Assembly: GCA_021325135.1 (NCBI GenBank)
Contig: JAJPHT010000029.1
Coordinates: 62,001-126,000, forward strand
From: Pseudomonadota bacterium
Lineage (GTDB): Archaea; Thermoplasmatota; SW-10-69-26; JACQPN01; JAJPHT01
Direction of reading: 5' to 3'
Length of the DNA: 64,000 bases
Shown: positions 1-64,000 of the stretch, one piece after another
Layout of the letters: the number at the start of each line of letters is the position of its first letter
Position numbering within the stretch: the stretch's first letter is position 1
Program-made: the position numbers and the translations under genes
The notes under the pieces: model-generated
What the model was told of the DNA's origin: nothing
Database searches by the model: none
What the model saw: the letters and a program-made list of their open reading frames with translations, nothing else

Positions 1-1
1 G

Positions 2-3000
2 GAGGTCTTCATCGAGACGCTCACCGCCGACGACGGGGGCAGCAAGGTCGCCAGCGGCTCGGGCGCCGCGGCCGCCGGCACGCCCGCGCAGAAGGCCGTC
101 GACAAGATCGCCAGCGACTACCTCGACCACGTCGCGCGCGGCGACTTCGCGCCTGGCAAGACGTTCACGCCCGCCAGCGCGCGCGACCTCGTCTACAAGC
201 TCGACGTCGCGCAGAACGTCTACGAGGCCTCGCTGGTGAAGGATGCGCGCTGGGCCATGCCCACCTTCGGCTGCTTCATGCCCGAGGTCTCGCCCCCCCA
301 GCCCGGCCAGCTTCGCGACGAGGCGCTGCTGGGCGACCAGACCATCTGCCACAACGTGGAGATGCACCCCCTGGCCAGCGAGCCGCTGCGCTACCCCAAC
401 CTCCTGGGCTACTACCACGCCAACCAGATGGTGATCATGAACTCGGACTGGATCAAGAAGACCCAGGACGCGTTGAGCTACCTCAGCCTGGGCCTCTCGC
501 TGATCTCCATCGTGGCGCCGCCCGTCGCGGCCGCCGCGGGCGTCGCGGACGTGACGAGCCTCGCCGCGGACGCCGCCGTGCTGGGTGCCAAGACCAGCTT
601 CTACCGCAACGGCGTGCTGGCCTACCCCGTGAGCCAGGCGAGCGTCGGGAGCATCTTCGAGGACGCCACGTTCAACCCGCACTGCTGCACGGCGCACCTC
701 TCCGGCGCCGTGAGCGCGGGCGCTGAGCAGAGCTTCACGCTGGCCAACGAGAACGGCACGACGCAGATGAACGCGAGCCTTCTCGTGGCGCCGGGCGATC
801 CGCTGCCCACGCTGGAGGCCGTCACCGCCTCGGGCGTCGTGCTCAACGCCTCCGTCAACGTCACGGACAACGGCACGCTGCTCTCCATCCAGATCCCCAC
901 GGACGTGGCGGGCAACACGACGCTGCGCATCCGCGGCAACTCCTCCGCCGACCCGCAGCCCTACACCATCGCGGTGGGCAGCGCGCTGCGCGACGAGGTG
1001 CGCTTCGCGCGCCTCAACTTCACCGCGGGCGGGGTCCCCGTCACCGTGACCGACGTGACGGCGCAGGTCAACGGCGTCACCGCCGACGTGAGCCAGGTCC
1101 CCGGCGGCATGCTGGAGGTGCGCGCGACGCAGGGCGCCACGCTCCACGTCACCGCCAGCGCGCCCGGCTACGCGCCCCTGGACGCCACGCGCGTCGTGCA
1201 GCTCCCCGACCGCTTCGGCAACGTCGACCTGGCCCTGACGCCCCTCGTGAGCGCGCCCGCCGTCCTCACAGCCGCGCTCACCCCCGGCGCCACGGGGCAC
1301 GTTGCCGTCGCCCTCACCAACCCCACGAGCGGCGCGCAGACGTACTCGCTGAGCGTCACGGGCCTGCCCCACGCCATCGCCATCTCGGCCGCGCCCAAGA
1401 CGCTCGCCGCGGGCGCCTCGGGCTCCATCGACCTCGCGCTGACGCCCGGCGCGCGCATCCTGCCGGGCCAGCTTCGCGGCGACGTGGCGTTCCTCGACGC
1501 CGCGGGCCACGAGATCCGGCGCATCCCGCTCCTGGCCACCGTCACGGGCCCCTTCCCCACGCTGCGCGGGGTCCCCCGCGAGGTGGACGCCATCGCGGGC
1601 AGCGTCGTGAGCACGAGCGTCACGCTGCGCAACGCCGGCAACGCCCAGATCACCGGCATCCAGGCCGCCTGGAAGGGCCCCTCTTGGATCACCGTCGTGG
1701 GCGCGCCCCTCACGCTGGCCGCCGGCGCCGAGGCCACGCTCACGCTGGTCGCGACGCCGCCCGCCAACGCCGCGGCGGGCGTCCTCAACACGAACCTCTC
1801 CATCACGTCCATGAACGCCTTCGAGGCCAACGCCACCTTCGACGTGCACGTCTTCGCTTCGGCGAGCTCGCTGCCGCAGATCCGCGCGACGGGCGGCGAC
1901 GTGGACGGCGACGGCGTGCCCGACGCCGTGCTCGCCGAGGGGCGCGGCTCCAGCGCCTACGTCGGGCTGAGGGACGCCTCGGGCGACGAGGTCGGCGTCG
2001 AGCTGGCGAGCCACCAGCTCATGCAGGGCTCGACGACGCTCCTGGACACGCGCCTGCGCACGCCCTCCTACGGCTCCGCTCCCGGAGAGACCATCGCCAC
2101 GTGGTCCACGACGCAGGCCAGCCTCACCCGCGTCCTGCGCGTCGTGAACGGCAGCATCGAGGTGACGTTCACCGCCACCGCGCCCGCCGGCCCCGCGCCC
2201 ACCGTGCAGACGGTGTACCTGCGCCACGGCAGCCTCGTGGGCGACACGGTCATCGGCAACTGGACCGGCGGCGCGGCCGCGCCCGCGCTGCGTCTCGACC
2301 TGGGCGCCGCCGCGACCACCGTCGCGACGTTCACCACCTCGCCCCTGGCCGGCGCGCGCTGGAGGATCGCCCCCGCGCACCCCGTGGACGCCCGCATGGC
2401 GCCCTCCCTGTCTGGTGATATCATCCTCTCGGGCAAGGTCGTCGCCGTCTACCCGGCGAGCTTCGTCCTCCAGGACCGCTCCGGCGCCGCCACGGTCAGC
2501 CTGGGCGGCCAGTCCGGCGTCCGCGTGGGCGACATCGCCTACGCGCGCGTCGAGGGCGACGGCAACGGCACGCTCGCGCTCACGGACTACCACGTCACCG
2601 GCCACGCCTCCGTCGTCTCCACGCCCGTGGACGCCGCCGGCGCGGCGGCCCTGTTCGCCGCCAACGGCACCATGCTGGTCGACGTCTCGGGCACCGTCGT
2701 CTCGCAGAGCGCCAACGCCGTCGTGATCGCCACCGCCACCGGCAACCTCGCGGTCTCCTACGGGAGCGCCGCCCCCGCGGTGGCGCCCGGCGAGCCCTAC
2801 GTGGCGCGCGGCGCGCTGACCTCCGCCACGACGCTCCTCTCCGTCCCGCCCACCGTCCGCATCGCCCTCTCGGGCAGCACGTTCGGCCCCTGGTACACCA
2901 GCGCCGTGGGCGTCTCCCTGGTGGCGACGGGCGCCGCGTCCACGCAGCTCTCGCTGGACGGCGTCGCGGCGCAGGGCACCAGCGCCACCGCCACGCAGGA

Positions 3001-4591
3001 GGGGCTCCACTCGGCCACCGGCAGCGCCACCGACGCGCTGGGCAACGTCGCGCCCATCTCCCGCGCCTTCAGCGTCGACACCGCCGCGCCCACGACGCAG
3101 CTGGCCCTGGTGGGCCCCTCCTACTCGGGCTCCGTCGTGTTCGTGGCGCCCTCCACCACGTTCCGCCTCGTGGCCACCGACGCCGTGAGCGGCGTCTCGG
3201 GCAGCACGCTCTGCGTGCGCGGCTCGTGCGCGCCCTACGCCTCGCCCGTCCCCGCGGGCTCCACCGAGGGCCCGGTCGCCCTCTCGTGGTGGAGCGTCGA
3301 CAACGCGGGCCACACCGAGACGAGCCACGCCAGCAGCGTCACCGTGGACGCCACCGGGCCCGCCGTCGACGCGAGCTTCGCGGGGACCGTGGGCCTCGCC
3401 GGGTGGTGGGTCAGCAACGTGACGGCCACCTTCTCGTGCGACGACGGGGCGGGCTCCGGCTGCGCCTACGTGCAGTATTCGCTGGACAACGGCTCGTGGA
3501 CCACCGCGGGCGCCTCCCTCCTCGTGAAGGGCGAGGCGCGCCACCCGCTGCTGATCCGCGGCGTCGACCGCGTCGGCAACGTGGGCCCCGCGCGCTCCTG
3601 GACGCTCCCCATCGACCTCTACGGCCCCAACATGGGCTGGTCGCTGGCCGGCCCCTTCGCCACGGACGCGCGCGGCTACACCGTCGTGAGCGCCAACACC
3701 ACGCTCCTCCTCGTGGGCCAGGACCGCTTCTCGGGCGTCGCGGGCCTCTGGTACGGCGTCAACGCCGCCGCCTCGCTCCCCTACCCGTCCTCGGGCATCG
3801 GCTTCCCCAACCAGACGGTGAACGAGACGATCTACGCCAACGGGACGGACAACGCCGGCAACGTCGGCCCCACGCTGCGCCTCGACCTCGTCGTGGACAA
3901 CGAGGCGCCCATCGCGAACCTCACCCAGCCGCCGCGCAACTCCGTCACCGTGGACGGCGCGGTCGTCACCCTCGACCCGCCGGGCATCATCGTGGGCGAC
4001 GTGCGCCGCTCGCTGACCGCCGTGCCCAGCGTGGACGCGCGCGGCAGCGCGGTCGTCGCCCGCAGCGTCACGGTGAACCTCACCGCCAACGACCGGCTCG
4101 TGAGGATCGCCCGCGTCGAGTTCTACGTGGACAACGAGACCTCGCCGCGCTACTTCTACGCCCACAGCGTGCCCACGGGCTGGTACACGTGGCTCTGGGA
4201 CGTCTCCACCGAGACGGCCGGCGACCACAACCTCACCGCCAAGGCCTACGACGAGCTAGGCAACGTCGCCGTGATCCGGCGCCTCGTGACCATCGTTGCC
4301 ATCCCGGCCACGTCCGGAGCGCCCGGAAGCGCCAACATGGGCGGCAACATGGTGACCCTCCTCAACGGCATGAACGTCTGCGTGCCGCAGGGCTGGCGCA
4401 ACAACCAGGCGCTCCTCCAGGGGAACATCGCCGACTGCATCCAGAACCTCATCAGCAAGATGACGCCCGTCGCGATGGGCGCCCCCAGCGCGGAGCGCGC
4501 GCCGCCCCGGGAGCCCGCGCCGTCGTCCCCCGACGCGGTGACACCAGATATTTGGCGAAGCAGGCGCGCTCAGGCCGAGGAGTCCCCGTGA
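2..4591 (+). CDS. Large surface/secreted protein with Ig-like/CARDB-type repeats, 5' truncated by window edge
   Basis: The frame is open from base 2 (EVFIETLTADDGG...), so the listed start at 236 is not the true start. Repeated beta-sandwich-like segments (VSLVATGAASTQLSLDG..., NTTLLLVGQDRFSGVAGLWYGV). Confidence 0.75.
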   Translation, partial: EVFIETLTADDGGSKVASGSGAAAAGTPAQKAVDKIASDYLDHVARGDFAPGKTFTPASARDLVYKLDVAQNVYEASLVKDARWAMPTFGCFMPEVSPPQPGQLRDEALLGDQTICHNVEMHPLASEPLRYPNLLGYYHANQMVIMNSDWIKKTQDALSYLSLGLSLISIVAPPVAAAAGVADVTSLAADAAVLGAKTSFYRNGVLAYPVSQASVGSIFEDATFNPHCCTAHLSGAVSAGAEQSFTLANENGTTQMNASLLVAPGDPLPTLEAVTASGVVLNASVNVTDNGTLLSIQIPTDVAGNTTLRIRGNSSADPQPYTIAVGSALRDEVRFARLNFTAGGVPVTVTDVTAQVNGVTADVSQVPGGMLEVRATQGATLHVTASAPGYAPLDATRVVQLPDRFGNVDLALTPLVSAPAVLTAALTPGATGHVAVALTNPTSGAQTYSLSVTGLPHAIAISAAPKTLAAGASGSIDLALTPGARILPGQLRGDVAFLDAAGHEIRRIPLLATVTGPFPTLRGVPREVDAIAGSVVSTSVTLRNAGNAQITGIQAAWKGPSWITVVGAPLTLAAGAEATLTLVATPPANAAAGVLNTNLSITSMNAFEANATFDVHVFASASSLPQIRATGGDVDGDGVPDAVLAEGRGSSAYVGLRDASGDEVGVELASHQLMQGSTTLLDTRLRTPSYGSAPGETIATWSTTQASLTRVLRVVNGSIEVTFTATAPAGPAPTVQTVYLRHGSLVGDTVIGNWTGGAAAPALRLDLGAAATTVATFTTSPLAGARWRIAPAHPVDARMAPSLSGDIILSGKVVAVYPASFVLQDRSGAATVSLGGQSGVRVGDIAYARVEGDGNGTLALTDYHVTGHASVVSTPVDAAGAAALFAANGTMLVDVSGTVVSQSANAVVIATATGNLAVSYGSAAPAVAPGEPYVARGALTSATTLLSVPPTVRIALSGSTFGPWYTSAVGVSLVATGAASTQLSLDGVAAQGTSATATQEGLHSATGSATDALGNVAPISRAFSVDTAAPTTQLALVGPSYSGSVVFVAPSTTFRLVATDAVSGVSGSTLCVRGSCAPYASPVPAGSTEGPVALSWWSVDNAGHTETSHASSVTVDATGPAVDASFAGTVGLAGWWVSNVTATFSCDDGAGSGCAYVQYSLDNGSWTTAGASLLVKGEARHPLLIRGVDRVGNVGPARSWTLPIDLYGPNMGWSLAGPFATDARGYTVVSANTTLLLVGQDRFSGVAGLWYGVNAAASLPYPSSGIGFPNQTVNETIYANGTDNAGNVGPTLRLDLVVDNEAPIANLTQPPRNSVTVDGAVVTLDPPGIIVGDVRRSLTAVPSVDARGSAVVARSVTVNLTANDRLVRIARVEFYVDNETSPRYFYAHSVPTGWYTWLWDVSTETAGDHNLTAKAYDELGNVAVIRRLVTIVAIPATSGAPGSANMGGNMVTLLNGMNVCVPQGWRNNQALLQGNIADCIQNLISKMTPVAMGAPSAERAPPREPAPSSPDAVTPDIWRSRRAQAEESP

Positions 4592-6429
4592 TGCCCCGAG
4601 CCTCCAGGATCGCCCCCCTCCTGGCCCTCCTCCTCGTCGCCACCTCCCTCGCCGCCCTGCCTGCGCAGGCCACCGCCGACGACTGCGGGCTCGGGACCGA
4701 CGCGTCCTCCGACGCCTTTGCTCCCTCCGCGGTGACGACGCCCCTGGGCCCGTGCACCGGGAACCTCGGCAGCTCCGACGCGCGGGACGCCTACGGCTTC
4801 CACCTCGACGCGGGGCAGGCCGTGAACGTCACCGTGGGCGCCCCTGCGGGCACCCAGCTGAGCGCGTGCGTCCTAGCGCCCGACGGCTCCTCCCAGGCGT
4901 GCGAGCACCGCGGCGCCGGCGCGACGACGCACCTCACCGAGGTCACCGCCACCGTGGGCGGCACCTACGTCCTCGTCGTCAGCCTCGACAGCGGAGGCGG
5001 GGACTACACCCTGGAGGTCGACGGGCCCTCCGGCGTCCCCGCGCAGGACGACTGCGACCTGGGCACCGACGCGCCCGCCGGCGCCAGCGCGCCCTACCTG
5101 CACCCCGGCCTCTCCTGCGACGGCGCCTTCCCCGAGGGCGACGAGATGGACTCCTACTCGCTGGACCTCCACCGGGGCGACACCGTCACCGCGACCATGA
5201 CGCGCGACGCCAACTACCCCACGATCTGCCTGCAGTCCCCCACGGGCGGCCTCACGTGCGACATGCCCGCGCTCAACCACACGGGCCTCGTGGGCGCCAC
5301 CGTCCAGGTCAGCGGCCAGTGGTCCCTCTACCTCTACGTGGACCCCGGCATCGTCTCCTCCTACCACCTCAACGTCACCCTCGCGCGCCCCGCCGCCGAC
5401 GACTGCCGCACCGGCGGCGACGCGGGCGACGACGCCGCGCACGCCAGCCGCGTCTTCACCCCCATGAACCGCTGCGAGGCCGAGCTGGCCTCCTCCGAGA
5501 CGCAGGACTGGTACGCCTTCAACGCCACGAAGGGCGACCCGCTCTCGGCCTCCGTGCAGGACGGCCCCTTCGTGGGCGCGACCCTCTGCCTCTTCGCCCC
5601 CGCCGCCTCCACGCCCGCCGCGTGCGCGAGCGCCGGGACCGGCGCGCAGGCCTCCCTCGCCCTCAACGCCACCGCCACCGGCGCGTGGCGGGCGCGCGTG
5701 CAGCGCGACTCGGGCGCGGGCTTCTACTCCCTCTCCCTGGTGGACCACCGCGCGGGGATGTTCAACGACCCGCCCGTGCTCCGCCTTCTCACCTGCGATC
5801 CCGGGCCGCACCTCGTGAACCAGGCGTTCACGTGCACGCTCATCGGGCACGACGACGGGCCCCAGGTCTTCTACACGTGGACCTACGGCGACGGCCGCTC
5901 GGGCCTGACCGCCGCCAAGGCGCCTGGCGATCCCGCCCTCGTGACGGTGCGTTACTCCGCCGCGGGCTCCTACGTCTTCCGCGCGCGCATCTCCGACAAC
6001 GACCTGCGCGGCCCGCCCACCTCGGAGTCGGGCAATGAGCTGACCATCACCCTCGTCGTGGGTCCCGGCAGCAGCGCGGCCACCTCGTGGAACGCGACCC
6101 TCGCCACGCCCTCCGTGGCGGCGCATCTCCAGGACCAGGCCTCGCGCCTCGCGGGCTACCGCGGCCCCACGCTCTCCGTCTACGCCGGGCAGGCCAGCTT
6201 CCCGCTGGATCGCCCCGCCGCGGGCGGCGAGGCCGTCAGCCTCTCGTGGACGCAGCCCGCGGACCTCGACGTCCTCTTCCAGGACTCGCAGGGCCGCGCG
6301 CTGCCCGGCGGCTGCGCGACCTCGGGCCTGGGCAGCGCGGAGTCGTGCGTGGCCCCCGCGGGCGCGCGCTTCCTCGTGGTGCGGCTCGCCACGGGCGCGG
6401 TCGCCGACTTCGGCCTCAAGCTGGGCTGA
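4591..6429 (+). CDS. Secreted protein with three PPC-like repeats and a PKD-like domain
   Basis: Signal peptide MPRASRIAPLLALLLVATSLAALPAQA. Three repeats begin DDCGLGTDA / DDCDLGTDA / DDCRTGGDA; PKD-like VFYTWTYGDGRSG. Start overlaps the upstream stop (TGATG). Confidence 0.75.
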   Translation: MPRASRIAPLLALLLVATSLAALPAQATADDCGLGTDASSDAFAPSAVTTPLGPCTGNLGSSDARDAYGFHLDAGQAVNVTVGAPAGTQLSACVLAPDGSSQACEHRGAGATTHLTEVTATVGGTYVLVVSLDSGGGDYTLEVDGPSGVPAQDDCDLGTDAPAGASAPYLHPGLSCDGAFPEGDEMDSYSLDLHRGDTVTATMTRDANYPTICLQSPTGGLTCDMPALNHTGLVGATVQVSGQWSLYLYVDPGIVSSYHLNVTLARPAADDCRTGGDAGDDAAHASRVFTPMNRCEAELASSETQDWYAFNATKGDPLSASVQDGPFVGATLCLFAPAASTPAACASAGTGAQASLALNATATGAWRARVQRDSGAGFYSLSLVDHRAGMFNDPPVLRLLTCDPGPHLVNQAFTCTLIGHDDGPQVFYTWTYGDGRSGLTAAKAPGDPALVTVRYSAAGSYVFRARISDNDLRGPPTSESGNELTITLVVGPGSSAATSWNATLATPSVAAHLQDQASRLAGYRGPTLSVYAGQASFPLDRPAAGGEAVSLSWTQPADLDVLFQDSQGRALPGGCATSGLGSAESCVAPAGARFLVVRLATGAVADFGLKLG

Positions 6430-6486
6430 GGCGCGCGGCAACCCGCCTCAAACATCCTTTTCTCCCTGGGAAGTTTGCTGGCGGCC

Positions 6487-8487
6487 ATGACCCGCACGTC
6501 ATCCGCGCGCAAGCTGGGTCTTGCCGCCCTCGCCCTCATCCTCCTTCTCGTCCCCGCCGCGCCCTTCGGCCACGCGCAGACGCAGAACCTCAACAACACG
6601 GCGGGCTCGCCCAACGAGCTTTCGTCGCCCTACGGCGGCGGTGGCGGCGCGGGCTACACGACCTCCGGCACGTTCACCACCAACGCGGGCGGCTCGCCCC
6701 ACACCGAGTACTTCCGCGTGCTGGACCGCTTCCGCGCCTCGCCCGTGCAGGACCTGGACGGCGACGGCTTCGTCTCCCTCAACGCGGCCTTGACGCCCTC
6801 CGCCGCGCGCAAGATCGACGACCTCCCCAACCTCACCGACACGGACATCCTCACGCGCATCGTCGCGCTTGGCGTCACCAAGGACAAGATGGAGGCCGAC
6901 GTCGACGCGGGCCTCTCGTGGAACCCCGCCTTCGACGCCACGCGCGCCTCCGTGAAGCTCGACATCGACAACCAGCACTACAAGGACGCGGTCCTCCTTC
7001 TGCGCAGCACGCCCCTGGCCATGACGTACTGGTGCGGCATCCAGGGCGACACGCCCACGGGCTACCTGTGGACTGCCGCCATCCCCTACCCCATGGTGTG
7101 CAACGCGGCGAAGACCTCCCGCGTCACGGCCTACACCGCCCTCAACTGCCAGGCGACCTCCCTCACGTCCCCCACGCAGCAGCGCCCCTGGAAGGGGTGC
7201 TTCGAGCCCGCGGTGGACCCCAGCGGCTGGGCCTCGCACCCCGAGTCCACGGCGCGCGACATCAACCTCGTGAACATGACGACGACGTTCCGCGGCGAGG
7301 ACTCGGCCACGAGCTACCTCACCGTGCAGATGGGCGTGGGCTGGCGCGACCACCAGTTCGGCGCCATCGCCGCGACGCGCGACCTCTGGTCGATCCAGTT
7401 CCAGCTGACGCCCCTCACCTCGTCCAACCCCGTCGCGAACGTCGTCTGGGGCCGCACGACGCCCACCGCCTACTTCGACACCGCGCACCCCGTGACGTAC
7501 ACGTGGGGCTACAACTACAGCCTCGACCGCTCCCTCACGCTGGCCAACGTGGGGACCTCCAGCGCGTTCTCCGCCATCTTCCAGCTGAGCGACCGCGACA
7601 CCGGCGGCGAGTACGTCTGGAACGACCCCGACTGGGAGATCCGCTACCTCCGCGCCGTCACCAAGGACAACAACCCCATCCACGCCTACTTCGACCTGAA
7701 GGCGGGCAACGCGCTCCAGGCGAACTTCTGGAACCTCACCGACGACCAGGGCAACGTCGTCGTGCCGACGTTCCTCTCCGGGCTCCCCCCGGTGGGCGCC
7801 GCGGGCACCAAGCACGTCTTCCAGCTCTACCTCAACTCCTCCACCGACGTGGGCGCGAGGCCCATCTTCGCGTGGGCCGGCGAGTCCAGCTATACGTACT
7901 CGCTCTCGTCGGGCACCTTCGGGTCGGGCAAGATCGTGGGCCTGCCCAGCGGGACGATGATCGTGGGCGACGACGGCAGCGACGGCGACCTCATCCCCTC
8001 CGTCGACGTCGTCAAGCAGCTCTCCAGCGGGCCGGGCTACTTCCGCGGCCTCCTCTTCTCGGGGAAGACGGCGGGGCGCGTGTTCGACACGACCAACGAC
8101 AACGTCACGCGCTTCTTCGCCGCCGTGGGCACGCGCAACCCCTTCGACACGACCAGCTCGCCCTTCGTCTACCACGGCTCCAGGCCCGGCCAGTCGTCCA
8201 TCTCCCAGGACAACCTCACCATCGCGTCGAGCGCGATGAACTGGACGTGGGACGTCTCGGGCGGCGTGAACTTCACCGACAACGTGAGCATGATCGACGC
8301 GCACACGTCGCAGTACCTCATCACGCCCCACATCTCCTCGTGCGATCCCCAGTGCACGGGCACCCTGGGCGACGACGACAAGCTCTCCTTCACCGTGGAC
8401 GGCGCGGTGAAGGCGTGGGAGTGGACGCCGCTGGTGCCCAACACCGCGTCGTGCGCATACAAGTACCTCGACGGCACCTGCCTGTGA
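6487..8487 (+). CDS. Secreted protein of unknown function
   Basis: Signal peptide MTRTSSARKLGLAALALILLLVPAAPFGHAQ; long ORF with strong codon bias. Confidence 0.7.
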   Translation: MTRTSSARKLGLAALALILLLVPAAPFGHAQTQNLNNTAGSPNELSSPYGGGGGAGYTTSGTFTTNAGGSPHTEYFRVLDRFRASPVQDLDGDGFVSLNAALTPSAARKIDDLPNLTDTDILTRIVALGVTKDKMEADVDAGLSWNPAFDATRASVKLDIDNQHYKDAVLLLRSTPLAMTYWCGIQGDTPTGYLWTAAIPYPMVCNAAKTSRVTAYTALNCQATSLTSPTQQRPWKGCFEPAVDPSGWASHPESTARDINLVNMTTTFRGEDSATSYLTVQMGVGWRDHQFGAIAATRDLWSIQFQLTPLTSSNPVANVVWGRTTPTAYFDTAHPVTYTWGYNYSLDRSLTLANVGTSSAFSAIFQLSDRDTGGEYVWNDPDWEIRYLRAVTKDNNPIHAYFDLKAGNALQANFWNLTDDQGNVVVPTFLSGLPPVGAAGTKHVFQLYLNSSTDVGARPIFAWAGESSYTYSLSSGTFGSGKIVGLPSGTMIVGDDGSDGDLIPSVDVVKQLSSGPGYFRGLLFSGKTAGRVFDTTNDNVTRFFAAVGTRNPFDTTSSPFVYHGSRPGQSSISQDNLTIASSAMNWTWDVSGGVNFTDNVSMIDAHTSQYLITPHISSCDPQCTGTLGDDDKLSFTVDGAVKAWEWTPLVPNTASCAYKYLDGTCL

Positions 8488-8492
8488 GGACC

Positions 8493-10379
8493 ATGCGCCC
8501 CACCCTGCGCGCCCTGCTCGCCGCCGCGCTGCTGCTCCCGCTCCTGCCCGCCGCGCAGGCGCAGGGATCGCCTCCGGAGCCCGTCTCCGGCGCGGCGGCC
8601 GCCGCCGTGGGCGAGGCCGTCTACCTCTTCGGAGGGACCGGCGCGTCGGGCGCCAGCGATGGGATCGCGCGCGTGACGCCCGACGGCCGGGCCGCCAGCG
8701 TCGCCGCGCGCCTCCCCGCGCCCATGACGGGCGTCGCGGCGGCGTGGACGGGGGACGTGGTGCTCCTGGTGGGCGGCGCCCAGGACGGGCGCCCCACGGA
8801 CCGCGTCCTCGCCTACTCGCCCCAGGAGGACCGCGTGACGGAGCTGGCGGCGCGCCTCCCCGAGCCCGTCTCGCGCGCCGCCGTCGCCTGGACCGGGAAG
8901 ACGCTCCTGGTCTTCGGAGGGACTGAGTCCGGGCGCGTCATCGAGGTCGACCCCGCGGCGCCTTCGGCCCGCGCGCTGGACGCGCGCCTGCCCAGCCCGC
9001 GCGTGGGCATGGTGGCCGCGTGGGCGCCCTCCGCGTGCCCGGGAGGGTGCGCCTTCGCCTTCGGCGGGACCGACTGCGCGCTGGGCTGCTCGCAGCCCTC
9101 CGCGGGCGCGTTCCGCTACAGCCCCGCCAACGGCTCGCTGGACGCCGTGGCGGACCTCCCCGCCGCGGGCTGCTGCGAGGTCGCCGCGCGCGTGGAGGGG
9201 CGCATCGCGCTCCTCTCCACCGACCTCTACTCCTACGACCCCGCCACGGACAAGTATGATATCATCCCCCATCCGCTCGCGGCGCCGAGGCCCGGCGTGC
9301 GCGGCGCGGCCGTGGGCGACCGCCTCCTCCTCTTCGGCGGGATGGAGTGCGGCGCCACGCGGTGCGAGCCCTCCGCGCGCGTCCTCTCCCTCGACCCCGC
9401 CACCGGGGAATCCACCTCCTTCGGGCGGCTTCCTGCTCCGCTCGCGGACGCGGCCGCCGCGCCGAAGCAGGGCGACCTCTTCCTCCTGGGCGGCCGCGGC
9501 CCCCAAGGCCCCGTGGACACGGTCCTGCGCCTCGACCCCGCCACGCGCGAGACGACGCTCCTCCCCGCGCGCCTCCCCGAGCCCCGGGAGAAGGCCAGCG
9601 CCGCGTGGACCGCCTCGGGGCTCCTCCTCGCGGGCGGCGCCACGCCCGCCGGCCTCAGCGATTCCATCCTCCGCTGGGACGGCCGCGGCGCCTTCGCCCA
9701 GGCGGGCCGCCTTCCCCACCCGGTCGCCGGCGCGGCCTCCGCCACCGACGGCGCGCGCGTCTGGCTCGCCGGCGGCTCGGGCCCCTCGGGAGCGCGGGAC
9801 GAGGTGCTGCTCCTCGCCGCCGGCGGGGGCAGCGCCACGGTGGTCGGCCACCTCCCCGAGCCGCGCCGGGACGCCGCAGGCGCCTGGGACGGCTCGCGGC
9901 TCCTGATCCTGGGCGGGAGCGTGTGCCCCGCCGGGGGCGCCTGCCGCGCCACCGACGACGCGCTGGCCTTCGACCCCGCCACCGGCGACGTCCAGCGCCT
10001 CGCGCCGCTTCCCTTCGCGGTCTCCTCCGCCGCGGTCGCCGCGCGGGGCGGAAGCGTCTGGCTCGCGGGCGGCTGCGGCGAGCCGTGCACCGCCTCCACC
10101 GCGACCCCCGCCGCGCAGGCGCTTCCTGCGGGGGGATCGCCCCAGGCCCTCGCCGACAAGCTGCCCAGCGCGCGCTCGGGCGCCGCCGCCGTCGCGCTCC
10201 AGGGGAAGCTCGTCGTCGCGGGCGGCCGCGCGGCGGAGGGCGCCCTGGACGAGGTGGCCGTGCTGGACGCGACGCGCGTCGAGGCGCCGCAGAAGGCGGC
10301 GCGCCCCGCGCCGGCCCCCGCGCCCTTCCTGGCGCTGGCGGCCGCAGCGCTCCTGGCGCGCCGGGCTCAAAGGCGGTAG
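8493..10379 (+). CDS. Kelch-repeat beta-propeller secreted protein with C-terminal membrane anchor
   Basis: Repeated VYLFGGTG / VLLVGGAQ / LLVFGGTE / LLLFGGME / LFLLGGRG motifs; signal peptide; C-terminus PAPAPAPFLALAAAALLARRAQRR. Confidence 0.8.
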   Translation: MRPTLRALLAAALLLPLLPAAQAQGSPPEPVSGAAAAAVGEAVYLFGGTGASGASDGIARVTPDGRAASVAARLPAPMTGVAAAWTGDVVLLVGGAQDGRPTDRVLAYSPQEDRVTELAARLPEPVSRAAVAWTGKTLLVFGGTESGRVIEVDPAAPSARALDARLPSPRVGMVAAWAPSACPGGCAFAFGGTDCALGCSQPSAGAFRYSPANGSLDAVADLPAAGCCEVAARVEGRIALLSTDLYSYDPATDKYDIIPHPLAAPRPGVRGAAVGDRLLLFGGMECGATRCEPSARVLSLDPATGESTSFGRLPAPLADAAAAPKQGDLFLLGGRGPQGPVDTVLRLDPATRETTLLPARLPEPREKASAAWTASGLLLAGGATPAGLSDSILRWDGRGAFAQAGRLPHPVAGAASATDGARVWLAGGSGPSGARDEVLLLAAGGGSATVVGHLPEPRRDAAGAWDGSRLLILGGSVCPAGGACRATDDALAFDPATGDVQRLAPLPFAVSSAAVAARGGSVWLAGGCGEPCTASTATPAAQALPAGGSPQALADKLPSARSGAAAVALQGKLVVAGGRAAEGALDEVAVLDATRVEAPQKAARPAPAPAPFLALAAAALLARRAQRR

Positions 10380-10729
10380 CGGGCGCAGAGCGGACACCGC
10401 ACGGCGTGGAGCTCCTGCTCGATCTCCTCGGCGCTCTTGCCGTCGGGGTGGTGGAAGAGGATCTCGCGCCCGCGCACGGCAAGCTGGACGCCGCCTGTGA
10501 CGGCCAGGTCGGCCAGCTCCGCGGAGTCGCGCACCTCGGTGATCCACGCCAGGACCACGTCGGCCTCCTCCAGGGAGACCTCCCCCTCGGGGTCCAGCCG
10601 CGCGAGGTTGAGCAGGACGTCGGAGAGCTGGCCCGCGTCGAGGCGGCCCGCGTAGGGTCCGCGCAGCCTCGCCACGGCCTCGGCCACGGGGACCCGACCC
10701 CTTTGAGGCTCCGCTTCGCCGGCTCGCAT
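10367..10729 (-). CDS. Small conserved-looking protein with C-terminal CPLC motif
   Basis: 120 aa ORF, acidic helical segment, terminal CPLCARYRL; TATA-like box about 27 nt upstream of the start. Confidence 0.6.
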   Translation of the reverse strand: MRAGEAEPQRGRVPVAEAVARLRGPYAGRLDAGQLSDVLLNLARLDPEGEVSLEEADVVLAWITEVRDSAELADLAVTGGVQLAVRGREILFHHPDGKSAEEIEQELHAVRCPLCARYRL

Positions 10730-10750
10730 CGCGCCTTGACGCCGCCGGGC

Positions 10751-10760
10751 CTATAAATCG
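10751..10760 (-). promoter_or_regulatory. TATA-like box for the 10729 minus-strand gene
   Basis: ctataaatcg; centre about 27 nt upstream of the ATG, consistent with a leaderless transcript. Confidence 0.5.
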
Positions 10761-10885
10761 AGATTTGCCTGGGGCTGCCGGGAACGCCCCCCTTGAACGG
10801 GTCCAGACGCAGAGCCCGGATCGGCAATCGGCATCAAACAACCCTAAGTAGGGGCGATCCCGTCGAGCGGCTGGAGGATAACAAC

Positions 10886-11098
10886 ATGAGTCGAACCGCG
10901 ATTCTCCTCGCCCTTCTTGCCCTCGCCTCGTTGACCCCCCTCGCCACGGCGGAGATCACCCCCCAGTCCGACCTGCTGAACCCCACCTTTGTCCTGGGCA
11001 AGGGTCCCTGCAGCAGCGCCGACGACTGCTGCCCGCTGGACCCCACCTACTACGTGACCCACCCCTACGGCGTGACGAACAACTGCCAACAGGCCTGA
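10886..11098 (+). CDS. Small secreted Cys-containing protein (70 aa)
   Basis: MSRTAILLALLALASLTPLATAE signal peptide; CSSADDCC motif. Confidence 0.55.
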   Translation: MSRTAILLALLALASLTPLATAEITPQSDLLNPTFVLGKGPCSSADDCCPLDPTYYVTHPYGVTNNCQQA

Positions 11099-11114
11099 TC
11101 CGGGAAGCCTCGAC

Positions 11115-12596
11115 ATGACGCCCGCGCCGGTCCGCCTCCTGGTCCCGCTCGCCCTGGCTGCCCTCCTCAGCCTCGGCGCCGCGTCGGCCAGCAGCGCGAT
11201 TGACGCGGGCGTCGCCTACGTCCAGGTCCAGGACTCGCGGGGGTCGGAGTGCGGCTCCCCCGTCCCGGACGTCTGCGCGGCCTCCACGCACGTCGACCCC
11301 GCCTCTCCGGGCGAGTCCACGGTGGACGCCTACCAGCGCATCGACTACGTCGGCGTCGCCACCAACCCCGACGGCGCCGGCATCCCCGTTTCCTCTCTTG
11401 GGCTCCCGGTCCCCGACGAGTCCTACACCGTCCACGGCAGCGACCTCTACGTCCGCGAGCCCTTCGTCCGCTTCGCGACGGAGCGCTGGCAGGACGTCTC
11501 CTCCCACCTCCCCGGCACGCCCGCCTACCTCCACATGGGGAGCGACGGCGTGGGCCTCCACTACGACGGCCCCAGCCCGTGGGACCCCAGCACCAGCGGG
11601 CCCCAGGCCGTGGGCTTCGACTATTCCCACGGCCAGGGCGTCGGCTACGAGCAGGTGGGCCCCGTGAACGCGCCCACCGGCACCAGCACCGACGAGGACG
11701 CCACCGGCTGGGAGACCGAGGTCTGCGACCCCGCCGACGCCACCTGCCACGGCGTCGCCCAGGGCTTCCGCGAGGCCTCGCCGAACGCCACCTGGGGCCT
11801 TGAGATCTACGACCTCCAGGCCGCCTCCAACCGCAGCGCGCTCACGGGCCCCGTCGCGCCCCATCTCGCCGCCGCCCCCGCCGCCCCGGCGGCGCCCGCG
11901 CCCGCCCCCCTTGTGGCGGCCGTTCCCCCCAGCCCCGGCGCCATCCCGCCGGCCGTCCACGCCCGCGCCGACGCCCCCGCGCCCTTCGCCGCCCGCGCGC
12001 CCCCCGCCCCGCGCGACGAGGGCGCGAAGGTCCTCGCCCGCGCCTCGGCCGGGGTGGCTCCCCCCTCGGCGCTGCGCGACCTCGCCGTCGCCGTGGCCGG
12101 CGGCGCCGTCCTGGCCGCGATCTTCAGCTCCCTCTACAACCGCTTCACCACCCGCGCCGAGGTCCTGGAGTCGGACGTCCGCGCGAAGCTCCTCCAGCTC
12201 ATCGGCGAGCGGCCGGGCATCTGCATCTCCGACGCCGTCCCCAGCCTGGGCATGACGCGCAACGCCGTGCTCCACCACGTCCGCATGCTGGCCCGCGCCC
12301 GCGTCATCGTCGTCGTCACCGAGGAGGGGCGCAAGCTGCTCTACCTCCCCGGCACGCAGCCGCAGCAGAGCCCCCTTCCCCCTGCCCTCCTGCGCCACCC
12401 CGTGCGCGGCGCCCTCCTCGCCGCCCTGCGCGAGTCCCCCGGCGGCATGACGCGCGACCAGGTGCACCAGCTGCTCTCCCACGTCCCGGAGCGCACCCGC
12501 AACTACACCATCGCCAGGCTCGCCGAGCGCAACATCATCCAGCAGCGCGCCGGGCCTGCAGGCGAGGCGATGCTGGTGCTCAACGAGGCCCCCTGA
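11115..12596 (+). CDS. Membrane-tethered regulator: secreted N-terminal domain, TM helix, tandem winged-helix C-terminus
   Basis: Signal peptide; Ala/Pro-rich stalk; TM LRDLAVAVAGGAVLAAIFSSLY; wHTH LLQLIGERPGICISDAVPSLGMTRNAVLHHVRMLARARVIVVV and a second wHTH-like segment. Confidence 0.7.
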   Translation: MTPAPVRLLVPLALAALLSLGAASASSAIDAGVAYVQVQDSRGSECGSPVPDVCAASTHVDPASPGESTVDAYQRIDYVGVATNPDGAGIPVSSLGLPVPDESYTVHGSDLYVREPFVRFATERWQDVSSHLPGTPAYLHMGSDGVGLHYDGPSPWDPSTSGPQAVGFDYSHGQGVGYEQVGPVNAPTGTSTDEDATGWETEVCDPADATCHGVAQGFREASPNATWGLEIYDLQAASNRSALTGPVAPHLAAAPAAPAAPAPAPLVAAVPPSPGAIPPAVHARADAPAPFAARAPPAPRDEGAKVLARASAGVAPPSALRDLAVAVAGGAVLAAIFSSLYNRFTTRAEVLESDVRAKLLQLIGERPGICISDAVPSLGMTRNAVLHHVRMLARARVIVVVTEEGRKLLYLPGTQPQQSPLPPALLRHPVRGALLAALRESPGGMTRDQVHQLLSHVPERTRNYTIARLAERNIIQQRAGPAGEAMLVLNEAP

Positions 12597-12642
12597 GGCC
12601 GCAGGGACAAGCGCCATACGCGGGGACCCCGCTGCCCGCGCC

Positions 12643-13428
12643 GTGGCCGGATACCTGCGCGGCTACCGCCTCTCGCCGCGCCTCGTGCTTCGCGTCTGGC
12701 AGCGCGAGCTGACCCTCTACCGCCGCATCTGGCCCTCCACCATCCTCAGCACGCTCTTCGACCCCATCCTCTACCTCCTCGCCATGGGGTTCGGCCTGGG
12801 CACCTACGTCGCCTCCATCCACGGCGTGCCCTACATCCAGTTCATCGGGCCGGGCCTCGTCGCCTCCAGCATCATGACCGCGGCCGCCTACGAAGCCGCG
12901 TGGAACTCCTACGTGCGCATCTTCGTGGAGCGCAGCTACGACGGCATGATGACGACGCCCGCGGAATTGGAGGACGTCGTCGCGGGCGAGGTCATGTGGG
13001 CCGCCACGCGCTCCCTCATCAGCAGCAGCGTCATGCTCGTGGTGCTCGCGATCTTCGGCCTGCTGCGCTCGCCCCTCTTCCTCCTCGTGCCCTTCGTCGC
13101 CGCGCTGGCGGGCGTCATGTTCACCGTGCTGGGGCTCTCCTACACGGTGCGCCTGCGCCACATGGACCAGCTCACGTTCATGTTCACGCTGGGCATCACG
13201 CCCATGTACCTCTTCAGCGGGATCTTCTTCCCCCTGGACAACATGCCCGCGTGGCTCCAGACCGCCGCGTGGGCCAGCCCGCTCTACCACGTCGTGGAGG
13301 TCGTGCGCGCGCTCATCCTGGGAACGCCGTCGTGGCTCTCCCTCGTGCACGTGGCGTGGATAGCAGGGCTCATCGCCCTCTTCTGGGGCATGCCCAGCAA
13401 GGTGCTGCGCAAGAGGCTCACGAGCTGA
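12643..13428 (+). CDS. ABC-2 type transporter permease (NodJ-like), no adjacent ATPase
   Basis: Six hydrophobic segments; YRRIWPSTILSTLFDPILYLLAMGFGLG; GIFFPLDNMPAWLQTAAWASPLYHVVEVVR. Confidence 0.8.
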   Translation: MAGYLRGYRLSPRLVLRVWQRELTLYRRIWPSTILSTLFDPILYLLAMGFGLGTYVASIHGVPYIQFIGPGLVASSIMTAAAYEAAWNSYVRIFVERSYDGMMTTPAELEDVVAGEVMWAATRSLISSSVMLVVLAIFGLLRSPLFLLVPFVAALAGVMFTVLGLSYTVRLRHMDQLTFMFTLGITPMYLFSGIFFPLDNMPAWLQTAAWASPLYHVVEVVRALILGTPSWLSLVHVAWIAGLIALFWGMPSKVLRKRLTS

Positions 13429-13504
13429 GCCGCGCGACGTGGATCGGTCCTTGCCACGACGTGGGATGTGTTCTGGAGGGAGGGCGCTTCCTGGAGCGAT
13501 CGTC

Positions 13505-14170
13505 ATGCGCATCCGGATCTTCACCCTCCTGGCCCTCCTCTCGGCGTCCCTGGTTCCTGCGCCCGCCGCGGCCACCGCCGGGTCGTGCACGTTCGAGGAC
13601 ACCTCGTTCGCCAACACGTCGTACACGTCGGGACCCGGCGTGCTCAGCTCGTCGGGGAGTTCCGGCGGGGCGATCTCAGGCTCCGCGCACGTCCGGTCCA
13701 GCGACGCCTCCACGGACTGGGGCAAGGCCACGGGGCGCGTGAACGGCGCGCGTCACCACCTGGACGCCGGGTTTTGGGACGTCGTCTTCTCCTACGGCGC
13801 GGCCAGCGGCTCGCTTTCCTATTCCGACGCCGCCGTGGAGGGCGTCGTGCGCACCGGCGTCCAGGTGGAGTTCTTCAGCGAAAGCGCGATCACCGAGTCG
13901 GTCAGCGCGTCGGGCGACCTCATCACGGCCCCCGAGCAGGGCAGCGCCTCCGAGCCCGCCGGCGCGATCATCGTCCACGTCGACGTCGCAGACCCTGGCG
14001 TGGACGTCGACGGCCTGTTCTTCGGCGACGCGCACGTCCGGCACGACAGCAACGCCGACATCCAGGCGACCATCAGCTGGAGCGGCACGTCCATCTGCTG
14101 GCAGAAGACGGCGAACGCAAGCGCCAGCCAGACACTTCTGACCGCCCGCCGGCTCCTTGGCAGGACTTGA
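13505..14170 (+). CDS. Secreted protein of unknown function
   Basis: Signal peptide MRIRIFTLLALLSASLVPAPAAATA. Confidence 0.55.
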   Translation: MRIRIFTLLALLSASLVPAPAAATAGSCTFEDTSFANTSYTSGPGVLSSSGSSGGAISGSAHVRSSDASTDWGKATGRVNGARHHLDAGFWDVVFSYGAASGSLSYSDAAVEGVVRTGVQVEFFSESAITESVSASGDLITAPEQGSASEPAGAIIVHVDVADPGVDVDGLFFGDAHVRHDSNADIQATISWSGTSICWQKTANASASQTLLTARRLLGRT

Positions 14171-14175
14171 GGGCG

Positions 14176-14478
14176 TCACCCCTCGCGCGCCGCGCCGGTC
14201 CGGTCGGCCCAGCTGGCGTTGGAGAGAAGCTGCACGCCGGTGACGACGCCCCACACCCAGCCCACGATGATGATCGCCAGGAAGAACTGCGCGATGGCGC
14301 GGCCGATGAGCGGGCGCCCGCTGGTGATGCCGGCGATGAGCGTGCCCAGCCCGGGGATGATGATGTTCGCGATGAGGCACCCCACCGCGAGGGGCGTGCC
14401 CAGCACGGGCGCCTTGGGGTACGGGGGCGTGGGGGAGGCCGGCGTCGGGGCCGGGGACATGGGCATGGCGGAAGCCAT
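14176..14478 (-). CDS. Small membrane protein (TM2-like)
   Basis: Two hydrophobic segments: GCLIANIIIPGLGTLIAGI and AIAQFFLAIIIVGWVWGVVTG. Confidence 0.55.
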   Translation of the reverse strand: MASAMPMSPAPTPASPTPPYPKAPVLGTPLAVGCLIANIIIPGLGTLIAGITSGRPLIGRAIAQFFLAIIIVGWVWGVVTGVQLLSNASWADRTGAAREG

Positions 14479-14620
14479 GCGAGCGAAAAGGGGCTCCTGA
14501 AGTATGAAGGCCCGCCCAGTCGCGCGCGACCATCGCGGACACCGCGTTTCGGCCGAAGCCTCTCCTCGCGGCGCGAGCGCCGCTCGTCGGGATCGGCCTC
14601 ACGCGGCCATCACGATGGTC

Positions 14621-15811
14621 TCACTCACGTTCGACCATCGCGCTGACCGCGTTCCCGCCGCCCAGGCAGAGCGTGGCGACGCCGCGGTGCTTGCCGGTGC
14701 GCTTCAGGTTGTGGAGGAGCGTGGTCAGCACGCGAGCGCCGGATGCGCCCAGCGGGTGGCCCAGCGCGACCGCGCCGCCGCTGACGTTGAACCGCTCGGC
14801 GGGGACGTGGAGCGCGCTCATGACGGCGCAGGAGGCCGTGGCGAAGGCCTCGTTGTGCTCGACGAGGTCCACCTGCTCCATCTTGACGCCGGTCTTCTGG
14901 AGGAGCTTCTCGACGCTGGGGATGGGCGCGGCCATGACGCGCATGGGGGCGACGCCCGCGGTGGTGAAGCCCACGAGGCGCGCCTGCACCTCCAGGCCGT
15001 GCTCGCGCGCCGCCTTGCGGCTGGCGACCACCAGGGCCGAGGCGCCGTCGCTCATCTGGCTCGCGTTGCCGGCGGTGACCATGCCGTCCTTCCGGAAGGC
15101 GCCCTTGAGCCGCGCGAGCCCCTCGGGCGTGGTGTCGGCGCGGATGCCCTCGTCCTGCGTGACCAGCGAGGTCTGCCCCTTGCCGGCGGCGACGGGGACG
15201 GGCACGATCTCGTCCTTGAACCAGCCCGACGCGGTGGCGTGCGCGGCCTTGCGGTGGCTCTGCGCGGCGAACTCGTCGGCCTGCTGGCGCGTGACGTGGA
15301 ACTCCTCGGCGACGACCTCGCCCGTCTCGCCCATGGCGACCTCACTGTACGCGTCCATGAGGCCGTCGTGGTAGAGCGCGTCGACGAACGTCGCGTCGCC
15401 GTACTTGTAGCCGAAGCGCGCGCGGGGCACCAGGTAGGGGGCGCCGCTCATGCTCTCCATGCCGCCCGCGAGCACGATGCTGGATTCGCCGGCGCGGATG
15501 GCGTTGGCCGCCAGGGAGACGGCCTTCAGCGACGAGCCGCAGACCTTGTTGACGGTGAGCGCCGCGACGGAGTCGGGGAGGCCCGCCTTGAGGGCGGCCT
15601 GGCGCGCGGGGTTCTGGCCGGCCCCCGCCTGCACGACCTGGCCCATGACGACCTCCTCCACGAGGCGCGCGTCGAGCCCCGAGCGCGCAAGGGACTCCTT
15701 CAGCGCGAGGGCGCCCAGCGCGACCGCGGAGAGGTCCTTGAACGCGCCGCCGAACTTCCCGATGGGCGTGCGGACGCTGGAGGCGAGGACGACGTCCTCA
15801 GACGAGGCCAT
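14621..15811 (-). CDS. Acetyl-CoA acetyltransferase (thiolase)
   Basis: TVNKVCGSSLKAV active-site Cys region; NVSGGAVALGHPLGASGAR; CLGGGNAVSAMVE. Confidence 0.93.
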   Translation of the reverse strand: MASSEDVVLASSVRTPIGKFGGAFKDLSAVALGALALKESLARSGLDARLVEEVVMGQVVQAGAGQNPARQAALKAGLPDSVAALTVNKVCGSSLKAVSLAANAIRAGESSIVLAGGMESMSGAPYLVPRARFGYKYGDATFVDALYHDGLMDAYSEVAMGETGEVVAEEFHVTRQQADEFAAQSHRKAAHATASGWFKDEIVPVPVAAGKGQTSLVTQDEGIRADTTPEGLARLKGAFRKDGMVTAGNASQMSDGASALVVASRKAAREHGLEVQARLVGFTTAGVAPMRVMAAPIPSVEKLLQKTGVKMEQVDLVEHNEAFATASCAVMSALHVPAERFNVSGGAVALGHPLGASGARVLTTLLHNLKRTGKHRGVATLCLGGGNAVSAMVERE

Positions 15812-15889
15812 GATGGCGGATGGCAGGGTCCCCCCGAAAAAGGTTCCCCCCACCGCAAGCGTGAAGGCCCACGCCTCGCGTCCAGCGGC

Positions 15890-16630
15890 GTGCCCCCGCG
15901 AGGCTTCGTCTCCTTCTTCGGCTGGTTCAAGACGACGCCCGGCTGGGCGTGGCTCATCGCCGCCATCAACCTCGTGGGCATCGCCTACGGCTTCTACTAT
16001 TACCGCGTCCAGTTCGCGGGCACGCCCCTCTGGCTCTGGCCCTTCGTGCCCGACAGCCCGCTTGCGGTCCTCTGGGCCGAGCTGGCGCTCCTGGCGTACT
16101 GGCTGAAGCGCCGCCCCGGCTGGCTCGACGCGCTGGCCTTCGTGGGCAACGTGCAGGTGGGCCTCTGGACGTGCTACGTGCTCCTCGCCTACGCGCCCTA
16201 CATGGGCACGTTCGACACCGAGACGTGGCCCGGCGGCTTCCAGGGACCCTCCCTCAACGCGGTCCTCCTCGTGGGCCACTTCGGCATGGCGGTGCTGGGG
16301 CTGATCTTCCTGGCGGGCCTGCGCGCCGAGGCGCTGCGCAGCCGCGCCCGCGTCGCGTGGGCCCTGGGGATCGCGGCGGCGTACTACCTGGTGAACGACG
16401 CGCTGGACTACTTCGGCCCGGACTACGGCCTCACCAACGTCGGAAGCGGCTGCGGCCTGCGCCCCTACACCGTGCCCTGCCTTCCGGGCGCCCCCGAGAC
16501 GGCCCTCACGCTGGTGACCTTCGGGTTGACGCTTGCCGGACTCGTCGCGCTCTGGCTGGTCGTCTGGCCGCGGGGAGCGCGCGCCGCCGACCGCGCCGCG
16601 GAGCCCGTCGCCTCGACGCGGCAGCCTTAG
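15890..16630 (+). CDS. DUF1405-like multi-pass membrane protein
   Basis: INLVGIAYGFYYYRVQFAGTPLWLWPFVPDSPLAVLWAE and DALDYFGPDYG; GTG start. Confidence 0.8.
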   Translation: MPPRGFVSFFGWFKTTPGWAWLIAAINLVGIAYGFYYYRVQFAGTPLWLWPFVPDSPLAVLWAELALLAYWLKRRPGWLDALAFVGNVQVGLWTCYVLLAYAPYMGTFDTETWPGGFQGPSLNAVLLVGHFGMAVLGLIFLAGLRAEALRSRARVAWALGIAAAYYLVNDALDYFGPDYGLTNVGSGCGLRPYTVPCLPGAPETALTLVTFGLTLAGLVALWLVVWPRGARAADRAAEPVASTRQP

Positions 16631-16837
16631 AATCGGGATTCAGCGTTGGACGAACAAGGGTATCTCGCCACGGGGAGTCCTTCCCTTGCCGAGACGGCGC
16701 GACGGTCGACCTCGCCTCAGAAGCCTCCTCGCTCCAAATCGTGGGGCCGACTGACGCTCGCCTCGACAGGCCTCCTGCGCCTGAAGCCAGTTCCGGGACC
16801 CGACAAGCGGGTCGTGGGAACCCGCCATCCGCAAGCC

Positions 16838-16875
16838 CCGCGATGCCTCCTGGGGGATTATGGGAGGCATCGCGG
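16838..16875. repeat. Perfect 13-bp inverted repeat, 12-nt loop
   Basis: CCGCGATGCCTCC tgggggattatg GGAGGCATCGCGG. Confidence 0.8.
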
Positions 16876-16945
16876 TGGGTGGCGTCCTTTTTGTGACCTT
16901 GGTGACAAGCGCGCGCTTTCACGCCGCGGGGCGGCTCTTTCGCCC

Positions 16946-17665
16946 ATGGCCGGGAGACGCGCGCGGATGCCCTGGTCGCGCGAGCCCGCGGAGCCCGAGC
17001 AGGTCGCGCCGCCCGCGCCGCCCCTTCCCCGCCCCCCGGCGGCTCCCCACCACTGGCTCACCGTCCTCGTCGCGCGCCCTGGCCCCGAGGGTCCCCTGCC
17101 CGTGGCGGACGCGCGCGTCGTCATCCGCCCCTTCCCCCTGGGCGCGCCGAAGCCCGGAGAGCCCATGGCGCGCGCCGCCACCGGCCCCGAAGGCACCGTG
17201 GCGCTGCTCCTCCCCGCGGGTCGCTACGCCGTGAGCGCGCGCCATGCGGGCGAAGGCCGCGCCGTCACCGTCACGCTGGAGCACGCGGGCCGCGCGCTCC
17301 TGGTCCTGGAGGCCTTGGGCAAGCGCGTCGTCCTCACCGTGGAGGTCAGCGGCCCCGACGGAGGTGCCTTGCCCGGCGCGCCCGTGGAGGTGCGCAGCGC
17401 GCCGGCCGGCACGCTCGCCGCGCGCGGCGCGACCGACGAGCGCGGCGTCGCCACGCTGCACCTCCCCCCGGGCGCCTACGAGGTGCGCGTCGGCGCGGCC
17501 CGGGCGCGCACGTTCGTGGAGACGGATACGCTGCTGCGCCTCGCGGCCGAGGCCGCGCCCGCGCCGCAGCCGGTGGCCAGCCGCTACGCGCAGAAGGCGC
17601 GCGCCGCCACCAGCTACGTCGCCCCCTTCAGCGCCGAGCACGTGCGCGACGACGTGTGGAACTGA
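16946..17665 (+). CDS. Carboxypeptidase-regulatory-like / Ig-like domain protein
   Basis: ADARVVIRPFPLGAPKPGE...GRYAVSARHAGEGR and a second repeat GVATLHLPPGAYEVRVG. Confidence 0.6.
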   Translation: MAGRRARMPWSREPAEPEQVAPPAPPLPRPPAAPHHWLTVLVARPGPEGPLPVADARVVIRPFPLGAPKPGEPMARAATGPEGTVALLLPAGRYAVSARHAGEGRAVTVTLEHAGRALLVLEALGKRVVLTVEVSGPDGGALPGAPVEVRSAPAGTLAARGATDERGVATLHLPPGAYEVRVGAARARTFVETDTLLRLAAEAAPAPQPVASRYAQKARAATSYVAPFSAEHVRDDVWN

Positions 17666-17671
17666 GGAATG

Positions 17672-19135
17672 CTATCGCCGCTCCGTCGCGCGCCTCGCGT
17701 CGCGGACCGCCTGCTGGACGCGGGGCTTGGCGCGCAGCTCGCGGTACTCGTCCTCCTCCTCGATCTCGAAGACCATCTCGGGGCTCTTGCGCAGCGCGGC
17801 CACGATGGCGCCTTGCGCCTCGTCTGAGGAGGAGTCGAAGCGCAGCAGGAGGCGCGCGAGGAGGATCTCGCCTTCGCCGTCGTCGCCCGCCTCGGCGGCG
17901 CGGCGGTAGGCGTCCAGCGCCTCGTCCACGCGGCCGGAGGACTCCAGGATGGTGCCGCGGTCCGCCAGGAGGCGCGGGTGGCGCGGCACCATGGCGAGGG
18001 CCTGCGTGTTCCAGTCCAGGGCGAGGCCCCACGCGCCCTGCTCGATGGCGCGCTCGGAGAGGTCCATGCACTGCTCCACGGTGAGGCCCGGCCTGCGCGC
18101 GAAGCGGCGGACGCCCCACGCGGCCGCGCCCGCCGCCAGCACCGTGCCCCCCACCAGGAGGGCGGCGGTCGCGGGGAAGGGCGACCCTTCGGGAGAGGCG
18201 GGGGCGTAGCGCACGCCCGCGACGGCGGCGTCCCCCTCGATGCGCAGCACGGCGTCGGTCTGCCCCGCGTCGTCCTTCGTGGCGGTGAGGCTCCCTGCGA
18301 GGCGCCCCACGAGGCGCGTGGGCCCGTCGGTGACGCCCTGCTGGTCGCCCACCTGGAGCTGGCCCCCGGTGGCGTCCGCGCCCACGGCGCCGCACTGCGC
18401 GAGGAGGACCTGCGTCGAGGCGGCGGCGAGGGGCACGCGCGTGTCCAGGGTGAGCGACGCGTTGCGCATGGTGAGGGTGGCCCAGGAGTCGTGGTACTGG
18501 CCCAGGGGCCCCGCGTCGCCGGTGCGCCCCGTGTCCACGAAGGAGAGGTTCTCCCGCGCCTGGAGGGAGAGGTTGAGCCCCTGGAGCTTCACGACGAGGT
18601 CGCCGTCGAGGCGCACGCGCCCCCCCACCTCGTAGGCCAGCGTCGGGCCCAGCACGCGCAGGGCGAAGTAGTTCGCATCGGGCTGGGGCGCCGCCTCGGG
18701 CGTCACGCTGTCCATGCCGACGATGGTCTGCGCGAGGGGGCTCCACGAGACGTTCCCCGCCTCCAGGGGATGCAGGCTGGTCCCGGGCGCGTCGTACACG
18801 CCCATCCAGCCGTCGGGCCAGGGCGCGAGGTCGCGCAGCGAGCCGCGCACGTCGTGGACCTCGTAGCTGCGCTCCTGCATGGGCTGGTTGGGCGGCGTCA
18901 CGATGAGGCTGCCCACGCGCTGGTTGGCCTTGTCGAACCAGTCGACGTCCACCGTGGAGGCGGTGAAGGTCCAGGAGCGCAGCCCCTGGAACCCGCCCAC
19001 GTAGGCCGCCTGGGGGTGGGCCGTGAAGAGGGCCTCGTCCGCGTCGGCGTGCCGGACCGTGAGGGTGCCCGCGACGCTCGCCGCTGATCCCGTGGGGACC
19101 AGCAGGACGAGGAGCAGCACCGCCCAGGCCTTCAC
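17672..19135 (-). CDS. Membrane protein with secreted domain and C-terminal TPR-like domain
   Basis: Signal KAWAVLLLVLLVPTGSAA; TM AALLVGGTVLAAGAAAWGV; TPR LALDWNTQALAMVPRHPRLLADRGTILESSGRVDEALDAYRRA. Start could be at 19189. Confidence 0.65.
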   Translation of the reverse strand: MKAWAVLLLVLLVPTGSAASVAGTLTVRHADADEALFTAHPQAAYVGGFQGLRSWTFTASTVDVDWFDKANQRVGSLIVTPPNQPMQERSYEVHDVRGSLRDLAPWPDGWMGVYDAPGTSLHPLEAGNVSWSPLAQTIVGMDSVTPEAAPQPDANYFALRVLGPTLAYEVGGRVRLDGDLVVKLQGLNLSLQARENLSFVDTGRTGDAGPLGQYHDSWATLTMRNASLTLDTRVPLAAASTQVLLAQCGAVGADATGGQLQVGDQQGVTDGPTRLVGRLAGSLTATKDDAGQTDAVLRIEGDAAVAGVRYAPASPEGSPFPATAALLVGGTVLAAGAAAWGVRRFARRPGLTVEQCMDLSERAIEQGAWGLALDWNTQALAMVPRHPRLLADRGTILESSGRVDEALDAYRRAAEAGDDGEGEILLARLLLRFDSSSDEAQGAIVAALRKSPEMVFEIEEEDEYRELRAKPRVQQAVRDARRATERR

Positions 19136-19220
19136 GGGCCGCGCATCCCCGGATTCACGCTTGGCGTTTCCCGTCGCCGGGCCACCCAATCCGGCCCGGC
19201 TCCCGGGGCGCTTGCGGTTT

Positions 19221-19251
19221 AGTCTGGAGATTGCCTCGCGATATCCAGACT
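19221..19251. promoter_or_regulatory. Inverted repeat AGTCTGGA-N15-TCCAGACT in divergent intergenic region
   Basis: Perfect 8-bp arms between the 19135 minus-strand gene and downstream plus-strand genes. Confidence 0.45.
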
Positions 19252-19324
19252 ATCGCGGCGGCCCTATCGCGGCGCGAGGAGCGGAGGGCGCGAGGTTCCC
19301 ACCTTGCGACCTTCGACCCTTGTG

Positions 19325-19483
19325 ATGCTGGCCCTGTCCCTCTGCCTCGTCGGCCTCGGCGCGGAGCCCGTGGCCCTCGCCGACCCCTCGGACCTGCCTC
19401 CCCAGGACACGCCCTGCGTCTCCGTCAACGCGAGCGTCTTCCCCCCGGAGATCCACGAGGCCCCCTGCCCCGTCCTCGGCTGA
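19325..19483 (+). CDS. Putative very small secreted Cys peptide (about 52 aa), below the ORF-track cutoff
   Basis: My translation: MLALSLCLVGLGAEPVALADPSDLPPQDTPCVSVNASVFPPEIHEAPCPVLG. Confidence 0.4.
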   Translation: MLALSLCLVGLGAEPVALADPSDLPPQDTPCVSVNASVFPPEIHEAPCPVLG

Positions 19484-19500
19484 AGGCAAGGACAGCCTTC

Positions 19501-20106
19501 ATGCGAGGGGCGGCCCTTCGGCCCGGCATGGCCTGGTTCGACGGCGGCGCCGTGGAGACGCTGGCCCGCGCGGGGGGCGCGCTCGCCTCCTCCGCCCTTC
19601 TCCTGGGCCGCCGCCCCCTGGGGCCCGAGCGCGTCCTGGAGAGCCCGGTCCGCCAGCAGATCCTCGCCCGCGCGCGGGCGACGCCGGGCCTCTCGCTCAT
19701 GGAGCTGCGCCGCGTCATGGGGCTGGGGTGGGGCAACCTGTACCACCACCTCAAGCGCCTGGAGAAGGCGGGGCTCGTGGAGACGCGCGCCGCCGGGCGG
19801 CAATGCCTGGTGTTCCCCACGGGGAGCCGCGGCACGGAGTCGCACCAGCGCGCCTCCATGCTGCGCGGCGCGACCGCGCGCTGGGTCGCGGGCTACGTCC
19901 TCGCGCACCCAGGCTGCGACTTCGCGGACCTGCTCAAGGACGCGCCCGTGGAGCAGCGCACCGTCTACTACCACGTCCAGCGCCTCCAGCGCGCGAAGCT
20001 CATCCGCGCCGGCAGCCGCAGCCGCTACTTCGACCTGCGCCCCGCCGACGACCTGGCGGACTGCCTCGCCCGGGTCACCCCGGGTGACCAGGGCCCAAAG
20101 GCTTGA
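19501..20106 (+). CDS. Tandem winged-helix transcriptional regulator
   Basis: Two wHTH units: QQILARARATPGLSLMELRRVMGLGWGNLYHHLKRLEKAGLVETR and DLLKDAPVEQRTVYYHVQRLQRAKLIRAG. Confidence 0.75.
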   Translation: MRGAALRPGMAWFDGGAVETLARAGGALASSALLLGRRPLGPERVLESPVRQQILARARATPGLSLMELRRVMGLGWGNLYHHLKRLEKAGLVETRAAGRQCLVFPTGSRGTESHQRASMLRGATARWVAGYVLAHPGCDFADLLKDAPVEQRTVYYHVQRLQRAKLIRAGSRSRYFDLRPADDLADCLARVTPGDQGPKA

Positions 20107-20131
20107 ACGCGGGCCCCCCGTTCGCGCCCCC

Positions 20132-21184
20132 ATGGGCAAGGACGAGCCCCTGACCTACGCCGGCTCGGGCGTCGACATCAAGGCCAAGGACGAGGCCGCC
20201 AAGGCCATGGTGGGCCTCCTCTCCTACGCGCGCACCGGCATGGGGCGCCCCCTGGGCGGCGCGGGCCACTTCGCCGGCATGGTGGAGTTCGGCGAGCACG
20301 CCCTCGTCCTGGCCACCGACGGCGTGGGCACCAAGCTGGAGATCGCCAACGCGCTCCGCAAGTGGGACACCGTGGGGATCGACTGCGTGGCCATGAACGT
20401 CAACGACGCCGTGTGCGTGGGCGCCGAGCCCATCGCGTTCGTGGACTACCTCGCCATCGACAAGCCCGACCCGCACCTCGTCGCGGAGCTGGCCAAGGGC
20501 CTCAACGAGGGCGCGCGCCAGAGCAACATGACCGTCGTGGGGGGCGAGACGGCCGTCCTCCCCTCGCTCGTGAAGGGCTTCGACCTCGCCGGCACCGTGC
20601 TGGGCGTCGTGCGCAAGGACCGCATCGTCAGCGGCGAGCGCATCGCCCCTGGTGATATCATGGTGGGCGTCGCCTCCAGCGGCGTCCACAGCAACGGGTA
20701 CACGCTGGTGCGCCGCGCCATGGAGCGCGCGGGCGTCAAGCTCTCCGACAAGCTCCCCTCCGGGGGCACCGTGGGCGAGGCGCTCCTCACGCCCACGCGC
20801 ATCTACGTCAAGGCCGTGCTGGAATTGCTGGAGGCGCTCCCCCACGGCGCGGTCCACGGCATCAGCCACGTCACCGGCTCGGGGCTCCTCAACGTCCCGC
20901 GCCTCAAGAAGGACGTGCGCTACGTCCTCGACGCGCCGCTGCCCGTCCCCGCGATCCTCCGCGAGGTGCAGCGCTGGGGCGGCGTCGCCGAGGACGAGAT
21001 GTGGCGCACCTTCAACATGGGCATGGGCCTCTGCGTCCTCGTCGCGCCCGAGCACGCCGAGCGCGCCGTCGCCCTCCTCGCGAAGCACTTCCCCGCGCAG
21101 CGCGTGGGGCGCGTCGAGGCCGGGAGCGGGATCAGCGTGCCCTCCTTCGGCGTGGAATTGACCGGGGCGAAGGCGCAGTTCTGA
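20132..21184 (+). CDS. purM: Phosphoribosylformylglycinamidine cyclo-ligase (AIR synthase)
   Basis: LTYAGSGVDIKAKDEA; ATDGVGTKLEIA; VGGETAVLPSLV; GVASSGVHSNGYTLVR; SHVTGSGLLNVPR. Confidence 0.93.
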   Translation: MGKDEPLTYAGSGVDIKAKDEAAKAMVGLLSYARTGMGRPLGGAGHFAGMVEFGEHALVLATDGVGTKLEIANALRKWDTVGIDCVAMNVNDAVCVGAEPIAFVDYLAIDKPDPHLVAELAKGLNEGARQSNMTVVGGETAVLPSLVKGFDLAGTVLGVVRKDRIVSGERIAPGDIMVGVASSGVHSNGYTLVRRAMERAGVKLSDKLPSGGTVGEALLTPTRIYVKAVLELLEALPHGAVHGISHVTGSGLLNVPRLKKDVRYVLDAPLPVPAILREVQRWGGVAEDEMWRTFNMGMGLCVLVAPEHAERAVALLAKHFPAQRVGRVEAGSGISVPSFGVELTGAKAQF

Positions 21185-21324
21185 GGCCCCTCGCGGCGCC
21201 GCAAAACGTTCATGTAGCCCCCTCGTGTAGACAGGCCCGCCGCCAGGGCACGGCGAAGCCGCTCCGGAATCCCCCGAAGCCGACCGAGCCGCAGGGGCCC
21301 TGGCCGCGAAGGAGACTGGTTGCA

Positions 21325-22212
21325 TTGGCCACGCAGGAGCGCCTGCTCGAGCTGGAAGAGATCGCGCTGGACCTTCGGCGCACCATCATCGACATGATCT
21401 ACGAGGCGGGCTCGGGGCACCCGGGCGGCTCGCTGGGCATCATCGACGTGATGACGTGCCTCTATTATGAGCAGATGCGGCACGACCCGCAGAACCCCAA
21501 GTGGGAGAAGCGCGACCGGCTCATCATGAGCAAGGGCCACTGCTGCCCCGCGCTCTACGCGCTGCTCGCGAAGCAGGGCTACTTCCCCGAGGAGTGGCTG
21601 AAGACGCTGCGCAAGATCAACAGCCGGCTCCAGGGGCACCCCGACATCAACAAGACGCCCGGCGTGGAGTTCAACGGCGGCAGCGAGGGGCAGGGCCTCT
21701 CGGGTGCCGTGGGCATGGCCCTCGCGGGGAAGATCGACGGCTCGCGCCACCGCATCTACTGCATCATCGGCGATGGCGAGAACCAGTGCGGGCAGATCTG
21801 GGAGGCCGCCATGGCCGCCTCGCACTACCGCCTGGACAACCTCGTGGGCATCCTGGACCGCAACGGCCTCCAGATCGACGGCCCCACCGAAGAGATCATG
21901 AGCGTCGAGCCCGCGGCCGAGCGCTGGCGCGCCTTCGGCTGGCACGTCCTGGAGATCGACGGCCACAACTACGAGGAGATCCTCAGCGCGCTGGAGAAGG
22001 CCAGCCGCGTCACCGGGAAGCCCACCATGATCATCGCGCACACCGTGAAGGGCAAGGGCGTCTCCTACATGGAGGGCACGCTCTCCTTCCACGGCAAGGC
22101 GCCCAGCAAGGACGAACTGGTGAAGGCGCACACGGAGTTCGACATCAGCAAGCGCCGCCTGGAGGCCCGCAAGCAGCAGGCCATGGCCGCCGCGCCCTCG
22201 GGGGGTGCGTGA
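21325..22212 (+). CDS. Transketolase, N-terminal subunit
   Basis: AGSGHPGGSLGIIDVMTCLYY; SKGHCCPALYALLA; GDGENQCGQIWEAAMAASHYRLDNLVGILDRNGLQIDG; TTG start proposed. Confidence 0.93.
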   Translation: MATQERLLELEEIALDLRRTIIDMIYEAGSGHPGGSLGIIDVMTCLYYEQMRHDPQNPKWEKRDRLIMSKGHCCPALYALLAKQGYFPEEWLKTLRKINSRLQGHPDINKTPGVEFNGGSEGQGLSGAVGMALAGKIDGSRHRIYCIIGDGENQCGQIWEAAMAASHYRLDNLVGILDRNGLQIDGPTEEIMSVEPAAERWRAFGWHVLEIDGHNYEEILSALEKASRVTGKPTMIIAHTVKGKGVSYMEGTLSFHGKAPSKDELVKAHTEFDISKRRLEARKQQAMAAAPSGGA

Positions 22213-23167
22213 TATCACCACCCTCGCCAAGCCCGACCAGCCCAAGATGGCGCTCAAGGACGCCTACTCGCAGGCCCTCGTGGAGCTGGGCCGGACGAAC
22301 CCCAGCGTCGTCGTGCTGGACGCGGACCTTGCGCTCTCCACCAAGACGAAGCGCTTCGGCACCATGTACCCGGACCGCTTCTTCGACATGGGCATCGCGG
22401 AATTGAACCTCATGGGCGTCGCCGCGGGCCTCGCCGCCGCGGGCAAGACCGTCTTCGCCAGCACCTTCGCGGCCTTCGCGACGGGGCAGCCCTACAACGT
22501 CATCCGGCAGAGCATCGCCTACGCGAACCTCAACGTGAAGATCGTCGCGACGCACAGCGGCATCTCGGTGGGCGGCGACGGCGCCACGCACCAGATGCTG
22601 GAGGACGTCTCGCTCATGCGCGGCCTGCCCAACATGCGGGTGTTCGTCCCCGCCGACGGCCCGCAGACGGCGGACATCATCCGCCTCATCGCCGAGAGCC
22701 CCGGCCCGTGCTACGTGCGCCTGCCCCGCGGCGACACGGCGATCCTGCCCGGCGTGTACCCCACGGAGCTTGGGAAGGCCATCACCATCCGCGACGGCCG
22801 TGATATCACCCTCATCGGCTGCGGCACCATGGTGTACGAGACGCTGCGCGCGGCGGACGCCCTCATCGCGGAGGGCGTGGACCCGCGCGTGCTGCTCATC
22901 CACACCATGAAGCCCATCGACCGCGACGCGATCCTCAAGGCGGCGCGCGAGACGAAGGGCATCGTCACCGCGGAGGAGCACTCCTTCTACGGCGGGCTGG
23001 GCAGCGCGGTGTGCGAGGTCGTCTCCGAGAGCCACCCGACGCACGTGCGCCGGATCGGCGTGCGCGACACGTTCGGCGAGTCGGGCGAGGAGCGCGACCT
23101 CATGGAGAAGTACGGCCTCACGTGGCGGCACATCGCGGAGGCGGCGCGAGAGGTGCTGAAGGCCTAA
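22205..23167 (+). CDS. Transketolase, C-terminal subunit
   Basis: DADLALSTKTKRFGTMYPDRFFDMGIAELNLMGVAAGLAAAGKTVFASTFAAFAT; overlaps N-subunit stop; GTG start. Confidence 0.93.
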   Translation: MRDITTLAKPDQPKMALKDAYSQALVELGRTNPSVVVLDADLALSTKTKRFGTMYPDRFFDMGIAELNLMGVAAGLAAAGKTVFASTFAAFATGQPYNVIRQSIAYANLNVKIVATHSGISVGGDGATHQMLEDVSLMRGLPNMRVFVPADGPQTADIIRLIAESPGPCYVRLPRGDTAILPGVYPTELGKAITIRDGRDITLIGCGTMVYETLRAADALIAEGVDPRVLLIHTMKPIDRDAILKAARETKGIVTAEEHSFYGGLGSAVCEVVSESHPTHVRRIGVRDTFGESGEERDLMEKYGLTWRHIAEAAREVLKA

Positions 23168-23182
23168 GAAAAATCGTCGGGA

Positions 23183-23240
23183 GGCCGCGCCGCAGCGCGG
23201 CCAAAATGGGGGGTTTCAGGGGGGCTCGCCCCCCTGACGT
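23183..23240. repeat. REP-like intergenic repeat, copy A
   Basis: GGCCGCGCCGCAGCGCGGCCAAAATGGGGGGTTTCAGGGGGGCTCGCCCCCCTGACGT; two hairpins; lies between convergent genes. Confidence 0.8.
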
Positions 23241-23623
23241 CATCGTCTCGTCACCAGCAGGTCCACCCGTCCCGCCGCGTCGGGCGTGCCGGAGACCACG
23301 ATCTTCCAGGCGCCCAGGTCCAGCGGCAGGGAGGCGCTGGTGGTCTGGGTGGTGTGGACGACCTCGTCGCCGTGGGCGTTGTAGACCTGCACGGTGGCGC
23401 TGCCGGCGGTGGCGTTGACCCAGACGTAGATGATGACGCCGGCCATGCTGCCGTCTTCGACGAAGAACTGCTGGGATTGGGGCGCGGCGCGGGCGTCCTC
23501 CAGGGGGAAGCCGCTGGCGAAGAGGGGCTTCTTCATGTAGCCGAAGAGGTCGTCGCGGCTCGCCTTGGCGCCGCAGCCGGCCAGGACGACGGCGACGACG
23601 ACGAGGGCGGTCGCCCATCTCAT
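23240..23623 (-). CDS. Lipoprotein of unknown function
   Basis: MRWATALVVVAVVLAGCGAKA lipobox (LAGC). Confidence 0.6.
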   Translation of the reverse strand: MRWATALVVVAVVLAGCGAKASRDDLFGYMKKPLFASGFPLEDARAAPQSQQFFVEDGSMAGVIIYVWVNATAGSATVQVYNAHGDEVVHTTQTTSASLPLDLGAWKIVVSGTPDAAGRVDLLVTRR

Positions 23624-23662
23624 GGGGCGGCGGCTCGCCGGAGGCGGCACGGCTTTTTCGGA

Positions 23663-24196
23663 TCAAGGCTCGAACATCGCCGTGTCGTTGCCGCGGGGGA
23701 GGGGGTCGCAGGGCGTGCATCCGGCGATCCAGTTCACGGTGAACGAGAGCGGGCCCGCGGGGAGGCCGTGGGGGGCGGTGAAGCGGACGGCGACGGCGTA
23801 GGTGCGCAGCTTGCCGTCCACCTGGACCGGCGTGACGAGGTCGACGCGCGTGCAGGCGGCGTAGCTGCCGTTGGGGAGGCGCGCGACGTCCACCTGGTTG
23901 ACGCGGCTCACGCGGTCCTGGCGGTCGGTGTCCTGGTACGTCGCGTAGACCCAGAGGAGCGTGGTGGCGTTGATCTTGTGGACGCCGGGGGCGAGGCCGC
24001 CCGCGTCGTTGGCGGCGTCGGCGCGGAAGTCCACCGCGACGGGGACGCTGTCCTGGGGCGGGCACGGGTCGACCCACGAGCCGCCGGGCAAGGGGGGCGG
24101 CACGTAGTGGGCGGCGGGGGTCGTGCCCGTGGGGGGCGCGGGCGCCTGCGTGCAGCCCGCGGCCAGGAGGACGAGAAGCAGGGCCGCCGCGCGCAT
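23663..24196 (-). CDS. Lipoprotein of unknown function
   Basis: MRAAALLLVLLAAGCTQAPAPPTG lipobox. Confidence 0.6.
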   Translation of the reverse strand: MRAAALLLVLLAAGCTQAPAPPTGTTPAAHYVPPPLPGGSWVDPCPPQDSVPVAVDFRADAANDAGGLAPGVHKINATTLLWVYATYQDTDRQDRVSRVNQVDVARLPNGSYAACTRVDLVTPVQVDGKLRTYAVAVRFTAPHGLPAGPLSFTVNWIAGCTPCDPLPRGNDTAMFEP

Positions 24197-24212
24197 GCGG
24201 CGGGCAGCCCGC

Positions 24213-24749
24213 TCACGCGCCAAAAAAGGCTCGGATGCCCCACGGGATGAGCGCGAGGAGCGCGGCCACCAGGTGGTTGCGCGCGGCGCTCGCCTTGCGC
24301 GCGCGGCTTCCGCGCCCGCGGCTCCACGCCCACGCGGAGAGGCCGAGCCCCACGAAGAAGAACGACACGAGGCTGGCCAGCCCGTAGAGCGCCCAGTCGG
24401 GGGCGAGGACGCCGAAGACCAGCGCGTCGCGCGAGACGAGCCCCGCGTCCGCCGCCAGGAGGCCGAGCCCAAGCACCAGCGCGCTGGCGCCCGCGACGAG
24501 GATGGCGGGGAGGTCGGTCCCCAGGAGGAGGCCGCCCAGCATCGCGTCGCCGTCGTCGTCCCGCCCCGCGGCGAGGAGGCCCACGAGAAGCCCCGCGGCG
24601 GCCAGCGCCCCGCCCAGGGCGGGGAGCGCCCACCAGAGGGGCTTCCCTGCGATCGTCGGTCCCGAGGGGCGCAGCATCGCCCCTGCTCCAGCCAGCCCAG
24701 CGCCGCACGCGACCAGCGTCGCGGCGCAGGCGCCGATTCGGCGCGCCAT
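24213..24749 (-). CDS. Multi-pass membrane protein of unknown function
   Basis: Several hydrophobic segments; 24758 is an alternative start. Confidence 0.55.
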   Translation of the reverse strand: MARRIGACAATLVACGAGLAGAGAMLRPSGPTIAGKPLWWALPALGGALAAAGLLVGLLAAGRDDDGDAMLGGLLLGTDLPAILVAGASALVLGLGLLAADAGLVSRDALVFGVLAPDWALYGLASLVSFFFVGLGLSAWAWSRGRGSRARKASAARNHLVAALLALIPWGIRAFFGA

Positions 24750-24825
24750 GGGCCCCACCCTTTGTCGGGGGAGGGATTTGGAGCTTCCCCACGGGGTTCA
24801 AGGGGGGAGGGCGCGCTCGCCGCGC

Positions 24826-25449
24826 GTGGCGGCCATCCTGGTCTTCCCCCGGGCGAGCCCCGCCCTGGTCCGCGCGCACCTCAGGCCCGGCGCGCGGGTG
24901 GTCGCCATCGACGCCGGCGCCGACGTCCTGCGCGCGGTGGGCGCCGTGCCCGACCTCATCGTGGGGGACCTGGACTCCGTGAGCCCCGAGACGCTGGGCC
25001 ACTATCAGTCCCTGGGCGTCCCCGTGGAGCGCCACCCCTCGGCGAAGCGCGACACCGACGCGGCCCTCGCGCTGCGCCGCGTCGCGGACGAGGAGGAGAT
25101 CGCCTTCCTGGGCCCCGGCGGCGGCCGCCCCGACCACGCGCTGGCGAACCTGCACCTCCTCGCTGCCGCGAGCCTGCGCGCGCGCGTCCGCGCCGTGGAC
25201 GACGACGGCATCACCGAGGTCGTCACCCCCGAGCGCGAGCTCCAGCTGGGCCTCCCCGAGGGCACGCTCCTCTCGGCCATCCCCTTCGACGCCCGCGTGG
25301 AGGGCATCACCTACGACGGCATGCAGTACCCGCTGGTGGAGGCCACCATGGTCGCGGGCGACCCCTACGGCGTCAGCAACCTCACGGGCCCGCCGCCGCA
25401 GCGCATCCGCGTCCGGAAGGGGCGGCTGCTGGTGATGCTCCCCGCTTGA
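24826..25449 (+). CDS. Thiamine pyrophosphokinase (THI80/COG1564-like)
   Basis: PDLIVGDLDSVSPE; AKRDTDAALAL; GPGGGRPDHALANLHLL; YGVSN. Confidence 0.85.
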   Translation: MAAILVFPRASPALVRAHLRPGARVVAIDAGADVLRAVGAVPDLIVGDLDSVSPETLGHYQSLGVPVERHPSAKRDTDAALALRRVADEEEIAFLGPGGGRPDHALANLHLLAAASLRARVRAVDDDGITEVVTPERELQLGLPEGTLLSAIPFDARVEGITYDGMQYPLVEATMVAGDPYGVSNLTGPPPQRIRVRKGRLLVMLPA

Positions 25450-25623
25450 GCCCCCCGTCTCCGTCCAAAAGATAGCAAATCATCGAGGGCCGCGCGCAGA
25501 GGCCGATCGCGGGCGGGCCGGCATCTCTCCGGCGGCGCGCGGGGCGTGCGCGGGCGGCTCGACGTCAACCCCCCGTGGCTCGCGCTGGACCATAACCTTG
25601 CCGAGTCGGCGCCCGGAGCGGGC

Positions 25624-25923
25624 TCAGCCCTTCTTGACCCACCACGCGTCGGCGTGCTCGGCCTCGGCGCGGCTGTCCACGCGCTTGGGCTTCTGCCGGG
25701 TGGGCATGAGCGGCTTGCCGGGGCCCCGCAGGCCCGGCTCCTTGGGCGCCTTGCGCTCCGCCGCGGGCTCGTCTCCCTCCGCGGGCGCGGCGCGGGGCTT
25801 GCGCGGCGGGGGCGCCTCGATGACGGGGCGAAGCTCCGGCGCAGGCGGCGGCACGGCGCTCGCCTTGCAGAGGGGGCAGGAGGTCCGCAGCTTCTTGTGC
25901 TCGCAGAAGACCGTCGCCGCCAT
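25624..25923 (-). CDS. Small protein with N-terminal Zn-ribbon-like motif
   Basis: MAATVFCEHKKLRTSCPLCKAS (CxHx6CxxC) followed by a low-complexity Pro/Lys tail. Confidence 0.55.
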   Translation of the reverse strand: MAATVFCEHKKLRTSCPLCKASAVPPPAPELRPVIEAPPPRKPRAAPAEGDEPAAERKAPKEPGLRGPGKPLMPTRQKPKRVDSRAEAEHADAWWVKKG

Positions 25924-26026
25924 GGGAGCCGGGGAGGCGACGCCCCTTCTTGAGGACTTTGGCTGGGCCGTTCCTCCGCCGCGGATCGCGCAGGGGGATT
26001 TTTTCGTCACCCCTCCCGAGGCGGGC

Positions 26027-27556
26027 TCAGGCTTTCGCCTTGGCGGCGGGCGGCGGCAGGATGGGCGCGAGCGCGGTGGCGTTGCCGCGCAGGGCGGGGC
26101 CCTCCTGGAGCGTGCCGGCGAAGCCCACGTCCACGTCGTAGGGCACCGTGGGGTCGGTGACGCACTTCTGCGTGCACACGTCCACGAACGCGGCCCACGG
26201 GCGGCCGTCGCCGTCGATGGCGATGTCGATGAAGTCGGTCATGCCGTGGCAGCGGTCGCCGCACGCGCCGCGGGAGAGCGGGTCCATGGGGTCGTTGGCG
26301 GTGACCGTCTGGATGGTCGCGTTGGGGTTGAGCGCGTCGGTCATGACGCCGATGTAGGCGTTCCACGTGGCGTTCTTCCAGGCGTCGGGCTCGTCGCAGG
26401 GGAGGGCGGGGAGCGCGCCGCAGGTGGGGGCCGGGTTCTTGTAGCCGCCCGGCTGCGTGGTGCCCACGTAGGCGAAGGCCACCTTGCCGGGCGCGCCGGC
26501 CGCGATGGCGTTGAACTTGGTGGCGGTGACGTCGGGCGCGGCGACGCCCACGGCCGTGCTCCACGTCGCGCCGTGGTCCTTGCTGTACGCGTAGAAGGGG
26601 AGCCCCTTGCTCTCCCAGATGGCGTACACGTTGTCGGCCTCGTCCACGGCCACGTCCACGTGGAGGCCCGTGTTGGGCGCGTCCTTGGAGATGCTGACGA
26701 CCTTCCACGACTGCGCGTCGTCCTCGGTGATGGCCACCGAGGCGAGGCCGCCGCAGTCCAGGGGGAGGAAGACGCGGCCCGTGGAGTCGCTCTCCAGGTG
26801 GCCCGTGATGGCGCCGCACGCGTTCATGGCCTCCTTCACGGGGACCTGGGGGAGGAACGAGAGGCCGCCGTCCACGGAGATGGCGCAGCCGGTGAAGGCG
26901 AGGTTGTTCACGCAGCGGTAGACGAGGTTGGGGTAGCCCACGGTGGGCAGCGTGTGGGGCTTCGCGGTGCCCACGGTCTGGTGGTCGTTGACGTTGGGGT
27001 TGCCGCAGGACGCGGGGTCGTGGGTCCACGACGCGCCCTTGTCGTCGGTGTAGGAGAGGAAGCCGCACCCGAGGGGGTAGATGTCGTCCATGAACACGCG
27101 GTCCGTGTCGTGGTCGACGTGCATCATGGGGTCCCAGGAGCGCAGCTTGTAGCTGTCGCCCGTGGGGAGCTTGGGGAACGCGTCCTGCCAGGTCTGCCCC
27201 TTGTCCTTGGAGCGCATGAGCGTGGGGCCCGCCTGGAAGTTGGCGTAGGGCAGGGGCGGGCACCCGGCGGTGGCGCAGGTGGGGTTGGGCACCTCGGCCG
27301 TCATGAAGATGGTCCCGTCCTTGGTCACGCCGATGGTGGGCTCCGCCGAGGCCACGCCCAGGGAGTACTGCCCGCCCACCGCGCGCACGGTGTCCGCGGC
27401 CGCGGGGACGAGGTGGCCCATGGTGTCGTGGAGCACGCCCCCCGTGGGGAGCGCCGCGGAGCCCACGGGCGCCGAGGCGGGGGAGAGGTTGGCGGAGGGC
27501 GCCGCGCAGCCCGAGAGGAGGGCGGCGAGGGCGAGGAGCAGCGGGAGGGCGCGCAT
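26027..27556 (-). CDS. Sialidase-like (BNR/Asp-box) beta-propeller lipoprotein
   Basis: Lipobox LLSGCAAPS; Asp-box-like SKDKGQTW, TDDKGASW, SKDHGATW, SVDGGLSF. Confidence 0.75.
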   Translation of the reverse strand: MRALPLLLALAALLSGCAAPSANLSPASAPVGSAALPTGGVLHDTMGHLVPAAADTVRAVGGQYSLGVASAEPTIGVTKDGTIFMTAEVPNPTCATAGCPPLPYANFQAGPTLMRSKDKGQTWQDAFPKLPTGDSYKLRSWDPMMHVDHDTDRVFMDDIYPLGCGFLSYTDDKGASWTHDPASCGNPNVNDHQTVGTAKPHTLPTVGYPNLVYRCVNNLAFTGCAISVDGGLSFLPQVPVKEAMNACGAITGHLESDSTGRVFLPLDCGGLASVAITEDDAQSWKVVSISKDAPNTGLHVDVAVDEADNVYAIWESKGLPFYAYSKDHGATWSTAVGVAAPDVTATKFNAIAAGAPGKVAFAYVGTTQPGGYKNPAPTCGALPALPCDEPDAWKNATWNAYIGVMTDALNPNATIQTVTANDPMDPLSRGACGDRCHGMTDFIDIAIDGDGRPWAAFVDVCTQKCVTDPTVPYDVDVGFAGTLQEGPALRGNATALAPILPPPAAKAKA

Positions 27557-27653
27557 GGGCGCGCCAGGCCCCAGGGCGGCTTAGTCGTTTGCGGTCGCGC
27601 CGTTGCCCATCCCGTCGGGAACCTTCAAAGGCGGAGGGCCGGATGCGCGCGCG

Positions 27654-28913
27654 ATGGTCGACGTCATCGTCGTCGGCGCGGGCCCGGGAGGCTCCGCCTG
27701 CGCGAGCTTCCTCGCCCGCGAGGGCCTGCGCGTCCTGCTCGTGGACAAGGCCACCTTCCCCCGCGACAAGCCGTGCGGCGACGCCATCAGCGGCAAGAGC
27801 GCCGCGGTCCTGCGCGAGCTGGGCATCGCGGACGCCGTCGAGGAGCGCCCCCACGCCATCGCCGAGGGCGTCCTCTTCTCGGGCCCCAAGGGGGACCGCG
27901 TGCAGATCCCCTTCCCCAAGGACGTCGACCCCACCGGCATCAGGAACAGCAAGCGGTACAACTACGTCACCGCGGGCTGGGTCGCGCGCCGCCTCGTGTA
28001 CGACGAGATGCTCTTCCGCCACGCGCAGTCGTACAAGACCGTCGAGACCCTGGAGGGCTTCGAGGTCAAGGACCTCCTCTGGGAGGGCGATCGCGTCGTG
28101 GGCGTCAAGGGCGCGGACGGCCGCGAGATCCGCGCGAAGCTCGTCGTGGGGGCCGACGGCGCCATGAGCGTCGTCGCCCAGAAGGTGGGCGCCTTCGAGC
28201 GCGACCACGACCACTGGATCGGCGCCTACCGCGTCTACTACGAGGGCGTCACGGGGATGACCAACGACATCGAGATCCACTTCGTGGAAGGGCTCATCCC
28301 CGGCTACTTCTGGATCTTCCCCCTGGACAACGGCCTGGCGAACGTGGGCAGCGGCATGGTGGAGACCGACCTCCAGGCCGTCGACCGCTCCGGCAAGAAG
28401 AAGGTCCACCTCATCGAGGACACCGAGCGCATCATGCGCGAGCACCCGGCCTTCCGGGAGCGCTTCGCCAAGGCCAAGGAGGTGCCCGGCTCCAAGCGGG
28501 GCTGGCTCCTCCCGGTGGGCAGCAAGCGCCGCCCGCTGGCCGGCGAAGGCTGGATGCTCGTGGGCGACGCCGGCGCGCTCATCGACCCCTTCTCGGGCGA
28601 AGGCATCGGCAACGCCATGGTCAGCGGCCGTCTCGCCGCCGCCACCGCCGCCAAGGCGCTCGCCGCCGGCGACGTCTCCAAGGCGCGCCTCCTGGAGTAC
28701 GAGGCCGCCGTGCGTGCCGAGCTGGACGAGGAGCTCCAGATGAGCTACAAGCTCCAGCGCCTCGGCCGCAGCCGCATGCTCCTCAACTTCGTCCTGCGCC
28801 GCGCCGCGAAGCGCCCCAAGGTCCGCGAGACCATCAGCAGCATGCTGGCCGACCGGGAGAAGAAGGAAGAATTCGGCTCCGTCCTCTTCTACGTGAAGCT
28901 GCTGTTCATGTGA
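27654..28913 (+). CDS. Geranylgeranyl reductase family (digeranylgeranylglycerophospholipid reductase-like) flavoprotein
   Basis: VIVVGAGPGGSACASFLAREGLRVLLVDK; DKPCGDAISGKS; MLVGDAGALIDPFSGEGIGNAMVSG. Confidence 0.92.
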   Translation: MVDVIVVGAGPGGSACASFLAREGLRVLLVDKATFPRDKPCGDAISGKSAAVLRELGIADAVEERPHAIAEGVLFSGPKGDRVQIPFPKDVDPTGIRNSKRYNYVTAGWVARRLVYDEMLFRHAQSYKTVETLEGFEVKDLLWEGDRVVGVKGADGREIRAKLVVGADGAMSVVAQKVGAFERDHDHWIGAYRVYYEGVTGMTNDIEIHFVEGLIPGYFWIFPLDNGLANVGSGMVETDLQAVDRSGKKKVHLIEDTERIMREHPAFRERFAKAKEVPGSKRGWLLPVGSKRRPLAGEGWMLVGDAGALIDPFSGEGIGNAMVSGRLAAATAAKALAAGDVSKARLLEYEAAVRAELDEELQMSYKLQRLGRSRMLLNFVLRRAAKRPKVRETISSMLADREKKEEFGSVLFYVKLLFM

Positions 28914-29025
28914 TCCTTCTTCGGGCGGCCGGCGGCCCGCGCCTCTTCACAATCAATCTCGCATAGCCTCATGTCCGGGAGGGAGATGGATCCGTGCGAG
29001 GCTCTGGAGGCTTCGCAGTGAGACC

Positions 29026-29418
29026 ATGATCCCCTACGCCAAGCCCCTCTTCTCCCCCGTGCACGACGAGCGCGAGTCCGCCGGCTGCTGCTTCTTCTTC
29101 AACAACGCCGGGCAGGGCGTCTACTATTATCCCGGCTCGGGAGGCAGCGGAAACGGCGGGGCCTCGGTGGGGAACAACTCCGCCTCCGTCACCCCGCTGT
29201 GCGGCACGGGGCTGCCCGCGACGCAGCCCCAGACCTTCGGCATCCCCCTGGGCACGACCGGCCTCGTCGCCAACGTGGGGGCTGACGGGAGCGTGACGTT
29301 CGCCCTCGATCCCAACACCTTCGGCGCGAGCGTGGCCGGCACGTCCGTGGGCCCGGGCGGGAACCCGGCGGGCCTGCCGCGCGTCGAGCAGTGCATCAGC
29401 CCCAGCGGCAACTGCTGA
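29026..29418 (+). CDS. Small Gly/Ser-rich protein of unknown function
   Basis: 130 aa; GCCFFFNNAGQGVYYYPGSGGSGNGG; no clear signal peptide. Confidence 0.4.
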   Translation: MIPYAKPLFSPVHDERESAGCCFFFNNAGQGVYYYPGSGGSGNGGASVGNNSASVTPLCGTGLPATQPQTFGIPLGTTGLVANVGADGSVTFALDPNTFGASVAGTSVGPGGNPAGLPRVEQCISPSGNC

Positions 29419-29605
29419 TCGCCCCTAACGGATCGAGCGCCATCGCGCATCGGCAGCCGCAAGGCACGACCTTGTTTTTCTCGTGGGGTTCCGGCACAGG
29501 AGAAGCGTGCGCCTGCCGATCGTTTCTCACGGTTTTTCTCCGGAAGCGATTAGCCGGCGCAGCGCGCTTGGGGCGCGCCGGCCTGGGCCGGCAGAAGGCT
29601 TCAGC

Positions 29606-30187
29606 ATGAGCAAGACCTCGATCCTCTTCGCGCTCGGTCTCCTCCTCGCGACGGCGCACGCGCCGCCGGTCCACGCCAACACCAGGTGCCCCGGCGCCAA
29701 CCAGCCGACCCACATCTTCCTGGCCCAGGGCGGCACGCAGTTCAGCGACACGGTGACCATCGTGGACACCAACACCACGGATTGCAACGGCGACAGCAAC
29801 CCGCGCGACTTCGACGGCGACTACGACCTGGGCATCGGCGGCGGCTTCTTCGGCTCGTCCACCCAGTGGGACGTCACGGCCGGCTGCGGCTACGACCTCA
29901 ACGTCCACGCCACGACCGGGCTGGCGGTCTCCACCACGGGCCTCGTCGCGGCCGGCAGCGTCGGCGTCGACGACACCACGGGCCCGACGGTCGTCACCGA
30001 CCCCTCGGGAGCGACCCTCAGCTGCCAGGTGGACGGCACCGTCACGCCCGAGACGGACTCGGACGACTGCCTCGCCCCGTTCGTCGGTGCGTGGGCCGCG
30101 CCCTGCGGCGGCGTGGGCGGCGACGACGGCTACTGGATCTTCGTCCACGCGGAGTCCTCGGCCGGAACGCTGACGGCCGACTTCTGA
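29606..30187 (+). CDS. Secreted protein of unknown function
   Basis: Signal peptide MSKTSILFALGLLLATAHAPPVHA. Confidence 0.55.
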   Translation: MSKTSILFALGLLLATAHAPPVHANTRCPGANQPTHIFLAQGGTQFSDTVTIVDTNTTDCNGDSNPRDFDGDYDLGIGGGFFGSSTQWDVTAGCGYDLNVHATTGLAVSTTGLVAAGSVGVDDTTGPTVVTDPSGATLSCQVDGTVTPETDSDDCLAPFVGAWAAPCGGVGGDDGYWIFVHAESSAGTLTADF

Positions 30188-30296
30188 CCCGCAAGCTTGC
30201 GCTCAGGCGTGCTGCCTTGATACGTCGCGGACGAGTCCGCTCGCCTGCGAGCCTTGTTCCAGAATCGCCAATGCGGGTCCCGCCGAGCCTCGGAGC

Positions 30297-30497
30297 GTGC
30301 TGCGCGCGCTCGCTGCCCTGGTGGGGCTCCTCGTCGTCGTGGGCGTCTATGGCGTCGTGACGGGCGGAGCCCAGGCGCACGCGGCGTCGCACGCGGGACC
30401 GGGCAGCGCGGACTTCGGCTTCGCGCTGGCCGCCGGCGCCGTGGCGCTGGGCGCGACGATCCTCATGAGCCGGCCGCGCTTCCGCTTCAGGCGCTGA
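30297..30497 (+). CDS. Small two-TM membrane protein
   Basis: LRALAALVGLLVVVGVYGVV and FGFALAAGAVALGATILMS. Confidence 0.45.
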   Translation: MLRALAALVGLLVVVGVYGVVTGGAQAHAASHAGPGSADFGFALAAGAVALGATILMSRPRFRFRR

Positions 30498-31419
30498 GCC
30501 TCTTCGCGCGCGCGAGGTCCCACGCCACTCTGCACGGCGAGCCCGGCGCGGGGAAGCTCCCCACGGGGCCGCGCGCGTCGATCTCCTGGCCGCTCGCGAG
30601 CCTCACGCGCGCCTCCTCGTGGAACCCCGCGAAGCGCCGCGCGACCACGCGGGCGTCCCCCTGGGGATCGGCCTCGACGCGCACGGCGTCGGGCGGCACG
30701 AGCCACCCGTCGACGACGTTGGCGGCGCCCAGGAAGCGCGCGGTGAAGGCCGTGCGCGGCCCGCGGAACAGGGCGCGCGGCTCGCCCTCCTCCACGACCG
30801 CGCCCTCGCGCATGAGGACCAGCCGGTCCGCCAGGGCGAGGGCCTCGTCGCGGTCGTGGGTGACGAGCACGCTGGTGAGCCCCGCCTCGTCGTGGATGCG
30901 CCGCAGCGCCTCGCGCAGGTCCTCGCGCAGCGCGCGGTCCAGGCTCGCGAGGGGCTCGTCGTAGAGAACCACCGCCGGGCGCGGCGCCAGCGCGCGGGCC
31001 AGCGCGACGCGCTGCCGCTCGCCGCCGGAGAGGCGCGCGACGCGGCGCTTGCCGAACCCTTCGAGCCCCACGAGGCGCAGGAGCTCCTCGACGCGCTCGC
31101 GCGCAGGCTCGCCGCGCACACGCAGGCCGAAGGCGACGTTGGCCGCGACGTCCAGGTGCGGGAAGAGGGCGCCCTCCTGGAAGACGAGCCCCACGCCGCG
31201 CGCCTCGGCGGGGGCCTCCGTGACGTCGCGCCCGTTGAGCAGGATGCGCCCGGCGTCGGGGCGCTCCAGGCCGGCGACGAGGCGCAGGAGCGTGGACTTG
31301 CCCGATCCGCTGGGGCCCAGGAGCACCGTGAAGCTGCGATCGGGGAGGGAGAGCGTCGTGGGCTGGAGCGCGAAGTCGTCGTAGGTCCGCGCGACGCCTT
31401 GCAGGTCGATGCGCGCCAT
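30487..31419 (-). CDS. ABC transporter ATP-binding protein (ThiQ/PotA-like)
   Basis: [51 protein letters not shown]. Confidence 0.9.
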   Translation of the reverse strand: MARIDLQGVARTYDDFALQPTTLSLPDRSFTVLLGPSGSGKSTLLRLVAGLERPDAGRILLNGRDVTEAPAEARGVGLVFQEGALFPHLDVAANVAFGLRVRGEPARERVEELLRLVGLEGFGKRRVARLSGGERQRVALARALAPRPAVVLYDEPLASLDRALREDLREALRRIHDEAGLTSVLVTHDRDEALALADRLVLMREGAVVEEGEPRALFRGPRTAFTARFLGAANVVDGWLVPPDAVRVEADPQGDARVVARRFAGFHEEARVRLASGQEIDARGPVGSFPAPGSPCRVAWDLARAKRLSA

Positions 31420-33021
31420 TCAGAACCCTCCCGCGCGCCCGGGGCGCAGGCGCTCCAGCGCGGCGAAGACGGCGACGTCCAGGAGCATGAGCAGCGTGGC
31501 GAGGGCCATGGCCTCGGGGAAGAGCCACGGGTCGGGCTTCGTCTCGCCGAGGTAGCGGAACATCTCGGCGGGGACGGTGGCGTTCTCGGGGCGCAGGAGG
31601 ATGAGGGCGCCGGCGAACTCGCCCAGGCTCACGCTGGCGGCGAGCACGGCGCCCACCAGCAGCGCAGGTGATAGCAAAGGCAGGTCGATCCAGAGGAGGC
31701 GCTGCCAGCGCGCGGCGCCCAGCGTGCGCGCGGCCTCGCCGAGCGCGGGGTCGCGGGCGCGCAGCGGGCCGGTCACGGCGCGGGCGACGAAGGGGAACGC
31801 CACCAGGGCGTGGACGAGGACGAGGAGCGCGGCGCTGGCGCGCAGGTCCAGCGACCAGGGGCCCACGCGCCAGGGGAAGACGACGAGGAGGCCGAGGCTC
31901 AGCGTGACGGCGCTGGCGCCCAGGGGGAGCATCCACGCGGCGTCGACCAGGGGCCCGCTGCGCGCGGCGGCTCGGGCGGCGAGGGCGCCCAGGGGCACGG
32001 CGAGGACGACGGTCCACGCGGCGAAGACCAGCGAGTTGCGCAGGGCGCGCAGCGGCGGCACGTAGAGGAGCGCGCCCTGGTCGTGGAAGACGCGCAGGAA
32101 GGCGTCGAGGCCCCAGCCGGCGGGCGTGTCGAGGGCGCGCACCGCGGCGGCCAGGAGCGGGAGGAGGAGCAGCGCGGCGACGAGGAAGCCCAGCGCGGCG
32201 AGGGGGCGCGAGGCGGCGGAGAGGGGCGCGAGCGCGGTGGCCTCGTCCACGGGGCGCTCCTGCGCGGCGGCGCGGCGCTCCAGCCAGGCGTAGGCGAGGG
32301 CGGCGAGGAAGGTGAAGACCAGCTGGAGGAGCGCCAGCGTCGCGGCGACGGGGAGGTCGAAGACGCCGATGCCTTCGGTGTAGACGGCGACCTCCAGCGT
32401 GGCGTGCTTGACGGGGTCCGCGAGGAGGAGCACGGTGCCGAAGGCGGTGAAGCCGAAGAGGAACGCCAGCGTGGCGGCGGCCGCGAGGGCGGGCGCCAGG
32501 CGCGGGAGCGTCACGCGGCGCAAGCGCGTCCACGGGCCCGCGCCCAGCGTGGCGGCGGCGTCCTCCAGGCGCGGGTCGAGGTGCGCCCACGCGTCGCCCA
32601 CGAGGCGCACCACCAGCGGGACGTTGTAGACGGCGTGCGCGACGAGGAGCGCGGCGTAGGTGCCGGCGAAGGGGAAGCCGTGGCCCAGGAGGCGCAGCGC
32701 GTAGCCGCGCGGGCCAAGAAGCGCGAGGAGGCCGCCAGCGACGACGACCACGGGCATGACGAAGGGCACCGTGACCAACGCGCGCAGCAGCTTGCGGCCG
32801 CGGAAGCGGTGCCGCCCCAGGAGCCACGCGAGGGGCATGCCGAAGAGGAGGGCGAGGAGCGCGGTGAGCGCGCCAAGCTGGAGGCTCGCCGCGAGGCGCC
32901 CCCGCGCCCACGGGCCCAGGGCGGCGGGGGGGCCCGCGAGGCGCAGGAACGATAGCAGAGGCCACGCGAGGAAGACGAGGAGGAACGCGGCGGGGAGGAG
33001 CCACGTCCAGCTTCGCCGCAT
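31420..33021 (-). CDS. ABC transporter permease (ThiP-like, two fused permease units)
   Basis: Multi-TM; permease EAA-like segments DAAATLGAGPWTRLRRVTLPRLAPAL and EAARTLGAARWQRLLWIDLPLLSPAL. Confidence 0.88.
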   Translation of the reverse strand: MRRSWTWLLPAAFLLVFLAWPLLSFLRLAGPPAALGPWARGRLAASLQLGALTALLALLFGMPLAWLLGRHRFRGRKLLRALVTVPFVMPVVVVAGGLLALLGPRGYALRLLGHGFPFAGTYAALLVAHAVYNVPLVVRLVGDAWAHLDPRLEDAAATLGAGPWTRLRRVTLPRLAPALAAAATLAFLFGFTAFGTVLLLADPVKHATLEVAVYTEGIGVFDLPVAATLALLQLVFTFLAALAYAWLERRAAAQERPVDEATALAPLSAASRPLAALGFLVAALLLLPLLAAAVRALDTPAGWGLDAFLRVFHDQGALLYVPPLRALRNSLVFAAWTVVLAVPLGALAARAAARSGPLVDAAWMLPLGASAVTLSLGLLVVFPWRVGPWSLDLRASAALLVLVHALVAFPFVARAVTGPLRARDPALGEAARTLGAARWQRLLWIDLPLLSPALLVGAVLAASVSLGEFAGALILLRPENATVPAEMFRYLGETKPDPWLFPEAMALATLLMLLDVAVFAALERLRPGRAGGF

Positions 33022-33024
33022 GGC

Positions 33025-34113
33025 TCACGCCTGGCCGGTGGCGTCGCGCCAGCCGGCGAGCCACTCCTCGCGGTGCGCGTCGACCTGGTCGCCGGGGAGG
33101 TACGCGGGCTCCAGGGGCTCGGGCGCGTAGGTGAGGTAGGCGTCGGGCGCGTTGGCGCCGGCCACGACCGGGTATTCCACCTGCTGGAAGGCGCCCTTCT
33201 CCTGGACGTCCGTGGCCATGAGGTAGTCGATGAGCGCCTCGGCGCCCTTGGGGTTCTTGGCGTGGGCGAGGACGCCGATGGCCTCCACCTGGAACCAGGA
33301 GCCCTGGCGCACGTCGAGGTCCGCGCTGGTGGCGTTGCCGTAGCCGTTCATGGGGTTGTACGCGGGGCTCGTGCTGTAGGAGAGGACGATGGGGCGGTCG
33401 TGGCTGCCCGTCGTGTCGTAGCCCTGCGTGAAGACGTCGCCGTAGGCCTGGTCCCAACTCGTCGCGACCTTCCCGCCGTTCTTGGCGTAGTCGCTCCAGA
33501 AGTCCTTGTACGAGTAGCCGGGCGTGCCGTTGAAGCGCGCGACGGTCGCCAGGAGGAACGCGAAGCCGGGGCTGGAGGTCTGCGGGCTCTCGACGACGGT
33601 GAGGGGCGCGTAGGTGGCGCCCGCGATCTGCCGGAGGTCCGTGGGCAGCGACAGGTTGTGGTCGTGGAACCACTGCGTGTCGTAGTTCAGCTCCACGTAG
33701 CCGTAGTCGAAGGGCGTCGCGAGGAGCGTGTCGTTGTCGCCGCGGAAGGGCGCCTTGTAGCGCTCCGCGACGTAGGCCGAGGCGCGCCCCTCGTAGGGCT
33801 GGAAGATGCCGGCCTCCCTGGCGCGGTGGATGAGCGCGTTGTCCACGCCGAAGAGGGCGTCCGCGACCGGCGCGTCCTTGCTGGCGATGGCGCGGCTCAC
33901 GACCTCGCCCGCGTCTCCCTGCGCGAGGACCGTCACCTTGTAGCCGGTGAGGTTGGTGAAGTCGTCGAAGATCGACTTGTTGAGGCCGAAGGCGCTGTAC
34001 GTGAGCAGCGTGACCTCGTTGCTGGCGGCGGGCGTCGTGGAGGCGGTCCGCGGCGCGGAGGTGGAGCAGCCCGCCAGGAGCAGGGCCACCAGAAGAAGGG
34101 GGAGGATGCGCAT
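33025..34113 (-). CDS. ABC transporter substrate-binding lipoprotein, thiamine-binding (ThiB-like)
   Basis: Lipobox LLLAGCSTS; VTLLTYSAFGLNKSIFDDFTNLTGYKVTVLAQGDAGEVVSRA...ADALFGVDNALIHRA resembles ThiB/TbpA. Confidence 0.8.
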   Translation of the reverse strand: MRILPLLLVALLLAGCSTSAPRTASTTPAASNEVTLLTYSAFGLNKSIFDDFTNLTGYKVTVLAQGDAGEVVSRAIASKDAPVADALFGVDNALIHRAREAGIFQPYEGRASAYVAERYKAPFRGDNDTLLATPFDYGYVELNYDTQWFHDHNLSLPTDLRQIAGATYAPLTVVESPQTSSPGFAFLLATVARFNGTPGYSYKDFWSDYAKNGGKVATSWDQAYGDVFTQGYDTTGSHDRPIVLSYSTSPAYNPMNGYGNATSADLDVRQGSWFQVEAIGVLAHAKNPKGAEALIDYLMATDVQEKGAFQQVEYPVVAGANAPDAYLTYAPEPLEPAYLPGDQVDAHREEWLAGWRDATGQA

Positions 34114-34169
34114 GGGTATTCCTTGGTTGTAGTCGCGGAGCCTACAGGCGGAGAAAAGGGTTTCGCCGC

Positions 34170-36209
34170 TCAGCCCCCGTGCCGCGCCCCCCGCAGCCGC
34201 TCCGCCAGCTCGTCGGGCGTCCGCGCCGGGGGGAGGCACCGCGTCCCGAGGCACACCAGCGCGCCTTCGCCGCGGAACGCGCGCGCCTCCTCGGGCAGGC
34301 CCGCATCGTCGGGCCCCGCGAACGTCGCGCCCGGCTTCGCCTCGCGCCGCGCGACGGCCCGCAGCGGCGCCGGATCGCCGCGCGCCACCACGATGCGGGG
34401 CGGCGGATGCGTCGCGGCATCCAGGGCCAGCAGCAGCGCGCCTCCGAAGAGGGAGAGCCGCGCCGCGTCCTGCGCGAGCGAGGCGAGGTCGCGCGTCGCG
34501 GCCTCGCGATATCGTTCTTCCCCGGTGACGTCCGCGAGGCGCAGCAGCGCGCGCAGCGCCACGCCGTTCGCGCTGGCCGTGGGCGCGTCCTGGAGGGGCC
34601 GCTCGGGAAGGCCCAGCGCGCCCACGGCCTCCGGCGCCAGGCCCGCGGCCCGGTCCGCGAAGCCCCCCTGCGGGTGCCGGAACCGCGCGAGCAGCAGGTC
34701 CGCCACCTCGCGCGCCGCGGAACGATATCGAGGCTCGCCCGTCGCGAAGTGCGCCTCCAGCAGCGCGTCCAGCATCTGCGCGTTGTCGTCCACGAACCCC
34801 CACTGGCGCGCCTCCAGGGTCCGCGCGAAGCCGCGCCGGGGATCGTAGGCCTTTTCCAGGAAAGCGTCCAGGGTGAGCAGGGCGAAGCGCTGCGCCTTGG
34901 CATCGCCCGAGACGCCTGCGTACTCCAGCACGGCGCCCACGGCCATGCCGTTCCAGCTTGCATAGCAGAGGGAATCCACGAAGGGCGCCTTGCGCCTCTC
35001 GCGCGCCGCCCGCATGAGGGCCCTGCCGCGGGCGAGGTCCGCATGCACCTTGTCCAGCGGGAGCCCGAACGCGGCGGCGAGGGCCTCCTCGCCCGCGCCC
35101 ACGCGTAGCACGTTGCGCCGCGGGTCGTGGTGCATGTCGCCCCGCTCCTGCACGCGATATCGGGCCGCCATGAGCTTCGCCAGCGCGGGGTCGCCCACCG
35201 CCTCGCGAAGCTCCTCCAGCGTCCAGGTGAAGAAGTCCCCATCATCCTCCAGGCTGACGTCGGCGTCCTGGCTCCCCCCGAAGCCGCCCCCCTCCTGCGC
35301 CAGCACATCGCGCAGGAAGAAGAGGATCTCCTGCGCGGTCTCCAGGAAGGAGGGGTCGTAGACCGCGGCGCGCGCGTAGTTGCGCAGCAGGCCCGCGTTG
35401 TCGTAGAGCATCTTCTCGAAGTGCGGCACGATCCACTCGGCGTCCACGCTGTAACGGTGGAACCCGCCGCCCAGCTGGTCGTAGACGCCCCCCGCGCGCA
35501 TGGCGCGCAGCGTGGAGAGCGCGACGTCCCGCGCCGCGGCGTCGCCCTGCAACGCGCGCTCCAGCAGGAAGTCGTGCGCGGCAGGGTGCGGGAACTTGGG
35601 CGCGCCCCCGAAGCCACCGTGCGCGGGGTCGAACTCGTCGCGCATGTGGCCCGCCGCGTGGGCGAGGAGCGTCTCCCAGGCATCCTCGGGCATCGCCTCG
35701 CGCGCGGCCGACCCGCGGCGCAGCCACTCCGAGACGGCCTCCGCGTTCTGGAGGGCCTCGTCGCGGCGGTCGCGGTACGACGCGGCGACGCCTTCGAGGA
35801 CCCGGCGGAACGCGGGCCGCCCGTGCGCGTCGCGCGGCGGGAAGTACGTGCCCCCGTAGAAGACGCGCCCGTCGGGCAGCAGGAACGCCGTGAGCGGCCA
35901 GCCCCCCTGCCCCGTCATGGCCTGCACGGCCTTCTGATAGCGCGCGTCCACGTCGGGGCGCTCGTCGCGGTCCACCTTCACCGGCACGAACAGCCGGTTG
36001 GCAACCTCGGCCAATGCGGGGTCCTCGTAGCTCTCGCGGTCCATGACGTGGCACCAGTGGCACCACACCGCGCCGACGTCGAGCAGGATGGGCTTGTCCT
36101 CGGCCCGGGCGCGCTCGAACGCCTCGGGGCCCCAGGGCATCCAGTGGACGGGCTGGTGCGCGGCGCTGCGGAGGTAGCTGCTGGCCTGGTCGGCGAGGCG
36201 GTTCGCCAT
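34170..36209 (-). CDS. Thioredoxin-fold DUF255/YyaL family protein
   Basis: VHWMPWGPEAFERARAEDKPILLDVGAVWCHWCHVMDRESYEDPALAEVANRLFVPVKVDRDERPDVD; GGFHRYSVDAEWIVPHFEKMLYDNA. Confidence 0.93.
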   Translation of the reverse strand: MANRLADQASSYLRSAAHQPVHWMPWGPEAFERARAEDKPILLDVGAVWCHWCHVMDRESYEDPALAEVANRLFVPVKVDRDERPDVDARYQKAVQAMTGQGGWPLTAFLLPDGRVFYGGTYFPPRDAHGRPAFRRVLEGVAASYRDRRDEALQNAEAVSEWLRRGSAAREAMPEDAWETLLAHAAGHMRDEFDPAHGGFGGAPKFPHPAAHDFLLERALQGDAAARDVALSTLRAMRAGGVYDQLGGGFHRYSVDAEWIVPHFEKMLYDNAGLLRNYARAAVYDPSFLETAQEILFFLRDVLAQEGGGFGGSQDADVSLEDDGDFFTWTLEELREAVGDPALAKLMAARYRVQERGDMHHDPRRNVLRVGAGEEALAAAFGLPLDKVHADLARGRALMRAARERRKAPFVDSLCYASWNGMAVGAVLEYAGVSGDAKAQRFALLTLDAFLEKAYDPRRGFARTLEARQWGFVDDNAQMLDALLEAHFATGEPRYRSAAREVADLLLARFRHPQGGFADRAAGLAPEAVGALGLPERPLQDAPTASANGVALRALLRLADVTGEERYREAATRDLASLAQDAARLSLFGGALLLALDAATHPPPRIVVARGDPAPLRAVARREAKPGATFAGPDDAGLPEEARAFRGEGALVCLGTRCLPPARTPDELAERLRGARHGG

Positions 36210-36217
36210 GGGGTGCG

Positions 36218-37204
36218 CTAGACGCCGCCCGCGCTTGGAGCTTGCCCCGCCTGCAGGGCGTCGGGGCCCTCCGGCGGGCGGGGCGTGAGGGAGGGGCGTG
36301 GGAGGGCGAAGGAGAAGGTCGCGCCGCGCCCCGGGCCCTCGCTCTCGCACCAGAGCCGCCCCTGGTGCTGCTCGAGGATGCCGCGGGAGATGAACAGGCC
36401 GAGGCCCGTCCCCCCGGTGGCGTGGCGCAGGGGGTCGTGGACCTGGGAGAAGGGGACGAAGAGGCGCTGGCGCTGCTCCTCGGTGAGCCCGGCGCCGGTG
36501 TCCGCGACGCTCACCAGCGCCTCGGTGGAGCGCCGGCGCAGCGAGACGCGCACGCGCCCGCCGCGCGGCGTGAACTTGAGGGCGTTGGAGAGGAGGTTGA
36601 CGAGCACCTGCGTGATGCGGTGCGCGTCGAGGACCATGGGCTCCTCGCCCTCGACGTCCAGCGCCAGCGCGACGCCCGCCGCCTCGGCCTGGGGACGCAC
36701 GGTCTCCGCCGCGTCGCGCACGAGGCGCGCGAGATCCACGTTGCGCGGCGTGATGCGCATGTGCTCGGTCTGGATGCGCGCCGCGTCGAGCACGTCCGAG
36801 ACGAGGAGGCTCAGGCGCTCCAAGTTGCGCGTCAGCACGTCCACCGAGGCGCGCTGCCGCTCGTTGAGCTCGCCCATGTGGCCCCCGCCGAGCAGGTGGA
36901 GCTGGATGCGGATGGGCGTGAGCGGCGTGTTCAGCTCGTGGGCCGCGGCGTTGATGAAGCGCGTCTTCATGTCGGAAAGCTCGCGCAGGCGCGCGTTGGC
37001 GGCCTCCAGCTCGGCGCGCCGGCGCTCCCCCTCGGCGTGGGCCGCCTCGATGTCGTCGAGCATGAAGCGCACCGCCATGGCGAAGCGGCCGATCTCGTCG
37101 TCCACCTCGATGATCTCGGGCTTCTCGCTGAAGTCGCCCGCCGCCACCTTGGCCAGGATCCGCACGAGGTCGGCGACGCGAGCCTCGGCGTCGGGCTCAG
37201 CCAT
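36218..37204 (-). CDS. Sensor histidine kinase, apparently cytosolic
   Basis: H-box FINAAAHELNTPLTPIR; N-box QVLVNLLSNALKFTPRGG; G-box ATGGTGLGLFISRGILEQHQGRLWCESEGPGRGATFSFALP; no TM segment. Confidence 0.9.
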   Translation of the reverse strand: MAEPDAEARVADLVRILAKVAAGDFSEKPEIIEVDDEIGRFAMAVRFMLDDIEAAHAEGERRRAELEAANARLRELSDMKTRFINAAAHELNTPLTPIRIQLHLLGGGHMGELNERQRASVDVLTRNLERLSLLVSDVLDAARIQTEHMRITPRNVDLARLVRDAAETVRPQAEAAGVALALDVEGEEPMVLDAHRITQVLVNLLSNALKFTPRGGRVRVSLRRRSTEALVSVADTGAGLTEEQRQRLFVPFSQVHDPLRHATGGTGLGLFISRGILEQHQGRLWCESEGPGRGATFSFALPRPSLTPRPPEGPDALQAGQAPSAGGV

Positions 37205-37568
37205 GCGGCTCCTCGCGCAGCCACGCGCGCGCCGTCGGCTCCTCGTGGAAGAAGCGCGCGTTGGCGTGCCCCGTGGCGGCCAGCAGGAACGAGACGAGGA
37301 ACTCCTGGAGCCGGCTGCTGCCCACGACGGCGATGCGGCGCCCGTCGAGCTCGTGGTGCCGCTTGTAGACGACGGCGCGGAAGCCCTGCTTGAGCGCGAC
37401 GCTGCCGCGCACGTCGATGAGCAGCCGCTGGTGGGGGCGCTTGGCGATCTCGTCGAAGAACCACGCGGTGTCGTGCGCCACGTCCGAGCCGTCGTGCGCG
37501 ACGTAGAGCAGGAGGTCGCCCTCGTCGCGGAACGGGCCGGGCGCGAGGGCGAGGGCCGGCGCGCTCAT
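37197..37568 (-). CDS. STAS/SpoIIAA-like small protein
   Basis: RLLIDVRGSVALKQGFRAVVYKRHHELDGRRIAVVGSSRLQEFLVSFLL; overlaps both neighbours. Confidence 0.6.
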   Translation of the reverse strand: MSAPALALAPGPFRDEGDLLLYVAHDGSDVAHDTAWFFDEIAKRPHQRLLIDVRGSVALKQGFRAVVYKRHHELDGRRIAVVGSSRLQEFLVSFLLAATGHANARFFHEEPTARAWLREEPHG

Positions 37569-38152
37569 GGGTCCGTCCAGCGCATGACGTAGGTGTACCG
37601 CGCCGGCCCGCTCTGGCGCCCCTCGACGAGGCCGCGGTAGCCGAAGTCGTCCATCCATTCCTGGAAGAGCCCGCGGAAGTGGTCCAGCGGGTAGTCGTTG
37701 TTCTCCATGACGACCTCGATCTCGCGCGGACCCGTCTCGCGCGCCTCGAAGCCCACGCCCTTGAACACGCGCTCGGCGATGGAGGGCGTGTGGAGGATGA
37801 GGTAGCGATAGTTGCGCGGGAAGATGGCGAACATCATCCGCGCGATGGGCGTGCCCTTGAAGTTGCGGAAATGCAGCCGGCCCCCCTCGAACGCGCGCGC
37901 CTCGGGCGGGACGGGCGCCTCGCTGAGGATGTCGTTGGCCGCCTCGATGAGCCGCACCTCGTCGCGGATGGGCACGTCGTCGAAGTCGCCGTAGTCCAGC
38001 GGCCCGCCCATGGCGGCCTCCAGCCGCGCGAGCCCCTCGGGTCCGCAGCGGCGCCGGACGGCGTGGATGTGGCTGTTGACGAAGATGCCCTTGATCGTGG
38101 GTGGCGGACCCGGCCGCAGGTGGGCCTGCATCGCGGACTGGGCGGCTGCCAT
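37565..38152 (-). CDS. DUF2378/TIGR02265-like protein
   Basis: IKGIFVNSHIHAVRRRCGPEGLARLEAAMGGPLDYGDFDDVPIRDEVRLIEAANDILSE...RYLILHTPSIAERVFKGVGFEARETGPREIEVVMEN; ATGA overlap with next gene. Confidence 0.55.
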   Translation of the reverse strand: MAAAQSAMQAHLRPGPPPTIKGIFVNSHIHAVRRRCGPEGLARLEAAMGGPLDYGDFDDVPIRDEVRLIEAANDILSEAPVPPEARAFEGGRLHFRNFKGTPIARMMFAIFPRNYRYLILHTPSIAERVFKGVGFEARETGPREIEVVMENNDYPLDHFRGLFQEWMDDFGYRGLVEGRQSGPARYTYVMRWTDP

Positions 38153-38253
38153 GCCGGAGGGTCCGTCGCGCAAGGGCCTTGATCCGGACGCGCAGGTCCC
38201 TCTCCGGCCCACCGCAACGGGGATGAAGGGGGCGGGTCCCGGCGCGCGCCGGC

Positions 38254-38691
38254 CTACGCCACGGCCAGCGTGGCCACGCCGTGCCACTCGAAGGGGATGG
38301 CGCAGGTCCGGCACTGCCAGGTGAACGTGTAGCTGCGGACGGCGTCCATGGACGAGGGGTCCGTGAGGCAGAGGAGGCTGTTGCCGTCATAGGTGTTGAC
38401 CAGGCAGCCGCCCACGTCAGGGTCCCACGGGCCCGCCCAGCCGTTCGGGGCCCCAACCTTGGTGCAGGTCGAGCTGGAGCTGACCGACGTGAACTGGAAG
38501 CTCCAGTCCGTGCGCCCACGGAGGGCGGAGCTGACCCGCTCACCGGAGACGGCCAGGACCCCGGAGGGGCACGACGGCTCGAAGGAATCCTGCGCGGTCG
38601 CATACCCGATGGCCACGGTCTGGGACGCCGCCTGGGCGGGCGAGACGAGCAGGAGGGCAAGAAGAGGGATCAACACGGGGGCGCACCGCAT
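38254..38691 (-). CDS. Secreted Cys-containing protein of unknown function
   Basis: Signal peptide MRCAPVLIPLLALLLVSPAQA. Confidence 0.55.
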   Translation of the reverse strand: MRCAPVLIPLLALLLVSPAQAASQTVAIGYATAQDSFEPSCPSGVLAVSGERVSSALRGRTDWSFQFTSVSSSSTCTKVGAPNGWAGPWDPDVGGCLVNTYDGNSLLCLTDPSSMDAVRSYTFTWQCRTCAIPFEWHGVATLAVA

Positions 38692-38812
38692 AACAGTCTC
38701 CGGACGAGAAGCCGGGCGGCGGACGATAAGCTAGCGTCAACCCTCGGAGTGACACAAGGAGCGAGGTCCTCACGAAGGATAGCCTCAAGCCGCCCGCCCC
38801 GATGGCCGGACG

Positions 38813-39595
38813 ATGCCCGAGATCGAGACGCGCCGCGAGGGCGCGGTCGCGGTGGTGACGCTCAACCGCCCCGAGGTCTACAACGCGTTCAGCCTCGCCA
38901 TGATCCGCGAGCTGGGCGCCGCGCTGCGCGCGCTCACGCACGACTCCGCCGTGGGCGCCATCGTCCTCACCGGCGCGGGGAAGGCGTTCTGCGCCGGGGG
39001 CGACGTGGCGGAGATGGACGCCAACGTCCACCGCGCGCACGATCACTTCCTCGACCTCACCGCGGACCATCACGCCGTGGTGCGCCTCCTGGTGGAGGGG
39101 CCGAAGCCCGTCGTCTGCGCGCTCAACGGCGTCGCGGCGGGCGGGGGCTTCGGCCTCGCGCTCTGCGGCGACCTGCGCATCGCCTCGGAGCAGGCGCGCT
39201 TCAAGCCCGCCTACTTCCGGCTGGGCGTCGCGCCCGACGGCGGGAGCACCTGGCTGCTGCCGCGCCTCGTGGGCTTCACGCGCGCCCAGGAGCTTCTTTT
39301 CCACGACCGGGTCGTCTCCGCGCAGGAAGCGCTGGCGCTGGGGCTCGTCCACGAGGTCGTCCCCGCGGAGCGGCTGATGCCTCGCGCCCTGGAGGAGGCC
39401 CAGGCGCTCGCGCGCGGGCCCCCCTTCGCGCTGGCGGCCGCGAAGCGCCTGCTGGCCGCGACGACGAGCCACGACCTCGCCGCGCAGCTCGCGCTGGAGC
39501 GGAGATTGAACAGCGAGAGCGGCGCGACCGCGGACTTCGCCGAGGGGGCGCGGGCGTTCCGCGAGAAGAGGGAGCCGGTCTTCCGGAGCCCATAG
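38813..39595 (+). CDS. Enoyl-CoA hydratase/isomerase
   Basis: TLNRPEVYNAFSLAMIRELGAAL; LTGAGKAFCAGGDVAEMD; VAAGGGFGLALCGDLRIASEQARF. Confidence 0.93.
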   Translation: MPEIETRREGAVAVVTLNRPEVYNAFSLAMIRELGAALRALTHDSAVGAIVLTGAGKAFCAGGDVAEMDANVHRAHDHFLDLTADHHAVVRLLVEGPKPVVCALNGVAAGGGFGLALCGDLRIASEQARFKPAYFRLGVAPDGGSTWLLPRLVGFTRAQELLFHDRVVSAQEALALGLVHEVVPAERLMPRALEEAQALARGPPFALAAAKRLLAATTSHDLAAQLALERRLNSESGATADFAEGARAFREKREPVFRSP

Positions 39596-39780
39596 GGGGG
39601 TTCGGGGGGCGAAGCCCCCCGAAGCAATCGTCGTCCGGCCGCGCCGCAGCGCGGCCAAAAGCGGGGGTTTCAGGGGGCGCAGCCCCCTGACGTCTCGGTC
39701 GTCTGCTGGACTTTCTCTTACGTCAGGGGGGCGAGCCCCCCTGAAACCCCCCTTTTGCGCGCGCTGCGGCGCGCGCGACG
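39596..39780. repeat. REP-like intergenic repeat, copies B (head-to-head pair plus extra hairpin)
   Basis: GGCCGCGCCGCAGCGCGGCCAAAAGCGGGGGTTTCAGGGGGCGCAGCCCCCTGACGT ... ACGTCAGGGGGGCGAGCCCCCCTGAAACCCCCCTTTTGCGCGCGCTGCGGCGCGCGC. Confidence 0.85.
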
Positions 39781-39790
39781 GTCTTCAGCC

Positions 39791-40324
39791 CTACCCCACG
39801 GGCTGCGCGCACTGCGCGACCCAGCGGTAGCTCGCCAGCGAGCCGCCGGAGGGCGTCACGAGGTCCACGCGGCACGTGAGCGGGAAGTCGCCCACGCCCA
39901 CCGAGGGCGACATGCAGATGACGTTGGAGGGGAAGACGCCCGCCGTGCACGAGACCGAGGGGCTGGCGCCGCCGACGCACGTCGCGGTGGTGGAGATGGA
40001 GAAGCCCAGGTCGTCCACCAGGGCGAACGCCTCGGGGTTGGCGCACGGGATCGCGAGGCCCGCGGGCGTGCAGGTGACGACCAGCTGCGTGCCGGTGGGC
40101 GGGGGCAGGGTCGCGGGGCCGCAGTTGATCCCGGGCGTCGTGGCGACGAAGACGCCGACGCCAGGCACGTTGGTGATGCCGACGCCGCCCGCGCCGGGCA
40201 CGTCGGGGCACTGCACCTGCACGGCGTTGGGGACGGGGCTGCAGTTCTTGAGGCCGGCCGCGTCGGCGCCCAGGGTCGCGACGGAGGCGGCGAGGACGAC
40301 GAGGGCAAGGAGGGTTGCGCGCAT
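39791..40324 (-). CDS. Secreted Cys-containing protein of unknown function
   Basis: Signal peptide MRATLLALVVLAASVATLGADA; six or more Cys. Confidence 0.55.
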   Translation of the reverse strand: MRATLLALVVLAASVATLGADAAGLKNCSPVPNAVQVQCPDVPGAGGVGITNVPGVGVFVATTPGINCGPATLPPPTGTQLVVTCTPAGLAIPCANPEAFALVDDLGFSISTTATCVGGASPSVSCTAGVFPSNVICMSPSVGVGDFPLTCRVDLVTPSGGSLASYRWVAQCAQPVG

Positions 40325-40395
40325 GGCGCGGGGGCAGCCCGCGCCCGCCTCATGCCCGCTGTGGTCGCATCGTTGGAACGTCGGATTCGAACCCG

Positions 40396-41409
40396 TCAGA
40401 ATCCTGGTAACAGAACGCGCGTGCCGCGGCGGAACGCCGCGACGTGGAACGCGCTGCCGAGGCCCGCGGCTCCGGCCACCGCGCGCACCTCGTCGGGGAG
40501 CCCCAGGTCGGCGATGCCCAACGCGTCCAGGAATTCCTGCTGGGTCGCAAGGCCCAGGGGCTCCATGCCGGCCTCGCGCGCGGCGTGCTCGACGGCGGTG
40601 AAGTCCACGTCCGCCGTCAGGTCGCGCTGGCCCGGCTCCTCCAGCGGCTCCTGGAAGCGGCCCTGCGCCTTGTACGCGGCCAGCGTGCCGTTGAGACGCT
40701 GCGGAGAGTAGAGCGCAGGCGCGGGGTCGCCATAGTCGATGAAGACGAGGAAGCCCGGGTCGGGGAGGCGCGCGGCGGCGCGGACGAACGCCTCCAGCCC
40801 GGGCGCCACGTCCAGGATCTGCCCCCGCTGCGGCCAGACTCCCTCCCGCGCGAGGCGCGCCTCCACCTCCGCGTCGCGCAGGGGCACCAGGCGCTCGCGG
40901 AAGCGGCCCGTGCGCGCGTCCACGTCCACGGCCACCTCCAGGAGCCCGCCGTCGGGGGCGCCCGCCACGCGGCGCACCGGGAGCGCGTCGAGCACTTCGT
41001 TGCCGAAGACGAGCCCCGGGGCGGGTGATAGCATCTCCGCGCTGGCGACGGGGCGCGCGCCCGCGGCGGCCTGCTTCGCGCGCAGGCCCGGGCTCGCGTC
41101 CACGGTCGCGTAGTCCAGCCCGGGGTGCTCGGCGAGGATGGCGCGCGCCAGCTCGCCCGTGCCGGCGCCAAGCTCCACGACGCGGAAGGGCCCGGGGAGC
41201 GCGTCGCGCGCGGCGGCCACGAGACGCGCCATGGCGCGGCGGAAGGCGGGGAAGCGGACGCTGGTGGAGAAGTCGCCCTGGGGCCCGATGGCGGGGCCGC
41301 GGGCGTAGTACCCCTCATGGGGATCGTAAAGCGCGGCCTCCATGAAGTCGTGGAATGATATCGGCCCCTCCTTCGCGATCTGCGCGCGCAGGCGCTCCTC
41401 CAGCGTCAT
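40396..41409 (-). CDS. MidA/NDUFAF7-like SAM-dependent methyltransferase (paralog 1)
   Basis: ISFHDFMEAALYDPHEGYYARG; FRVVELGAGTGELARAIL; GLVFGNEVLDALPVRRV; DLTADVDFTAVEHAAREAG. Confidence 0.85.
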   Translation of the reverse strand: MTLEERLRAQIAKEGPISFHDFMEAALYDPHEGYYARGPAIGPQGDFSTSVRFPAFRRAMARLVAAARDALPGPFRVVELGAGTGELARAILAEHPGLDYATVDASPGLRAKQAAAGARPVASAEMLSPAPGLVFGNEVLDALPVRRVAGAPDGGLLEVAVDVDARTGRFRERLVPLRDAEVEARLAREGVWPQRGQILDVAPGLEAFVRAAARLPDPGFLVFIDYGDPAPALYSPQRLNGTLAAYKAQGRFQEPLEEPGQRDLTADVDFTAVEHAAREAGMEPLGLATQQEFLDALGIADLGLPDEVRAVAGAAGLGSAFHVAAFRRGTRVLLPGF

Positions 41410-42440
41410 GCGTGCGGCCTCGGGTGGAAGCCGGGAAGCGGGGGCGCCATGGGCGCGTCGCGGGCCAGCAGCAGGGCGCCGAAGCGGTCGCCCATGCCGC
41501 CGGGCATGAGGAGCCCCTTTCCGGCGAGGTACGCCGCGTGGTCGCCCCGCGCGAGGGCATGCATCAGGTCGTCCACCAGCCCCAGGTCCCCGAGGAATTC
41601 CCCTTGGGGCGCGAAGGCGTGCCCGTGCCAGCCGGCCTCGGCCGCAAGCTGCGCGATCCACGGGAAGTCCACGTCCGCCGTGACGTCCTGCTCGCCGGGC
41701 GCCTCGAAGGGCTCCGTCACCTGGTGCCGGCGGAAGCCGCGCAGCATGCCCCCGGGGCGCCCTTCGCCGTAGAGGCGCTCCGGCGCGCCGCCGTAGTCCA
41801 GGAAGAGCGCGTAGCCTCGGGGCGCCGCGCGGGCCATCTGCGAGAGCAAAGCCGCGGCGTCCAGGTTCACTTCCACCGCGGCGCCCGGAGGGAGGTGCGG
41901 CGCGAGACGCGCGGCGGCATTCACCAGCTCGGGCGTGGAGAGGGGGCCGGGCACCTCCACGAGCGCGCCGTCGACCGCGTCAAGATAGCCCTCGCGGACG
42001 CCCTCAGGAGTGCCCAGGAGGCGGTGGACGGGGAGCGCGTCGAGCACCTCGTTGGCGAGGAAGACGGTGGGCGCGGGGCGAAGCTCCTCCAGCGAGGCGA
42101 CGACGTGGAGCCCCTGGGCGCGCTGGCGCTCGGCCATGCCCGCGTTGGGCTCCACCGCCGTGACGGGCACCTGGAGCGCGGCCGCCAGGGCGCCCGTGCC
42201 GCCGCCCAGCTCCACGAGGCGCGCGCCCTCCAGGCGCTCCATGGCGGCCTTGACGAAGCGCGCCAGCGCGCCGGGGAAGAGGCTCACGTTGCTGGCGGTG
42301 TAGAAGTCGCCCTCCGCGCCGATGGCCGCGCCCTTGGCGTAGTAGCCCTCGCGCGGGTCGTGCAACGCCATCTCCAGGAAGTCGCGCACGCGCAGCGGGC
42401 CCTCGCCCTCGATGCGGCTGATGATCCGGTCGCGCAGCAA
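41406..42440 (-). CDS. MidA/NDUFAF7-like SAM-dependent methyltransferase (paralog 2)
   Basis: LRVRDFLEMALHDPREGYYAKGAAIGAEGDFYTASNVS; LVELGGGTGALAAAL; FLANEVLDALPVHR; QDVTADVDFPWIAQLAAEAG; ATGA overlap with paralog 1. Confidence 0.85.
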   Translation of the reverse strand: MLRDRIISRIEGEGPLRVRDFLEMALHDPREGYYAKGAAIGAEGDFYTASNVSLFPGALARFVKAAMERLEGARLVELGGGTGALAAALQVPVTAVEPNAGMAERQRAQGLHVVASLEELRPAPTVFLANEVLDALPVHRLLGTPEGVREGYLDAVDGALVEVPGPLSTPELVNAAARLAPHLPPGAAVEVNLDAAALLSQMARAAPRGYALFLDYGGAPERLYGEGRPGGMLRGFRRHQVTEPFEAPGEQDVTADVDFPWIAQLAAEAGWHGHAFAPQGEFLGDLGLVDDLMHALARGDHAAYLAGKGLLMPGGMGDRFGALLLARDAPMAPPLPGFHPRPHA

Positions 42441-42461
42441 CGCCCGGGCCAGCGCGCGCCA

Positions 42462-43241
42462 TCACTTGGAGGTTTTGCGGCGCTTGGCGGCCTTCTTGGG
42501 CTTCGCCGCGCCCAGCCCCGGCGTCGGCTTGTCGAGGACGCCCAGCTTGAGCATCTTGGCCTCGGCCTGCTGGGCCCACCCCTTGTTCGCCAGCGGGTTC
42601 GCGGGGCTGGGGTGGAGCACGCTGCCCACCCGGGCGTCGATCCCCTGGGCCTCGACGACCTCGCGGATGCGCCCCTCGGCGAAGGCCCCGATTCCCAGGA
42701 CCCACTCGGGGCGGAGGGCCCGCGCGACGGCGGCGAGGTGCTCGTCGCAAGCGGCGTAGAGGTGCTCCGTGTCGCCCTTCTTGAGGTCGGGCGGCGTGAG
42801 GTTCTTGCCCGCGGCGTCGTAGAAGAGAAGCGGGCAGTAGTTGACGACGTAGAACTCGGCGAAGAACGCCTCCGCGGTCCCGTAGCGCGCCTGCGCCCAC
42901 CCGTAGAGGCGGCTGCCGCTGGGCTCGCGGCGCTTCGTCGCGAAGCCGGTGATGGGGCGCTTGGGGTGGAGCCTCGGGGGCTCGCCCACCTTCCCGTCGA
43001 TGCCCATCCAGTCGCGCACCATGACGACGTCGCCGAAGGGCACGCCCGTCTGCCCCATGCCGTTGGGGCCCGGGTTCATGCCCACGAGGAGCGCGCGCCG
43101 CGGCGCGCGCGCCCCGAAGCGCTTGACGTACTCGGCGTGCGGCTCCCACGCGTACTGCAAGGGGTCGTAGACGTAGGGCACGCCGAAGCGCATCGCCTCG
43201 ACCTCGTCGCGCAGGCGCTGGGCCGCCTGGAGGACCGGCAT
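42462..43241 (-). CDS. SMUG1-like uracil-DNA glycosylase family protein
   Basis: LLVGMNPGPNGMGQTGVPFGDVVMVRDWMGI and VLHPSPANPLANKGW, matching SMUG1 motifs. Confidence 0.8.
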   Translation of the reverse strand: MPVLQAAQRLRDEVEAMRFGVPYVYDPLQYAWEPHAEYVKRFGARAPRRALLVGMNPGPNGMGQTGVPFGDVVMVRDWMGIDGKVGEPPRLHPKRPITGFATKRREPSGSRLYGWAQARYGTAEAFFAEFYVVNYCPLLFYDAAGKNLTPPDLKKGDTEHLYAACDEHLAAVARALRPEWVLGIGAFAEGRIREVVEAQGIDARVGSVLHPSPANPLANKGWAQQAEAKMLKLGVLDKPTPGLGAAKPKKAAKRRKTSK

Positions 43242-43319
43242 GGGACGCCGCACGCCGGGCGCCCGCAAAAGAATGACGGCTCCGACAAGGCCAAGGCGCG
43301 CTCCGGGATTCGGCCCCCC

Positions 43320-44816
43320 GTGGAGGAGCCCCTGCACGTCCTGGCGTGCGACCGGCAGCCGCAGGACGCCGACGCGCTGGTCCACCGGTGGGCCGACGGC
43401 GCGCGCGACCGACTCTCGTTCGCGGACGTGGGGCTCGCCTCCCGCGCGCTGGCGTCGCGCCTCTCCGAGGCGGGCGTGCGCGCGGGCATGCGCGTCGCCA
43501 TCGCGCTCCCGCCCTCGCCCCTCGTCCCGGTCGCGCACCTGGCGTGCTCGCGCGTGGGCGCCGTGAGCGTGCCCCTCTCGCCCATGCTGGGGCCCGACGC
43601 GCTGGCGCCGCGCCTCGCCATGGCGGAGCCGGCCCTCGCCCTCGTCCACGAGACGCGCGTCGCGGCGTTCCGCCAAGCGGCGCCGCGCCTGGCGCTCTGG
43701 ATCGCCCAGGGGCGCAACCTGCGCACGACGCGCGGCCCCCTCCCCGAGGACGCGCTTGCCGCGTCGGCGCCGCTGCGCGAGCGGGCGATGAGCCTCTTCT
43801 TCACCAGCGGCACCACCGCCGCGCCCAAGGCCGTCGTGCTGCCGCACCGCGTCATCCCCGGAAGGATGGAGGGCTTCCGGCGCGCGCACCCGGGCTTCGC
43901 CGGGGGCCGCTTCTGGAGCCCCGCCGAGTGGAGCTGGATCGGCGGCCTGCACGACGCCCTCTTCGCCCCCTGGCTCGCGGGCGGCTGCGTGATATCATCC
44001 GAGCGCGCGGGCCACTTCGACCCGGCGGCCGCCGCGCGCCTCCTCGTCGAGGAGCGCGTCGAGAGCGCGTTCCTCCCGCCCACCGCGCTGAAGCTCTGGC
44101 GCGCCAGCGGCGCCCCCACGCCGCGCCTCTCCTCGCTGCACACCGCCGGCGAGACGCTCCCCGAGCCGTTGCTGGGCTGGGCGCGCGAGGCCTTCGGCGC
44201 GCCGCCCCGCGAGGTCTACGGCCTCACCGAGTGCGCGTTCGTCCTGGTGAACGACGAGGCCGAGCCCGGCGTCACGGGCCGCGCGGCGTCGGGCGCCGAG
44301 GTGGCGGTGCTCGCGGAGGGGTCCGACGAGCCCGCGAAGCCCGGCGAGACGGGCGAGGTGTGCATCCGCGCCGGCGCGCCCACCATGATGCTGGGCTACC
44401 GCGAGGCGGGCGCGATCGCGCTCCCGGTGGACGAGGGCGGCTGGCTGCGCACGGGGGACGAGGCGCGCGTGCTGGAGGACGGCCGCCTGCGCGTGCTGGG
44501 CCGCCTGGACGACGTGGTCAAGACCAGCGGCTTCCGCGTCTCGCCCGGCGAGGTCGAGGCCGCGCTGCACCGGCACCCCGCCGTCGCGGCGTGCGCCGTG
44601 GTGGGCGAGCCCGACCCCGAGCGCGGCCAAGCCCTGGTGGCCTACGTCGTCCCCGCGCCGGGCCACGTCGCGGGCCCCGCGCTGGCAGACGCGCTGCGCG
44701 AGCACGCCAAGGGGCACCTCGCGGCGTACATGGCGCCGCGCGCGGTCCGCTTCGTGGACGAGCTTCCCACCACGGTCAACGGGAAGCTCCAGCGCCGCCG
44801 CCTGCGGGGCGGCTGA
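43320..44816 (+). CDS. AMP-dependent synthetase/acyl-CoA ligase
   Basis: SLFFTSGTTAAPKAVVLPHR; REVYGLTECA; WLRTGDEARVLEDGRLRVLGRLDDVVKTSGFRVSPGEVEAAL; TVNGKLQRRRLR. Confidence 0.92.
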   Translation: MEEPLHVLACDRQPQDADALVHRWADGARDRLSFADVGLASRALASRLSEAGVRAGMRVAIALPPSPLVPVAHLACSRVGAVSVPLSPMLGPDALAPRLAMAEPALALVHETRVAAFRQAAPRLALWIAQGRNLRTTRGPLPEDALAASAPLRERAMSLFFTSGTTAAPKAVVLPHRVIPGRMEGFRRAHPGFAGGRFWSPAEWSWIGGLHDALFAPWLAGGCVISSERAGHFDPAAAARLLVEERVESAFLPPTALKLWRASGAPTPRLSSLHTAGETLPEPLLGWAREAFGAPPREVYGLTECAFVLVNDEAEPGVTGRAASGAEVAVLAEGSDEPAKPGETGEVCIRAGAPTMMLGYREAGAIALPVDEGGWLRTGDEARVLEDGRLRVLGRLDDVVKTSGFRVSPGEVEAALHRHPAVAACAVVGEPDPERGQALVAYVVPAPGHVAGPALADALREHAKGHLAAYMAPRAVRFVDELPTTVNGKLQRRRLRGG

Positions 44817-45624
44817 GCCCGCGCACGTCGGAGGCCATCTCCTTCCAGTGGAGGGCGCCGCGCTCCTCGCGGAAGTACCCGAAGTGGCCCAGGCCGTCGA
44901 GGACGCGGCGCTGGAGCCTCTCCTGCGGGAAGCGCGCGAGGAGCGCCTCGACCGCGGCGGCGGGCGCGTAGCCGTCGTCCGAGACGCGCAGCGCCAGCGT
45001 CGGCATCCTCAGCCGGGCGTAGTCCGCCTCGCCCTCGACGAAGCCGCGCCGCCGGCCCCACGCGGCCCACTCCCGCGCGACGCCCGCGGGCACGTCCTGG
45101 CCCAGGCCCGCCCACCCGGGCACGCGCCCCAGCGCCGCCGCGAAGAGCGGGATGCCCACGTGCCACACGCCCCACAAACGATATCGCGACGCGCCCCGCC
45201 AGTGGCGCCAATGCCCGTCCTGGCTCGCCACGAGCACGAGGCCCTCCAGCGTCGCGGCCTCAGGGCAGAGCCCCGCGAGCCAGCCGCCCGCGCTGTGGCC
45301 CAGCATCACGAGCGGGCGGCCCGGAAACGCGTCGCGGGCCGCGGCGATGGCGGCGGGCATGTCCAGCCTCGCCCAGTCGCGCATCGTCGCGGGGTCGTCG
45401 CGCACGCGCGGGAGGCGCGAGCCGCCGATGCCGCGGAAGTCGTAGGTGAGCGTGGGCACGCCCTCGGCGGCCATGGCCGCGGCAAAGGGCGCGTAGTAGG
45501 CGCGGCGCACGGCCATCGCGGGGCTCACGAGGAGCGCGGGGCCCGTCCCAGGAGCGGCGTCGAAGCGCGTCGCGGCGAGGGCGCGTCCGTCAGCGGCGTG
45601 GAGAAGGAGATCGACCCCGGGCAC
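44776..45624 (-). CDS. Alpha/beta hydrolase
   Basis: TLTYDFRGIGGSR; VMLGHSAGGWLAGL (GxSxG); VLDGLGHFGYF; GTG start proposed. Confidence 0.8.
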   Translation of the reverse strand: MPGVDLLLHAADGRALAATRFDAAPGTGPALLVSPAMAVRRAYYAPFAAAMAAEGVPTLTYDFRGIGGSRLPRVRDDPATMRDWARLDMPAAIAAARDAFPGRPLVMLGHSAGGWLAGLCPEAATLEGLVLVASQDGHWRHWRGASRYRLWGVWHVGIPLFAAALGRVPGWAGLGQDVPAGVAREWAAWGRRRGFVEGEADYARLRMPTLALRVSDDGYAPAAAVEALLARFPQERLQRRVLDGLGHFGYFREERGALHWKEMASDVRGLSRPAGGGAGASR

Positions 45625-45753
45625 GGGCGGGACTGGAGCCGCGACGTCTTGGCCGTTGCGAGCCCTGACCCGTCCTGGTCGCAGCCGGCCAGGTGCAGGC
45701 GCGCTGCCTCCTAAGCGCCCCCTTCCCGTCGCCCGCCCCGGAGGCACAACAAG

Positions 45754-46368
45754 ATGAACCCCCGCATCGCGGCAATCGCCACGCTGTCCCTTCTGCTCAC
45801 CGTCCCCCTGGCGCCCATGGCGTCGGCGCAGCCCCCGACCATCGTCCACCTCTGCACGGACCAGACGTCGGACTACTGCCCCGGCCTGGTCTGCTTCTCC
45901 ATCAGCCTTCAGGTGACCAACTGCGTCCCCGACGTGGTCTCCCCGCTCACGCAGATCAGCGTCTGCCGCGAGCACGAGACGGGCTGCCCCCCCGGCCAGT
46001 ACGCCTGCGTGACCGACGGCGCGGCGCAGCAGTGCGTCGTCGACCCCTGCCTGCTGGCGCCCGAGATGTGCAACCCCCTCCAGACCGGCCCCGGCCCCTG
46101 CCTGGACTCCCTCAACGGCGGCTGCGGCCCCTGCCCGCCGGGCACCCTGATGGTGTGCAGCTGCCTGCTCTGCGAGATCACGCCGATCATCGCGTGCAAC
46201 ACGCTGCCCACCGAGACCGTCGGCTACTTCGCCGGCTTCCAGGGCACGAGCTGCATCGGCGGCCGCGCCTACGTCTGCACGGACCCCCAGGTCACGCTCC
46301 CCAGCCGCTTCCTGCCGGGCCACGTCCAGTGCACGGCCGAGGACGACTCGGTCCTCGTGATCCCGTAA
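45754..46368 (+). CDS. Cys-rich secreted protein of unknown function
   Basis: Signal peptide MNPRIAAIATLSLLLTVPLAPMASAQ; about 20 Cys in 204 aa. Confidence 0.65.
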   Translation: MNPRIAAIATLSLLLTVPLAPMASAQPPTIVHLCTDQTSDYCPGLVCFSISLQVTNCVPDVVSPLTQISVCREHETGCPPGQYACVTDGAAQQCVVDPCLLAPEMCNPLQTGPGPCLDSLNGGCGPCPPGTLMVCSCLLCEITPIIACNTLPTETVGYFAGFQGTSCIGGRAYVCTDPQVTLPSRFLPGHVQCTAEDDSVLVIP

Positions 46369-46558
46369 CGCCGCTGCGCGGGACTCCTCCGCGGCCGCGA
46401 GGCCCGGGGTGTTCCGCGTGATATCCTTTTTTCTCGTTCTCCTTCTCATCGCCGTCGCGGCGGACGACGCCGCAGGCTTCTTCTGCGCGCGGGGGGGGAC
46501 GGCCCGGGAGCGCCCCTTGGTCTTCGCGCTCCCGGGGCGTGCCACCGTTGGCGGACGC

Positions 46559-47095
46559 TCAGCCGTGGCCGACGGTCACGCCGATGGGCACGCACGACCC
46601 GTAGAGGCTGACCGTCCGCAGGCCGGCGAGGAACGTGTGCAGGTTGGCGCACGTCGTCCCGCAGCTGAGCGTCCCGTCCAGCACGGGCACCGCGCCCTTG
46701 TAGGAGCCCGTGAGCTCCGAGGTCGAGCCCACGCGGACGTACTCGAAGTGCGAGCCGTCGCTCACGTTCATGACGCACGACTCGGCGGCCGCCGTGCAGC
46801 CCCCGGCGCCGTCGGACTCGTAGTCGACCTGGTGCGTCCAGGTCGCGAGGTAGAAGAGGCCCAGGGGCGGGTCGCGCACCGTTGCCCCGGCGTTCGTGAC
46901 CAGCGTGAAGGCCCAGGGCTCGGTGGCCGAGGTGGTGGAGCCCGAGCAGTCCACGGCCGTGCCGGTGATGAACCCGCTGGCGTCGAGGCAGGCGTCGAGC
47001 GTGCAGACGGTGGAGTCGGCCGAGGCCGGATGCGCAAGGAGCATCGCGGGGGCAAGGAGCGCGGCGAGGAGGGCGGAGGTCTTCCAGAATGTCAT
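46559..47095 (-). CDS. Secreted Cys-containing protein of unknown function
   Basis: Signal peptide MTFWKTSALLAALLAPAMLLAHPASA. Confidence 0.6.
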   Translation of the reverse strand: MTFWKTSALLAALLAPAMLLAHPASADSTVCTLDACLDASGFITGTAVDCSGSTTSATEPWAFTLVTNAGATVRDPPLGLFYLATWTHQVDYESDGAGGCTAAAESCVMNVSDGSHFEYVRVGSTSELTGSYKGAVPVLDGTLSCGTTCANLHTFLAGLRTVSLYGSCVPIGVTVGHG

Positions 47096-47222
47096 GGGAA
47101 TCCGTTGCCCCTTTCCGGGGCGATCCGCGACCCGCGCTGGCGAGAATAACACATCTATGCAGGTTGTTTCTGTAACAGCCGCGCCGGGGGTTAGCCTTCC
47201 CCCCGGCGAGGGGGCTGGTGCC

Positions 47223-47525
47223 TCACGCGACGTTGAGGTTCACGCACGTCTGCGTTGGCAGGCGGTCGTGCAGCGGGTCGAAGGCGAGCCAGTCGATCGT
47301 CTCCAGGCTGCCTGCGTAGGCCACGAGGCACAGGGCCGTGGCCTTCACGCCGTTGGCCAGGCCGACGGCGTCGGCGACGAGGCAGTTGACGGAGGCGCAC
47401 GGAAGGGGCGGGATGGGCGGGATCGGGTGCGGGCCGCAGAGGGTGGGCGAGCACGCGGCGGCCTCGGGCAGCAGCGCGAAGGTGGACGCGATCAGCGCGG
47501 CGATCAGGATGAATCGGGCGTTCAT
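47223..47525 (-). CDS. Small secreted Pro/Cys-containing protein (100 aa)
   Basis: MNARFILIAALIASTFALLPEAAA; CGPHPIPPIPPLPC. Confidence 0.55.
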   Translation of the reverse strand: MNARFILIAALIASTFALLPEAAACSPTLCGPHPIPPIPPLPCASVNCLVADAVGLANGVKATALCLVAYAGSLETIDWLAFDPLHDRLPTQTCVNLNVA

Positions 47526-47612
47526 GTCGAAGCTCCGGCGCCATCGACGCGCGTCCGAAGCTAAGCGATTCCCTTCGGATGGTTGCTGGAGCGGAGCGCC
47601 CAGGGGTGAAGG

Positions 47613-50528
<2,916 letters not shown>

Positions 50529-50652
50529 CGGAGAATCGCGCGCCCATCTCCAATGATGGTATTTGAGGCTTCGCGGGGGGCGGCGAAGGTGCGCTCCCGG
50601 GGTCGCGCCTCGGTCCCCTGGCCGCTCCCCGCGGAACCTTGAAGGACCTGCC

Positions 50653-51426
50653 TCAAGAGGTCGGGCCGAGGGGGATGTGCTCGGTGTGGCTGACGGGCCC
50701 AGCCTCGATGGTGAGGTCGATCCACGCCGCGAGCTGGCCTTCGGGGCTGCGCGGCACGGAGCATGACGGCTCGCAGTACCAGTAGGGGATCGATTGGCCC
50801 GTGGGAAGGTCCAGCGTCCCGTCGGTGCGGGGGATGGTGTAGAACTCTCCCGCATGGGGGTCCAGGAAGCTGCCGGCGGGGACGACGAGGCGCGCGGTCA
50901 CCGTCACGGGGGGCGCGTCGCCGACGTGCTCCGAGCCGACGGTGGTGGTCGTGTCGCAGCCAGTGTGATGGCCCTGCGCAGCCCAATTGACGTAGCCGCA
51001 GATGCTCGCAAGGTCGGGCGTGACCACCTGGAGGGGGATGGAGGCGAAGCCGGGCGTCGGACCGAGGGTCGCGGGACCGGCGACCTCGAACTCGCCAATG
51101 CAGAGGAGGTGGAAGCCGTCGTCCGCCGGGGAGCCCTCAGGGGGGATGCACACGCCCGGGAACGTCACGGGGCCCACCGTCTCCTGGGCCGGGTCCACCG
51201 CTGGGGTCGCGGCGTTGACGTCGGGGATGGGCGTGACGCTCCGGCAGGCCTGGAGAAGGGTACACCAGCGGGAGACGCTCTCCTGGGGGGTGTCGATTGC
51301 CTGGCCGGGGATGGAGGGTCCCACCGTCTGGTCAACGGCGGGGACGGGAACGGGCGTGGCCGTGACGGACGGCGCGGCCAGGATCATGACAGCAAGAAAA
51401 GTGAGAATCGGGAAGGTCGTTCGCAT
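50653..51426 (-). CDS. Secreted protein of unknown function
   Basis: Signal peptide [27 protein letters not shown]-like ttaaataa just upstream. Confidence 0.55.
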
Positions 51427-51594
51427 GGGAGAAACCGTGCCGCCGGAATCTGTAACTGTTATTTAATGTCGTTTGACCTGCGTTGCTGGGAGGCGGCCGC
51501 CGGGCTGCCCCTCGTCCAGGCCCGGCCGGGGGCGAAGCCGTCCGGCCCGGCGTGAGATGTGCCCTCACGCCCCCCAGGGACAGAGAAGAGCCTT

Positions 51595-52719
51595 ATGCTG
51601 GCCAAGGCGGTGCGGCCCCTCATGCGGCTGGCTGTCCTCCTGCTCGTCTTCCTGGTCCTCCCCCTCGCTGGCGCGGCCCCGCCGCTGGACGACGACGCCG
51701 GAAGCGGCACGGACGCCCCCAACACCCCCTCCCCCGGCGTGGCCATCGTCCCCGGCCCCGTCTACATGGGCGCCTTCTCGGTGCCCTCGGACACGGCGGA
51801 CTTCTACACCTTCTCGGCCGTGAGCGGCGACGCGCTGCGCGTCATGGTCTGGCCCCTGGAGGCGTGCATCAGCTTCTACGCCCCCAGCGGCGCGCTGCGG
51901 CAGAGCCTCTGCACCGTGGGCGGCTCCAACCTCGTGCTCTCCGGCACCGCCAACGAGACGGGCACCTGGTACCTGGGCATCTCGCAGATCGAGCACGCCC
52001 TCACCCCCTACCGTTTCTCCCTGGGCGTCAACGGCTCCCCCTCCGACCCCAGCCCCGGCGTCTCCCTCAACCCGCCGCGCTTCATCCAGCCTGGCGAGCT
52101 GGTCACGACGCCCGTGGGCTCGTGCACCATGAACTTCGTCTACAACGGCACGGGCGCCAAGGCGGGCCACGTCTACATCGGCACGGCCGCCCACTGCTGG
52201 ACCGCCCTGGGCCAGAGCGCCTCGGCCGCAGGCATCACCAACTTCGGCACCGTCGTCTACCTGGGCGACTACGCGGGCATCAACGTGGGCACGTTCGACA
52301 ACGGCATCCCCGGCACGCAGGTGGACTTCTCCCTCATCGAGATCAACTCGGCCTACCTGCCCTTCATCAAGGGCGAGGTCAAGGGGCACCCCGGCATGCC
52401 CACCGCGCTGAAGGCGCACAGCACCGTGAAGCTGGGCGACCGCTTCCTCTTCTCGGGCTACGGCGTGGGTTTCGACTCCAGCCAGCCCACCCGCGAGGAC
52501 CGCCAGGGAATCTACACCCTCAACGAGGGCACCACCTGGCAGGCCGCGGCGCCCATCACGCCGGGCGACTCCGGCGGCCCCGTGCTCCACTCCGACGGCA
52601 CCGCCGTGGGCGAGGTCACGGACATCAGCGCGCTGGGCGCGGGCGGCCCCTGGCTCGACCAGGCCATCAGCGAGGCCAGCGCCCACGGCTTCCCCATCGC
52701 CCTGAGGCCCGCGTACTAG
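51595..52719 (+). CDS. Secreted trypsin-like (S1-fold) serine protease with N-terminal PPC-like domain
   Basis: Signal peptide; catalytic motifs GTAAHCW, VDFSLIEI, PGDSGGPVL. Confidence 0.85.
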   Translation: MLAKAVRPLMRLAVLLLVFLVLPLAGAAPPLDDDAGSGTDAPNTPSPGVAIVPGPVYMGAFSVPSDTADFYTFSAVSGDALRVMVWPLEACISFYAPSGALRQSLCTVGGSNLVLSGTANETGTWYLGISQIEHALTPYRFSLGVNGSPSDPSPGVSLNPPRFIQPGELVTTPVGSCTMNFVYNGTGAKAGHVYIGTAAHCWTALGQSASAAGITNFGTVVYLGDYAGINVGTFDNGIPGTQVDFSLIEINSAYLPFIKGEVKGHPGMPTALKAHSTVKLGDRFLFSGYGVGFDSSQPTREDRQGIYTLNEGTTWQAAAPITPGDSGGPVLHSDGTAVGEVTDISALGAGGPWLDQAISEASAHGFPIALRPAY

Positions 52720-52758
52720 AACCGGCTTCACGGTCTCGCCCGGACCTTTTTCCTCTCC

Positions 52759-52880
52759 TCCGGCGGCGCCGCAGCGCCGCCAAATGCGGGGGGTTTGGGG
52801 GGCGCAGCCCCCTGAAGTGAAGTCCCGTTCCAGCCGACGACCGAAACGTCAGGGGGCTTCGCCCCCCGAACCCCCCGCAC
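52759..52880. repeat. REP-like intergenic repeat, copies C (head-to-head pair)
   Basis: CGGCGGCGCCGCAGCGCCGCCAAATGCGGGGGGTTTGGGGGGCGCAGCCCCCTGAAGT ... ACGTCAGGGGGCTTCGCCCCCCGAACCCCCCGCAC. Confidence 0.85.
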
Positions 52881-52881
52881 C

Positions 52882-53481
52882 TCAACCTTCGAGGTCGCCG
52901 CGGTCGAGGATGACCATGCCGGTCTTCAGCGACTCGGCCTCCTCCGGGGAGAGCACGCGGCGCTCCACCTTCTCGGCCAGGATCGCGCTGTTGCCGAAGG
53001 GGTCGTCGATGACGAGGCTGAAAGGCAGCTCGCCCGTGAGCATCCGCTCGTAGCGCGAGAGGTACTCCTGGAGGAGCGCCACCTTCTCCGGGTCCTCGCC
53101 GTGGAACTCCAGCGCCGTGAGGAGGATGTCCTTCGCGCGGTCCAGCACGCCCTCCACGTTGGAGACGTAGCTCTCCGAGAGGGGCGAGGGCTCCGCCGTG
53201 AAGCCAAGCTCCGCGATGCGGATGGTGCCCGAGTTGCTGCGGATGACGCGGATGGTGAGGTCCTCCAGCGACTCCACGCGAAGCTCCAATCGCATGGGGT
53301 CCTTCTGCGAGAGGATCATGAAGTCCGCGTGGCGGAACCCGCACGCGCCGCAGCGCAGCGTCGTCTCCATGCCGTCCCCGAAGTAGGGCACGTTCACCGT
53401 CATGCTCAGCATCGTGAGTTGCCCGACGGCGCGGCACATGGGGCAGGGCGAGTCGACCGGGACAGCCTGGATGCCGCTCAC
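52882..53481 (-). CDS. ZPR1-type zinc-finger protein
   Basis: CPMCRAVGQLTMLSMTVNVPYFGDGMETTLRCGACGFRHADFMILSQKDPMRLELRVESLEDLTIRVIRSNSGTIRIAELGFTAEPSP. Confidence 0.88.
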   Translation of the reverse strand: MSGIQAVPVDSPCPMCRAVGQLTMLSMTVNVPYFGDGMETTLRCGACGFRHADFMILSQKDPMRLELRVESLEDLTIRVIRSNSGTIRIAELGFTAEPSPLSESYVSNVEGVLDRAKDILLTALEFHGEDPEKVALLQEYLSRYERMLTGELPFSLVIDDPFGNSAILAEKVERRVLSPEEAESLKTGMVILDRGDLEG

Positions 53482-53601
53482 GGTCCGCGCCACTCTTCGG
53501 ATTCTCTTAATGGTTCCTGGGCGCCCCGTGGGGTCTTTCTCTGGTCGCCACGCCTCCGGAGACGCCAAAGGAGGCGGGAGAGGACGTCGTGCGGGCAAAG
53601 G

Positions 53602-53657
53602 GTCACGTGACCGGTCACGTGACACGGCCACGCGAGTCATGTGACCGGTCACGTGAC
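53602..53657. promoter_or_regulatory. Array of four GTCACGTGAC-type palindromes
   Basis: GTCACGTGAC at 53602 and 53614, GTCATGTGAC at 53636, GTCACGTGAC at 53648; 12-bp spacing within each pair. Confidence 0.7.
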
Positions 53658-53812
53658 TCCCTCCTCGTTGGCCTCCTTGGAGAGCGGGCATCTCGGTGAG
53701 CCCAGAAAGGAGCCCCCAGACGCGGGAGGCGCAAAGACGGGCCGAGCCCGATTTTGAAATGATGAAGCTTAAGTGCCTCGCGCGAGTGATATGCCACGCA
53801 AGGGATGCACGC

Positions 53813-54358
53813 ATGGCGTTTCTCGACAAGCTGATCGGCGGCAACAGCAGCAACGGCCGCCGCCCCGCCGAGGGCGGCAACGACCGCACCTACATCGATC
53901 TCTCCGACTACGCCGCCACCGAGAAGACGGGCGAGGGCGCCGCGAGCACCTACGTCCGCTTCGCGGAGCTGCGCGCGCTGGACGACCTGAAGCAGTTCTC
54001 GTCCTACGTGTACGACGGCAACCTCCTCATCCTCGACTTCAGCAAGGTCCAGGGAGACGAGATCCTGCTGCGCCGCCTCACCAACGAGCTTCGCAAACTC
54101 GCGCAGGACACCGGCGGCGACATCGCCGGCCTGGGCGACCACCACATCCTCCTGACCCCCACGGGCGTCAAGGTGGACCGCAAGCGCCTCACCGCCAACA
54201 AGGGCGACGAGGAGGAGCCGGCCCACGTCCCGCGCACCTCGGCGAGCCCCGCCCCGGCCCCCGCGCCGATGGTGGCCCCCGCTCCCGCGCCGGCTCCGGC
54301 CGCGGCCCCCCCGGTCCGGACCAACGGCGGCGTCGGCCGCCGCATGGCGAACAAGTAG
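53813..54358 (+). CDS. sepF: SepF-like cell division protein (archaeal, DUF552)
   Basis: TYIDLSDYAATEKTGEGAASTYVRFAELRALDDLKQFSSYVYDGNLLILDFSKVQGDEILLRRLTNELRKLAQDTGGDIAGLGDHHILLTPTGVKVDR. Confidence 0.8.
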   Translation: MAFLDKLIGGNSSNGRRPAEGGNDRTYIDLSDYAATEKTGEGAASTYVRFAELRALDDLKQFSSYVYDGNLLILDFSKVQGDEILLRRLTNELRKLAQDTGGDIAGLGDHHILLTPTGVKVDRKRLTANKGDEEEPAHVPRTSASPAPAPAPMVAPAPAPAPAAAPPVRTNGGVGRRMANK

Positions 54359-54410
54359 GCCTCTTGGCCCCTCGCCGCCGGCATCCGCCCTTTCTCGGCC
54401 GGCGGCAGAA

Positions 54411-54457
54411 CTATTTATAAACTATTTAAACGACCGGCTGCTTTGGGCTTATAAAGC
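54411..54457 (+). promoter_or_regulatory. Two TATA-like elements upstream of tbp
   Basis: ctatttataaactatttaaac (54411-54431) and cttataaag (from about 54449); the second is about 27 nt before the ATG. Confidence 0.65.
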
Positions 54458-54478
54458 GGCCTTGGCCGGTGACTCTCC

Positions 54479-55024
54479 ATGGCGAAGATCAAGATCGAGA
54501 ACGTCGTCGCGTCGACCTCCATCGGCACCGAGCTGGACCTCCAGTCCATCGCCCTCGCCCTCGACAACGCGGAGTACGAGCCCGAGCAGTTCCCCGGCCT
54601 CGTCTGCCGTCTCAAGGACCCCAAGACGGCGGCGCTCCTCTTCCGCAGCGGCAAGGTCGTCTGCACCGGCGCGAAGTCCATCGACGCCGTGGGCAAGGCC
54701 GTGGACATCGTGACGGCCAAGATCGAGGCCAGCGGCGTGAAGGTCGACCGCAACCCGGAGATCACCGTCCAGAACATCGTCGCCTCGGCCGACCTGCACT
54801 CGGAGTTGAACCTCAACGCCATCGCCATCGGCTTGGGCCTGGAGAAGGTCGAGTACGAGCCCGAGCAGTTCCCCGGCCTCGTCTACCGCCTGGACGACCC
54901 CAAGGTCGTGGTCCTCCTCTTCGGCAGCGGCAAGCTCGTCTGCACGGGCGCCCGCAAGCCCGAGGACGCCGAGCGCGCCGTCGACAAGATCACCGAGGAG
55001 CTTCAGGCCCTCGGCCTGCTCTAA
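54479..55024 (+). CDS. tbp: TATA-box-binding protein
   Basis: Two direct repeats: IVASTSIGTELDLQSIALALDNAEYEPEQFPGLVCRLKDPKTAALLFRSGKVVCTGAKS and its second half-repeat. Confidence 0.97.
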   Translation: MAKIKIENVVASTSIGTELDLQSIALALDNAEYEPEQFPGLVCRLKDPKTAALLFRSGKVVCTGAKSIDAVGKAVDIVTAKIEASGVKVDRNPEITVQNIVASADLHSELNLNAIAIGLGLEKVEYEPEQFPGLVYRLDDPKVVVLLFGSGKLVCTGARKPEDAERAVDKITEELQALGLL

Positions 55025-55139
55025 CCGGGCGGTGAGGATCGCCCCCGAAGCGCCGCTTGCGGCGCGGAGCGGGGCGCATCGTGCGTATTGCCGGCTGGTA
55101 CGCCAGCCGCGGAGGAGCTTCAGGCCCTCGGCCTGCTCT
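54995..55139. repeat. 28-bp direct repeat of the tbp 3' end
   Basis: gaggagcttcaggccctcggcctgctct at 54995-55022 and 55112-55139. Confidence 0.85.
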
Positions 55140-55209
55140 GAACGGGTTTCCGTTTTCCTTTTTCCGCCCTCCCGAAGGGCGGGTCCCTTTCTTCGTCCTA
55201 GCGGGGGCC

Positions 55210-55605
55210 ATGGACGTCTCCACCGCCCGACGCATCGAGCGCGCGCTGCTGACCGCGGAGAACGAGGACCCCGACGCGCTCCGGAGCGTCCTGTCCAGCG
55301 CGCCCACGTGGCACACGCCGGGCCACAACATGCTGGCGGGCGACCACATGGGGCGCGAGCAGGTGGTCCAGCTTCTCAAGGACTACCGCGACATGACCCA
55401 GGGGAGCCTCCGCGTGGAGGAGGCCCGCGGGCCCGAGACGCGGGGCGACGAGGGGACCCTCCACCTGCACCTCTCCGCGAGGCGGCAGGGGCTCATGCTG
55501 GACACCGAGGCGGACGTGCGCTTCCGCCTGGAGGAGGGGCGCGTGGCGGAGCTTTGGACCCAGCCCGAGGACGCCGCGGCGTGGGACCGCTTCTGGGCCC
55601 CGTAG
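55210..55605 (+). CDS. SnoaL/NTF2-like small protein
   Basis: 131 aa; ALRSVLSSAPTWHTPGHNMLAGDHMGREQVVQLLKDYRDMTQGSLRVE. Confidence 0.55.
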   Translation: MDVSTARRIERALLTAENEDPDALRSVLSSAPTWHTPGHNMLAGDHMGREQVVQLLKDYRDMTQGSLRVEEARGPETRGDEGTLHLHLSARRQGLMLDTEADVRFRLEEGRVAELWTQPEDAAAWDRFWAP

Positions 55606-55646
55606 GCCGCCGGCACCGTGAATAGCGGGCGCGTCGTCGCCTGGCC

Positions 55647-57011
55647 ATGCGCGCCCTGCTCCTTCTCGTGATCCTCCTGGCCTCCGGCTGCGTCGCGCCT
55701 GCGGTCCACCCGGAGGAGAGGCCCGCGGGCTTCGCCACCCTCGCGGGGGTCGCAGGGCCGGTGAGCCTGGGGCCGCAAGCGGGGCACGCCATGGAGCCCT
55801 CCCTGGCGATGCGCGGCGACGCCATCGTGATCGCGGCGCACACGGAGATGCCTGGCACGGAGCCCGGCCAGGCGCGCGTGTTCGCCATCGTCGTCCACCG
55901 CTCCACCGACGGGGGCGCCACCTGGTCCTCCGCGCCCCTTCCCCGCGACGTGACCTCCCCCTTCGACCCGCTGGGCCGCATGCGCTACAGCGGCGACTCG
56001 GTCCTCGCCTTCGCCCCCTCGGGCGCGCTCTACCTGGCGGGCGTCGCGCTGGACGGCGTGGGCGACGCCGCGGTCCTGGGCCAGAACACCGACTTCACCG
56101 TCTTCGTCACGCGCTCCGACGACCAGGGCGCGACGTGGTCGCCCGCCGTGTTCCACGTCCGCGGCGCGGGCCCCGCCCTCGCGCTGGCCCAGGACAAGCC
56201 GTGGCTCAGCGTCGACCCCGAGGGCTCGCTGCGCCTGGTGTGGACCGAGTTCGTGCAGTCGCTCACCCTCATCCAGTACGCTCGCTCGGACGACGGCGGG
56301 GCCACGTGGAGCGCGCCGCGCACGCTGGCCCTCAACTCGGCCCAGGAGATGAACCAGGTCACCGGCGCCACCCTCGCGACGCCCGGCGGCGGGCGCGTCT
56401 ACCTCTCCTACACCGACATCCGCAACGAGCCGTGGCCCCCCACCGCGCCCGTCGCGAGCCGGCAGCTGGCCTTCTGGAGCGCAGACGGCGGCGCCACCTT
56501 CCAGGGGCCCCTCGTGGTGGGCCCCTCGGTCTTCCCGCGCTTCGGGCGCGTCGTCGCGGACCCGCGCGATCCCCTGCACGCCGCGGTGCTGGCCTCCGAC
56601 GACGCGGCCCAGCCCCGCGTGTACCTCCGCGAGACGCGCGACGGCGGCGCCTCGTGGGGCCCGCGCCTGGACCTCGCGCCGCAGCGCGCGGGCGCGCAGC
56701 AGCTTCCCACCGGCTGGTTCGGCCCCGACGGGAGGCTCCACGTCGCGTACTACGACGCGGGCTGGCCCGGCGGCGAGCGCGTCGTGCTGGACACGCTGGA
56801 GGGCGGCGCCCTCGTCGCGGAGCAGCCCGCGCCCGGCCCGTCCATCGCGCCCGGGCCGTACCGCCGCGAATACTTCGGCCTCGACGGAGAGGGCTCCCGC
56901 GTCTGGGCCGCCTGGGTCGCGGGCGACGGCGGCACGGGCGACTCCGTGGCGGTGCTCACCGGGACCGATGGCACGGGGACCTACGTCGCGGCGGCGCCGT
57001 TCGACGTCTGA
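55647..57011 (+). CDS. Sialidase-like (BNR/Asp-box) beta-propeller lipoprotein, second copy
   Basis: Lipobox LASGCVAPA; STDGGATWSS, SDDQGATWSP, SDDGGATWSA, TRDGGASWGP. Confidence 0.8.
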   Translation: MRALLLLVILLASGCVAPAVHPEERPAGFATLAGVAGPVSLGPQAGHAMEPSLAMRGDAIVIAAHTEMPGTEPGQARVFAIVVHRSTDGGATWSSAPLPRDVTSPFDPLGRMRYSGDSVLAFAPSGALYLAGVALDGVGDAAVLGQNTDFTVFVTRSDDQGATWSPAVFHVRGAGPALALAQDKPWLSVDPEGSLRLVWTEFVQSLTLIQYARSDDGGATWSAPRTLALNSAQEMNQVTGATLATPGGGRVYLSYTDIRNEPWPPTAPVASRQLAFWSADGGATFQGPLVVGPSVFPRFGRVVADPRDPLHAAVLASDDAAQPRVYLRETRDGGASWGPRLDLAPQRAGAQQLPTGWFGPDGRLHVAYYDAGWPGGERVVLDTLEGGALVAEQPAPGPSIAPGPYRREYFGLDGEGSRVWAAWVAGDGGTGDSVAVLTGTDGTGTYVAAAPFDV

Positions 57012-57967
57012 TCGCAAGCGCAGGCCGCCGCGCGGCGCATGCGGCGGGCGCGCGGGATCGCGGAGGCGAGGGCGAGGACCAGCGCGGCAGCCAGGGCGGC
57101 CGTCCGCATGCGCGGGTCCCACGGCGCCGCGCGCACGCCCTGCACCACGAGCGCGAGCCCGAGGCCCAGGAGCGTCTTCACCGTCGCCTTCATCCAGCGG
57201 CGGCGCGCGAGGCCCAGGCTGGAGACGGCCTGCGCGCCCGCGGCGAGAAGGCCCAGCCCCAGCGCGGCGGCCCACGGCAGGGGTGCCATCAAAAGCGCCG
57301 CCATGGCGAGGAGGAAGACGGGGAACGTCGTGAAGCACCCCACGCAGAGCCGCAGGCCATTGATCCGGTAGACGTCCTTGCGGTACGCCTCGGTGTCGGG
57401 GTGGTGCGCGAAGACCTGGGGCAGCGCCAGGGGTGCGGCCTTGGAGGCCAAGGGGAGGAGGGCCAGCGCGGCGCACCCGCAGCCGCCGCACCCTCCGCAA
57501 CCCCCGCAGCCGCAGTCGCACGCGCCGCAGCTTCCGCAGCCGCACGGGTCGCCCCCGCCGCACGGGTGGCAGCAGGGGGAGCACGGGTCGCAGCACGAGG
57601 AGGGGCAGCAACACCCGCCCCCTCCGTTGTTGCACGTGCACGCGGGGCCGCTGCTGGCGGGGACGGGGCGCATGGCGGTGAAGAAGAGGATGAGGAGCAC
57701 CAGCAGCACGAGGACGCCCGACGCGTAGACCAGCGCGACGAGGAGCGTCGCCACGAGGGCGGTCTGCCCCGCGAGGACGGCCGCCACGGCGAGGTTCCCC
57801 TGCCGCTCGTGAAGGCCCAGGCCGAGGGCTGCCGCGCCGAAGACCAGGGAGAGGAAGAAGACCGCGGGGTCGGGGGTCACGAGGAAGCCCGCGAGGAAGC
57901 TCACCCACGCCAGCGCGCCCAGGACCAGGGCCGCGATGGCCTTCCCTGATGGAGCCTCCTCCGGCAC
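56981..57967 (-). CDS. Multi-pass membrane protein with internal Cys/Gly-rich segment
   Basis: TM segments flank CTCNNGGGGCCCPSSCCDPCSPCCHPCGGGDPCGCGSCGACDCGCGGCGGCGGCGC; C-terminal part has NGLRLCVGCFTTFPVFLL. Confidence 0.7.
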   Translation of the reverse strand: MPEEAPSGKAIAALVLGALAWVSFLAGFLVTPDPAVFFLSLVFGAAALGLGLHERQGNLAVAAVLAGQTALVATLLVALVYASGVLVLLVLLILFFTAMRPVPASSGPACTCNNGGGGCCCPSSCCDPCSPCCHPCGGGDPCGCGSCGACDCGCGGCGGCGGCGCAALALLPLASKAAPLALPQVFAHHPDTEAYRKDVYRINGLRLCVGCFTTFPVFLLAMAALLMAPLPWAAALGLGLLAAGAQAVSSLGLARRRWMKATVKTLLGLGLALVVQGVRAAPWDPRMRTAALAAALVLALASAIPRARRMRRAAACACDQTSNGAAAT

Positions 57968-58045
57968 GCGCCAGCAAAGGGGCGGGGGGTCTTCAGCGTT
58001 TCACGCGTCGGCCACCTTCAAACCCGGGGGACGCGATGCGCGGGC

Positions 58046-58987
58046 GTGTCCGCCATCGTCGCGACAAGCCTGCGCAAGTCCTACGGCGAGGTGCGCGCCG
58101 TGGAGGACGTCTCGCTGGACGTGGCGGAGGGGGAGATCTTCGGCCTCCTGGGCCCCAACGGCGCGGGCAAGACGACGACGGTCCGCATGCTGGCGACGCT
58201 GCTCCGCCCCGACGCGGGCGAGGTGCGCATCCTGGGCCTCGACCCCGCGCGCGACCGCGTCGCCGTGCGGCGGCTCATGGGCATCGCGCTCCAGGAGACG
58301 GGCCTCGACGACCTCGCCACGGGCCGCGAGCTGCTCACCCTCCACGCGCGCCTCTATGGCCTCCCCCGCGCGCGGGCCCGCGAGCGCGCCCAGGAGCTTC
58401 TCGCGCACTTCGGCCTGGAGGAGGCGGCGGACCGCCGCGTCGGGGAATATTCCGGCGGCATGCGGCGGCGCATCGACCTCGCCAGCGCGCTCGTCCACTC
58501 GCCCAAGGTCGTCTTCCTCGACGAGCCCACCGTGGGCCTGGACCCCGCCGCCCGGGCGCAGCTCTGGGGCGCGGTGCGGCGCCTCAACCGCGAGGAGGGC
58601 ACCACCATCCTGCTGACGACGCACTACATGGAGGAGGCCGAGCGCCTCGCGGGGCGGCTGGCCGTCATCGACCGCGGCCGCGTCGTCATGGAGGGCACCG
58701 CAGCGCAATTGAAGGCTCGCGTGGCGAAGCGCGTCGTCACGCTGGCCTTGGACGACGAGGAGGGGGACTTCCCTCGGGTGGCCCGCGCCCTCGCGGCGAT
58801 GCCCGGCGTCCTGCGCGCGCTCCCCACGCCCGAAGGCGTCGTCGTCCACGTGGGCGAAGGCGGCCCCCGCGCCGACGAGGTGCGCGCCGTGGCCGAGAAG
58901 GAGGCGCGCGTCGTGGGCGCCACCTCCAACGACCCCACGCTGGACGACCTCTTCCTCACCACCGGCCGAAAGGAGGGATCGCAATGA
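58046..58987 (+). CDS. ABC transporter ATP-binding protein (DrrA-like)
   Basis: LLGPNGAGKTTTVRMLATLLRPDAGEVRILG; YSGGMRRRIDLASALVHSPKVVFLDEPTVGLDP. Confidence 0.93.
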   Translation: MSAIVATSLRKSYGEVRAVEDVSLDVAEGEIFGLLGPNGAGKTTTVRMLATLLRPDAGEVRILGLDPARDRVAVRRLMGIALQETGLDDLATGRELLTLHARLYGLPRARARERAQELLAHFGLEEAADRRVGEYSGGMRRRIDLASALVHSPKVVFLDEPTVGLDPAARAQLWGAVRRLNREEGTTILLTTHYMEEAERLAGRLAVIDRGRVVMEGTAAQLKARVAKRVVTLALDDEEGDFPRVARALAAMPGVLRALPTPEGVVVHVGEGGPRADEVRAVAEKEARVVGATSNDPTLDDLFLTTGRKEGSQ

Positions 58988-59751
58988 GCTTCCTCACCGC
59001 GACCGACGAATTGCTTCGCAAGACGCTGCGCCAGTTCCCTCGCGTGCCCCCTGATATCGTCCAAGCCCTCGCGATCCCGCTCTTCCTCTTCGCGCTCTTC
59101 TCGCTCCAGATGGCGGCCGTCTCGCGCCTGCCCGGGTTCCCGACGGAGAATTACGCGCAGTTCCTCCTGCCGCAGATCATCGTCTTCACGGCGTTCACCA
59201 GCGCGAACGGCGCGGGGTACGGCCTGGTGCTGGAGGCCAAGAGCGGGTATCTCGACAAGCTGCGCGCGATGCCCATCCCGAGGGCGAGCATCGTGCTGGG
59301 GCGCCTCCTCGCGGTGGGCCTGCGCGCCATGGCGCAGGCGCTTCTCGTGCTCGCCGTGGCGTTCCCCTTCGGCATCCGCGTCGCGGGCGGCGTCCTCGGC
59401 GTCGTGGGCATCCTGCTCCTCGCCGCGTGCGTGGCCATCGCGTGGGCGGGCATCATGTCCATGCTGGGCCTCCTCACGCGAAGCCCCGAGGCGGTGGAGG
59501 CCTCGACCGTGCTCTTCATCCCGCTCACGTACCTCACCACCGGCGCCATGCCCCTGGCGCTCATGAGCCCCGCCGTGCAGGGCGTCGTGCGCGCGAACCC
59601 CGTGACCTACGTCGTGGAGGGCATCCGCGCGTTCAGCCTTGACGCGGGCCTTTCCGTGGTGCACCTGGAGGCCTTCGCGTCGGGGCTCGCCATGGCGCTC
59701 GTGGGCGTCGCGCTCGCGACGTGGGCGATGCGGCGGCTCGACACGCGCTGA
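58984..59751 (+). CDS. ABC-2 type permease (DrrB-like)
   Basis: ATGA overlap with ATPase; six hydrophobic segments; LTTGAMPLALMSPAVQGVVRANPVTYVVEGIRAF. Confidence 0.9.
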   Translation: MSFLTATDELLRKTLRQFPRVPPDIVQALAIPLFLFALFSLQMAAVSRLPGFPTENYAQFLLPQIIVFTAFTSANGAGYGLVLEAKSGYLDKLRAMPIPRASIVLGRLLAVGLRAMAQALLVLAVAFPFGIRVAGGVLGVVGILLLAACVAIAWAGIMSMLGLLTRSPEAVEASTVLFIPLTYLTTGAMPLALMSPAVQGVVRANPVTYVVEGIRAFSLDAGLSVVHLEAFASGLAMALVGVALATWAMRRLDTR

Positions 59752-59881
59752 GCATGGGGACGGCGGAGCGTGGACTGTTCCTCCGCGCGGGCCCGCGGCC
59801 TCCGAGGGGAAACATATCACACGCGTGCAGAATCATTAAACCAGTTAGCGCCATTGGGTGCCGCGCCTGCGAGATGATATC

Positions 59882-60640
59882 ATGCGCGCCGACGACCTCC
59901 TCGTTCTCGACTACGCCGGCTTTTCCCGCCACACGGCCCTGTTCTACAAGAAGCTGGAGGCGGCGTCGTTCCGGGAGCTCTTCGTCCGCGACCCGGCGGG
60001 CGTCCTCTTCGACTCCCTCTTCCCCGGCTACAAGAGCCCGACCCCTGGGAAGATCAACCAGGCCAACCGCATGCTCTTCTCCCTCCTGAGCAACCCGAAG
60101 TTCATGGACTGGAGCAAGGGCTTCCAGAAGAAGCTCGAAGAGACGGCCCAGCGCGCCGCGCCGCAGGAGAAGCCCGGCGAGGCCATCAAGCTCTACACGG
60201 TCCAGGTGGACCGCGCCAAGCTCTACCAGGAGATCCTGGAGGCGACGCGGAGCTTCGCCGACGTGGAGTTCTTCCACTCGGCGTTCATCGCCGACCCCGA
60301 CGACAACCCGTGCGGGACCGTCCCCCGCCCCATCCCTCTCCCCAACCCGCCTCAGCCCCCCGTCCCGTGGCCGGACATCTCGATCATGCCGCGCTTCGGA
60401 GGCAACGAGGACGTCGCCGTGGAGGTCGAGACCCTGATCTACGCCGTCGCGGTGGCGGCGGTGGCCGTCGTGGTCACCGTCGTGGCCGTCGCCGGCATGC
60501 CCGCGGTCGAGATCCTCTCGCGCCAGGACCTTGCCAAGGTCACCGGGATCGCCGCAGAGCACCTGCAGGCGCGCGCCCAAGGCCTGCGCGAGTCGGGCAA
60601 GCTGACGTCCCACGAGGCGATCCGCGGCCGCCTGATGTGA
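59882..60640 (+). CDS. RiPP-precursor-like protein: leader-like N-terminus, Pro-rich segment, Val/Ala-rich segment
   Basis: FRELFVRDPAGVLFDSL leader-like motif; CGTVPRPIPLPNPPQPPVPWPD; VAVEVETLIYAVAVAAVAVVVTVVAVAG; 4 nt before the radical SAM start. GTG at 59858 is an alternative start. Confidence 0.5.
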   Translation: MRADDLLVLDYAGFSRHTALFYKKLEAASFRELFVRDPAGVLFDSLFPGYKSPTPGKINQANRMLFSLLSNPKFMDWSKGFQKKLEETAQRAAPQEKPGEAIKLYTVQVDRAKLYQEILEATRSFADVEFFHSAFIADPDDNPCGTVPRPIPLPNPPQPPVPWPDISIMPRFGGNEDVAVEVETLIYAVAVAAVAVVVTVVAVAGMPAVEILSRQDLAKVTGIAAEHLQARAQGLRESGKLTSHEAIRGRLM

Positions 60641-60644
60641 GCCC

Positions 60645-61709
60645 ATGAGGATCTTCGATCCTCTTCCGGAGGGCCGGACGCTCTCGGTCATGCCGACCTT
60701 CCGATGCACCGCCGAGTGCGACCATTGCGGCACGTTGAGCAGCCCCCGGGAGAGCACCTGGCTCCCCCGGGACCTCATGCTGCGCGTCATCGGCGAGGCG
60801 GCGGACAACGGCTACAAGGTCGTGGTCTTCACCGGTGGCGAGCCCACGCTGGCGGGCGCGGACCTCCTGGAAGGCATCCGGCTCGCGAGGTCGCGTGGGC
60901 TCGTGGCGCGCATGGTGACCAACGGGCACTGGGCCGTCCACGACGCCGCGGCGGACCGGAAGATCGGCGAGCTCGTGGACGCCGGCCTCAACGAGATCAA
61001 CTTCAGCACCGGCGACCAGCACGCGCGCTTCGTCCCCATGGAGCGCGTGCTCCGGGGCGCAAGGGCCGCCGCGAAGGCGGGCCTCACCATCGCGATCATG
61101 GTGGAGACGGTCAACGAGCGCCGGATCACCAAGGAGACGGTGGAGAAGCACCCCGAGTTCCAGCGCCTCCTGGAGGAGCACCCCGACGCGCGGCTGAGGC
61201 TCCACGAGAGCCCCTGGATGCCGCTGATCCCCTCCAAGGTCTTCCGCTACCCCGAAGGCCTCGCCATCAACCGGGCGAACCTCGCGTGGCGCGCCGGGTG
61301 CGACAGCGTCCTGGGCACGACGACGCTCCAGGCCAACGGCAACCTGGGCGCGTGCTGCGGCATCGGGATGAAGAACGTCCCCGAGCTGAGCCTGGGGAAC
61401 GCCCGCGACGTGCCCCTCGCCGAGGCCGACGCCAAGGCGGGGGACGACTTCCTGAAGCGGTGGATCCGCGTCGAAGGTCCCGAGAAGATCCTCGACTGGG
61501 CCTCCCGCCACGACCCCTCCATCCAGTGGGAGGACATGTACGCCCACCGCTGCCAGGCGTGCATCCGCCTCTACACGGACCCCGCCGTGCGACGGGTGAT
61601 CCGCGAGAAGCACCAGGAGAAGATGGCGGACGTCGTGTTCGGCGAGTGGCTCCTCTTCAAGTTCCAGGGCGCGGACGACCCCGTCGTCGCCGCGCCCCCG
61701 GAGCCGTAG
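60645..61709 (+). CDS. Radical SAM protein with C-terminal auxiliary Cys motifs (SPASM/Twitch-like)
   Basis: TFRCTAECDHCGT (CxxxCxxC); VVVFTGGEPTLAG; C-terminal Cys set GCDSVLGTTTLQANGNLGACCGIG ... HRCQACIRLY. Confidence 0.88.
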   Translation: MRIFDPLPEGRTLSVMPTFRCTAECDHCGTLSSPRESTWLPRDLMLRVIGEAADNGYKVVVFTGGEPTLAGADLLEGIRLARSRGLVARMVTNGHWAVHDAAADRKIGELVDAGLNEINFSTGDQHARFVPMERVLRGARAAAKAGLTIAIMVETVNERRITKETVEKHPEFQRLLEEHPDARLRLHESPWMPLIPSKVFRYPEGLAINRANLAWRAGCDSVLGTTTLQANGNLGACCGIGMKNVPELSLGNARDVPLAEADAKAGDDFLKRWIRVEGPEKILDWASRHDPSIQWEDMYAHRCQACIRLYTDPAVRRVIREKHQEKMADVVFGEWLLFKFQGADDPVVAAPPEP

Positions 61710-61795
61710 CCCACGCCACCGGCCGCTGCGCAGAAGTGGGCAGCGGGAGCCGTTCCTCACGACGCGGTCACCGCAAGGTTTAGCATGCCCTCCCC

Positions 61796-62761
61796 GTGAC
61801 GCGGCCGCAGATGCGCGCGCTCCTCCTGGCGCTCCTCGTGGCCGGCCTGGCCGTCGCGGGGTGCGTCAAGCCCGCCCACGACGCGAAGACCGCCGCCCCC
61901 GTGCAGGCCGCCGCCCTGATGCTGCCCCCCGTCAACGCCACGGGGAGCCTCGTCGTCGCGACGCTGTTCAAGGACCGCTCGCCGCTGGCCGACGTGAACG
62001 TCACCGTGGGCAACCTCAGCGCGACCTCCGACGGGAACGGCGAGGCGCGCTTCGAGAAGCTCGCGCCGGGCCTCTACAACGTCACCGCGAAGAAGGCCGC
62101 GCACCGCACCGCCATCGCGCAGGCGCAGGTCGTCGCGGGCCAGGAGGCGCGCGTCGAGGCCGTGCTGGAGGCCGAGGCCGGAAGCGTCCACAGCCACGAG
62201 CGCGGCCTCTTCGCGCACCGCGACCTCTACACGTTCCAGGGGCGCTTCGACTGCTCCGCGACGTACCTCATCGTGACCGGCGACTGCATGATCCTCGTGC
62301 AGAACGTGAGCGAGCAGGCGGGCGCGCCCCCGCCGCCCAACGTCACCACCGCGAAGAACGTCATCGAGTTCCCCCTGGACGCGACGTGGAAGGAGCTGGT
62401 CGTGGAGATGAACTGGACCGCGCCGCAGGTCGCCGTGGAGCAGGGCATGACCCTGGCCCTGGAGCCTGCGCAGGCGCCCGCCGACGGCCACGCCGCCAAG
62501 TACGCGCAGGCCTCCGGCGCCTCGCCGCTGAAGATCGACTTCCTGCCCGGCGTCAAGCACCCCACCGCGACCGCGCAGGACATGCCCAACCCCAACGGCG
62601 GCGAGGTCATCCGCGCCCGCGCGTTCGTCGAAGGCCTCCAGCACAACCCGGGCGGCACCGACTTCCTGGGCGTGGGCGTCGCCAAGGACCAGACGTTCAC
62701 GCTGCTGGTGAGCGTCTTCTACGGCGAGCCCGCCCCCGAAGGATATACCGCCCTGCATTGA
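61796..62761 (+). CDS. Lipoprotein with carboxypeptidase-regulatory-like domain
   Basis: MRALLLALLVAGLAVAGCVKP lipobox; LADVNVTVGNLSATSDGNGEARFEKLAPGLYNVTAKK. Start could be 61811. Confidence 0.65.
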   Translation: MTRPQMRALLLALLVAGLAVAGCVKPAHDAKTAAPVQAAALMLPPVNATGSLVVATLFKDRSPLADVNVTVGNLSATSDGNGEARFEKLAPGLYNVTAKKAAHRTAIAQAQVVAGQEARVEAVLEAEAGSVHSHERGLFAHRDLYTFQGRFDCSATYLIVTGDCMILVQNVSEQAGAPPPPNVTTAKNVIEFPLDATWKELVVEMNWTAPQVAVEQGMTLALEPAQAPADGHAAKYAQASGASPLKIDFLPGVKHPTATAQDMPNPNGGEVIRARAFVEGLQHNPGGTDFLGVGVAKDQTFTLLVSVFYGEPAPEGYTALH

Positions 62762-62840
62762 ACCCGTCCGCGCAGGCGCCCCCTTGCCGCCACCGAAGGT
62801 TGAAGCGCCACCCACGGCGTCCTGCCGCGGGCACACCCCC

Positions 62841-63206
62841 ATGCGCTCCACCACGATCCTTCTGGCCCTCTCCCTCGCCGCCACCTTCCTGGCCTTTGCC
62901 GCCCCCGCCGACGCCTGCGCGGGCACCGCGTGCATCCCCGGCTGCACGCAGGACCGCTGCCCCCCCGGCTGCGGCGACAACATCGGCTGCTGCCAGCCCG
63001 GCAGCAGCATCGTGGAATGCTTCGTCCCCCACTGCACGCAGACCTTCTGCATCGACCTCCCGCCCGTGCCCCCCTGCGTGCGCCCGGACTGCATCCCCAC
63101 CTGCTACGGCCCCCTGTGCATCAACGACTGCACCTACCTCCTGGGCTGCCCCCCGAACCTGTGGTGCAACAACCTCTACTGCTACACGCCCCCGCCCCTG
63201 GCGTGA
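62841..63206 (+). CDS. Small Cys-rich secreted protein (18 Cys)
   Basis: Signal peptide MRSTTILLALSLAATFLAFAAPADA; repeated Cys-X3-5-Cys spacing throughout mature part. Confidence 0.65.
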   Translation: MRSTTILLALSLAATFLAFAAPADACAGTACIPGCTQDRCPPGCGDNIGCCQPGSSIVECFVPHCTQTFCIDLPPVPPCVRPDCIPTCYGPLCINDCTYLLGCPPNLWCNNLYCYTPPPLA

Positions 63207-63256
63207 GGAGACCACCCGCGGAACGCTTTTGACCCGCCCCCGTCTACCCGCCCCCG

Positions 63257-63937
63257 ATGGCCTACGCCTGGCTCGTGCCGGCCCTCGCCGGCGCCGTGAG
63301 CGCGGTCTTCGCCTCGCTGGTGTGGGGGCAGTTCTCCGCTCGGCGCCGGCCGTTCCAGCTGGCCTGGGCGCTGGGCCTCTCCGCCTACTCGGCGGCCTCC
63401 TTCATCGAGGCCTACGTGAGCGGCAACCCGTGGAGCGTCGCGCTCTACCGCGCCTACTTCCCGCTGGCGGCCGCCACCGTGGGCCTGCTGGGGTTGGGCA
63501 GCGTGCTCCTGGCGCGCGTCAACGCGTGGACCGCCCTCTACGCCGCGCTCACGGGCCTCGCCGTCGTCGTCGCGCTGGTGGGCCCCTTCGCGCTGCCCCT
63601 GGACTCCGCGGCCTTCGCGGACGCGGGGCCCAGCCTGGGTGCGGCGCCCGTGCCCTTCAGCAACCCGGGCCGCGTCGCGTTCCTCGTGCTCAACATCGTG
63701 GGCGGCCTCGCCCTCATCGTGGGCGCGCTGTGGAGCTGGTGGCGCACGCGCCGCGCGGGCGTCCTCCTCATCGGCCTGGGCGCCATGCTCCCCTTCGCGG
63801 GCGGCAGCCTCAGCGACCTCCTCCACGCCGACGTGCGCGTGCTGCTCCAGCTTCTGGGCATCGTCGTGATGTTCGCGGGCTTCCTGCAAGGCCGCGAGGT
63901 GCCCAGCCGTGCGGCGGTCGCGGTGCCTGAGGCCTGA
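63257..63937 (+). CDS. Multi-pass (about 7 TM) membrane protein of unknown function
   Basis: Seven hydrophobic segments; NNLRxR-type motifs absent; WALGLSAYSAASFIEAYV. Confidence 0.65.
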   Translation: MAYAWLVPALAGAVSAVFASLVWGQFSARRRPFQLAWALGLSAYSAASFIEAYVSGNPWSVALYRAYFPLAAATVGLLGLGSVLLARVNAWTALYAALTGLAVVVALVGPFALPLDSAAFADAGPSLGAAPVPFSNPGRVAFLVLNIVGGLALIVGALWSWWRTRRAGVLLIGLGAMLPFAGGSLSDLLHADVRVLLQLLGIVVMFAGFLQGREVPSRAAVAVPEA

Positions 63938-64000
63938 TCACACGTCCAGGGCCAGGTGCCCGCGCCCAAGCCGATGCAGCACGGGGAGCGACACGTTGTA
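63938..64000 (-). CDS. 3' end of a minus-strand CDS running off the window
   Basis: Minus-strand frame is open to the edge: YNVSLPVLHRLGRGHLALDV*. Confidence 0.3.
   Translation of the reverse strand, partial: YNVSLPVLHRLGRGHLALDV

Follow-up and report, generated by a model that had tools for sequence, protein, structure and literature searches.

Two adjacent genes, A and B, form the locus described here. They lie on the forward strand of a window of 64,000 nucleotides, the window being the whole stretch of DNA that was analysed. The features of the two genes and of their surroundings are as follows.

54479-55024: TBP gene (TATA-binding protein; Pfam TBP, 5e-64)
58046-59751, + strand: gene pair of ABC-2 type, next to A on its 5' side, with the ATPase at 58046-58987 and the permease at 58984-59751 (Pfam ABC_tran)
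59831-59842, + strand: candidate archaeal TATA box AATCATTAAACC, AT-rich, about 40-50 nt 5' of the A start codon (from the sequence)
59882-60640, + strand: A, precursor-like protein of 252 aa, without a Pfam or NCBIfam family
59969-60019, + strand: leader motif FRELFVRDPAGVLFDSL in A, of the F-x2-[DNQ]P-x3-L type, seen in 10 of the 14 precursors that adjoin an EpeE-like enzyme
60311-60376, + strand: Pro-rich linker CGTVPRPIPLPNPPQPPVPWPD of A, unconserved in homologues
60410-60502, + strand: putative core DVAVEVETLIYAVAVAAVAVVVTVVAVAGMP of A, without Cys, the best-conserved part in three close homologues
60503-60637, + strand: helical C-terminal tail of A, after the core
60645-61709, + strand: B, radical SAM enzyme of EpeE/YydG (peptide epimerase) type, 354 aa
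60705-60728, + strand: CTAECDHC, radical SAM [4Fe-4S] motif of B (C21, C25, C28)
61299-61301, + strand: C219, probable auxiliary-cluster ligand, invariant in 16 homologues and YydG
61353-61358, + strand: C237-C238, of which C238 is aligned with EpeE C223
61551-61562, + strand: C303-x2-C306, probable auxiliary-cluster ligands

Gene layout and host

Gene A runs from an ATG at 59882 to a TGA stop at 60638-60640 and is separated from the ATG of B at 60645 by a 4-nt spacer, GCCC, exactly as the original prediction had described the two reading frames. An alternative GTG start, 24 nt upstream, would give a protein of 260 aa; the ATG at 59882 is preferred, since the Ignavibacteriae and Streptomyces homologues begin at this point of the alignment. 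The GC content by codon position (0.68/0.42/0.95, frame from 59858) is coding-like, and two further phyla have homologues of A, in both cases next to a homologue of B; A is thus a genuine gene. The spacer before A has a GC content of 0.63 vs 0.73 for the window, and along with AATCATTAAACC it fits an archaeal TATA box. The AT-rich sequence proposed earlier near 59831 is indeed present; its role as a promoter is putative.

The TBP gene in the window marks the host as an archaeon. A search of the host genome for an archaeal SSU gene was negative, the gene being probably absent from the assembly, so the assignment of the domain rests on the TBP gene. Two Cys-rich proteins without a Pfam match are also encoded near the pair, one at 56981-57967 (- strand), in which membrane segments precede dense GG/Cys clusters, and the other at 62784-63206 (+ strand).

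The enzyme and its partner protein

Profile and AlphaFold comparison, a check of the sort that had been proposed for both proteins, places EpeE/YydG of B. subtilis, a radical SAM enzyme that epimerises peptides, as the closest solved relative of B by sequence and by fold, and this assignment is well supported. When a three-sequence profile of B was compared with the PDB, the top matches were all YydG (2.6e-23 over residues 10-315), and the next family followed at 4e-7. The model of B, folded from a five-row alignment, has a pLDDT of 75 and a pTM of 0.78. Its top nine rows in Foldseek are all EpeE (E 6e-14 to 4e-13; TM 0.70-0.73 by target), and other radical SAM enzymes follow from 1e-9. Among NCBIfam models, the best match is TIGR04078 (YydG family peptide epimerase; 6.8e-16), which covers only residues 12-138 and scores 58.6 bits vs an equivalog cutoff of 300. 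Pfam weakly detects a SPASM-like C-terminal region. Because B shares only about 17% identity with EpeE over the structural alignment, and the score with the YydG model lies far below its cutoff, the reaction of B could differ.

The CxxxCxxC motif and the further C-terminal cysteines noticed originally were confirmed as C21/C25/C28 and C219, C237, C238, C303 and C306. All eight coincide with those of an annotated YydG on a Macrococcus plasmid, and 16 homologues all share the five at the C-terminal end; the only gaps are the three N-terminal cysteines of a Collinsella reading frame as annotated. In the EpeE structures, C238 corresponds to residue 248 of the chain, which we infer from the chain length and the names of the C223A mutant entries to be C223, if a 25-residue tag is present. 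C223 is the proposed thiol H-atom donor of EpeE (PMC8326336). The EpeE residue D210 is unconserved, being T225 in B and E in the Macrococcus YydG.

Protein A is laid out as a helical leader domain, a variable Pro-rich linker, a hydrophobic core and a helical tail. It has no match in Pfam, and one irrelevant match in NCBIfam (E 0.21). The Pro-rich segment and the Val/Ala segment (60413-60496) lie precisely where they had been placed, the latter overlapping the best-conserved stretch of the protein; the leader-like motif is present too, but FRELFVRDPAGVLFDSL begins at 59969, one codon after the 59966 given earlier. Residues 176-207 make up the best-conserved 32-residue stretch, with 14 of the 32 identical in all three close homologues, a degree of conservation equalled in 312 of 20,000 column shuffles. 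This stretch is the Val/Ala segment singled out originally, DVAVEVETLIYAV..AA, and the shared core reads DVAV(E/D)(V/I)E.LIYAV..AA. The only cysteine of A, C144, is outside the core, and the close homologues have none.

Backbone or side-chain modification of the Val/Ala region had been suggested; this is supported, and it can now be refined, as an enzyme of EpeE/YydG type leads one to predict C-alpha epimerisation. If A and B are a RiPP pair, epimerisation is quite likely by analogy. Within a RiPP pair, B could also place a different radical modification on the aliphatic core, such as a cross-link or ether at Tyr187, a desaturation, or cyclopropylglycine made from beta-branched residues as in the TVG/TIG peptides. 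Repetitive precursors are known to serve a cyclopropylglycine-forming radical SAM enzyme (PMC9062424), LIYAV with its invariant Tyr is present in all three cores, and the SPASM-like region of B is in line with such chemistry. The hydrogen-donor cysteine of EpeE is nevertheless invariant among the B homologues, which makes another modification unlikely. TigE (8vpo) ranks only 29th in the fold search, at E 5.5e-6 vs 6e-14 for EpeE, and TigE-like cyclopropanation was rejected on this weaker match. Thioether bonds are unlikely, as the cores of the three close homologues are without Cys; membership of the sactipeptides or ranthipeptides was likewise rejected.

Recurrence and transfer of the pair

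Relatives of A were absent among 96 genomes of its own phylum, and close relatives of B were absent among 390 same-phylum genomes, where the next best had 29% identity. Most of the other same-phylum matches of B (L004-L012) were set aside as other radical SAM families, with neither the CC motif nor a precursor. In a same-phylum archaeon, G170 (L003:409-2814), genes for an ABC ATPase and a permease come after an EpeE-like radical SAM gene, and no precursor was seen on this short contig end.

A scan of 84,980 species turned up an uncultured Ignavibacteriae MAG (L013) with a B homologue of 57% identity over 341 aa, and the preceding gene there is a homologue of A, with 37% identity. By tblastn of plasmids, a B homologue of 58.6% identity was found on a linear Streptomyces canus plasmid; the sole A homologue among 72,556 plasmid records is on this same plasmid, immediately upstream of B. 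Identities across the two bacterial pairs are 57-59% for B and 33-37% for A. Scanning the 84,980 genomes with A only gave nothing, the query being short back-translated peptides, which miss relatives of 37% identity, and the phage collection gave no B relatives; all these sequence collections were sampled. In the tree, the B proteins of the window, Ignavibacteriae and Streptomyces group together with 100/100 support. Together with the scattered distribution, this grouping indicates horizontal transfer, by which the archaeon probably acquired the pair. Co-occurrence of the two families, on which the original prediction was to stand or fall, is thus borne out by adjacency in three phyla, and this supports its view of a candidate RiPP-like locus with a precursor and a radical SAM enzyme.

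Precursor-like reading frames also adjoin eleven more distant B relatives. Such neighbours are seen in Thermus (pTA14), Lactococcus, Enterococcus, the archaeon Halocatena, Klebsiella (pmk4) and Collinsella, and downstream of the enzyme in Eleftheria; further distant cassettes come from three genomes found by a search around the Ignavibacteriae genome, and from prophage-type contigs. The motif F/Y-x2-(D/N/Q)P-x3-(L/I/M/F) is carried by 10 of 14 precursors vs 0.5-4% per shuffled sequence, with the caveats that it was defined post hoc from these sequences and that the ten carriers include the three close homologues. Residues 28-74 of A can be aligned with the Thermus leader at 32% identity (E 0.006). 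The cores, on the other hand, vary from Val/Ala-rich to Asn-x-Asn repeats to polar. Such a pattern, in which the leader stays constant and the core varies next to a single family of enzymes, is a hallmark of RiPPs.

It had been allowed that the hydrophobic stretch might instead be a transmembrane helix. In that case, A would be a functional protein with a membrane-spanning or lipid-facing segment, B would modify mature A, and there would be no secreted peptide. The core is hydrophobic enough for this (Kyte-Doolittle mean 2.89 in a 19-residue window), and the structure model of A places a low-confidence helix at 177-204; the model, built from a two-row alignment, is poor (pLDDT 49) and was left out of the fold search. 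Against it, the cores of relatives that share the enzyme family and the leader motif are Asn-rich or polar, the Thermus core being Asn-x-Asn-rich with a hydrophobicity maximum of -0.24, which is a poor fit with a conserved transmembrane role. Moreover, A matches no membrane-protein family; such a match would have counted against a precursor role. A membrane protein is an improbable explanation of A.

The Thermus, Klebsiella and Collinsella cassettes have an extra methyltransferase. SdpI lies beside those of Thermus and Klebsiella, and a DUF1648 protein in Collinsella, whose precursor is DUF5969; such neighbours suggest toxin-immunity biology. A search of the host genome for SdpI found none. 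The plasmid cassettes with polytheonamide-like Asn-x-Asn repeats (Klebsiella, L043:2359-5578; Thermus, L016:2599-6074; Collinsella, L044:1912-5673) possibly make polytheonamide-like peptides with SDP-type immunity.

Several further loci were observed in the course of this survey. Another archaeal cassette lies on a plasmid of Halocatena salina (L020:3446-5047); its Val/Ala core is C-terminal, and its EpeE-like enzyme is on a different branch of the tree. An EpeE-like radical SAM gene is also present on the prophage-type contigs L047-L052. The precursor after this gene in L047, next to phage tail genes, starts with a twin-arginine-like sequence and has a Val/Ala core. At L031:498-1800, an apparently truncated EpeE-like gene near a transposase has a lipoprotein-like precursor with an Ala/Val/Asn core downstream.

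Proposed pathway and known systems

In our favoured reading, A and B are probably a minimal RiPP cassette of the epipeptide kind, in which A is a long-leader precursor, B epimerises its hydrophobic core, and the product is membrane-active. The pairing and the enzyme family are well supported, and the chemistry and activity are extrapolated from EpeE. The helical N-terminal domain of A, with its FRELFVRDPAGVL motif, would dock on B. The 5'-deoxyadenosyl radical of B would then remove hydrogen from C-alpha positions within the Val/Ala-rich core. C238 would return hydrogen from the opposite face, converting L- to D-residues; the mechanism of EpeE is described in PMC8326336. A peptidase may free the core of about 25-30 residues, which, once exported, would most likely act on the membranes of competitors or kin, like EPE. 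As EPE, an extracellular 17-mer, depolarises membranes (PMC12871923; PMC7026026), a membrane-active peptide is the natural guess here, and by this analogy we give membrane activity an even chance. More tentatively, iterative epimerisation of the Val/Ala core could give an archaeal D-residue peptide that forms a membrane-pore helix of alternating chirality, within a broad, horizontally mobile class of EpeE-type RiPPs with long leaders, spread over archaea and several bacterial phyla; we regard this as possible rather than probable.

No EpeP-like peptidase or known immunity gene was found adjacent to the pair. The unit might also take in the upstream ABC transporter as an exporter or immunity pump like EpeAB, which would be compatible with the epipeptide kind of pathway, though it appears rather doubtful. 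The ATPase and permease end 130 nt upstream of A on the same strand; an ABC pair is part of true yyd/epe operons (Macrococcus, L061) and follows the B relative in archaeon G170. However, the same-family genome G001, in which A is absent, has orthologues of both genes (70% and 53-57%), and no ABC pair adjoins the Ignavibacteriae or Streptomyces loci. The pair in the window looks vertically inherited, so that its link to A and B is unproven, although they may have recruited it; with orthologues vertical in G001, the transporter was ruled out as a diagnostic partner.

The open-access literature that was searched, in which epipeptides are described from Firmicutes and RiPPs with D-residues from bacteria, yielded neither an archaeal epipeptide or D-residue RiPP nor a biochemical test of this subfamily. 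If confirmed, the locus would provide a D-residue peptide of archaeal origin that serves as an antibiotic or signal. Its long aliphatic core would be a new class of substrate for EpeE-type enzymes, and the two genes would be a simple cassette with which to put D-amino acids into peptides.

Among known systems, the epipeptide operon (yydFGHIJ, or epeXEPAB) resembles the pair in having the precursor directly upstream of the radical SAM enzyme, in an enzyme with the same fold, eight cysteines and hydrogen-donor cysteine (EpeE C223, B C238), and in core Val as the likely target. The EpeX precursor is about 50 aa long (51 aa for the Macrococcus YydF, L061), whereas A has 252 aa and no YydF-type family match; the EpeX 17-mer is unlike the core of A, which is internal, about 25-30 residues long and Val/Ala-rich; and the epe operon has the EpeP peptidase, which does not adjoin A and B. 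The published study of epipeptide distribution (Popp 2021, cited in PMC8326336) is, by its title, concerned with Firmicutes, and the present host is an archaeon.

Like A, proteusins (polytheonamide; the PoyD/OspD/AvpD epimerases) have a long leader that contains an F..DP..L-like motif; Val/Ala/Asn-rich cores and, as predicted for B, radical SAM epimerisation are further points in common. The NHLP likeness first proposed holds as a weak resemblance: A has no NHLP match at E<=1 in the NCBIfam/Pfam models, and the S. canus homologue matches TIGR04509 ('NHLP-related RiPP peptide') at E 0.0012 with 18.8 bits against a cutoff of 34. PoyD-type epimerases have a single cluster, whereas B is EpeE-like with five conserved C-terminal cysteines. 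On these features, the pair belongs with the epipeptide kind and not with the proteusins.

The TVG/TIG poly-cyclopropylglycine RiPPs also combine an aliphatic core with a radical SAM enzyme, but their core is repetitive, A has no repeat motif, and their enzyme is far less similar to B than EpeE is. A has the same architecture as SdpC, the precursor of the SDP cannibalism toxin (SdpC/SdpI), in which a hydrophobic peptide lies inside a long pro-protein and is followed by a C-terminal tail; SdpI genes lie beside the related Thermus and Klebsiella cassettes. No radical SAM enzyme is known to take part in making SDP. The SdpC model reaches only E of about 0.2 in three relatives, probably for compositional reasons, and does not match A, and the host is without SdpI; SdpC membership was rejected. 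The related cassettes, with their SdpI genes and Asn-x-Asn cores, tie epipeptide enzymes to peptides of both the SDP and polytheonamide types.
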